From an uncultured Bacteroidaceae bacterium (GTDB lineage: Bacteria > Bacteroidota > Bacteroidia > Bacteroidales > Bacteroidaceae): 38,582 bases of DNA. The notes below the pieces were generated by a model. That model had not been told where the DNA came from. It saw only the letters and a list, made by a program, of their open reading frames with translations, and did not search any database. The stretch covers positions 1-38,582 of the forward strand of contig CALUIR010000027.1 in assembly GCA_944320785.1 (NCBI GenBank). Direction: 5' to 3'. Position numbers and translations under genes: made by a program. Positions 1-38,582 of this stretch are shown piece after piece (within the stretch, counting starts at the first letter, position 1; each line of letters begins with the position of its first letter).

Positions 1-19
1 TTTCTTACGGACATTTTTA

Positions 20-48
20 TTTTATCGGCTGAAAAACAGCCGATAAAA
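20..48. terminator. Strong hairpin, possible terminator of a gene off the left edge
   Basis: A perfect 12-bp inverted repeat (TTTTATCGGCTG and its complement, extendable by one A-T pair) encloses a loop of five A. It has T-rich sequence on its left and only a short TT on its right, so it could stop transcription from either side. No gene to the left is visible in the window. Confidence 0.5.
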
Positions 49-81
49 TTGTCGTGGCGGAAAATAGAATGGTTACTGTAT

Positions 82-140
82 ATCTCTAACCTGAGGATGT
101 GTATCTTTAGCCTAAGGATGTATATCCTTAGCTTAAAGAT
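82..140. repeat. Three 17-bp imperfect palindromes at 21-bp spacing (intergenic element, copy 1)
   Basis: Units at 82-98, 103-119 and 124-140 follow the pattern ATCYYTARSCTRARGAT, each a dyad around a central base, separated by 4-bp spacers. The last unit runs into AAAGTTCCC, exactly as in the copy at 35.5 kb. To the right lie TTTCCCATGCGG (about 188-199) and a GC-rich module (about 208-222, minus orientation) that recur beside the other copies. The remainder of 1-297 contains only this element and two hairpins; I see no gene. Confidence 0.8.
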
Positions 141-225
141 AAAGTTCCCGCTGTGGTGAATTGGATTTCTTGTGCGGCTAAGCGGGATTTCCCATGCGGT
201 TCGGTGGACGTTCTTGCACGGGCGG

Positions 226-262
226 GCAAAAAAAGGAGGCGCGCCTCACGGCGAACCTCCTT
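226..262 (-). terminator. Rho-independent terminator of the first T9SS cargo gene
   Basis: Read on the minus strand, the arms AAGGAGG and CCTCCTT enclose an inner CGCC/GGCG stem and are followed by seven T (228-234 on the plus strand). The hairpin begins about 35 bases beyond the stop codon at 298. Confidence 0.85.
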
Positions 263-297
263 CACGCTATGTGTAAAAAATGAATGAATAATCAGGA

Positions 298-2898
298 TTA
301 CCTCTTGATGAGGCGTTCCGTCTTTGTGGCGCCATCCGCAGTGACGATGTTCAGCAGGTAAGTGCCTTGCGGCAATGCCGACACGTCGAGGCGGCACGTT
401 GTGCCTTCGGCTTCTTCCTGCATCAGCAGGCTGCCGGACAGCGAGTAGATGCGCACGCTCTGGATGCCTTCGCCGCAGGCCACGTCCACATGGCCCGCAG
501 CCGGGTTCGGCCCGACGGTGAATGTGGCGGCGCCAGTGTCGGAAATGGAGGTGGGGTCGGACACTTCTACAAAGAATGTGCTGTAATAGCTGTCGCTCAT
601 GTTGGCGATGGTGTTTTCATTGTACATAAGCGCCATGTCATACAGCCCGGTGTCCATGTTGCCCACGTTGATGACAAAATCCAGTGTCTGCTGTTCGCCC
701 GCGGGGATGGTGGCATTGACTGCTTCCGTACGGAATAGTATGTTCTCAAAATAGTCAACAAATGCCATGAAAACTTCTCCCTCATAAGTGCTGCCGCCCG
801 TGTTCTCTACGAGGATGCTGAACGGCACGTCCGTGTTTTGCAGGAACACGAGGTACGAGTCTGCATTGAGTTCTTCGGTTTCCACGATTTGCAGGACTGG
901 CAGGGTGGGGTCGGCTTCCACGGTGACGTAAGTGTTGTACAGGTAGTCGGAGTTCCCCTCTTCATCTTCCCAAAGGATGTCCAGGTAATAATCGCTGGCC
1001 GGCACTTCGGCGGCATCCAGCGTCCCGGTGAAAGTCAGTGTCTGGCTCTCGCCGTTGGCGATGCTCACTGCTTTTGTGTCCGTATAATAGGGGTTGTAGA
1101 AATCGGCAATCTGGAGGGTGATGCTTCCATTGAACGCCTGCCCGTCGTTCCTCACCACAGCGGTGATGGTGAATTCCGTGTTCTGCGCTATCGCTTCAGG
1201 GATGCTGCTTTCCGCCTCCACGAGGGAGAGGACGGGGCCTTCGTCTGGGTTGAGTGACACGGTCACTGCATTGCCTCCGCTGATGGCATTGAAATATTCT
1301 CCATCGTCATAACCGACGTACAGGTAGTATTCGCCAGTAGCCAAATCCCCCACATTGCAAGTGGCGGTGAAGCCGTAGCTGCCGTCCTTGGCCACGGTCA
1401 TGTCCTGATAGTCGGATTCATACATGATATAGGCCTGCCCGCTCCATGGGTCTTGCTGCACGAGGGCGATGCCCACCTGCCCAGTGAAGTCTGCGCCCGT
1501 GTTGCTGATGGTGCCCGACACGGTGAAGTCCTGGTTTTGGCAAATCGTTTCCGGCATCTCGGCAGTCTCCCAAGACAGGATGGGACTGATATCGGGGTTG
1601 ATTTCCACAGTCACGGCATCGCCGCCGCCGATGATGTCAAGGTTGGCGGTCACTACATACAGGTAGTAAGTGCCTGCGGCCACGTCGCTCCCCACTGTTC
1701 CTTTGATTTCCACCGGGAGGGATTCATTGCGTGCGATGGCGGCATCTTGGTATTCGCTTTCGTAATAAATGTTCCCATCATAGTCAGTCAGCACCACGCC
1801 TATCTTTCCGTTGAAGTCGGCTCCCGCGTTAGCCACCGTGCCTGTCACGGTAAATTCCACGCCTTGCATGATGCTTGCCGGGATGCTTTCATCGCTCATT
1901 GACAAGTCGGGTCCTTCTTTTTCCATGACTTCCACCATCACATAATCGCTTCCGTTCGAGAGCGGCAGGAAGGTGATATAGCCGTTTGCTATCGTTCCGA
2001 TGAGCATCATGTACTCTCCCGGCTGGACGCTGCTGGAGATATAATATGGTATATTCACTGTTTCACTGCTGTTTGCGGCAATGGTTGTCGGAATCATGCT
2101 GGTGTTGTAGTCCACTTGGGTTGCTTGGCTGTTCGGGTCAAGCAAAGCCATGACGATATTGCCGCTGAACGGCAGTCCGCCTGTGTTTTCTATCTCCACC
2201 GTGAGCGTGCCGTCTTCGTTCTGGTTCAATGTTTCCGGGAACGTTGCATCGTTCGTCACGCTCAATATGTAGCTCGTGGAAGGATCGGGCAGCACTTCAA
2301 CGCCGATGATGTTGGCACTTTCTTCACCGTGTATGACGAGGTATTCCGTCGTCGTGGCGATCCCCATGTAATAGATGCCGGCTTCAATCAGGCTGCCATC
2401 AATATGCCCCGGTATGGAAACTTGCGTCGAACCGCCTTGCGGCACGCTGGCCGTCACATAATCTGTTGCATAGACGGTCGAAAATCCCATAGAGGTTTCT
2501 ATAAGGAGTACCGCTTGCACTTGCTCGTTGAAGTCAGCCGTTCCTTCATTATATAATGTGGTAGTGACGGTGAAGTCAGCATTTTGCTGCAACACGGAAT
2601 TCATGATTCCCGTTGCATCGAATGTCACGATAGCTTCACCAGTAGTTTCGTCCGCCCGTGCCGGTGCTTTTGCCCTCTTTGCCTTGACGGGAGCAATGGC
2701 TTTTGCGCCGGGCTTTGCGAGTTGCAACTGCGCGTCCCCTTTGCGGAGCGTCACGTTTGCCGGTGGCGTTTGCAGTTCTGTGGCAGGCTTCGTCTGCTTG
2801 GTGATGAGCCTTTTTGCCGGGCTTTGTTCCACTGGGCCGGCGGCCATTCCTACGCTTATCCCTATCAAAGCGCAGAGCAGAAGTACAATTTTCTTCAT
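298..2898 (-). CDS. Secreted six-module CARDB-like protein with T9SS type A sorting domain (paralogue 1)
   Basis: I recognise the architecture but no named gene. An 866-residue protein starts at MKKIVLLLCALIGISVG, a signal peptide; the longer ORF start at 2928 would put ten extra residues before it and lies inside the promoter. After a Lys/Ala/Pro-rich linker (residues ~25-85) come six modules of about 105-115 residues, each opening with a motif like QNxxFTVxxxxxNxGxxFxG and resembling CARDB/Ig-like folds. The last ~75 residues (NPAAGHVDV... to LIKR) form a T9SS type A domain, which directs export through the outer membrane and surface attachment. No catalytic motif is visible, so an adhesive or structural surface role is an inference. 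It follows the paralogue at 3127-5751 in the same orientation but has its own promoter and terminator. Confidence 0.88.
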   Translation of the reverse strand: MKKIVLLLCALIGISVGMAAGPVEQSPAKRLITKQTKPATELQTPPANVTLRKGDAQLQLAKPGAKAIAPVKAKRAKAPARADETTGEAIVTFDATGIMNSVLQQNADFTVTTTLYNEGTADFNEQVQAVLLIETSMGFSTVYATDYVTASVPQGGSTQVSIPGHIDGSLIEAGIYYMGIATTTEYLVIHGEESANIIGVEVLPDPSTSYILSVTNDATFPETLNQNEDGTLTVEIENTGGLPFSGNIVMALLDPNSQATQVDYNTSMIPTTIAANSSETVNIPYYISSSVQPGEYMMLIGTIANGYITFLPLSNGSDYVMVEVMEKEGPDLSMSDESIPASIMQGVEFTVTGTVANAGADFNGKIGVVLTDYDGNIYYESEYQDAAIARNESLPVEIKGTVGSDVAAGTYYLYVVTANLDIIGGGDAVTVEINPDISPILSWETAEMPETICQNQDFTVSGTISNTGADFTGQVGIALVQQDPWSGQAYIMYESDYQDMTVAKDGSYGFTATCNVGDLATGEYYLYVGYDDGEYFNAISGGNAVTVSLNPDEGPVLSLVEAESSIPEAIAQNTEFTITAVVRNDGQAFNGSITLQIADFYNPYYTDTKAVSIANGESQTLTFTGTLDAAEVPASDYYLDILWEDEEGNSDYLYNTYVTVEADPTLPVLQIVETEELNADSYLVFLQNTDVPFSILVENTGGSTYEGEVFMAFVDYFENILFRTEAVNATIPAGEQQTLDFVINVGNMDTGLYDMALMYNENTIANMSDSYYSTFFVEVSDPTSISDTGAATFTVGPNPAAGHVDVACGEGIQSVRIYSLSGSLLMQEEAEGTTCRLDVSALPQGTYLLNIVTADGATKTERLIKR

Positions 2899-2925
2899 AA
2901 TTAAAAAATTTGTGTTAATACACCC

Positions 2926-2956
2926 CAAATGTAGTCAAATGATAGAATAAAACAAA
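2926..2956 (-). promoter_or_regulatory. Bacteroidetes-type promoter for the first T9SS cargo gene
   Basis: On the minus strand TTTG (2953-2956) lies 19 bp before TACATTTG (2926-2933), matching the Bacteroidetes -33/-7 pattern. The ATG at 2898 follows 27 bases after the -7 box. Confidence 0.75.
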
Positions 2957-3075
2957 CGAATGATGCAAAAAAAATGCATATTAACGTATTGTTTTCTTCA
3001 AAACGTGATATATAACATGTTTTTGAAACCGTTCCTTTTCCTACGGGGGATGATGGGCAGAGTTTTTTAATGTAA

Positions 3076-3103
3076 AGAGGCACGCCTGAAAGAGCATGCC
3101 TCT
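3076..3103 (-). terminator. Probable terminator of the second T9SS cargo gene
   Basis: The arms AGAGGCACGC and GCATGCCTCT pair with one mismatch around an 8-base loop, 24 bases beyond the stop at 3127. On the minus strand the stem is followed by TTTACATT, a weak T tract. Confidence 0.6.
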
Positions 3104-3126
3104 CTTCATATACATGATGATATAGG

Positions 3127-5751
3127 CTATTCCTTTATGAATCGCTTTGTTTTCTTTGCGTTGCCATGAGTTATGATGGCCATCAGGTAAGCACCTTGCG
3201 GCAACGCCGACACGTTGAGCCGGCACGTTGTTCCTTCGGCTTCTTCCTGCATCAGCAGGCTTCCCGACAGCGAATAGATGCGCACGCTCTGGATGCCTTC
3301 GCTGCAAGCCACGTCCACATAGCTTGTTGCCGGATTAGGCTCGACGGTGAATGTAGCATCAGCTTTCGTGCCGGAAATGGCGCTGGGATTATCCTCTGCT
3401 TCTTTTACCTCAAGCATGAAAGTGTCCCATGCGGTATCCCCGATGCGCAGGCATTCGCCTTCATCATTGCAGATGGACAGTTTGTAGTACCCGGCTTCCA
3501 ATTCGTTTACCTGGATGGTGAAATCGAAAGTTTTAGCCTCACCTGCCGGAATGTCGGCATCGACCGGCTCACCGTAGAGCAGTATTTCCCGTCCCCAGTC
3601 GTCCGAGATGGCTAAAGCCAACGTGCCTTCGTAATTGCCGCCGCCTGTGTTCCGAATGGTGGCGTTGAACGGGTTTTCCCATCCTTGATAGAAAGTGACA
3701 TAAGTGCCAGAGTTTAATTCATCGGTTTCTGCAATGCTTAATGCGGGCGCCGTAGGGTCTGCGCCTACCTCCATGCCGGTGATGGTGTGGATGTAGCGGA
3801 AATATCCGCTTTCATTCTCGGCTACCACATCGAAGTAATAGTCATCATCCGGTTCGATGCCTGTGACGGTTTCCGTGAATGTCAGCAGTTTGTTTTCTCC
3901 ATTGGCAATGGTGACGGCCTGCGGGGCAGATGTGAATGCGATGCTGTTGCCATCAGCTATCTGGATGTAGATTTCCCCACTGAATGCCATGCCTTCATTC
4001 TTCACCATCACTTTGGTCGTGAATTCCGTGCCTTGGACGATAGATGTCGGCAAAGTGCTTTCTTCTTCCACAATGGAGAGCATCGGGGATGTTTCAGGAT
4101 TCAGTGTGACTTCTACATCATAGCCTTCGCTGATAGGATAGAAGTCATCACCCTCAAGGTAAGCAATATATAATGTGTACCAGCCGTCCACCAACGCGCC
4201 TACGTTGCCGGTGGCGGTAAAGTTGAAATGGCCGTCACGCGGCACGCTCACTTCTTGTGCCCCGGATTCGTACACGACCATCGTGCCGAATATGCTTTCC
4301 TCTACAAGGATTGCTTCCATTTGCCCAGTGAAATCGGCGCCTGTGTTGCTAATAGTGCCTTTCACGGCAAAATCCGCGCTTTGCATGATGGCAGAAGGCA
4401 CCTCGGTTGCTGCCCATGAAAGCACGGGTGTGGTTTCCGGATTGACTTCTATAGTTACGATGCTTCCTTCTCCAATCGGGATATAGTAACCGCCTGCCAT
4501 GTAAGCAATGCTTAAAAAGTATTGTCCTACAGGAATATCTGCACTTACAGTACCCATGAGGCTTAATTTTTTCGAAGCATCACGTGCAATATCGGCCTCT
4601 TGGAATTCATTAGCCCAGATGGCGTTTCCGTAGCTGGGGTCATACATCACGATGCCTATTTCCCCGTTGAAGTCCACGCCAGTGTTGGTGATGGTTGCCG
4701 GCAGGGTGAACTCCACATCCTGCGTGACCGTTTCGGGATAAATCGTCTGGTTTTCTTCTACAACCAATACTGGCCCTTCCTTTTCCAATACTTTAATCTC
4801 CACATCGTAGCTGCCGTCTGCTAATGGGATGTTGTACATCCATCCTTCCTCCTCATCTACCCAAGCGATATTCAGGGTGTAGGTTCCTGCATCTACAATG
4901 ATGCTGGGCAGATGGTAGGGGATCTGCACTTCTTCTGAGGCATTGGCTGCGATGCTTGCTTCCACAAAGTCAGTATAATAGACCATGTTGCCATTCTTGT
5001 CGGTTAAAGTCATGGAGATAGGTCCGTTAAACCCAATGCCGCCTGTGTTGGTGATGGTGACAGGCAATATACCATCCTCGTTTTGGTTCAAAGTCTCTGG
5101 AATCATTGTCTTAGCGGTCATGCTTAAGATGAAATTAGTGGCAGGGTCAGGCAGTACTTGTATGGGGAAGATGTTGGCTTCCGGGTCATCGTTCAGGCAG
5201 AGATAACCTGCCGTTGCGCCAATGCCTAAGAAATAAGTACCGGCTGGCACCTCGCTGCTGTTGATGTGTCCGGGGATAGACACCTTTTGGGAACTTCCTT
5301 TGGCCACACTGACCGGCACAGGATCGGTCTCATAAACAATGTCGAAGCCCCAAAAGGAATCGCCTGTAAGCAATACTGCACGGATTTCATCCTCAAAATC
5401 CGTCTCGCTTTCATTATATAATGTAGTAATGACAGTGAAGTCTGCATTTTCTTGCAACATGGTGGTGGCAGCTTCTGCAGAATCAAAAGTTGGCAAGGAT
5501 ACTTCGGCCGTTTCGTTTACGCGGGATGCTGCTTTTGTTGCTTTAGCGGGTGCGATGGTTTTTGTGTTGGAGTTGGCTTTCTGCCACTTCAAGGTTTGTC
5601 CTTGCTTGACGGGATGTTGATGGATGATTTGCGACGGTGTCTCTTGATTCGTTTGTCGGACAAGCAATCTTCTTTCCGGCTGTTGTCCTGCCGGCCATCC
5701 TGCGCCTATGGATAACAGAACGCAGAATAACATAAGTAAAACTTTCTTCAT
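3127..5751 (-). CDS. Secreted six-module CARDB-like protein with T9SS type A sorting domain (paralogue 2)
   Basis: This 874-residue tandem paralogue of the 298-2898 protein has the same plan. It has a signal peptide (MKKVLLMLFCVLLSIGAG), a Lys/Ala/Thr-rich linker, and six modules opening with motifs such as LQENADFTV, LNQNEDG, VTQDVEFTL and IVQGTEFTT. It ends in a T9SS type A domain (from about NPATSYVDV to RFIKE). The modules have diverged considerably from the neighbour, but the sorting domain is almost identical (SVRIYSLSGSLLMQEEAE in both). The start is set at the MKK of the signal peptide; the longer ORF would add twelve residues. The function of the modules is unknown; cell-surface display is inferred from the sorting domain. 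Confidence 0.88.
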   Translation of the reverse strand: MKKVLLMLFCVLLSIGAGWPAGQQPERRLLVRQTNQETPSQIIHQHPVKQGQTLKWQKANSNTKTIAPAKATKAASRVNETAEVSLPTFDSAEAATTMLQENADFTVITTLYNESETDFEDEIRAVLLTGDSFWGFDIVYETDPVPVSVAKGSSQKVSIPGHINSSEVPAGTYFLGIGATAGYLCLNDDPEANIFPIQVLPDPATNFILSMTAKTMIPETLNQNEDGILPVTITNTGGIGFNGPISMTLTDKNGNMVYYTDFVEASIAANASEEVQIPYHLPSIIVDAGTYTLNIAWVDEEEGWMYNIPLADGSYDVEIKVLEKEGPVLVVEENQTIYPETVTQDVEFTLPATITNTGVDFNGEIGIVMYDPSYGNAIWANEFQEADIARDASKKLSLMGTVSADIPVGQYFLSIAYMAGGYYIPIGEGSIVTIEVNPETTPVLSWAATEVPSAIMQSADFAVKGTISNTGADFTGQMEAILVEESIFGTMVVYESGAQEVSVPRDGHFNFTATGNVGALVDGWYTLYIAYLEGDDFYPISEGYDVEVTLNPETSPMLSIVEEESTLPTSIVQGTEFTTKVMVKNEGMAFSGEIYIQIADGNSIAFTSAPQAVTIANGENKLLTFTETVTGIEPDDDYYFDVVAENESGYFRYIHTITGMEVGADPTAPALSIAETDELNSGTYVTFYQGWENPFNATIRNTGGGNYEGTLALAISDDWGREILLYGEPVDADIPAGEAKTFDFTIQVNELEAGYYKLSICNDEGECLRIGDTAWDTFMLEVKEAEDNPSAISGTKADATFTVEPNPATSYVDVACSEGIQSVRIYSLSGSLLMQEEAEGTTCRLNVSALPQGAYLMAIITHGNAKKTKRFIKE

Positions 5752-5784
5752 AGTACAGTTGTTTAAAGTGAATTGTATGCGCCC

Positions 5785-5814
5785 CAAATATATTGAATAT
5801 TAGCATAAGACAAA
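5785..5814 (-). promoter_or_regulatory. Probable promoter for the second T9SS cargo gene
   Basis: On the minus strand TTTG (5811-5814) precedes TATATTTG (5785-5792) by 18 bp. The -7 box lies 33 bases before the ATG at 5751. The rest of 5815-5959 shows no gene. Confidence 0.65.
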
Positions 5815-5959
5815 AGGATATGGATAAAAAACGAGTATTTATTCGTCATATTCTACAAGAAAAGGCATGCAATCAATTTGTTTGCGTTGAAATGGCATTC
5901 AAAACCTTTTGGACCTGATTTTTATAAAGTAATATCGTTGTAAACAATAGTAAATAAAA

Positions 5960-5989
5960 AATCCTCAGATGCATCAACATCCAAGGATT
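5960..5989 (-). terminator. Terminator of tRNA-Arg
   Basis: On the minus strand, AATCCT-tg-GATG pairs with CATC-tg-AGGATT around a 6-base loop and is followed by TTTTTTATTT. It starts 6 bases after the tRNA CCA end. Confidence 0.85.
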
Positions 5990-5995
5990 CCCCGT

Positions 5996-6072
<77 letters not shown>

Positions 6073-6088
6073 AGCCTTAATTGTGGCG

Positions 6089-6118
6089 CAAAGGTACAAC
6101 TTTAAATGATATCTCAAA
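6089..6118 (-). promoter_or_regulatory. Promoter for tRNA-Arg
   Basis: On the minus strand TTTTTG (ending at 6115) precedes TACCTTTG (6089-6096) by 18 bp. The -7 box ends 16 bases before the mature tRNA 5' end at 6072. Confidence 0.7.
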
Positions 6119-6162
6119 AAGAAAAACTGATTTTTATATGTATGTGGAAAAGGAATATGCCA

Positions 6163-9100
6163 TTATGCAATTTCTTCAATCTCGTTTTCATAGACGTACC
6201 ATAAACACCCTTTTATATCATGGTATTCTTCCATTTGTGAAAGTAGCTCCATGTATTCCCGTATTTGCAAGGCATATTCAGCTTTTCTTTTCCCGAATTT
6301 CAGATCCACAATAATGGCGCTATGGTCCTTTGTCATGACACGGTCCGGACGGCGGACGATTGTCCTCTCACCTTTTCGGAAAACAATATCACGTTCGGTA
6401 AGAAGTTTATATTTTCCTGAATACCAATCTGATATGATTGGATCAGAGAGGACATGGAATGCAAACTTCTGCAGCCTGTCTTTTTCCGCTTGTGAACTTA
6501 TAATGCCATCGAACAATAGTTTGGAAGCAGCGGCATTGACATCCTCCTTCGTTTGGATATTGGAGAAAAACGTGTGAAACAATTGCCCTTGGCTGATATA
6601 TTTTTCGGAAAGTTCTTCTTTCCCTTTGATAAATTGTGCTGAACGGTTAGATTGTCTGAATTCGACACGGTGGCTGAAAGTCTCCATCTGTACCATCTTT
6701 TTGACAGGCGGCATGTCCAGTTTATTATAGGTCCGCGTAGCAACAGGATGGGATGATGGAACCAAGCAGCCGTACTCATAAGGCGCAGTTTCATCCCATT
6801 CTTTATTATCTTGAGCTTGGATAGCATGGACGGATTGCGTCAAGAGGTCTGCTACAGTGTTTTTCCGATGGGCTTTGCCGAATACAAGAAGGTTTTTCTC
6901 TGCACGGGTGAAAGCAACGTACAGGATGTTCAGATTGTCCACCCAAAGCTGTATCTTTTCTTCCTGATAACTGCCTTTATAGACAGACTCATCCATTTTT
7001 GATGAATAGTTGATAGGGACAAGATCCAACTCATTGAATGGAGGCACTGTAGGCGCACACCATACAAGCTGCGTGCTTTCATTTTCCAGTTTCCAATCGC
7101 AGAAAGGAACCAGCACGGTATGGAATTCCAATCCCTTTGAATCATGAATGGACATGATGCGTATGCCCTCTATTTCGCCGGAAGGGATGGTCTGCCCCTT
7201 TAGTTTCTCATCCCAATAAGCAAGGAATTGCCCGATATCGGACGGGTTGCTTTGCAGATACTCCAATACCGCATCATCGAAAGCAAAAAGATAAGCATCT
7301 TGGCCTTCCATCTGTCCGACGTTGAACAGGGTGAATAATGATTCAATCAGTTCATACAAAGGCATCAGTCGGAGAATTTCCAGTTGGCTTGCAAATTCTT
7401 CCGGCAAGTATTTTTCTATATGGTGTACAGACATTTCTTCCAAAGACAAGGCATGGTGCAATACATCATTCTGGTAAGCCACGGCAAGTTGAGTGGCTGC
7501 AATTGTGTTGGTGGCATCTGACAGGTAGCGCAACGCATTGATGAGCATGCAGAGAGCGGGCGATGCATCCATCCGAAAGGCATTGTCGGATACGATGCGG
7601 TAAGGCAAGTTCTGCCTGAAATAATCTGCAATCAACGGGATAACCTTGTTTTTCCTCACAAGGATGGCGATGTCTGACGGGTTTACTCCGGCTTCAACCA
7701 AATGGCGTATTTCACTCCCGATGGCATCCAGCATGCGTTCTTCATAGGTCTTGTCTTCATCGTTGCCGAAGAATTGCATTTTCACATATCCTTTGTCTTC
7801 CTTTTGTATGGCAAGCTGACGGACATCCGCGTAAGCAGAAAGGAGTTCCTCGCAATCTTTCTGTTCCTTTCCTTTGTAAATTTCGTTCAAGAAACGGCAG
7901 GCTTCTGTGAACAGTTGGTTGTTGAATCTGATGATGTTGTTTTCACTTCTACGGTTGGTGGTCAATGACTTAATGGTTACCGGGAATGCTCCGACAGCAT
8001 CTTTAAGTCCGTTCAATATTCTCCAGTCCCCGTTTCGCCATCGGTATATGGACTGTTTGACATCGCCGACAATCAAGCTGTTGGCACCTTGCGAAAGCCC
8101 TTCAAGCAAAAGCAGTTTGAAGTTGTCCCATTGCATCCGTGAAGTGTCTTGGAACTCATCAATCATCACATGGCGGATATTGCTGCCTGTTTTTTCAAAT
8201 ACAAAGGATGAGTCACCGTCTTTCATTAATTCGTGAAGCAAGGTATTGGTGTCAGAGAGGAGAAAACGGTTGTTTTCCTGGTTTTGTGCTTTGACTTCTT
8301 CATCGATGCTTGCCAAGAGTTGAAGATTGTTCAGATAATGCAGAGACAAGTTGCAGGAGTTAAGGAGGATATTATTGGGATGGCGCATTCCTTCGCATTC
8401 CTGAAGCAATGGCAACAATTGCTGCTCCACAACAGGAAGCAATGTGCTTTTGATTTTTGATGTTTTGGAAATCCATTCTTCTGCGTCATCCAAGAATTTT
8501 TCCACTGTGGCGTTGCGGACTTTTTCATCGATGATTCCGTCGCTTATCTTCAAGAAATACCCGGCAATATTTTTCCCATATTTAATGTCCGATAGGCTGA
8601 TGCTGTTTCTATCCATGATTTCTTGGAACCGTTCGGCAAATTCTTTCATTTGGTTCAGAACTTCTTCACGGATGCCTTTCAGCTTGGCACGGTAATTCCG
8701 CAAGTAATCTTTTTCTTTCAGTTTGCTGCGGAGTTTCCCGCCTTTCTCCAAATATTCTTCGTTGAATATGTTTAGCCCGAATCGTTTTATTTCATCCGAT
8801 ATGTTCCATCGGTGGTCGTTTTCTATTTTTTCATGGATGTATTCCAGCAACCAAAGAAGAATAGGGGAATTGCGTGTCAACTTCTCAATCATGGCATCTA
8901 CCGCGTCATTCAAGACTCCTGTATTGTCGATTTCAAGACGCATGTTGGCGCCCAACCTCAGTTCGCGCGCCAAGTTGCGCATGACAGATTGGAAAAACGA
9001 ATCAATGGTCTCTATCCGGAAATGGCTGTAATCATGCAGGATATAATTTAATGCTTTCTCTGCTGCAGCCATGATGTCGTTTTTGGGCAGATGCAGGCTT

Positions 9101-9339
9101 TCATTGATACTCTGGATGTAAGGAGCGGAATTTATGTCGTCAATAGAGATGCCATACAGTTGCGTGAGGATTCGTTCTTTCATTTCTGCCGTAGCCTTGT
9201 TGGTGAATGTCACGGCAAGGATATTGCGGTATGCACGCGGATTTACGATTAGCAACTTAATATATTCAACTGCCAATGTAAATGTTTTGCCGGAACCGGC
9301 AGAGGCTTTGTAAACGACTAATTCAGGAGCAGGACTCAT
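6163..9339 (-). CDS. UvrD/RecB-family helicase-nuclease (AddA-like)
   Basis: This 1058-residue protein is a superfamily 1 ATP-dependent DNA helicase with a C-terminal nuclease, of the type that resects double-strand breaks with an AddB-like partner. Visible motifs are Walker A ASAGSGKT (residues 12-19), the DEFQDTS Walker B near residue 390, GDVKQSIYRWR, TNRRS, IMSIHDSKGLEF and YVAFTRAEKNLL. At the C-terminus GQLFHTF and RPDRV...VDLKFGK (Asp999, Asp1012, Lys1014) match the PD-(D/E)XK RecB nuclease. The length fits AddA-like proteins of Bacteroidales. The ATG lies 4 bp after the stop of the acyl-CoA ligase, so the two are probably cotranscribed. No AddB-like gene is present in the window. It could be called addA, but the partner is unseen, so no symbol is given. 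Confidence 0.92.
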   Translation of the reverse strand: MSPAPELVVYKASAGSGKTFTLAVEYIKLLIVNPRAYRNILAVTFTNKATAEMKERILTQLYGISIDDINSAPYIQSINESLHLPKNDIMAAAEKALNYILHDYSHFRIETIDSFFQSVMRNLARELRLGANMRLEIDNTGVLNDAVDAMIEKLTRNSPILLWLLEYIHEKIENDHRWNISDEIKRFGLNIFNEEYLEKGGKLRSKLKEKDYLRNYRAKLKGIREEVLNQMKEFAERFQEIMDRNSISLSDIKYGKNIAGYFLKISDGIIDEKVRNATVEKFLDDAEEWISKTSKIKSTLLPVVEQQLLPLLQECEGMRHPNNILLNSCNLSLHYLNNLQLLASIDEEVKAQNQENNRFLLSDTNTLLHELMKDGDSSFVFEKTGSNIRHVMIDEFQDTSRMQWDNFKLLLLEGLSQGANSLIVGDVKQSIYRWRNGDWRILNGLKDAVGAFPVTIKSLTTNRRSENNIIRFNNQLFTEACRFLNEIYKGKEQKDCEELLSAYADVRQLAIQKEDKGYVKMQFFGNDEDKTYEERMLDAIGSEIRHLVEAGVNPSDIAILVRKNKVIPLIADYFRQNLPYRIVSDNAFRMDASPALCMLINALRYLSDATNTIAATQLAVAYQNDVLHHALSLEEMSVHHIEKYLPEEFASQLEILRLMPLYELIESLFTLFNVGQMEGQDAYLFAFDDAVLEYLQSNPSDIGQFLAYWDEKLKGQTIPSGEIEGIRIMSIHDSKGLEFHTVLVPFCDWKLENESTQLVWCAPTVPPFNELDLVPINYSSKMDESVYKGSYQEEKIQLWVDNLNILYVAFTRAEKNLLVFGKAHRKNTVADLLTQSVHAIQAQDNKEWDETAPYEYGCLVPSSHPVATRTYNKLDMPPVKKMVQMETFSHRVEFRQSNRSAQFIKGKEELSEKYISQGQLFHTFFSNIQTKEDVNAAASKLLFDGIISSQAEKDRLQKFAFHVLSDPIISDWYSGKYKLLTERDIVFRKGERTIVRRPDRVMTKDHSAIIVDLKFGKRKAEYALQIREYMELLSQMEEYHDIKGCLWYVYENEIEEIA

Positions 9340-9343
9340 ACAT

Positions 9344-11008
9344 TCACCCTTTAGCCTCTTGGTATAAGAATCGTTTTATGCTTTTCTTGGCGGTCTTTTC
9401 AAATTCTTCCGGATAGATTTTTATTTTTGCGATTTGGGAATAGGCCGGAAGCTGGACATTCAGGTTTTTTTTGTTTTCCTCCATGACGGCTTCTATCTGG
9501 TTGAGGGTGAGCCCATGAGCGTAAGCATCGTCAAAATCAGGGTAAATCAGTGCAACCAATTTGTCACGTTGCAATACAATCAGGGACTCTGAAACGTAAG
9601 GCATGTTGTTGAGCTTGCTTTCTATTTCTTCCGGATAGATGTTTTGCCCGGAAGAATTGAGCAACACGTTTTTGCTTCTTCCTTTCACGTAAATGTTCCC
9701 GTTGTTGTCCATGACGGCAAGGTCTCCGGTGTGAAGCCATCCGTTAGCATCAATGACCTGTGCCGTGGCGGCTTCGTTCTTGTAATAGCCCAGCATCAGG
9801 TTGTCGCCCTTGCAAATGATTTCCCCTGCGACGTTCTGCGGATCGGGGGAGTCTATTTTCACTTCCATGCGTGAAGCCGCTTTCCCGCATGAACCCGGTT
9901 GCAAGTCTTTCCAATAGCTGGAGCAGATGATGGGGCCGCATTCCGTCATGCCATAGGCTATCGTGTAGGGGAAATCTATTTTTTTCAGGAATGCTTCCAC
10001 ATCTGCATTGAAGGGCGCCCCGCCGATGATGATTTCCAAGAAATTGCCACCAAACGCATCCATGGCTTCCTTTTTCGCATAAGCTTTGATTTTGTCGTTG
10101 ATGATAGGGACATGGAGCAGGAAACGGCCGATATGGGTGTCCACACGCGGCAGGATATGTTTCTTGATGATTTTTTCTACGATAAGGGGTACGCAGGAGA
10201 TGACTCTCGGCCGAATTTCGGCAAAGGATTGCATGATGATTTTAGGTGAGGGCATCCGGGTGAGGAACCAGATGTGCGCTCCGGCGCAAAAACCGTATAG
10301 GAAATCATAGACCATCCCGAACACGTGTCCCATAGGAAGCATGGCGACTATTTTGTCACCGGGTTGCAGACGGATTTTCTCGTGGCAGTACTTCACGTTT
10401 GAGAGAATGCTCCGATAGGGCAGCATGACACCTTTGGAATAGCCGGTCGTGCCGGAAGTGTAATTGATGATGGATAATCTTTCTGGCGTGTCTTTCACGT
10501 AGGCGATATGTTCGGGGCGGAAGTTGCGGGGGAATTTATGCCCGTAGCTTTCATTCAAATGCTCGCGGACATAAGACAATGCGTCTGAACGGGAAATCAA
10601 GACCGAGAAATCCAGCAGTCCCACGATGCCTTCCAAATGGGGCATGGCTTCTTCGTTGAGGTTTTCCCAGATTTGGTCGCCAACGAACAGCATCCGCGCT
10701 TCCGAGTGGTTGACGATGTTGTGGATGTTGTCTGCCTTGAATTCATGCAGGATGGGGATGATGACGGCACCGTAGGTAATGGTGGCCAAGAAGGCTACGG
10801 CCCAATGTGCGCTGTTCCTGCCGCAGACGGCTATTTTGTCGCCCTGCTGTATTCCGGCGCTTTCAAACAGGATGTGCAGTTTTTCTATTTTGCGCGCCAC
10901 GTCTTTGTATTGGAGGGTAACGCCTTTGTAGTCAGTCAGGGCGTTGAGGTCCCAGTTATTTATGATGCTTTGTTCTACAAGGTTGATGAAGCTTGTCTCT
11001 TTTTCCAT
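9344..11008 (-). CDS. AMP-binding long-chain fatty acid-CoA ligase
   Basis: This 554-residue member of the ANL (acyl-adenylate-forming) family activates a carboxylic acid, probably a long-chain fatty acid, with ATP and CoA. The P-loop YTSGTTGYSKG is at residues 183-193. The YGMTECGP motif, the GWLHTGDLA motif and KGRSKNVLLNSSGQNIYPEE follow in order, with the catalytic Lys region (TAKKSIKRF) near the end. The start is MEKETSFINLVEQ at 11008; the longer ORF adds 27 hydrophobic residues encoded across the promoter. A -7 box TACTTTTG lies at 11036-11043 on the minus strand, with no clear -33 box. It is the first gene of a pair with the helicase. Substrate chain length cannot be read from the sequence. 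Confidence 0.9.
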   Translation of the reverse strand: MEKETSFINLVEQSIINNWDLNALTDYKGVTLQYKDVARKIEKLHILFESAGIQQGDKIAVCGRNSAHWAVAFLATITYGAVIIPILHEFKADNIHNIVNHSEARMLFVGDQIWENLNEEAMPHLEGIVGLLDFSVLISRSDALSYVREHLNESYGHKFPRNFRPEHIAYVKDTPERLSIINYTSGTTGYSKGVMLPYRSILSNVKYCHEKIRLQPGDKIVAMLPMGHVFGMVYDFLYGFCAGAHIWFLTRMPSPKIIMQSFAEIRPRVISCVPLIVEKIIKKHILPRVDTHIGRFLLHVPIINDKIKAYAKKEAMDAFGGNFLEIIIGGAPFNADVEAFLKKIDFPYTIAYGMTECGPIICSSYWKDLQPGSCGKAASRMEVKIDSPDPQNVAGEIICKGDNLMLGYYKNEAATAQVIDANGWLHTGDLAVMDNNGNIYVKGRSKNVLLNSSGQNIYPEEIESKLNNMPYVSESLIVLQRDKLVALIYPDFDDAYAHGLTLNQIEAVMEENKKNLNVQLPAYSQIAKIKIYPEEFEKTAKKSIKRFLYQEAKG

Positions 11009-11070
11009 TTTGAAGTGATTTCTAAAAATCGGTTGCAAAAGTAGAAAAACATTAACAATAAATAAAGGAA

Positions 11071-11107
11071 AGCCTGATGGATTAGGCAATTTTAACCCCT
11101 TCAGGCT
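11071..11107 (-). terminator. Possible terminator of the aldose epimerase gene
   Basis: AGCCTGA (11071-11077) pairs with TCAGGCT (11101-11107), with flanking AAAGG/CCTTT after a 2-base bulge. On the minus strand the stem is followed by TTTATTGTTA. It lies about 20 bases after the stop at 11129. Confidence 0.5.
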
Positions 11108-11128
11108 CCTTTCGCTTTTTAGCCCTTG

Positions 11129-12268
11129 CTATTGTTCCACGGAGAATTTGAAGATACATTCGCTGGCATAAGTTTGCCCCGGCTCCAGCACGGCCGATGG
11201 CCATTCGGGCTTGTTGGGGCTGTCCGGGTAATGTTGCGTTTCCAATACCACGGCACTGCGTTCAGGGTAGGCGATGCCTTGCTTGCCCGTGATGCTTCCG
11301 TCCAAGAAGTTCCCGGTGTACATTTGCACGCCCGGTTCGTTGGTGTACACTTCCAGCACGATGCCGGTGTCAGGCGATTTCAGCCGCGCGGCGACTTGCC
11401 GGACGTTGCCTTTCGTGTTCAGCACCCAGTTGTGGTCGTATCCTTTCCCGTTTTTCAGTTGGGCGAAATCTTGGTTGATGTCTTGTCCTATCGGTTTGGG
11501 CGTGGTAAAGTCCATGGGCGTCCCTGCCACAGGAAGGATTTCGCCGGTGGTCATGAATGTGCTGTCCACAGGGGTGTAGTAATCGGCATTCAAATATAAG
11601 ATGTCGTTGTACACGGGCTGTGCCGGGTTGCCGGACAGGTTGAAATAAGAATGGTTGGTCATGTTGATGACGGTTTTCCGGTCGGTGGTGGCGCTGTACC
11701 GGATGTCGATGGCATTGTCTTCCGTCAGTTTGAAAAGCACTTTGGCCGTGACGTTGCCGGGGAATCCTTGGTCGCCGTCCGGCGAGACGCGGGTCAGTTC
11801 CAAAGTGGTGCTGTCCACCTGCCGGGCGATGTAGGGTTGGTATTGCCATCCTTTCGTCCCTCCGTGCAGGCAATGCCCGAAGTTGTTGCGGGGCAGTTGC
11901 ACGGTATCGCCGTCCATCACGAACCGTCCTTGGTTGATGCGGTTGGCGTAGCGTCCGATGGACGCGCCGAAGTCGGTTTCCGTATGCATGTAGTCATGGA
12001 TGTTGTCGAAACCCAATGCTACATCGTGCATGCGGCCGTCCCGTCCCGGCACCATGATGGAGACGATGCGTCCGCCGAAATTGGTGATGCATACCTCCAT
12101 CCCCTTTGAGTTCTTCAACGTGAAGAGGCCGATGTCCACACCGTCAATGGTGGTTTGGAAGTCTTGGGGATTCAGCCCCGACAGCGTGGCCGCAGGCTGT
12201 TGTGTGCAAGATACTGTCAGGAATGCAGCGATACCTGCCCATAAAGTCCGTTTTTTCATTTTATTCAA
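11129..12268 (-). CDS. galM: Aldose 1-epimerase (mutarotase), lipoprotein
   Basis: This enzyme interconverts alpha and beta anomers of aldoses such as galactose and glucose. The 379-residue protein starts with a lipoprotein signal peptide ending in LTVSC (Cys21), so it probably sits on a periplasmic or outer-membrane face. Family motifs are GRYANRI (104-111), CLHGG with His135, TNHSYFNL with His206 as the expected acid, and LETQHYPD with Glu343 as the expected base; all catalytic positions are kept. An alternative start three codons in (12259) is possible. A -7 box TAGCTTTG is at 12288-12295 on the minus strand. It is divergent from the transglutaminase-like lipoprotein. Its role is probably to supply the right anomer after glycan hydrolysis. 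Confidence 0.93.
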   Translation of the reverse strand: MNKMKKRTLWAGIAAFLTVSCTQQPAATLSGLNPQDFQTTIDGVDIGLFTLKNSKGMEVCITNFGGRIVSIMVPGRDGRMHDVALGFDNIHDYMHTETDFGASIGRYANRINQGRFVMDGDTVQLPRNNFGHCLHGGTKGWQYQPYIARQVDSTTLELTRVSPDGDQGFPGNVTAKVLFKLTEDNAIDIRYSATTDRKTVINMTNHSYFNLSGNPAQPVYNDILYLNADYYTPVDSTFMTTGEILPVAGTPMDFTTPKPIGQDINQDFAQLKNGKGYDHNWVLNTKGNVRQVAARLKSPDTGIVLEVYTNEPGVQMYTGNFLDGSITGKQGIAYPERSAVVLETQHYPDSPNKPEWPSAVLEPGQTYASECIFKFSVEQ

Positions 12269-12428
12269 TAGGTTTGGTTTACGGCTGCAAAGCTAATATT
12301 TGGCAGTGGTTCCCGGCTCATGAGGCGGCATGTTCTGCAACAGGTATCCCGGCATGTTTCCATGTTTATGCAGGCGGAAACATCCAACCATCTGTTTGGG
12401 AAACCCAGATTGCCCCCATGATAACTTC

Positions 12429-12520
12429 ATCTTTCGCCTAAAGATAAAGAATTTGCCCGTATGAGCCGGGTCTCGCACACGGCTGATCCGGGCTTCCCGC
12501 ACGGGCAAGCCGGATTTTCT
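12429..12520. repeat. Intergenic palindrome element, copy 2 (single palindrome plus GC-rich module)
   Basis: One 17-bp palindrome, ATCTTTCGCCTAAAGAT (12429-12445), is preceded by CATGATAACTTC and followed by AAAGAATTTGCCCG. A GC-rich module on the minus strand near 12492-12520 (TCCGGCTTGCCCGTGC, then GGAAGCCC) matches the left flank of the 35.4-kb copy base for base over most of its length. It lies between the divergent galM and transglutaminase genes (12269-12623), where I see no coding sequence. Confidence 0.7.
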
Positions 12521-12563
12521 TCCTGCTAAGGTGGCAGGGACAAACTGGGAAATCCCGTTTTCA

Positions 12564-12595
12564 TTTGCCTTTGCGCACTCCTTTCACTATATTTG
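12564..12595 (+). promoter_or_regulatory. Promoter for the transglutaminase-like lipoprotein gene
   Basis: TTTG (12564-12567), 20 bp, then TATATTTG (12588-12595). The ATG at 12624 follows 28 bases later. Confidence 0.8.
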
Positions 12596-12623
12596 CCGGT
12601 GCAAATTAGAAATGTATATAACT

Positions 12624-15266
12624 ATGAAAAAATGGAGATTATGGGCAGGCTTGACGGCACTTGTGGCTTTGGTGTCCTGCCAAGAAAGGCATTTCATCAC
12701 GGATGCCAGCGAGCGGGAGGAGGTGGAAGCCGGTTTCAACGCCCGGAAAGAACAGTTGGCCATGACGGAGATTTTTGACGTGTTCAGCCGGGAAATGCGG
12801 CAGGAGGAACGGGAAGCCATGATGTTCCTTTACGCATACATGCCGGTGGCAGACTTGGCGGACCATTCCGGCGATTGGCATTTGGCGAATGTGCGCACGG
12901 TGTTGAAGGCGCGCCGGGAGATGCCGTGGGGCAAAGAAGTGCCTGAGCGGGAGTTCCGGCACTTTGTGCTGCCGCCCCGTGTCAACAATGAAATCCTTGA
13001 CGGTTTCCGCACTGCTTGCTATGATGAATTGAAAGCGCGTGTGCAGGGGCTTTCCCTTCACGACGCAGTATTGGAAGTGAACCACTGGTGCCACGAGAAA
13101 GCCACGTACACGCCGAGCGATGCCCGCACCAGTTCCCCCTTGGCTACCATGCGGACCGCTTATGGCCGTTGCGGGGAAGAATCGACCTTGTTGGTGGCTG
13201 CCTTGCGCACGGTGGGCATTCCTGCCCGGCAGGTTTACACGCCGCGATGGGCGCATACCGACGACAACCACGCATGGGTGGAAGCATGGGTGGACGGGAA
13301 ATGGCATTTCATGGGAGCCTGTGAGCCAGAACCTGTGCTGGACTTGGGGTGGTTCAACGCGCCGGCAGCCAGGGGCATGCTGATGCACACGAAAGTATTC
13401 GGGAAATACCATGGCCCGGAAGAAGTGATTCGGGAGAGTACGCTGAACACGGAAATCAACGTGACGGCTCATTATGCAGAGACAGCCCAAGCCTATGTCC
13501 GCGTGGTGGATGCGGACGGGCAACCGGCAGACAGCGCGAAAGTGGAATTCAAGTTGTACAATTATGCGGAATTTTGCACGGTCGTCACGAAATGTACCGA
13601 TAAGGAGGGACGTACATCCTTGACTGCCGGCAAGGGCGACATGCTGGCATGGGCATCCAAAGGCGGGAAATTCGGCTTCGGCAAGCTTTCTTTCGGGAAC
13701 GACCGCGAAATCACGGTGAAGCTGGAACATAAGGAAGGAGATGCCTTCTCTCTGCCGATCGACATCGTGCCGCCGGTGGAAAAGGCCGTGACCGTGACCG
13801 TCACGCCGGAACAGCGGGCGGAAAACAACCGGCGGTTCGCGGCTGAGGACTCCATCCGAAATGCCTACGTGGCTACCTTCATGACGAAGGAACAGGCGGA
13901 GAAAGTGGCGGAAGAAAACGGCACGGGCAAGGAACGCACCGTAACACTTCTTCTGAAGTCGCGGGGCAACCATGCCGAGATAGCCCGCTTCATCGCGGAA
14001 GCGCCTGACGGCAAGAAAGAAGCCGCTCTCCGTTTGTTGGAGAACGTGTCTGAAAAAGATTTGCGTGATGCCCCGGCAGCCGTGCTGGCCGACCATTTGC
14101 TGAACACGCCGTCCTTGGATGAATACCCGTCCGCCTATTTCGACCGATACGTGCAAAACCCCAGGATTGCCTACGAAGCACTGACCCCGTACAAGTCCTT
14201 CTTGCAACAGGACACCACGCTCATCCGTCTTGTGCAGCGCAATCCCGGCTCACTGATAGCGTGGTGCAACCGCAACATTTTGGTGGACGACGGCATGAAT
14301 GATGCCAATGTTTACATGTCGCCGGAAGGAGTGTGGAAGACAAGGGTGGCGGATGCCCGTTCGCGCGACGTGTTCTTCGTGGCTGTCTTGAGAGCGGCAG
14401 GCATTCCGGCACGCATCAACGAAGTGACCTCCAAGGTACAGTTCACCACGCTGGACGGCGTATGGATGGATGTGTCGTTCAGTGCCTCCCAAAGCCCTGT
14501 CATGCCATCCGGCCAGCTTGTGGCGGCCTACCGTCCCGTCAAAGCATTGGAAAACCCGCTTTATTACTACCATTACACCCTTTCGCGCTTTGACAACGGG
14601 ACGTTCCGGCTGATGAATTACCCCGAAGATGCGTCCGGCAGTTGGAAAGAACTGCTATCGGAACCCTTGCGGTTGAATGCCGGCTATTACATGCTAGTCA
14701 CCGGCACCCGCCTAGCTAACGGGAGCGTGCTTTCGCAAACCGTTTTCTTCACGGTGGAAAAAGGCAAAACCACCCGCATCGACTTGACGATGCGCGACAA
14801 TCCGGATGTTGTAAAAGTGATTGGCAACCTCAATTCCGAAGCCTTGTTCCGGCCTGTGGGCGGAGGAACGCCGCAAAGTTTGCTTTCTGCCACCGGGCGA
14901 GGGTATTATGTCGTCGGCATCTTGGGCGCAGGACAAGAGCCGACGAACCATGCGCTGCGCGATATTGCCGCCGTCCGCAGCGAGCTTGAAGGGTGGGGCC
15001 GGAGCCTTGTCTTGCTGTGGGCCGACCCGTCCATGGAGCAGAAGTTCCGCAAGGATGAGTTTCCCGGCCTGCCGTCCACCATCGTTTGGGGCACAGACAT
15101 CGACGGGAGTCTCCGGCATGAAATCATCGTCAACATGAACCTGAAGGGCAATGTCCATCTTCCGTTGTTCGTGATTGCCGACACGTTCAACCGGGTGGTC
15201 TTCGTGTCGCAGGGCTACACCATCGGGTTGGGCGAACAGTTGCTTAAAGTCATCCGGCAACTTTAA
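12624..15266 (+). CDS. Transglutaminase-like lipoprotein with thioredoxin-like C-terminal domain
   Basis: This 880-residue protein has a lipoprotein signal peptide (lipobox ending at Cys19). A transglutaminase-like papain-fold domain at residues ~145-245 keeps Cys183 (GRCGEES) and His216 (DDNHAWVEAW); an acidic residue follows in MGACEPEP. Around residues 285-390 there is a carboxypeptidase-regulatory/Ig-like region (VRVVDADGQPADSAKVEFKL). A second Cys-less segment near residue 590 (FFVAVLRAAGIPARI) looks like a decayed copy of the transglutaminase core. The last ~140 residues (YYVVGILGAG ... PLFVIADTFNRVVF) resemble a thioredoxin fold without CXXC. The start at 12624 is chosen because it gives the lipoprotein signal; the GTG-initiated extension spans the promoter. 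Its activity is probably peptidase-like or structural in the cell envelope, not proven cross-linking. Confidence 0.85.
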   Translation: MKKWRLWAGLTALVALVSCQERHFITDASEREEVEAGFNARKEQLAMTEIFDVFSREMRQEEREAMMFLYAYMPVADLADHSGDWHLANVRTVLKARREMPWGKEVPEREFRHFVLPPRVNNEILDGFRTACYDELKARVQGLSLHDAVLEVNHWCHEKATYTPSDARTSSPLATMRTAYGRCGEESTLLVAALRTVGIPARQVYTPRWAHTDDNHAWVEAWVDGKWHFMGACEPEPVLDLGWFNAPAARGMLMHTKVFGKYHGPEEVIRESTLNTEINVTAHYAETAQAYVRVVDADGQPADSAKVEFKLYNYAEFCTVVTKCTDKEGRTSLTAGKGDMLAWASKGGKFGFGKLSFGNDREITVKLEHKEGDAFSLPIDIVPPVEKAVTVTVTPEQRAENNRRFAAEDSIRNAYVATFMTKEQAEKVAEENGTGKERTVTLLLKSRGNHAEIARFIAEAPDGKKEAALRLLENVSEKDLRDAPAAVLADHLLNTPSLDEYPSAYFDRYVQNPRIAYEALTPYKSFLQQDTTLIRLVQRNPGSLIAWCNRNILVDDGMNDANVYMSPEGVWKTRVADARSRDVFFVAVLRAAGIPARINEVTSKVQFTTLDGVWMDVSFSASQSPVMPSGQLVAAYRPVKALENPLYYYHYTLSRFDNGTFRLMNYPEDASGSWKELLSEPLRLNAGYYMLVTGTRLANGSVLSQTVFFTVEKGKTTRIDLTMRDNPDVVKVIGNLNSEALFRPVGGGTPQSLLSATGRGYYVVGILGAGQEPTNHALRDIAAVRSELEGWGRSLVLLWADPSMEQKFRKDEFPGLPSTIVWGTDIDGSLRHEIIVNMNLKGNVHLPLFVIADTFNRVVFVSQGYTIGLGEQLLKVIRQL

Positions 15267-15275
15267 CAGGACGGG

Positions 15276-15317
15276 GAGGCCGGCTGGACGGGGAAATCCG
15301 AGCGTGCCACCGGCCTC
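15276..15317 (+). terminator. Weak terminator candidate after the transglutaminase-like gene
   Basis: GAGGCCGG (15276-15283) pairs with CCGGCCTC (15310-15317) across a 26-base loop, 10 bases after the stop. There is no T tract after it. Confidence 0.35.
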
Positions 15318-15393
15318 AGTCATATTGAAAAATTGTTAAACCCTGAAATCGGAACAGTTTGTATTCCAACAATGGTTTCATTCAGGTAACCAA

Positions 15394-15434
15394 GTGTTCC
15401 CCAAGTGCCTTCTTGCAAGATGCTTGGGGAACAC
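15394..15434. promoter_or_regulatory. Possible operator: 12-bp inverted repeat around a 10-bp palindrome over the cupin promoter
   Basis: GTGTTCCCCAAG (15394-15405) and CTTGGGGAACAC (15423-15434) are perfect inverted copies. Between them is the exact palindrome TCTTGCAAGA (15411-15420). The right arm falls in the spacer between the -33 and -7 boxes of the cupin gene, where a bound protein would affect polymerase. Confidence 0.6.
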
Positions 15435-15443
15435 CTACTTTTG
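15413..15443 (+). promoter_or_regulatory. Promoter for the cupin gene
   Basis: TTG (15413-15415), 20 bp, then TACTTTTG (15436-15443). The ATG at 15471 follows 27 bases later. Confidence 0.75.
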
Positions 15444-15470
15444 CAAGGAAATCATTAAAAGACATAGGAT

Positions 15471-15920
15471 ATGAAAAAGATTGAAGATTTGGCAGAAGCA
15501 AAGAATTTCACGGCCGTCAATATCGGGAAGCTGAATGAGTTGGGCGGTTATGCGTTGACTATCGGGCCTGACGTCCAAATACCGGGAAAGGTTTTTGGCG
15601 GTGCATCAGTGAATGCAACCGGGGCGGAATTCTCGTTCCAGTCTTTCCTCCCGGGGACAGAAACGGGATTCCTGCACACGCACAAAAGCCATGAGGAACT
15701 GTATTTCTTCTTGGGCGGCACGGGCGAGTTCCAAGTGGACGGCCAAGTGTTCCCGGTGTGCGAAGGCAGCGTAGTGCGTGTGGCGCCGGAAGGCCGCCGT
15801 TCCGTCCGCAACAACGGCACAGAGCCGCTCCTCATGCTTTGCGTGCAATACCGGGGCGGGACGTTCACGGCGGAGGATGCTTCCGATGGCAATATTCTGG
15901 ACAGCCCGGTGAAATGGTAA
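15471..15920 (+). CDS. Small cupin-fold protein
   Basis: This 149-residue single-domain cupin has motif 1 as HTHKSHEELYFFLGGTGEF, with His69, His71 and Glu75 or Glu76 as likely metal ligands. Motif 2 (PEGRRSVRNNG) has Ser111 where the usual fourth ligand His stands, so metal binding may be by three residues or altered. No signal peptide is seen, so it is cytoplasmic. Such proteins may be isomerases, dioxygenases or sugar sensors; no specific substrate can be assigned. It has its own promoter with a dyad that suggests regulation, and it converges on cutC with a shared terminator. Confidence 0.85.
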   Translation: MKKIEDLAEAKNFTAVNIGKLNELGGYALTIGPDVQIPGKVFGGASVNATGAEFSFQSFLPGTETGFLHTHKSHEELYFFLGGTGEFQVDGQVFPVCEGSVVRVAPEGRRSVRNNGTEPLLMLCVQYRGGTFTAEDASDGNILDSPVKW

Positions 15921-15956
15921 ACGGCTTTGGCGAATGTTAAAGCAACGTTGAAACGA

Positions 15957-15993
15957 AAATCCCGTTTCCGAAACAATGCCGGAAGCGGGATTT
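15957..15993. terminator. Bidirectional terminator between the cupin gene and cutC
   Basis: AAATCCCGTTTCCG and CGGAAGCGGGATTT pair over 14 bp with one G-T pair around a 9-base loop. A and T runs at the ends suit both convergent genes (stops at 15920 plus and 16030 minus). Confidence 0.75.
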
Positions 15994-16029
15994 GCACATA
16001 TATAAATTATGGTATAGGAACTCCGTCAA

Positions 16030-16782
16030 CTATCTTCCCAGCAGCCGGATGATTTCCGCCACTTTGGCGGCATCGGTCCGTTCTTGGCTGTACTCGTTGA
16101 TATGGACGGTGCCGCCCATCGATACGGCTGGATTCCGGCAGGCCATGCGGCTTTCAATGGAGGAACGTGCCGAGAAGTGGAACTCGCGGCAGCCGGTCTC
16201 TTGTGCTATCTTCACGATGTTGCTGGCGCGGATGCCGCATCCCGGCATGATGGCAATCCTTCCTTTCGCTTGTTCCTGCAAGGCTTTCAGCCGGGGAATG
16301 CCTTCTTCTGCCGTGCGCATCCCGCCGGAAGTCAGGATGCGGCCGCATCCCAGCGCGATGATGTCCTCCAATGCCTGCCGGGGATTCCGGCACATGTCGA
16401 ACGCCCGATGGAAGGTGACAGACATGCCTTGGGCTGCTTCCATCAATTTCTTCATGAGGGGGATGTCCACGTCTCCTTCAGCCGTGAGGCAGCCGAACAC
16501 CACCCCGTCGGCACCGGCACGGCGGGCGGTGCGGATATCCTCCAACATGATTTCCTGTTCGATGGGGGAGTAAAGGAAATCTCCTCCGCGAGGACGGATG
16601 ATGACATGCAGGCGGATGTCAAGCCGCTTCCGGGCGGTTTCAATTTCCCCGAAAGAAGGCGTTGTCCCTCCTTCGGGTATCCCGGCGCACAGTTCCACCC
16701 GGCAAGCGCCACCTTTTTGCGCTTCAATGGCGCTTTCCACGGAGTTGGCGCATACTTCGAACTGGTAAATCCCTGCCATCAT
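16030..16782 (-). CDS. cutC: CutC family protein
   Basis: This 250-residue TIM-barrel protein of the CutC family was named for copper homeostasis in E. coli; its biochemical activity remains unsettled. Family signatures are FEVCANSVESAIEAQKGGA at the N-terminus, VELCAGIPEGGTTPS, VIIRPRGGDFLYS, VTFHRAFD, ILTSGG and MPGCGI. The length is typical. The start ATG overlaps the fucosidase stop (ATGA at 16779-16782), so the pair is translationally coupled; a second ATG follows immediately. Pairing with a fucosidase instead of copper genes favours a role in carbohydrate metabolism, as an inference only. Confidence 0.92.
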   Translation of the reverse strand: MMAGIYQFEVCANSVESAIEAQKGGACRVELCAGIPEGGTTPSFGEIETARKRLDIRLHVIIRPRGGDFLYSPIEQEIMLEDIRTARRAGADGVVFGCLTAEGDVDIPLMKKLMEAAQGMSVTFHRAFDMCRNPRQALEDIIALGCGRILTSGGMRTAEEGIPRLKALQEQAKGRIAIMPGCGIRASNIVKIAQETGCREFHFSARSSIESRMACRNPAVSMGGTVHINEYSQERTDAAKVAEIIRLLGR

Positions 16783-18110
16783 TCATCCAAAGTCAGTTCT
16801 ACCACATAATCTGTGTCGGTCGGTACTTCACCAAATTGCAGCAAGGTTCCTTGTTCATCCTGCGTGAACTTCACCTTCTTGCCGTCTTTGAACCGCACGG
16901 CCTTCTTCACTTTCGCAGTCAAGGGCAGGTACAGCCCGTTGTCTTGCAAGTTGAGGACATGGACGAACAGCCGGTTCCCCTTCTGTGTGGTCACGCCCCA
17001 ATCGTGAGGTTCCACCAATCCGCCGCGTGTCCCGTAGATGGTTTCCCCATATATCTGCATCCATTCACCGATTTCTTTCAGGCGCGACACAGCCGTTGCA
17101 GGCAATTCGCCGTTGGGCTGCGGGCCGATGTTCATCAGCAGATTGGCATTCATGCCCGCCGCTTTCACCAAATATTGGATTAAGGTGCGGGTGGATTTGT
17201 AATCTTGGTCCGTAATCTTGTATCCCCACATGCCGTTCATCGTCTGGCAAGTCTCCAACGGCAGGCGGCTGATGGCCTGCCCCGACAGTCCTGCCGTGTT
17301 TTCGCCGGGAAGGTCGCGTTCAAAGATTTGGATGTCTTCCCCCTCAAACGGCACTTGGTGGTGGTTGTTGCCGATAAGGCAGGCGGGTTGCAAGCGATGT
17401 ATCATGGCGTACTGTTCCGGGTATTGCCAGTCAAATCCGGGGTCTTGGTCATGGTCCCACCAGCCGTCAAACCAAATGGCACGTATCGGGCCGTAGTTCG
17501 TCAGCAGTTCCGTCAGTTGGTTGTTCATGAATTGATAGTATGTACTCCATTCGCCGTGCGTCTCGCGTCCTGTGCCGCGCCCGGTCCTTCCCAGCGGATA
17601 GTAGTCGTCGCGATACCAGTCCAAGTGCGAATAGTAAAGGTGGAGGGCGATGCCTTGCTTGCGGCATTCGTCGGCCAGTTCCTTCAGCACGTCGCGCTTG
17701 AACGGGGTGGCATCCACGATGTCGTAGTCCGACCATTGCGTGTCAAACATGGAGAACCCCTCATGATGGCGGGTAGTGAAGCAAATGTACTTGGCGCCTG
17801 AAGCCTTGATGGCGGCCACCCATTCCGCTGCATTGAATTTCGACGGGTAGAAGCCGGAAGCCAGTTTGGCATATTCCTGGTAGTTCAAGTCCTTGTTGTG
17901 CATGGTCCATTCGCCGGTAGCCAGCATGCTGTAAAGCCCCCAATGGAGGAAGATGCCGAACTTGTCGTCTTGGAAGGCTTTCCGTGACTGCATGTTTTCT
18001 TCGGTGGGCGTGTACCAGCCGGGTTGTTCTTCCGCATGCATGGCTTGCGGGAACGAACCTGCCATCAGCAATGTGCAGATGGCAGGAAAGAGGAAATGGT
18101 GTTTTTTCAT
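16779..18110 (-). CDS. GH29 alpha-L-fucosidase, secreted
   Basis: This 443-residue glycoside hydrolase family 29 enzyme is expected to cleave alpha-linked L-fucose from host or plant glycans. A signal peptide (MKKHHFLFPAICTLLMAGSF, cleavage near MHA-EEQ) sends it to the periplasm or beyond. Family motifs are FGIFLHWGLYS (51-61), TRHHEGFSMFD (113-123) and WFDGWWD, with Asp215 as the expected nucleophile, followed by LLMNIGPQPNGELP. A C-terminal beta-sandwich ends the protein. The start at MKK (18110) is preferred over nine extra residues upstream. It is the first gene of an operon with cutC. Linkage preference cannot be read from the sequence. Confidence 0.9.
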   Translation of the reverse strand: MKKHHFLFPAICTLLMAGSFPQAMHAEEQPGWYTPTEENMQSRKAFQDDKFGIFLHWGLYSMLATGEWTMHNKDLNYQEYAKLASGFYPSKFNAAEWVAAIKASGAKYICFTTRHHEGFSMFDTQWSDYDIVDATPFKRDVLKELADECRKQGIALHLYYSHLDWYRDDYYPLGRTGRGTGRETHGEWSTYYQFMNNQLTELLTNYGPIRAIWFDGWWDHDQDPGFDWQYPEQYAMIHRLQPACLIGNNHHQVPFEGEDIQIFERDLPGENTAGLSGQAISRLPLETCQTMNGMWGYKITDQDYKSTRTLIQYLVKAAGMNANLLMNIGPQPNGELPATAVSRLKEIGEWMQIYGETIYGTRGGLVEPHDWGVTTQKGNRLFVHVLNLQDNGLYLPLTAKVKKAVRFKDGKKVKFTQDEQGTLLQFGEVPTDTDYVVELTLDE

Positions 18111-18134
18111 AATTGGGTTTCGATTGATGTCCCG

Positions 18135-18165
18135 CAAAGATAGTGAAAGGCGCGTGCAGAGGCAA
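18135..18165 (-). promoter_or_regulatory. Promoter for the fucosidase-cutC operon
   Basis: On the minus strand TTG (18163-18165), 20 bp, then TATCTTTG (18135-18142), 24 bases before the ATG at 18110. A second -7-like TATCTTTG at 18224-18231 has no -33 partner. Confidence 0.75.
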
Positions 18166-18278
18166 GCGGAAACCGGGTTTTCTGCGTGGCTCTGCCGAGC
18201 CGCATCCTATTCTTCGCAAGGTGCAAAGATAGGAACAAAACGGGAATATCCATGGGCTGCCCGGCGGAATATTTGCAG

Positions 18279-19640
18279 TCAGGCACTGCCCGGCTCCTCC
18301 TTCCGGCCTTTCCTCCGGTAATAGGCGAGCATGCCCACGGCGGTGAGGAAAGCGAATACATCTGATAAAGGCATGCTGGCCCACACGCCGTTCACGCCCC
18401 ACACCGCAGGCAAGGCGAGCAGGCAAGGCAACAAATAAATCAATTGCCGGGTGAGGGACAGGAAAATGGACACTTTCGCTTTCCCGATGGATTGGAAAAA
18501 CTGGGTGATGACCATCTGGCAACCTACCAAAGGATACATCATGACGCAGATGCGCAAGCCGGTTTCGGCGAACGCCGAAAGCTCTGCGTTGTCGGTAAAT
18601 AGGAATGTGATGGCGTGCGGGAAGCATTCGCAGGCGATGAATCCTGCGGAGGTGATGGAAATCCCTGCGATGATGCCGTATTGCAACGTGCGTTGCACCC
18701 GTTGGCGGATTTGCGCGCCGTGGTTGTAGCCTACGATAGGCTGCATGCCCATTGCCAGGCCCAACACCACCATGGTAAACAAAGTCTGCACCCGGTTGAT
18801 GATGCCGTAAGCCCCGATGGCAAGGTCGCCCCCATGCTCTTTCAGGCTGGTGTTGATGACCACCACGATGGCCGATGCGCAGGTGTTCATCAGGAAAGGC
18901 GACAAGCCGATGCTGAAGATGCTGGCGGCAATGCCGCCTTTCAGCCGATAGATGCCCCGCTCGAACCGGATGTAGCTGTCTTCCTGCCTGAAATGATGCA
19001 GAATCCATACCATGCCGACGAATTGGGACAGCACGGTGGCCAGCCCCGCGCCGAGCATGCCCCATTGCAAGCCGAAAATCAGGATGGGCGCCAGCACGAC
19101 ATTGCCCGCCAATGTCACCATGGAAGTCAACATGGCTTTGCGCGGGTATCCCGTGGCCCGCATCAGGTTGTTCAGCCCGATCATGGTGTAGGAAACGGGC
19201 GTGCCGAGCAGGATGACCCGCATGAAGTCGCGGGCATAGGGAAGGGTTTCCGCGCTTGCCCCGAAAAACACCAGTATCTCATCCAGGAAAAACAGGGAGA
19301 TGCTGCCGAACAGGATGCCGTTGATGATGCCCAGCAAAAGCACGTTGCCCAACACTTCGGACGCGCCGCGCCGGTCTTTCTGCCCCAAGCGGATGGAGGC
19401 GATGGTGGCGCCGCCCACGCCGACAAGCGTGCAGAAGGCCATCACCAAGTTCATCAACGGGAAAGAGATGGCCAGTCCTGAGATAGCATACGCCCCGATG
19501 CCATGGCCGATGAACACACTGTCGATGATGTTGCACAAAGAGGTGAGCGTCATGCCGATGATGGCCGGCAAGGAATACTGCACCAATAGTTTTCCGACAG
19601 GCGCTGTCCCTAAGATGTGCGGATTGTTCTGGGAGGGCAT
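18279..19640 (-). CDS. MATE family multidrug/cation-coupled exporter
   Basis: This 453-residue inner-membrane protein has about twelve hydrophobic segments in two homologous halves, as in MATE transporters. The first half opens PVGKLLVQYSLPAIIGMTLTS with the family-typical SLPAIIG and DSVFIGHGIG; the second half opens around SIGLSPFLMNTCAS. It should export drugs or metabolites using a Na+ or H+ gradient; the substrate is unknown. The C-terminal tail is short and basic (YYRRKGRKEE). A minus-strand -7 box TACCTTTG (19670-19677) lies 30 bases before the ATG. It is divergent from the HAD phosphatase gene. Confidence 0.92.
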   Translation of the reverse strand: MPSQNNPHILGTAPVGKLLVQYSLPAIIGMTLTSLCNIIDSVFIGHGIGAYAISGLAISFPLMNLVMAFCTLVGVGGATIASIRLGQKDRRGASEVLGNVLLLGIINGILFGSISLFFLDEILVFFGASAETLPYARDFMRVILLGTPVSYTMIGLNNLMRATGYPRKAMLTSMVTLAGNVVLAPILIFGLQWGMLGAGLATVLSQFVGMVWILHHFRQEDSYIRFERGIYRLKGGIAASIFSIGLSPFLMNTCASAIVVVINTSLKEHGGDLAIGAYGIINRVQTLFTMVVLGLAMGMQPIVGYNHGAQIRQRVQRTLQYGIIAGISITSAGFIACECFPHAITFLFTDNAELSAFAETGLRICVMMYPLVGCQMVITQFFQSIGKAKVSIFLSLTRQLIYLLPCLLALPAVWGVNGVWASMPLSDVFAFLTAVGMLAYYRRKGRKEEPGSA

Positions 19641-19684
19641 TGTGCGGCTTTATGTTTTTTTAAGCAGGGCAAAGGTAAGAAGAA

Positions 19685-19717
19685 TTTGCCTTTTTCAGGC
19701 AGAATGCGGTAACTTTG
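19685..19717 (+). promoter_or_regulatory. Promoter for the HAD hydrolase gene
   Basis: TTTG (19685-19688), 21 bp, then TAACTTTG (19710-19717), 25 bases before the ATG at 19743. It lies almost back to back with the MATE -7 box. Confidence 0.75.
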
Positions 19718-19742
19718 CCGCCGTTAAATCACATTAAACATC

Positions 19743-20396
19743 ATGACTGAAACCAACCAACCCATTGCCGCCTTGTTTGACTTTGACGGGGTGGTGGTCG
19801 ATACAGAGCCGCAATATTCCCAGTTCTGGGGTGAACAAGGGCGGCGTTACCATCCGGAAATTCCTGATTTCGCGCAATTGATAAAAGGCACCACTTTGGT
19901 GCAGATTTTCGACAAATACTTTCCCGGCGATGAAGAAGCGCAGGGCCGCATCCGCGAAGATTTGGTAAAGTTTGAGGCCAACATGGATTACACGTACGTG
20001 CCGGGCATCCAGGATTTCCTGTCCGATTTGCGCAACCACGGCGTGCGCCTGGCTGTCGTGACCAGCAGCGACCGCACGAAGATGGCCAGCGTGTACAAAG
20101 CGCGTCCCGAACTGAAAGCACAGTTCGACCGCATCCTTGTGGCGGAGGACTTTGCACGCTCCAAACCTTTCCCGGATTGCTACCTGAAAGGCGCGGAAGT
20201 GTTTGGCACGGTGCCGTCAAGGTCGTTTGTGTTCGAGGATTCCTTCAATGGCTTGAAGGCTGGCAACGCGGCGGGCATGACCGTCATTGGCTTGGCCACC
20301 ACCCATCCCGAGGCAGCCATCAGGGATTTGGCCGTGACGGTCATTCGCGATTTCCGGCATTTCGCCTACGATGACATGATGCGCCTGTTGCCCTGA
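19743..20396 (+). CDS. HAD-superfamily hydrolase, beta-phosphoglucomutase-like
   Basis: This 217-residue protein is a cytoplasmic phosphatase or phosphomutase of HAD subfamily IA. Motif I is FDFDGVVVDTE, with the nucleophile Asp and general acid Asp; motif II is VTSSD; the Lys motif is RSKPFPDCY; and motif III/IV is FEDSFNGLKAG. The helical cap (residues ~20-90) is the C1 type. The sequence pattern fits sugar-phosphate phosphatases or beta-phosphoglucomutase relatives; the substrate is not assignable. It is followed by panB, which has its own -7 box. Confidence 0.9.
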   Translation: MTETNQPIAALFDFDGVVVDTEPQYSQFWGEQGRRYHPEIPDFAQLIKGTTLVQIFDKYFPGDEEAQGRIREDLVKFEANMDYTYVPGIQDFLSDLRNHGVRLAVVTSSDRTKMASVYKARPELKAQFDRILVAEDFARSKPFPDCYLKGAEVFGTVPSRSFVFEDSFNGLKAGNAAGMTVIGLATTHPEAAIRDLAVTVIRDFRHFAYDDMMRLLP

Positions 20397-20399
20397 TGC

Positions 20400-20425
20400 C
20401 CGTGGCGTTCCCGCGCTTGCCACGG
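20400..20425 (+). terminator. Weak terminator candidate after the HAD gene
   Basis: CCGTGGC (20400-20406) pairs with GCCACGG (20419-20425) around a 12-base loop just past the stop at 20396. No T tract follows. Confidence 0.35.
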
Positions 20426-20513
20426 CCTGCCGGGAAAAAATATGGCGGGGAAACAGAGGCAGACTGGATAATAAAGCATAACTTTGCAGGCAATTTTTCA
20501 AAACCTAAAAGAA

Positions 20514-21329
20514 ATGGCTGGTTATATTACAGATGACACAAAGAAAGTGACCACCCGCCGCTTGCTGGAAATGAAGCAGAACGGGGAGAAAATATCCATG
20601 CTGACAGCGTATGATTACACGACGGCCTTGATTGTGGACGGCGCGGGAGTGGACGTGATATTGGTCGGCGACTCGGCGGCCAACGTGATGGCGGGCCATG
20701 CCACCACGGTTCCCATGACGTTGGATGCCATGATCATGTATGCCGCATCGGTCGTGCGGGGCGTGAAACGCGCTTTGGTGGTCGTGGACATGCCTTTCGG
20801 CACTTATACGAACCCTGTCGATGGCGTGAGGAATGCAGTGCGGGTGATGCAGGAGACGGGATGTGACGCCCTGAAACTGGAAGGAGGAAGCGAAATCTCG
20901 GAGACAGTCCGCAGAATCATCGAGGCCGGCATCCCTGTCATGGGGCATCTTGGGCTCACTCCGCAGTCTATCCATAAATTCGGGACGTATGCCGTGCGCG
21001 CCAAGGAAGAAGCGGAAGCACGGAAACTCCTCGACGATGCCCGCCTGTTGCAGGAGACGGGCTGCTTCAGCATCGTGTTGGAGAAGATACCGGCCGCGCT
21101 TTCGGCACAGGCCGTGGCCGGATTGTCCATCCCCGTCATCGGCATCGGCGCCGGGATGTGTGACGGGCAAGTGCTGGTCGTGGACGACATGTTGGGGAAG
21201 AACAAGGGATTCAAGCCTAAGTTCCTCCGCACGTATGCCGACTTGCACGCCGTGATGACGGATGCCATCGGGCGGTATGTGGCCGACGTGAAAAGCGGGG
21301 ATTTCCCCAATGGGAAAGAGCAATATTAA
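20514..21329 (+). CDS. panB: 3-methyl-2-oxobutanoate hydroxymethyltransferase
   Basis: PanB makes ketopantoate from 2-oxoisovalerate and 5,10-methylene-tetrahydrofolate, the first committed step of pantothenate and CoA synthesis. The 271-residue protein shows [13 protein letters not shown] with a metal-binding Asp, DMPFGTY with the second, [17 protein letters not shown], and the catalytic Glu in LEKIPAALS. The length is typical. The start [11 protein letters not shown] at 20514 replaces an upstream in-frame start that would begin inside the -7 box TAACTTTG (20479-20486). The acyltransferase gene follows after 19 bp. No other pan gene is in the window. Confidence 0.96.
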
Positions 21330-21348
21330 CGCCTTTCGCGCATAGCCT

Positions 21349-22317
21349 ATGGCCGTCAAGCGGATTGAAGAACTGGATTTCCTGAAGTGCGTGCTGATTC
21401 TGTCGGTCGTCACCATGCATCTGGTGTACATCGAGCAGCGTTTCCCTTATATGAAAGAAGTGATTGGCATGTACCAGGCATCCTGTTTCTTCCTGATTTC
21501 CGGTTATTTCGCCAGCATCCGCAAGCCGCCGGCCGCTTTCGGGCGGAGCATGCTTTGGCTTTTTGTGCCTTACATGGTGATGGAAACGGCCTACATTTTT
21601 GCTTCCTACGTGCTGCCGGTGCGCGAAGGAGCCAGCTCGGTTGCCCCGATGGCGGTGCTTCGCTACCTGTTTGCCGCGCCGGTAGGCCCGTATTGGTACT
21701 TGCACACATTGTTGCTGTGTACCATTTCTTATTATATTGTGTGGCGGCTTCCTGCCGCGCCGTTCACCCGCCTGCTGGCATTGGGCTTTTGCTTTTACGG
21801 CCTTTCGGAAGGATGCGGCCTGATGCTTTTCGCCAACACCCTCTATTTCCTGGCGGGCGTGGCCATTCGTGAGAGCCGCCTGCCCTTCACGTTTTTCTTC
21901 CCGGCCTCGTGGTGGGCGGTGGTGCCTTTCGTGGTGTTGTGCAGCTTCCCGGAAAACCTGTGGCGCGGCACGTTGGCCGGCGCAGCCATCAGCGGCTTGC
22001 TGTTCTGCTTCCTTTTGGCGGTGTACCGCCGTTTGCCGCATGCCGTGGCCCGCATGGCCAATTACATCGGCCGCCACACACTGGTCATCCTGCTGTTCTC
22101 GCCCTTGTTCACCTTTGCCGTCAAGCCGATGGGCGGCTGGTTTTCTTTCGACCCGACGGGACTCCTTTTCTGGCTGTTGGCGTTGGCCGTCAATGTGGCA
22201 GGCTGTTTCTTCGTGTCTTGGTGCCTGGACGCCCTCCATCTGTCACGCTGGCTTTTCGGGAAAAAGCGGGTGATGGAGCCTTTCTCCAAGGATGCGGACG
22301 GGGTCGCTGTCCGATAA
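21349..22317 (+). CDS. Membrane acyltransferase (acyltransferase 3 family)
   Basis: This 322-residue integral membrane protein has about ten hydrophobic segments. The N-terminus RIEELDFLKCVLILSVVTMH fits the acyltransferase-3/OafA family opening, in which a conserved His (here MHL) sits at the end of the first helix; FFLISGYFAS follows. Members O-acetylate or succinylate glycans or lipids in the envelope. It starts 19 bp after panB and is probably cotranscribed with it, though no pathway link is obvious. The acceptor is unknown. Confidence 0.8.
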   Translation: MAVKRIEELDFLKCVLILSVVTMHLVYIEQRFPYMKEVIGMYQASCFFLISGYFASIRKPPAAFGRSMLWLFVPYMVMETAYIFASYVLPVREGASSVAPMAVLRYLFAAPVGPYWYLHTLLLCTISYYIVWRLPAAPFTRLLALGFCFYGLSEGCGLMLFANTLYFLAGVAIRESRLPFTFFFPASWWAVVPFVVLCSFPENLWRGTLAGAAISGLLFCFLLAVYRRLPHAVARMANYIGRHTLVILLFSPLFTFAVKPMGGWFSFDPTGLLFWLLALAVNVAGCFFVSWCLDALHLSRWLFGKKRVMEPFSKDADGVAVR

Positions 22318-22427
22318 ATTGCATGTGCATTTCCTGATATATTACCGTGCTTCCGGCGTATTTCCCGGCAAGGCGGGCGCTTTTTCCGCATGCGCCAATC
22401 CGCATCCTCCGCAACGTTGGCAAGCCG

Positions 22428-22451
22428 TTTTTATGCTAAAGAACATAAAAA
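22428..22451 (+). terminator. Possible hairpin terminator after the acyltransferase gene
   Basis: TTTTTATG (22428-22435) and CATAAAAA (22444-22451) form a perfect 8-bp stem with an 8-base loop, about 110 bases after the stop. The remainder of 22318-22641 holds a promoter and a structured leader but no gene. Confidence 0.35.
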
Positions 22452-22485
22452 ATGAGGTGTCTGCGATGCTTTTTCCTTGGATTTG

Positions 22486-22518
22486 TTTGGAAGTATCAGG
22501 AGAAAGGCCGTACCTTTG
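22486..22518 (+). promoter_or_regulatory. Promoter for the redoxin-like gene
   Basis: TTG (22487-22489), 21 bp, then TACCTTTG (22511-22518). Transcription from here would give a leader of roughly 115 bases before the ATG at 22642. Confidence 0.65.
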
Positions 22519-22641
22519 CCGCACGTTTCAGGATAACACGCCTTTGATTCCCAACAAAATGGGGAAGAGGTGGCAAGAAAGTTCCGGGTGGAAACGGCTG
22601 CTGAGGGCAGCCCCGGATAGTATTCACTAAAACCAGATTGC

Positions 22642-23124
22642 ATGAAGCATGTAACAAGATGGCTTTTTGTTGTGTTATTTGTTAGTTCATTGACATCATT
22701 TGTAAAAAAGGACCGGCTTCCGGTCGGGCTGGAAGTAGGGGAAATGGCTCCCGCCTTCGGCCTTGCAGGCAACCGCCCGTTCGCGTTGGATTCCTGCAAA
22801 GGCGGGTATGTGCTGCTCAGTTTCTGGGCCAGCTACGATGCCTCGTCCCGGCTTCACAACGCACAATTGAACAACGTGCTGCCGGATTTGCCGGAAGAGG
22901 TGAAAATGGTCTCCGTGTCGTTCGACGACTACCGTTCGGTGTTCCGTGAGACGGTACGCGAGGACCGCCTCCGCTTTGCGGAGTGTTATTGGGAGAAGCC
23001 TGCTTCTTCCGTGTACGGACTCTATGAACTGGAAAAAGGTTTTGGCAATTACCTGCTGGATGCCGACGGGGTGATTGTGGCCAAAAACGTGACGGCATCC
23101 GAACTCCCATCTTATTTCAATTAG
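22642..23124 (+). CDS. Redoxin/TlpA-like protein lacking the CXXC active site
   Basis: This 160-residue protein has an N-terminal signal or anchor segment (TRWLFVVLFVSSLTSFV) and a thioredoxin-like fold of the AhpC-TSA/TlpA type: VGEMAPAFGLAG, the YVLLSFWASYDASSR strand, VSFDD, and the C-terminal YLLDADGVIVAKNV. At the place of WCPPC it has WASYDASSR, so both redox cysteines are missing; the two cysteines elsewhere (SCKGG, ECYW) do not form a CXXC. It is therefore probably not a thiol reductase; a binding or structural role is more likely. It has its own promoter and a leader with a hairpin, and lies upstream of the TPR-thrS cluster. Confidence 0.82.
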   Translation: MKHVTRWLFVVLFVSSLTSFVKKDRLPVGLEVGEMAPAFGLAGNRPFALDSCKGGYVLLSFWASYDASSRLHNAQLNNVLPDLPEEVKMVSVSFDDYRSVFRETVREDRLRFAECYWEKPASSVYGLYELEKGFGNYLLDADGVIVAKNVTASELPSYFN

Positions 23125-23134
23125 CGCTTTCCCT

Positions 23135-23256
23135 GAAAAGCGCATCTGCTTTTCCTGTAAAATGCGTGCATTTTACAGGAAAAATTTCACATTTTACATA
23201 GAAAAATTCCTGCACGATTAGTAATCGTCATGCCAGACGATTACTAATCATGCAGG
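23135..23256. repeat. Cluster of strong inverted repeats
   Basis: Three hairpins are stacked in 120 bp. The first is GAAAAGC/GCTTTTC (23135-23154). The second is a perfect 16-bp repeat, TTTTCCTGTAAAATGC, with a 2-base centre (23150-23183). The third is a 21-bp stem with one mismatch and a 6-base loop, whose core GATTAGTAATCGTC is at 23216-23229 and is repeated inverted at 23236-23249, flanked by CCTGCA and TGCAGG. CATTTTACA plus AAAAATT also recurs directly at 23169 and 23190. They may end the redoxin transcript, but the structure is far larger than a usual terminator. Confidence 0.75.
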
Positions 23257-23387
23257 CAAAAGTCCATAGGACATTTCGCAAAACATTGGAAGTTTTTTGC
23301 GGGATGCTTGGGGAGAATCCCGCGTTTTTTTCATGCTTTTGCGAATCACGGCAAGGAATGCCCGTTGTGAAAAAAAGTTTAGAGGCA

Positions 23388-23417
23388 TTGCCGCTTCACT
23401 CCAAATACTTACTTTTG
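23388..23417 (+). promoter_or_regulatory. Promoter for the TPR protein gene
   Basis: TTG (23388-23390), 19 bp, then TACTTTTG (23410-23417). The expected transcription start, about 7 bases on, leaves a very short leader before the ATG at 23433. Confidence 0.75.
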
Positions 23418-23432
23418 CCCAATCTATGAGCA

Positions 23433-25448
23433 ATGAGGAATCTGATGATAAGGAAACTGCTATTACTTCTGGTATTGTATCCTTCTTTTTTGTGGGCGCA
23501 GATTAACACGGACCGCGTGATGACCATCGGGCGGAACGCCTTGTACTTTGAGGACTATGTGCTTTCCATACAATATTTCAACCAAGTCATCAATGCCAAG
23601 CCTTACTTGGCAGAACCGTATTTCTTCCGGGGCTTGGCCAAGTTGAACCTGGACGACAACCGGGGAGCAGAGGAGGACTGCTCGGAAGCCATCCGGCGGA
23701 ATCCCTTCGTGGTGAGCGCGTACCAAGTGAGGGGATTGGCGCGAATAAAGCAAGAGAACTACCAAGGGGCGGTTGACGATTACCGGATGGCCTTGAAATA
23801 TGACCCGGAAAACATCGGCATCTGGCACAACATGGCCCTATGCGAGATGGAAATGGAGAATTACGACAAGGCGAAGGAAGATTTGGACCGCCTCCTGAAA
23901 ATCGCGCCGAAATACACGGACGCCATCTTGATACGTGGCGAAGTGTCGCTCAAGCAGAAAGACACCTTGCAGGCAAGGCGCGATTTCAACCTGGCCGTCG
24001 AAATGGAACCCTATGACGGGAAGGTGTGGGCTTCCCGCGCCATCCTGAACCTGCAGGAGAAGCGATATGCCGAAGCCGAGGAGGATTTGGACAAAGCCAT
24101 CCACCTGTTGCCCAAAACTGCGGGCAATTACATCAACCGCGCCTTGGCGCGCTACAACCAGAAAAACCTGCGTGGCGCCATGAGCGACTATGACACGGCA
24201 TTGGACATTGAGCCGAACAACTTCCTGGGACACTACAACCGGGGCTTGTTGCGGGCGCAAGTGGGCGACGACAACCGGGCCATCGAGGATTTCAACTTCG
24301 TCATCGGCCTGGAACCCGACAACATGATGGCTCTTTTCAACCGTGCCTTGCTGCTCGACCGCACGGGCGACTACCGGGGCGCCATCGAGGATTACACAAG
24401 GGTGATTGATGAATACCCCAATTTCTGGACGGGCTACCAGTGCCGCGCCGAGGCAAGGCGCAAGATAGGCGACGTGAAAGGGGCGGAAATGGACGAATAT
24501 GTGCTGCTGAAGGCAGAGATAGACCGGCAGAACGGCGTGCAGCCTTCCAACAACGCCGATGATGACGAAAACACCCGGAAGAAGTCGGACAAGGACATGA
24601 ACAATTACCGCAAGCTGGTGGTGGCCGATGAATCGGAAAACACCTCCCTCTACAAGAACGAATACCGGGGAAGAGTGCAGAACCGCAATGTGGTCATCAC
24701 GCTGGAACCGATGTATGTGCTGACTTATTATGAGAAAAACATCGAGGTGCGCCGCCAAGTACACTATTATAAATACATAGACGACATGAACCAGCGGCAT
24801 GCATTGCCGTTGCCATTGCTGATAACCAATCAGGAAAGGCCGCTGGCCGAAAAAGAGATTGCTGCCCATTTCGCTTCAATCGATGAACGCACTTCGGCCA
24901 TCGTTGCCCGCCCGGACGACGTGAATGCCTATTTCGCCCGGTCGTTGGACTTCTATCTGGTGCAGGATTTCGACAATGCCATCACCGACCTCACGCAGGC
25001 CATCCTGTGCGACGGGACGTTCTTCCCGGCCTACTTCAACCGCGCCTTGGTGCGCTACAAGCAGTTGGAATACCTTCGCGCAGAGGCAGAGATGGACCAG
25101 GTGAACCGCGTGAACGCCTCGGATGCGCCGCCTGCCCAAGGGCTGGATTACGACTTGGTGAAGAAAGACTTGGATAAAACCATCGAACTGGCGCCGGACT
25201 TTGTGTATGCTTACTACAACCGGGGCAATGTGCTTTCCGCCTTGAAGGATTACCGGGCGGCGATAGTGGATTATGACAAAGCGATAGAATTAGACGCCGG
25301 CTTTGCGGAAGCTTACTTCAACCGCGGATTGACGCACATTTTCTTGGGGAACAACCGCCAAGGCATTGCCGACCTGAGCAAGGCGGGCGAGCTGGGCATC
25401 GCGTCGGCCTACAACATCATCAAACGTTTTACCCGGCAGGAAGAATAA
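23433..25448 (+). CDS. Secreted/periplasmic tetratricopeptide repeat protein
   Basis: This 671-residue protein has a signal peptide ending in LWAQ. The N-terminal part (residues ~25-360) is a run of about nine to ten TPR units with the W-L-G-Y-A-F-A-P pattern (for example [20 protein letters not shown]). Then comes a charged linker with few repeats (~370-480, [16 protein letters not shown]), and then four more TPRs to the end. TPR arrays bind other proteins; the partner is unknown. The start at 23433 gives [10 protein letters not shown]; the internal ATG at 23445 ([12 protein letters not shown]) makes an equally good signal peptide and leaves a more normal leader. The same protein type commonly precedes thrS in Bacteroides genomes. 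Confidence 0.88.
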
Positions 25449-25527
25449 CAATTTTTCGCCTGGAGGGACAAAACTCAAAAGAATTATTTATTTTTGCGGC
25501 AAAAATCGGAAAGCAAATTCATTAGAT

Positions 25528-27468
25528 ATGATAAAGATAACATTTCCTGACGGCTCCGTCCGTGAATACGAGAAAGGGGTCACCGGCCTGCAAATAGCAG
25601 AAAGCATTAGCGCGCGTCTGGCGCAAGAAGTTTTGGCATGTGGCGTGAATGGCGAAACAAGGGACTTGTCGCGCCCCATTGAGGAAGATGCCGACATCGT
25701 GTTGTACAAATGGGAAGACGAAGAAGGCAAGCATGCCTTCTGGCATACCAGCGCCCACTTGCTGGCAGAAGCCTTGCAAGAACTTTATCCAGGCATCCAG
25801 TTCGGCATCGGACCTGCCATTGAAAACGGTTTCTATTATGACGTGGATCCGGGCGAGGCGGTGATAAAAGAAAGCGACCTTCCCGCCATCGAACAGAAAA
25901 TGGCGGAACTGGCCGCCAAGAAAGAACCCCTGCTCCGCAAGAACATAGCCAAGGAAGATGCCTTGAAAATGTTCGGCGAGAGAGGGGAGACCTACAAATG
26001 CGAACTGATTTCTGAATTGGAGGACGGCCATATCACGACCTACACGCAAGGGGCATTCACCGACCTTTGCCGGGGGCCGCACTTGGTGTCAACCGCTCCC
26101 ATCAAGGCTGTCAAGCTGCTTTCAGTGGCCGGCGCTTATTGGAGAGGGCATGAGGACCGCAAGCAACTGACCCGGATCTACGGCATCACTTTCCCGAAGA
26201 AAAAGATGCTGGACGAATACTTGGCCATGCTGGAAGAGGCAAAGAAGCGCGACCACCGCAAGATAGGCAAGGAAATGGACCTGTTCATGTTCTCGGACAC
26301 GGTAGGAAAGGGGCTTCCGATGTGGCTGCCCAAAGGGACGGCGCTCCGCATCCGCTTGCAAGATTTCCTGCGTCGCATCCAAGCCCGTTACGATTACCAA
26401 GAAGTGATGTGCCCGCCCATCGGCAACAAATTGCTCTATATTACTTCCGGGCATTATGCGAAATACGGCAAGGACTCTTTCCAGCCCATCCATACGCCGG
26501 AAGAAGGAGAAGAATACTTCCTGAAACCGATGAACTGCCCGCACCACTGCATGATTTACAAAAACACGCCGCGTTCCTATAAGGACCTGCCGCTCCGCAT
26601 CGCAGAGTTCGGCACGGTGTGCCGCTATGAACAGAGCGGAGAACTGCATGGATTGACCCGCGTGCGCAGCTTCACGCAAGATGACGCCCATATCTTCTGC
26701 CGCCCCGACCAAGTGAAGGATGAATTCCTCCGGGTGATGGACATCATCTCCATCGTGTTCAAATCCATGAACTTCGAGAACTTTGAAGCGCAGATTTCCT
26801 TGCGCGACAAGGAGAACCGCGAAAAATACATCGGCAGCGACGAGAACTGGGAAAAGGCGGAACGGGCCATTGTCGAAGCCTGCGAGGAAAAAGGATTGAA
26901 AGCCAAGGTGGAATATGGCGAAGCGGCCTTTTACGGACCTAAATTGGACTTCATGGTGAAGGATGCCATCGGCCGCCGTTGGCAGTTGGGAACGATTCAG
27001 GTGGACTACAACCTGCCGGAGCGTTTCAACTTGGAATATATGGGTTCTGACAACATGAAGCACCGTCCGGTGATGATACACCGTGCGCCTTTCGGCTCGA
27101 TGGAACGTTTTGTGGCCGTGCTGATTGAACATACAGCGGGAAAATTCCCGTTGTGGCTCACGCCGGACCAAGTGGCCATCCTCCCCATCAGCGAGAAATA
27201 CAACGACTATGCTGCCAAAGTGAAACAATACTTGTCGTCACTGGACATCCGTGCCATTGTGGATGAACGCAGCGAAAAGATTGGGCGGAAGATTCGTGAC
27301 AATGAACTGAAGCACATCCCTTACATGCTGGTAGTAGGCGAGAAAGAAGCTGAGAATGGCGAAGTTTCCGTCCGCAAACAGGGTGAAGGCGACAAGGGCG
27401 TAATGAAATATGAAGAATTTGGCAAGATTTTAGCCGAAGAAATTCATAATATGATAAATAAATGGTAA
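25528..27468 (+). CDS. thrS: Threonine-tRNA ligase
   Basis: ThrRS charges tRNA-Thr. The 646-residue protein has the full bacterial domain order: TGS (1-62), the editing domain with HxxxH (His73, His77), the class II catalytic core, and the anticodon-binding domain from about residue 545. Zinc ligands Cys337 (MNCPHHC), His388 (DDAHIFC) and His518 ([10 protein letters not shown]) are all present. A -7-like TATTTTTG at 25489-25496 lacks a clear -33 box, so transcription may also come through from the TPR gene 79 bp upstream. infC follows 65 bp downstream. Confidence 0.98.
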
Positions 27469-27533
27469 ATTTGCCGCCGTTTTTGAAATAAAGGAATAAC
27501 AAACAGTCATAGCAAACAGGAAACAAAGATTGA

Positions 27534-28115
27534 ATGAAAAACGATAATTTGAAAGGGCAACACCGCATCAATGAGCAAATCCGTGCCAAAGAAGTGCGCA
27601 TCGTGGGTGACAATATCGAATCGGCAGTTTATCCGATAGCTCAAGCCTTGAAGATGGCAGATGACCAGGACATGGATCTTGTGGAGATTTCGCCCAATGC
27701 ACAGCCGCCCGTTTGCCGCATCATTGATTATTCGAAGTTCCTTTATCAACTGAAGAAACGCCAGAAAGAGCAGAAAGCCAAGCAGGTGAAGATGAACGTG
27801 AAGGAAATCCGTTTCGGACCGCAGACGGACAACCATGATTACAACTTCAAGCTGAAACATGCCATCAGCTTTTTGCAGGACGGCGACAAAGTGAAGGCAT
27901 ACGTGTTCTTCAAAGGACGTTCCATTTTGTTCAAGGAACAAGGAGAAGTGCTTTTGCTGCGCTTTGCCAACGACTTGGAGGATTACGCCCGGGTGGAACA
28001 GATGCCGGTATTGGAAGGCAAACGCATGACCATCTTCCTGACGCCGAAGAAGAAAGAGGCCGCCAAGAAAGCAAAGCCTGCGGAGCCAAAGAAAACAGAA
28101 GAAGAAAATGCATAA
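27534..28115 (+). CDS. infC: Translation initiation factor IF-3
   Basis: IF-3 binds the 30S subunit and checks initiator tRNA and start codon. The 193-residue protein has the N-domain ([16 protein letters not shown] ...), a basic linker ([19 protein letters not shown]) and the C-domain ([19 protein letters not shown]), with a Lys/Glu/Ala-rich tail of about 20 residues. The start is an ordinary ATG at 27534, unlike the AUU start used for autoregulation in enterobacteria. It lies in the usual thrS-infC-rpmI-rplT order. Confidence 0.97.
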
Positions 28116-28167
28116 CGCGTAGGTATAGTGCGTTATCATCATTAATAATTAAAATAAATCATTAGAG

Positions 28168-28365
28168 ATGCGAAAGATTAAGACTAACTCCGGTGCCAAA
28201 AAAAGATTCGTTCTTACCGGAACAGGCAAAATTAAAAGAAAGCACGCTTACCACAGTCACATTCTGACGAAGAAGACGAAAAAGCAAAAAAGGAACTTGT
28301 GCCACAGCGGATTGGTGGATTCTGCCAACGTAGCTCAGGTAAAGGCGCTTTTAGCCATGAAGTAA
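28168..28365 (+). CDS. rpmI: 50S ribosomal protein L35
   Basis: This 65-residue, very basic protein has the L35 signature [20 protein letters not shown] and [16 protein letters not shown]. The N-terminus is MRKIKTN in place of the commoner MPKMKT. It lies 52 bp after infC and 96 bp before rplT. Confidence 0.97.
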
Positions 28366-28409
28366 TCTTTATTGTGTAAACGTATTATCAAAAGTATTAA
28401 CCGAATGGA

Positions 28410-28439
28410 TTAGCTTAAAGACCGCTCATGCGGCGCTAA
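28410..28439 (+). promoter_or_regulatory. Small hairpin in the rpmI-rplT spacer
   Basis: TTAGC (28410-28414) pairs with GCTAA (28435-28439), and inside it CCGC (28422-28425) pairs with GCGG (28430-28433) around TCAT. It ends 22 bases before the rplT ATG. In other phyla L20 represses its own operon through RNA structures; whether this hairpin does so is untested. Confidence 0.35.
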
Positions 28440-28461
28440 CATTCAAAAAAGTAATTAAACT

Positions 28462-28812
28462 ATGCCAAGATCAGTAAATCATGTTGCTTCAAGAGCAAGA
28501 AGAAAGAAAATCCTGAAACTTACCAAAGGTTATTTTGGTGCAAGGAAAAACGTTTGGACCGTTGCCAAAAATACGTGGGAGAAAGGTTTGACCTATGCTT
28601 ACCGCGACCGCAAGAACAAGAAGCGCAATTTCCGTGCCTTGTGGATTCAACGTATCAATGCGGCAGCACGTTTGGAAGGCATGTCTTATTCCAAATTGAT
28701 GGGATGCTTGCACAAGGCAGGCATCGAAATCAACCGCAAAGTGCTGGCCGATTTGGCAATGAACCACCCAGAAGCCTTCAAGGCGGTGGTTGCCAAGGTG
28801 AAAGATGCCTAA
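28462..28812 (+). CDS. rplT: 50S ribosomal protein L20
   Basis: This 116-residue early-assembly protein binds 23S rRNA. Signatures are [49 protein letters not shown] and [16 protein letters not shown]. It is the last gene of the translation cluster and is followed by a strong hairpin. Confidence 0.98.
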
Positions 28813-28845
28813 GAGCAGCAACGAAACAATGTCTGTATTTTTTCT

Positions 28846-28874
28846 CCGGGGTGCGATGGAACGTTGCACCCCGG
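28846..28874 (+). terminator. Terminator after rplT
   Basis: CCGGGGTGC and GCACCCCGG form a 9-bp GC-rich stem with an 11-base loop, 33 bases after the stop. The downstream T tract is weak (ATTTGTT), and TTTTTTCT precedes the stem. The rest of 28875-28973 has no gene. Confidence 0.7.
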
Positions 28875-28973
28875 ATTTGTTAAATGGACCATCATCTGCC
28901 ATCCGGCAAATCTCAATGAGCGACAGGCGGGCATCCTGTTACATTTTCTTGCCTTTTAATAAAATCTGGAACA

Positions 28974-30092
28974 ATGGATTACACAATCTATGGATATTCG
29001 CTAGGCATTGCATTGACGCTGATGTTGTTTTTCGCTGCTTACTTCCTTGCGGCAAAAGCGCCCGAAAAGCCCATATTTGCCAACTATGTACGTTCACGCC
29101 GCATCATGGGCGTGGCTTTGCTGGCGTTGTCTGCCAATTATTCAGTCCATTTATTTTGCGGCTTTCGGTTTTTCCATCCGGACATGGCCATCCTGATGAA
29201 TCTTTCGACTTATTTTCTCGCATATTGGCTGTTCAGTTCTGCACTTACCACTTTGCTTGACCGTTTCTACCTGACGCGGCAACGCTTCTCGCGGCATATC
29301 TTGTATTGGTTGCTGTTTACGACTCTTTCTTGCGTCCTTCTCTCATTGCCGACAGGGACTGTGCGGCATGCGGGATTGATTATCATGGCTTTGTGGCTGC
29401 TTTCCTACGGCATCTTCCTTTCCCGCAAACTTATCCTGACTTACCGCCAGGCCGTCCGCTTGTTTGACAACACGCATTCCGAACATATTGCAGCCTATAT
29501 CCGCTGGATGTCTATCTTCACATGGTGGGCAGTCATCTATGGAGTCGGTTGCGGATTGCTTACATTCCTGCCCGACCAGTATGTATTCCTGTGGATACTT
29601 TCCTCCATCCCGTTCTACATTTACTTGTATTGGTCTTACATGAACTACCTCCTTTTCTATGAACAAGTGGAAAGCATCTTGGAACAAGAAAGGCCGGAAA
29701 ACTTTGAAGCGACCTATCAGGCGGAGAAAATGCAGCACGAAACGCCTGCCTATCATGCAGTCATCGGGAAGAAGCTGGCTGGATGGATGAGCCAGCACGG
29801 ATATGCCAGCTCGGGGCTGACTATCGAAGAATTGGCAGATACACTCGGCACCAACCGCACTTACCTGTCTGCTTACATTAATTCTACTTACCACACCTCG
29901 TTTCGCGAATGGATTGCCGGGCTTCGCATTGAATATGCCAAGCAGATGTTGGTGCAACATCCTGAACTGACCGTGGCTGCTGTTTCAGAAGCATCTGGTT
30001 TCCTTTCGCTGAGTTACTTTACCACGATTTTTGCTGAAAAGGAAGGTTGCCCGCCCTCCAAATGGAGGAAAACGCACACGGACAAAGGCTGA
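28974..30092 (+). CDS. Membrane-anchored AraC-family transcriptional regulator
   Basis: This 372-residue protein has about seven transmembrane helices in residues 1-235 and, after a short linker, an AraC-type double helix-turn-helix domain in the last ~100 residues (LTIEELADTLGTNRTYLSAYI and LTVAAVSEASGFLSLSYFTTIF). This layout is common in Bacteroidetes, where the membrane part may sense a signal and the cytoplasmic tail binds DNA. The inducer and targets are unknown. The nearest candidate target is the surface protein gene immediately downstream (30263). No clear TAnnTTTG box lies upstream. Confidence 0.88.
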   Translation: MDYTIYGYSLGIALTLMLFFAAYFLAAKAPEKPIFANYVRSRRIMGVALLALSANYSVHLFCGFRFFHPDMAILMNLSTYFLAYWLFSSALTTLLDRFYLTRQRFSRHILYWLLFTTLSCVLLSLPTGTVRHAGLIIMALWLLSYGIFLSRKLILTYRQAVRLFDNTHSEHIAAYIRWMSIFTWWAVIYGVGCGLLTFLPDQYVFLWILSSIPFYIYLYWSYMNYLLFYEQVESILEQERPENFEATYQAEKMQHETPAYHAVIGKKLAGWMSQHGYASSGLTIEELADTLGTNRTYLSAYINSTYHTSFREWIAGLRIEYAKQMLVQHPELTVAAVSEASGFLSLSYFTTIFAEKEGCPPSKWRKTHTDKG

Positions 30093-30106
30093 AAAGGGAG
30101 GCCTTT
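30084..30106 (+). terminator. Hairpin overlapping the AraC-type gene stop
   Basis: AAAGGC (30084-30089) and GCCTTT (30101-30106) pair around an 11-base loop, followed by TTGTTCT. A second hairpin (GACAA...TTTTGCT with AGCAAAA...TTGTC, 30134-30165) follows. Either may end the transcript. Confidence 0.5.
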
Positions 30107-30185
30107 TGTTCTAACCATGACATTTGCTCTATCGACAATTTTTTGCTTTATCAGCAAAATTTGTCACATTGCAATGATTTGACTG

Positions 30186-30215
30186 TTGCATATCTTGTTT
30201 TTACGCTTATCTTTG
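30186..30215 (+). promoter_or_regulatory. Promoter for the GC-rich surface protein gene
   Basis: TTG (30186-30188), 19 bp, then TATCTTTG (30208-30215), 47 bases before the ATG at 30263. It shows that the broken downstream gene retains a good promoter. Confidence 0.75.
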
Positions 30216-30262
30216 CTCTCTTGAATGGAGCAACAGATGTATTTGCTAAAACGTATAAAATC

Positions 30263-30808
30263 ATGAAACGGTTTCTTCTTTGCACGGCCATCGCCCTCGC
30301 GGCGGTGACGACCGCTCAACCACAGAGCGCGCACGACCACGCCGACGGGTGGGCTCCCCTCCCGGCAAGCGGCGACACGATTGGAACGGGTTCGACGGAC
30401 GAACACCCGGCCTTGTATTACCTCACCGGCGACACCCGGCTGGAAGCCGACCTCGTCATTGCCGACGGCGCGGCGGTCACCCTCTGCCTGAACGGCTACC
30501 AACTCACCGGCACGGGGCAGAACCCGGTCATCCGCGTGCGCTCCGCCCGGCTCACGGTGTGCGACTGCCGGGAGGGGAGCGACGCCCCGGAATGCCAGCA
30601 CCCGTATTATAAGAACGGGGAGGGGCTGTTCGTGTTCGACGACGGCACGGAGGAGTGGGACAGCCAGCACGCGGCCGCCGAAGACACCGGCGTGATAGCG
30701 GGCGGCGTGATTACCGGCGGCTGGAGCGAAGGGCTGGACAGCGTCTTTAACTACGGTGCGGCATTGACCTGCGGTGGGGCAGCCTCACGCTCGAGAGCGG
30801 CACGATAG
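30263..30808 (+). CDS. N-terminal part of a frameshifted T9SS surface protein
   Basis: The reading frame opens with a signal peptide (MKRFLLCTAIALAAVTTAQP) and a beta-rich region with ADLVIADGAAVTLCLNGYQL, typical of bacterial beta-helix or adhesin-like surface proteins. It stops after 181 residues, where the final ~12 residues (GAASRSRAAR) have no family character. The frame that continues the Gly-rich repeats (GGGISLYEGEAVINGG) is the -1 frame. Restoring one G in the GGGG run at 30776-30779 would give ...CGGGSLTLESGTIAGN and join it to the 30904-32313 frame. It is therefore one gene with a one-base deletion, a sequencing error, or a true pseudogene. Confidence 0.75.
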   Translation: MKRFLLCTAIALAAVTTAQPQSAHDHADGWAPLPASGDTIGTGSTDEHPALYYLTGDTRLEADLVIADGAAVTLCLNGYQLTGTGQNPVIRVRSARLTVCDCREGSDAPECQHPYYKNGEGLFVFDDGTEEWDSQHAAAEDTGVIAGGVITGGWSEGLDSVFNYGAALTCGGAASRSRAAR

Positions 30809-30903
30809 CCGGCAACCAGGCCAACAGCGCAAGCAGCACAGAATATACCGGGGGCGGCGGCATCAGCCTCTACGAGGGAGAGGCCGTCATCAACGGCGGG
30901 CAG

Positions 30904-32313
30904 GTGGCGGGCAACACCTCGGCTGCCCGGGGCGGAGGAATATACGCCGCCGGTTACCTGACCCTGAACGGGGGCAGGATATGGAGCAACAAAGCCTACC
31001 AAGGCGGAGGCATCTTCACCTCGTCGCAAGACGGGGTGGTGGTGATGAACGGCGGGGAAGTGGCGGACAATACCACAGACCGGGACGGCGGCGGAGTCAT
31101 GGCCTACCTCCTCTCCCAGTTCACGCTGAACGACGGCCTGATTGCGGGTAACACCGGCTGGGGTTCGGGCGGCGGCATCCGAATCAGCCAGGCGAAGGCC
31201 TGCACCATCAACGGCGGCATCGTGGCCGATAACATCGGTGCATTCGGCTGTGACCTGTCCGTCTCCTGCTATGGTGGAAATGCCATCACCATCACGGGCG
31301 GCATCATCGCAGGCAATACGGCCTCTTCCGATACATGGCTTGGCAAAAACATCTATATCAATGGCCTCCGTGATGCCGATGCGGAATGTTCCGTCACAGG
31401 AGGATACATGGGTCTCATCGGCATCGAGCGGGACAGCGTGATTGAAGGGGGCTTCTTCACGGAACCGCTCCCATCAAACTACCTGGCAGAGGGGTGCATC
31501 AGCATCCCGGCGGGCGATGGCGTGGCGGGCTACCGGGAGGGCTTCCCCCATGCCGTGTATAAGCGGGACACGACCGCGACGGGCATCGTGCCGGACTTCG
31601 TGCCCGGCAGCCCGGTGTACGACCGCGCCCCGATAGAGGAGGGCATCGACTTCACCGCCGGGGGCGTGCCCGACAGCCTCCACGTGCTGTACGCCCACCG
31701 CACGGACACCGCCGCGCCGCTCGCCTACGGCCTGCCGACGGACGCGGGGACGTACCACATCACGGCCACCCTGCTGCACAACGACAACCGGCGGCACTAC
31801 GGCCAGACGCCGTTCGACATCACCATTGCCAAGGCGGAATGGGACGGCGAGCGGAACGCGGAGGGCACCGTCGCCGCCGGGCATAGCGACTCGCTCGCCT
31901 TGCCCGCCATCCCCGAAGGGGCTTACTACGGCACGCCCTCGGGCGACCCCCGCATCCTCGACCTGCGCATTGCCGACGGCTACCTGCACTACACGGGCGG
32001 CAGCGGCATCGAGCCGGGCGGGAGCTACACGTTGGTCGTCCCCGTGGGCGAAGGGGTGAACTACCACATCTATGCCATCATCGTCCAACTTACAGGCGAT
32101 ACCGCGAACGGCATCCAAGCGGTTGCTGAGAGTTCTCTTTACGTTGCCGGTGCTTCCGGCCAATTGCACATATCAGGTTCGGATGCCCAAGCTGCCGTGT
32201 ACGACTTGAATGGCAGATTGGTTTACCAAGGTTTCGACCGCATCATTGGATTGCCCGGAGGCGTGTACATTGTCCGGGTAGGGCATGAGGTGCGGAAAGC
32301 GGTGGTCATGTGA
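30904..32313 (+). CDS. C-terminal part of the frameshifted T9SS surface protein
   Basis: The frame is open from about 30751; the GTG at 30904 is only the first start-like codon, so the real N-terminus is the 30263 segment. The first ~150 residues are imperfect Gly/Asn-rich repeats of beta-helix type (LNGGRIWSNKAYQGGGIF, MNGGEVADNTTDRDGGG). These are followed by one or two Ig/MBG-like domains (AYGLPTDAGTYHITATLL ... FDITIAKAEWDG). The last ~65 residues (AAVYDLNGRLVYQGF ... GVYIVRVG) are a T9SS type A sorting domain. The passenger is strikingly GC-rich compared with neighbouring genes, but the sorting domain is not. No enzymatic motif is seen; adhesion is a guess. Confidence 0.75.
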   Translation: MAGNTSAARGGGIYAAGYLTLNGGRIWSNKAYQGGGIFTSSQDGVVVMNGGEVADNTTDRDGGGVMAYLLSQFTLNDGLIAGNTGWGSGGGIRISQAKACTINGGIVADNIGAFGCDLSVSCYGGNAITITGGIIAGNTASSDTWLGKNIYINGLRDADAECSVTGGYMGLIGIERDSVIEGGFFTEPLPSNYLAEGCISIPAGDGVAGYREGFPHAVYKRDTTATGIVPDFVPGSPVYDRAPIEEGIDFTAGGVPDSLHVLYAHRTDTAAPLAYGLPTDAGTYHITATLLHNDNRRHYGQTPFDITIAKAEWDGERNAEGTVAAGHSDSLALPAIPEGAYYGTPSGDPRILDLRIADGYLHYTGGSGIEPGGSYTLVVPVGEGVNYHIYAIIVQLTGDTANGIQAVAESSLYVAGASGQLHISGSDAQAAVYDLNGRLVYQGFDRIIGLPGGVYIVRVGHEVRKAVVM

Positions 32314-32334
32314 CCGTAAGACGAATGGAAATAA

Positions 32335-32367
32335 AAAAGCGTTGCCATTAATGGTGGCAACGCTTTT
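32335..32367. terminator. Bidirectional terminator between the surface protein and the beta-barrel gene
   Basis: AAAAGCGTTGCCA and TGGCAACGCTTTT form a 13-bp perfect stem with a 7-base loop, with A and T runs on both outer sides. It serves convergent genes ending at 32313 (plus) and 32388 (minus). Confidence 0.9.
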
Positions 32368-32387
32368 CAAATAGCACCAAATTCTGT

Positions 32388-32912
32388 TTAGAATGCATAT
32401 TTCACGCTGAAGGTCAAGCTGTTCGGATCCAAGTCGAGGCCGGAAACGCTGGCATTGGCTCCTGCCAAAGAGAACTGGTCGCGATAGCCGAGGAAACCAT
32501 ATTTGGCTTCGAGGGAGAGGTGGTCGGTGACATCGATGGCAATGCCCGGCTTGAAACCAATTTCAAAGCCGTTTTCACTGTCGCCGTCTTTCTGCTTGTT
32601 GGTGGAAAAGCCGAGTGCGCCATCCACGAAGAGGCGGACGATATTTTTGCGGAAGAAAGTGTAGCGGGCATATGGCTCGATGGCGAACCCGTTGAATTTC
32701 ACGCGGCCCACTTTGTCATGCGTGTAGGCGATGATGCCGGCTACGGCCCAGTTCTCGTTGAAGTTATAGCCCACTTCAGGCGAGATGTTGAATGCATTGT
32801 GGTCGGTCGCATCGTTGTGGGTCCAGCCGAAAGAACCGCCTACGAAAATGTCTTGCGCGTTGGCTGCGATGGCAGCAAACACAACTACCAATGATAGGAT
32901 AATCTTTTTCAT
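32388..32912 (-). CDS. Small outer-membrane beta-barrel protein
   Basis: This 174-residue protein has a signal peptide MKKIILSLVVVFAAIAANAQ. The mature part is alternating beta strands with aromatic girdles (FVGGSFGWTH, NFNENWAVAGIIAY, FAIEPYARYTFF, LEAKYGFLGY), and it ends in Phe (FSVKYAF), the usual C-terminal signal for outer-membrane barrels. It resembles the eight-stranded OmpA/OmpX-type or porin-family domain. The start at 32912 is supported by the signal peptide; 18 upstream residues of the longer ORF read through the leader. Function is unknown. Confidence 0.88.
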   Translation of the reverse strand: MKKIILSLVVVFAAIAANAQDIFVGGSFGWTHNDATDHNAFNISPEVGYNFNENWAVAGIIAYTHDKVGRVKFNGFAIEPYARYTFFRKNIVRLFVDGALGFSTNKQKDGDSENGFEIGFKPGIAIDVTDHLSLEAKYGFLGYRDQFSLAGANASVSGLDLDPNSLTFSVKYAF

Positions 32913-32953
32913 TGTCTTTGTTTTTTTGTTAATAATTGGATTATAAAACGCGA

Positions 32954-32984
32954 CAAAGGTAGGCAAGTTTTGTTACCTATGCAA
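32954..32984 (-). promoter_or_regulatory. Promoter for the beta-barrel gene
   Basis: On the minus strand TTG (32982-32984), 20 bp, then TACCTTTG (32954-32961), 41 bases before the ATG at 32912. Confidence 0.8.
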
Positions 32985-33001
32985 CGATGAATGTTTAATT
33001 T

Positions 33002-33931
33002 TTATTTTTTCTGCATCAGGCTTCGGAAAGAGGGGGGGTAGGGCGTTTCGTATTCCATCTGTTCGCCGGTGACCGGGTGTTGGAAACAGAGCTTGAAAGC
33101 ATGCAGCGCCAGCCTTCCCAAGGGGTCGATGTCTTCGTTGCCATAACGCCTGTCGCCCACAACGGGATGCCCGATGTCTTGCATGTGGACGCGGATTTGG
33201 TTTTTCCGCCCGGTCTCTAGCTTCAGTTCCAGCATGGAGTAGCCGTTGGCACGTTTCACGGTGTGGTAGTGGGTGATGGAAAGTTTCCCGATGCCGTCAT
33301 CGTAGGGGCTGGAACTGACATAAAGTTTCCGGTCGGTAAGGTAGGAGCGCACCATGCCTTCGTCCTTTTCCACGTTTCCCGTCACGATGGCCACGTAGCG
33401 GCGGTCTTTCACCAGGCGGTGCCAGTTGTCGCGCAAGGTGTTCTGGGTCTTTTCGTCTTTGGCGTACATCATCAGGCCGGATGTCTCGCGGTCGAGCCGG
33501 TGTACCACGTAAATGCGGTTGTTGCGGTGTTCGCGCTTCACGTATTCATTCAGGATGTGCTGCGCGGTTCGTTCCTTTTGGTGGTCGGTGCTGACGGAGA
33601 GCAGGCCTTCTTTCTTCTCCACCACGATGAGATAGGCATCTTCATAGACGATTCTCAGCATGGGGTTTCGGAAATCCTTTTTGTTCTTGTCCCTGCTCAT
33701 CTGCACTTTCATGCCGGGCTGCAGGGGGTAGTCGTATTGGGTGACGATGGCGTTGTCAACCTGTATGACGCGTTTGGCCAGAAGTCCTTTCACCTTGTTG
33801 CGGCTGATTCCGTCCATCTTCTTCATCAGGAATTCCATCAGCGGCGCCGGTTCATTGACGTTGTAAACCGTGTATTTGGCGGCAGCCCTTGCCACAGGGC
33901 GCGTATGTTTGCTTCTGCTTTTTTCTTGCAT
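33002..33931 (-). CDS. RluA-family RNA pseudouridine synthase
   Basis: This 309-residue enzyme converts uridines to pseudouridine in rRNA or tRNA. It has an N-terminal S4-like RNA-binding segment (residues ~25-85, FLMKKMDGISRNKVKGLLAK). The catalytic motif HRLDRETSG has Asp147, and LKLETGRKNQIRVHM and GDRRYG follow. The length fits the RluA/RluC/RluD group; the exact target uridine cannot be assigned. It starts 12 bp after the rlmD stop on the same strand, so the two RNA-modification genes probably form an operon. Confidence 0.93.
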   Translation of the reverse strand: MQEKSRSKHTRPVARAAAKYTVYNVNEPAPLMEFLMKKMDGISRNKVKGLLAKRVIQVDNAIVTQYDYPLQPGMKVQMSRDKNKKDFRNPMLRIVYEDAYLIVVEKKEGLLSVSTDHQKERTAQHILNEYVKREHRNNRIYVVHRLDRETSGLMMYAKDEKTQNTLRDNWHRLVKDRRYVAIVTGNVEKDEGMVRSYLTDRKLYVSSSPYDDGIGKLSITHYHTVKRANGYSMLELKLETGRKNQIRVHMQDIGHPVVGDRRYGNEDIDPLGRLALHAFKLCFQHPVTGEQMEYETPYPPSFRSLMQKK

Positions 33932-33943
33932 GGTGAGTCTGGT

Positions 33944-35374
33944 TTATCTTTTTTCTAATAGGACGACATTCTCCACGTGCTGTGTGTGGGGGAACATGTC
34001 AACGGGCTGCACGGCCTTCACGCGGTATCCCGCGTCCATCATGGCGAGGTCGCGGGCTTGCGTGGCGGGGTTGCAGCTGACGTAAACGATGCGCGAGGGC
34101 GCAGCTTTCAGGATGACTTGGACGACACCGGGGTGCATGCCGGCGCGTGGCGGGTCGGTGATGATGACATCGGGGCGGCCTTCCTGCCGGATGAAGTCTT
34201 CGGTCAGGATGTCTTTCATGTCGCCGGCATAGAAGCGTGTGTTGCCGATGCCGTTGATTTGCGAATTGGCCTTGGCGTCTTCGATGGCTTCAGGCACATA
34301 TTCGATGCCGGTGACTTGGCGAGCTTGCCGCGCCACGAAGTTGGCGATGGTGCCGGTGCCTGTATAGAGGTCGTACACCTGTTCGTTGCCGGTCAGCCCG
34401 GCAAAGTCCCTTGCTGTTTTATATAATAGGTATGCCTGTCCGGAATTGGTCTGGTAGAACGACTTGGGGCCGACCTTGAACCGCAGGCCGTCCATTTCCT
34501 CGAAGATGTGGCCGGTGCCTTTGAACACCTGCACGTCGAGGTCGTTGAACGTGTCGTTGCATTTGTTGTTGACCACGTATTGCAGCGAAGTGATTTGCGG
34601 GAAGCGCCCGGCCACGAAGGAGAGCAGTTCCTGGAACAAGGCCATCTCGTGTCCTCCCGTGATTTTGCAGGAGAGTATCACCATGAGTTCCCCGGTGGAA
34701 GAGGTGCGGACAACCAGGTTGCGGAGCATGCCTTCCTGCGTGCGGAGGTTGAAGAAAGGGTAGCGGCGTTCGTAGGCATAGTCGCGGACGGCATTGCGGA
34801 TTTGGTTGGAGATGTCGTCCTGCAGCCAGCATTTCTCAATGGCCAGCACTTTGTCAAACGCGCCGGGGATGTGGAATCCCACGGCATTCATCTGTTCGTA
34901 CACCACGTTGGCCTTCACTTCTTCTTCCGTCAGCCACCGTTTGTTGGAAAAGGTGTATTCCAGCTTGTTGCGGTAGAAACGGGTCTGCGCCGATCCGATG
35001 ATGGGGAGGATTTCCGGCAGTTCCACCTTGCCGATGCGCGACAGGTTGTCGGCCACCTGCTTTTGCTTGTACTTGAGTTGTTCCTCGTAGGGGAGGCATT
35101 GCCATTTGCATCCGCCGCAAACGCCATAGTGCTGGCAGAACGGCACGGCCCTGACAGGGCTGTATGCATGGAAGCGCACGGCGACGGCTTCTGCGTAATG
35201 GTTCTTTTTCCGGGTCAGCTTCAGATCAACAACATCGCCGGGGACGGCGAACGGGACGAAAACCACCATGTCGTCCACCCTTGCCAAAGCTTTGCCTTCA
35301 GCGGCCACGTCGGTGATGGTGACCTTCTCTAAAACAGGGAGTTCTTTCTTCTTGCGTGCCACTATATGAAACAT
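33944..35374 (-). CDS. rlmD: 23S rRNA (uracil-C5)-methyltransferase, RlmD/TrmA family
   Basis: This 476-residue AdoMet-dependent enzyme methylates C5 of a 23S rRNA uridine (U1939 in E. coli for RlmD; some relatives modify U747 or tRNA U54). An N-terminal TRAM domain (residues ~10-65) is followed by [4Fe-4S] cysteines in CQHYGVCGGCKWQC (Cys80, 86, 89), with a fourth in EKCW. The AdoMet motif is VYDLYTGTGTIANF, the IITDPPRAGMHPG motif follows, and the nucleophile Cys is in YVSCNPATQARDL, with the base Glu in HVENVV. The start at 35374 (MFHIVARKKK) was chosen over seven extra residues. A -7 box TACTTTTG is at 35393-35400 on the minus strand. Confidence 0.9.
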   Translation of the reverse strand: MFHIVARKKKELPVLEKVTITDVAAEGKALARVDDMVVFVPFAVPGDVVDLKLTRKKNHYAEAVAVRFHAYSPVRAVPFCQHYGVCGGCKWQCLPYEEQLKYKQKQVADNLSRIGKVELPEILPIIGSAQTRFYRNKLEYTFSNKRWLTEEEVKANVVYEQMNAVGFHIPGAFDKVLAIEKCWLQDDISNQIRNAVRDYAYERRYPFFNLRTQEGMLRNLVVRTSSTGELMVILSCKITGGHEMALFQELLSFVAGRFPQITSLQYVVNNKCNDTFNDLDVQVFKGTGHIFEEMDGLRFKVGPKSFYQTNSGQAYLLYKTARDFAGLTGNEQVYDLYTGTGTIANFVARQARQVTGIEYVPEAIEDAKANSQINGIGNTRFYAGDMKDILTEDFIRQEGRPDVIITDPPRAGMHPGVVQVILKAAPSRIVYVSCNPATQARDLAMMDAGYRVKAVQPVDMFPHTQHVENVVLLEKR

Positions 35375-35447
35375 GTAAAATGAAATCCGGCGCAAAAGTA
35401 CGGAAATTCAGCGAATGTGCAGGCATGGGGAGGGCAATATTCTAAGG

Positions 35448-35630
35448 GAAAAGTCCGGCTTGCCCGTGCAGGAAACCCCATTCATGCGGGCAACTTCTTC
35501 ATCTTTAGGTTAAAGATGTGCATCCTTAGCCTAAGGATATGCATCTTTAGGCTAGAGATACACATCCTTAGGCTAAGGATAAAGTTCCCACCGGGGCAAT
35601 AGGCCTTTCCCATGCGGGCAGGCGGAGGTT
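35448..35630. repeat. Intergenic palindrome element, copy 3 (four 17-bp palindromes at exact 21-bp spacing)
   Basis: Palindromes at 35501-35517, 35522-35538, 35543-35559 and 35564-35580 follow ATCYTTAGSYTARAGAT-like patterns; the last, ATCCTTAGGCTAAGGAT, is perfect. The array runs into AAAGTTCCC. The left flank carries TCCGGCTTGCCCGTGC (about 35454-35469) and CATGCGGGCAACTTC; the right flank carries TTTCCCATGCGGGCAGGCGG. These flanks resemble each other in inverted orientation. The element fills the gap between the divergent rlmD and ppdK (35375-35767); no gene is seen. Confidence 0.85.
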
Positions 35631-35699
35631 CCCATCCCGCCTTCTCACGCCTTTTTCCCGCCTGGATGCAATTTATCGCATCATTTTCCTTTAAAAAGC

Positions 35700-35730
35700 T
35701 TTGAGAATGGTGAAATAAATTTTAGATTTG
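35700..35730 (+). promoter_or_regulatory. Promoter for ppdK
   Basis: TTTG (35700-35703), 19 bp, then TAGATTTG (35723-35730), 37 bases before the ATG at 35768. Confidence 0.85.
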
Positions 35731-35767
35731 CGCGAAAGAAAAAACTACTCAAAACAAACATTAAAAA

Positions 35768-38494
35768 ATGGATAAGAAAAGAGTCTATACCTTTGGTAAC
35801 GGCCATGCGGAAGGCAAGGCTGACATGAGAAACCTTTTAGGAGGCAAGGGAGCCAATTTGGCAGAAATGAACCTGATAGGCGTCCCAGTGCCGCCCGGGT
35901 TCACGATTACGACGGAAGTCTGCAATGAATATTTTGAAATGGGGAAAGAAAAAGTCGTCGCCTTGCTCAAAGAAGATGTCGAGAAATCCATCCGGCACAT
36001 CGAGTCACTGATGAACTCCACGTTCGGCGACGTGCAGAACCCCTTGTTGGTGTCCGTGCGTTCAGGCGCACGCGCCTCCATGCCGGGCATGATGGACACC
36101 ATCCTCAACCTCGGCCTGAACGATGAAGTAGTGGAGGGGCTGGCATGCAAGACGGGCAACACGCGTTTCGCATGGGATTCCTACCGCCGCTTCGTGCAAA
36201 TGTACGGCGATGTGGTGTTAGGGATGAAGCCCGCCAACAAGGATGATATCGACCCCTTCGAGGAAATCATCGAGGACGTGAAGGCCGAAAAAGGCGTCAA
36301 ATTGGACAACGAGTTGGAAACAGGGGACCTGAAAGAACTGGTCGCCCGCTTCAAAGCCGCCGTGAAGGCAAAGACCGGGCAGGATTTCCCCTCCAACGCT
36401 TACGAGCAACTGTGGGGTGCCATCTGCGCCGTGTTCGACTCGTGGATGAACGAACGCGCCATCATCTACCGCAAGATGGAAGGCATCCCCGCCGAATGGG
36501 GAACGGCCGTCAACGTGCAGGCCATGGTATTCGGCAACATGGGCAACACTTCCGCCACCGGCGTGTGCTTCTCGCGTGACGCGGCCACCGGCGAGGACCT
36601 CTTCAACGGCGAATACCTCATCAACGCCCAAGGCGAGGACGTAGTGGCCGGCATCCGCACGCCCCAACAAATCACGAAAATCGGATCGCAGCGTTGGGCA
36701 GACCTGGCAGGCATCCCAGAAGAAGAACGACAGGCTAAATACCCGTCCATGGAAGAAGCCATGCCGGAGATTTACAAAGAGCTGGATGCGCTCCAAACCA
36801 AGTTGGAGAACCACTACAAGGACATGCAGGACATGGAGTTCACCGTGCAGGAAGGGAAATTGTGGTTCTTGCAGACCCGCAACGGCAAGCGCACCGGCGC
36901 GGCCATGGTGAAAATCGCCATGGACCTGCTCCGCCAAGGCATGATTGACGAAAAGACCGCATTGCAGCGCGTGGAACCGAACAAGTTGGACGAACTGCTT
37001 CACCCCGTGTTCAACAAAGAGGCCCTGCAACGGGCAAAAGTGCTGACACGCGGGTTGCCCGCTTCACCGGGCGCAGCAGCAGGCCAAATCGTGTTTTTCG
37101 CAGAAGATGCCGCCGACTGGCATGCGGCAGGCAAGCAGGTGGTGATGGTGCGCATCGAAACATCGCCGGAAGACCTGGCCGGCATGGCGGCAGCCGAAGG
37201 CATCCTGACCGCGCGCGGCGGAATGACCTCGCACGCAGCCGTTGTGGCACGTGGCATGGGAAAATGCTGCGTGTCAGGCGCAGGGGCTTTGAACATCGAC
37301 TACAAGAACCGTACGGTGGAAATAGACGGCACTGTGCTGAAAGAAGGCGACTTCATCTCCATCAACGGCAGTACAGGTGAAGTTTACCTCGGCAAGGTAG
37401 AAACGAAAGCAGCCGAATTGTCGGGCGACTTCGCCGAACTGATGAAGCTAGCCGACAAATACAGCCGCCTGCAAGTCCGCACCAATGCCGACACGCCGCA
37501 CGATGCCCTTGTGGCACGCAGCTTCGGCGCAGTGGGCATCGGGCTTTGCCGAACGGAACACATGTTCTTCGAAGGCGAGAAAATCAAAGCCATGCGCGAA
37601 ATGATTTTGGCAGAAACGCCGGAAGGCCGCAGCAAGGCTTTAGCCAAAATATTGCCGTACCAGCAAGCCGACTTCAAAGGCATTTTCAAGGCCATGGCCG
37701 GCTACCCGGTGACCGTCCGCCTGCTTGACCCGCCTTTGCATGAGTTCGTTCCACACGACTTGAAAGGACAACAGGAAATGGCTGATGCAATGGGCGTAAG
37801 CCTGCAATACATCCAACAACGTGTGGAATCATTGTGCGAACACAACCCGATGTTGGGGCATCGTGGCTGCCGCCTTGGAAACACTTACCCGGAAATCACC
37901 CAGATGCAGACACGTGCCATCTTGGGCGCCGCGCTCGAACTGAAGAAGGAAGGCGTGGAAACTTATCCTGAAATCATGGTTCCGTTGACCGGCATCCTTT
38001 ATGAATTCCAAGAACAAGAGAAAGTAATCCGTGCAGAAGCCGAAAAGCTTTTTGCCGAAGCAGGCGACCGCATCGACTTCAAGGTGGGTACCATGATTGA
38101 AATCCCGCGTGCCGCACTGACGGCGGACCGCATAGCTTCGTCAGCCGAGTTCTTCTCATTCGGGACCAACGACTTGACTCAAATGACGTTCGGCTATTCA
38201 CGTGATGACATTGCTTCCTTCCTCCCCGTTTATCTGGAGAAAAAGATTCTGAAAGTTGACCCATTCCAAGTACTTGACCAAAACGGAGTGGGGCAATTGA
38301 TTCGCATGGCCACTGAGAAAGGCCGCAAAGTCCGTCCAGACTTGAAATGTGGCATCTGTGGCGAACACGGCGGCGAACCTTCATCTGTCAAATTCTGCCA
38401 TAAGGTCGGCTTGAATTATGTCAGTTGTTCCCCGTTCCGCGTGCCGATTGCACGTCTGGCGGCGGCGCAGGCTGCGATAGAGGATACTCTCTAA
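35768..38494 (+). CDS. ppdK: Pyruvate, phosphate dikinase
   Basis: PPDK interconverts pyruvate + ATP + Pi and PEP + AMP + PPi, linking glycolysis and gluconeogenesis; in anaerobes it often works in the glycolytic direction. The 908-residue protein has the N-terminal ATP-grasp domain (VYTFGNG, LLGGKGANLAEM, SVRSGARASMPGMMDT). The swivelling phosphohistidine domain follows with GGMTSHAAVVARGMGKCC (His489, and the Thr two residues before it that regulators phosphorylate in plants). The PEP/pyruvate barrel ends in CGICGEHGGEP with Cys864. All key residues are present. It is a single-gene unit with strong promoter and terminator, downstream of the palindrome array. Confidence 0.98.
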   Translation: MDKKRVYTFGNGHAEGKADMRNLLGGKGANLAEMNLIGVPVPPGFTITTEVCNEYFEMGKEKVVALLKEDVEKSIRHIESLMNSTFGDVQNPLLVSVRSGARASMPGMMDTILNLGLNDEVVEGLACKTGNTRFAWDSYRRFVQMYGDVVLGMKPANKDDIDPFEEIIEDVKAEKGVKLDNELETGDLKELVARFKAAVKAKTGQDFPSNAYEQLWGAICAVFDSWMNERAIIYRKMEGIPAEWGTAVNVQAMVFGNMGNTSATGVCFSRDAATGEDLFNGEYLINAQGEDVVAGIRTPQQITKIGSQRWADLAGIPEEERQAKYPSMEEAMPEIYKELDALQTKLENHYKDMQDMEFTVQEGKLWFLQTRNGKRTGAAMVKIAMDLLRQGMIDEKTALQRVEPNKLDELLHPVFNKEALQRAKVLTRGLPASPGAAAGQIVFFAEDAADWHAAGKQVVMVRIETSPEDLAGMAAAEGILTARGGMTSHAAVVARGMGKCCVSGAGALNIDYKNRTVEIDGTVLKEGDFISINGSTGEVYLGKVETKAAELSGDFAELMKLADKYSRLQVRTNADTPHDALVARSFGAVGIGLCRTEHMFFEGEKIKAMREMILAETPEGRSKALAKILPYQQADFKGIFKAMAGYPVTVRLLDPPLHEFVPHDLKGQQEMADAMGVSLQYIQQRVESLCEHNPMLGHRGCRLGNTYPEITQMQTRAILGAALELKKEGVETYPEIMVPLTGILYEFQEQEKVIRAEAEKLFAEAGDRIDFKVGTMIEIPRAALTADRIASSAEFFSFGTNDLTQMTFGYSRDDIASFLPVYLEKKILKVDPFQVLDQNGVGQLIRMATEKGRKVRPDLKCGICGEHGGEPSSVKFCHKVGLNYVSCSPFRVPIARLAAAQAAIEDTL

Positions 38495-38512
38495 AAACAT
38501 CTTAGGCATTGA

Positions 38513-38554
38513 TTTAGGCTGTAATGTCCTGTATGACAGGCGTTACAGCCTAAA
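38513..38554 (+). terminator. Terminator of ppdK
   Basis: TTTAGGCTGTAA (38513-38524) pairs with TTACAGCCTAAA (38543-38554), continued after a small bulge by CCTGT/ACAGG around a 3-base loop. CTGTTTTTATA follows. Confidence 0.9.
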
Positions 38555-38582
38555 CTGTTTTTATACGGTTCGTTCATTTGAC

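Follow-up and report, generated by a model that had tools for sequence, protein, structure and literature searches.

In REP/BIME repeats and their RAYT transposases, one gene per genome lies beside a private palindrome, of which there are many dispersed copies. In ParB-parS and other centromere-binding systems, palindromic sites are located upstream of the gene encoding the binding protein, with possible nucleation and spreading. The architectural proteins IHF and HU, and wrapping of the LrpC type, are characterized by a DNA-bending body, phased AT/GC flanks and a shape-like conservation of purines and pyrimidines. The clades of HU proteins were reportedly analysed by Burroughs et al. in 2017. 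The HU protein PG0121 of P. gingivalis binds an inverted repeat of 77 bp, located ahead of the capsule operon, in preference to a control 77-mer (PMC3969353).

Here we report the analysis of a 38,582-nucleotide stretch of DNA (the window) from an uncultured Bacteroidaceae bacterium, in which four palindromic units lie between the rlmD and ppdK genes, and of related arrays in this genome (G000) and its relatives. We consider it probable that the array between rlmD and ppdK is one genomic copy of a binding array private to P0001, a member by profile score of the HU-HIG family (PF18291, TIGR01201; solved relative 4FMR, BVU_2165 of Bacteroides vulgatus), that dimers of this protein bend or wrap the DNA, that the copy at the HU gene is autoregulatory, and that the dispersed copies have an architectural role. 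In the open-access literature, we found no report of DNA sites of HU-HIG proteins, nor of these arrays paired with HU-HIG. The likeness to PG0121 is that of a Bacteroidales HU protein preferring an inverted-repeat region at its own locus; the difference is that PG0121, at ~10 kDa, is too small for the added winged helix, and that the available portion of that report makes no mention of an array at 21 bp, of a private code or of dispersed copies (PMC3969353). In distinction from REP/RAYT elements, the linked gene encodes an HU-winged-helix protein and the four units keep a fixed 21-bp register; moreover, a search for the Y1-type transposase (PF01797) gave matches in E. coli and five other controls and none in the G000 assembly, which is 84% complete, so that a REP/RAYT system is unlikely. 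The arrays differ from ParB-parS systems in their some fifty dispersed sites, their private codes and the lack of a shared neighbour beside the HU genes (50 loci), and from IHF/HU and LrpC-type sites in their strict quadruple palindromes and paralog-specific spelling. A CRISPR array was rejected, as the linkers are 4-bp RYRY sequences instead of unrelated spacers and the units are near-palindromic and four in number.

The rlmD-ppdK array (35501-35580) is composed of four 17-bp palindromic units, given here on the plus strand: ATCTTTAGGTTAAAGAT (35501-35517), ATCCTTAGCCTAAGGAT (35522-35538), ATCTTTAGGCTAGAGAT (35543-35559) and ATCCTTAGGCTAAGGAT (35564-35580), at spacings of exactly 21, 21 and 21 bp. 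Four 17-mers at an exact 21-bp period had been described in the first-pass annotation and are borne out, the unit pattern having nine matches in the window at up to three mismatches against 0.21 expected, with none of 100 shuffles reaching nine. The four units thus stand as described, but the element is larger than had been noted, extending with its flanks over approximately 35424-35657. The left flank (~77 bp, 35424-35500) has a 22-bp period that fades outward, and the right flank (~77 bp, 35581-35657) is phased as its mirror image; neither is assigned to a strand. The phasing was read from the column profile of 46 aligned copies, and the ends were set by analogy with the relative CASEGC, the one genome in which conservation ends sharply: its flanks carry A-tracts on the left and T-tracts on the right that stop near -77 and +157, which gives an element of ~234 bp.

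The array is placed between divergent neighbours, rlmD on the minus strand (33944-35374; TIGR00479 RlmD, E 1.6e-102, NCBIfam) and ppdK, encoding pyruvate, phosphate dikinase, on the plus strand (35768-38494; TIGR01828, E 0, NCBIfam). Two further elements are present in the window. One, a three-unit array written in the same code on the plus strand (82-140), adjoins a minus-strand ORF ending at 298, near the contig start. The other is a contracted element (region 12400-12470), in which one plus-strand unit (12429-12445) is embedded between the same kind of flanks, with AACTTC on the left and AAAGAATTTGCCCG on the right.

The G000 assembly comprises 2.57 Mb. A genome-wide search at up to two mismatches returned 221 unit matches and none for the reversed pattern, and the purine/pyrimidine pattern identified 164 adjacent unit pairs. 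Full four-unit arrays, all spaced 21/21/21, were found in 46 of the 50 sources (49 fetched stretches and the window). Together with the reduced elements of three units (L071), two units (L067) and one unit each (L065 and L072), and the two further elements of the window, they bring the total to at least 52, a lower bound obtained with 40 of 65 candidates scored, so that more elements are possible. Elements seem to shed units in steps of 21 bp, both at 12400-12470 of the window and at L065, L072, L067 and L071. A gene caller that scores dicodons, trained on these loci, places all 46 full-array cores between genes, with no called gene nearer than 78 bp on either side; an earlier gene calling, since replaced, had put 27 of the 46 within short or over-extended ORFs. 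The flanking genes are divergent at 20 of these arrays, tandem at 21 and convergent at five, and 41 of the 46 arrays lie upstream of at least one gene.

Beyond this genome, the two-unit pattern occurs in 7 of 201 family genomes (G000 included), and a scan of genome contigs located at least 91 matching loci in at least 16 named genomes, among them G014 (the same as SDWH), G023 and G109. Four-unit chains account for 72 of the 82 chains in the 80 of these 91 loci that were scanned. A gene was called on both sides of 79 of the 88 arrays of named relatives, the other nine arrays and two more at locus edges being set aside; none overlaps a gene, and 15 of the 79 are nearer than 80 bp to one. The first-pass annotation had proposed a search of the genome and its relatives for units at 21-bp spacing, with random spacing or a location mainly inside genes as the contrary outcome; all 138 spacings within the 46 own arrays and all 240 within the scanned loci of named genomes measured 21 bp, and every own full-array core was placed between genes. 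Viral contigs contained no match to the two-unit pattern, and a viral origin was rejected for this reason. Judged from sequence, the rlmD-ppdK site is positionally conserved in a different genus: its counterpart in G014 (SW299), at L130:2419-2498, is written in the spelling of that genome.

The consensus of the 46 aligned copies is ATC YYY A R S Y T RRR GAT, the units being joined by 4-bp RYRY linkers. The purine/pyrimidine cells of the core conform in 2023 of 2024 cases, the fixed cells in 1461 of 1472 and the centre cells in 182 of 184; a related pattern had served to find the copies, which bears on these counts, and the linkers, which lie outside that pattern, also conform fully. Pairwise differences outside the centres amount to 14,635 transitions versus 135 transversions. 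The same tendency is seen in the two arrays that G000 has in common with G001, a member of the same genus, where 22 changes separate the cores of one pair and 16 those of the other, all 38 being transitions, and the 60-bp flanks contain 24 transversions among 63 changes, a count inflated by the ungapped comparison, in which indels are counted as changes.

Paired base changes preserving the symmetry of the palindromes had been read in the first-pass annotation as a sign of selection, and this claim failed. Within the units of the 46 own arrays, there is no excess of Watson-Crick pairs (1221 of 1472 versus 1231 expected, z -1.4), and over the full length of the core mirror positions pair less often than expected (1369 of 1840 versus 1440, z -6.4). 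The own linkers avoid self-complement (z -4.9, -2.9 and -4.3), and mirror pairs in the own flanks are low (z -3.6). In CASEGC (32 arrays, one of 33 being left out for more than eight mismatches), depletion recurs in the core (z -5.8) and in the units (z -3.7); the depletion of linkers and flanks in the own genome is absent there (z -0.5 and -0.7). The mirror positions of the core shun true base pairing in the 46 own and 32 CASEGC arrays, as if long perfect palindromes were selected against. A core that is purine/pyrimidine-symmetric, yet not a true palindrome, fits double-stranded DNA that is read partly by shape, and there is good support for the view that the conserved form would be double-stranded DNA rather than hairpins. 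The further proposal that the units are helically phased double-stranded sites for a dimeric protein, not RNA hairpins, is well supported by the fixed spacing, the intergenic location, the avoidance of pairing over the core and the existence of a plausible dimeric DNA-binding partner whose gene is preceded by the same array.

This partner emerged from a clustering, across 16 genomes, of all genes located up to 2.5 kb from an array. In five genomes, a member of one family, HU-HIG, is found 78-140 bp from an array, which in every case precedes the start codon. Other recurring families are a SusC-like outer-membrane family, so named by eye (six genomes, 81-2325 bp), and two more in four genomes (119-2461 and 119-861 bp); these three are taken for large common families. 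The G000 member, P0001 (212 aa, G000:C20:7481-8116), is preceded by an array of the same code as the rlmD-ppdK copy. It belongs to HU-HIG by its match to PF18291 (E 7e-20, 71.8 bits, cut-off 26.2), and also matches TIGR01201, HU_rel (E 7.7e-30, 104 bits, cut-off 68.6). Its AlphaFold2 model consists of an HU body and a C-terminal winged helix (mean pLDDT 87, pTM 0.56). Foldseek ranks 4fmr, from B. vulgatus, first among its matches (E 2e-4, TM 0.43), ahead of HU proteins and winged-helix regulators at weaker E-values.

Homologs of P0001 are present in 106 of the 201 family genomes, and HU-HIG matches number 7 to 12 per genome in three genomes. No neighbouring gene is common to more than 3 of 50 HU loci, and an operon partner of the HU gene was rejected on this count. 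HU-HIG homologs also occur on 14 plasmid records from Bacteroides, Phocaeicola and Parabacteroides (e.g. NZ_OY725932.1:14447-15061), with a best identity of 45.4% among the matches listed (10 of the 14), and on two phage records at 28.7 and 26.8% identity; their occurrence on plasmid records suggests that the protein family can travel.

Arrays are a recurrent feature upstream of these genes. For the best 30 homologs, upstream purine/pyrimidine matching at period 21 was above all 200 shuffles in 25. For the best 69, a scan of 450 bp at periods of 12-40 with a threshold of 49/59, from which L267 had been dropped for want of a tblastn hit, revealed a phased array in 55 (period 21 in 45, 22 in five and 23 in five) and none above threshold in the other 14; the ten at 22-23 bp include some direct repeats. 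The coding control of the same 69 homologs gave no arrays, and a background of 338 kb of G001 gave 11 of 743 windows (1.5%) at periods 20-24 and 16 at any period, some of these being themselves arrays beside HU genes. The spelling of the palindrome differs among homologs, as in ATCCAAAGCCTTTGGAT (G152), AATCAGCAGTGCTGATT (G180) and AATCCACACTGTGGATT (G067).

The pairing of a particular protein with a particular code is well supported at the sequence level. All 16 named array-bearing genomes encode a P0001 homolog at E <= 1e-8, and in 13 of them the same code is found upstream of it, at no more than eight mismatches over 68 positions; one of the 13, B. propionicigenes, is circular and not independent, because its HU array is the only array listed for it. 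In the cultured commensal Bacteroides clarus YIT 12056, an ortholog with 55% identity to P0001 likewise has this code upstream (L120). DXCV has a near-variant code upstream of its P0001 homolog (11 mismatches), and DXCK has no P0001 homolog with the same code upstream. Arrays of other homologs stand at 18 mismatches or more. The window's code accounts for 82 array pairs in G014, but it is found upstream of none of the six HU-HIG genes examined there, one of which (C17, at a contig start) has just 145-200 bp of upstream sequence. A same-code HU gene was likewise not found in G001, G005 and G133 (85%, 75% and 99% complete), which have one or two arrays each.

When 68 arrays are compared, similarity of code rises with identity of the proteins, in a modest correlation (rho 0.26, reached in 0 of 500 permutations): the code is common to 78% of 23 protein pairs at 70% identity or more, and to 1-4% of pairs below 50%. 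This comparison left out 11 of 100 HU loci (no hit, short or N-holding sequence, or identical protein) and 21 of the remaining 89 proteins, which had no array at 47/59 or above. No protein segment stands out in it as the reader of the code.

The arrays at HU genes were also compared with the motif TAnnTTTG, which we take to be the Bacteroides -7 box consensus. It is present within 110 bp upstream at 27 of 68 HU loci versus 2 of 68 coding controls, and of the 24 loci with an array end in range, 15 have the box 21.5 or 42 bp from that end, to within 2.5 bp (shuffle mean 4.1, with none of 5000 reaching 15), in a test that counts related sequences several times. The HU-gene array is thus often in register with the putative promoter. 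An odd TTTACGCT centre recurs across many orthologs in the outermost unit of the HU-gene array (L206, L276, L278, L282 and L288).

Several codes are, by the pattern matches, dispersed in their genomes. Unit pairs of codes other than that of the window, forward/reverse, numbered 23/31 in G138, 10/9 in G180, 6/6 in G152, 3/3 in G194 and 1/1 in G208, where the single pair sits at the HU gene, with no pairs in three of the eight genomes of this first set of searches; a second set gave 64/67 in G067, 10/9 in G014 and 8/6 in G045, and none in three of six genomes. The second paralog in G000 has a code of its own, found in three arrays that include the one at its gene. Among 24 HU-HIG or HU genes of G000, G001 and G014, an upstream repeat of at least 49/59 with a period of 20-24 bp was found for 11, a count that missed L350 and L352, whose starts, like that of L351, were set too far upstream and whose arrays are visible as L221 and L224. 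HU-HIG genes of other subfamilies have upstream arrays at 22 or 23 bp (L345, G000:C39; L353, G000:C13; L356, G001:C7; L357, G000:C42; L349 and L359, G001), in which some units look palindromic (TTGCACGTGCGTGCAA) and others are direct. At L347 (G014:C63), a 151-aa HU-HIG gene is preceded by TTTCTGCACA-like 10-bp repeats with an R/Y match of 59/59 at lag 20.

In the mechanism that we propose, P0001 would combine an HU/IHF-type dimerising body with a C-terminal winged helix, and one dimer would read one 17-bp palindrome via its two winged helices. We infer such sequence-specific binding by an HU-HIG protein from the linked arrays. Four dimers, 21 bp apart, would then occupy one face of the helix, and their HU bodies would bend the DNA at the four sites; the binding may spread over the phased AT/GC flanks to form a single curved or wrapped particle of ~234 bp. 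The array at the promoter of the HU gene itself would close an autoregulatory circuit, and the dispersed intergenic copies, including that between rlmD and ppdK, would function mainly as architectural sites, for bending, domains or partition. Binding, function and the stoichiometry of four dimers are predicted from these data, and wrapping and architecture are suggested by the DNA pattern in itself. The dispersed copies might be relics.

A rather unlikely alternative is that the dispersed copies are a MITE-like non-autonomous mobile repeat of ~234 bp that merely contains the HU operator, so that the HU protein need not act there. The comparison with G001 could be read in this way: six matching pairs are found there versus 164 in G000, the stretches matching own loci L026, L037 and L073 have no array, and two arrays are common to both in place. 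The ends look sharp in one relative, and REP/RAYT systems follow the same logic of one gene and many palindromes. Against mobility stand the shared-neighbour count at HU loci (at most 3 of 50), which is not a transposase search as such, the absence of a Y1-type transposase from the own assembly, and the transition-only core differences of the two orthologous pairs, which imply that the copies stay under constraint. Element ends and target duplications cannot be read in G001, because the surrounding intergenic DNA is too diverged to align.

It is comparably doubtful that the arrays form an ordinary regulon, in which the HU-HIG protein would be a transcription factor controlling the genes beside each copy. 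The predominance of arrays upstream of genes, the register of HU-gene arrays with the -7 box, the counterpart of the rlmD-ppdK copy in another genus and the large SusC-like family near arrays in six genomes would all suit such a regulon. Opposed to it are the other neighbours in the own genome, which look mutually unrelated by eye, and the distance of at least 78 bp between cores and genes. A role specific to ppdK or rlmD, as the first-pass annotation had implied, is not supported either: the array is one of at least 52 copies, and it lies ~140 bp from the -7-like box of ppdK, versus 21 or 42 bp at HU genes.

DNA gyrase and LrpC wrap DNA, and the four dyads with A-tract phasing led us to consider gyrase or an Lrp/AsnC octamer as a general machine using the arrays as wrapping sites, with an indirect link to HU-HIG. 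Although ~234 bp of phased AT/GC sequence with four dyads would suit a wrapped octamer, this reading is very improbable, as spelling varies from one HU-HIG paralog to another, in step with the protein. A search of G000 for Lrp/AsnC genes gave two clear cases and one sub-threshold hit, with no tie to the arrays: ~11.4 kb separates the gene at C3:23771-23989 from the closest of the listed arrays (C3:35424), and no listed array falls on C12. The octamer was accordingly rejected and replaced by the link to HU-HIG. That the array acts as RNA or cruciform hairpins (a terminator, attenuator or recombination site), as the near-palindromic form of every unit and matches of sub-threshold miRNA models to the region might suggest, is hardly credible at all and was rejected, since the covariation tests detected no compensatory pairing in the units and depleted mirror pairing over the core in two genomes, 20 of 46 copies lie between divergent genes, and no Rfam match scores above gathering.

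The reading that we favour, in which the rlmD-ppdK array is a copy of the private binding array of P0001, may be extended to the whole family, tentatively and with less than even confidence. HU-HIG would then be a large Bacteroidales family of self-addressed chromatin proteins, in which each paralog reads its own purine/pyrimidine-coded array, builds on it a ~234-bp nucleosome-like particle of four specific dimers and multiplies its address, with several mutually blind systems per cell. If the dispersed copies are bound, gut Bacteroidales would possess a site-specific chromosome architecture, one that we have not found described. In combining transition-only evolution with avoided base pairing, the arrays are also a natural case in which the shape of DNA may be what is read. 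Through these arrays, HU-HIG proteins are linked by sequence to specific, recognisable sites, with a code that is readable and can be tested paralog by paralog.
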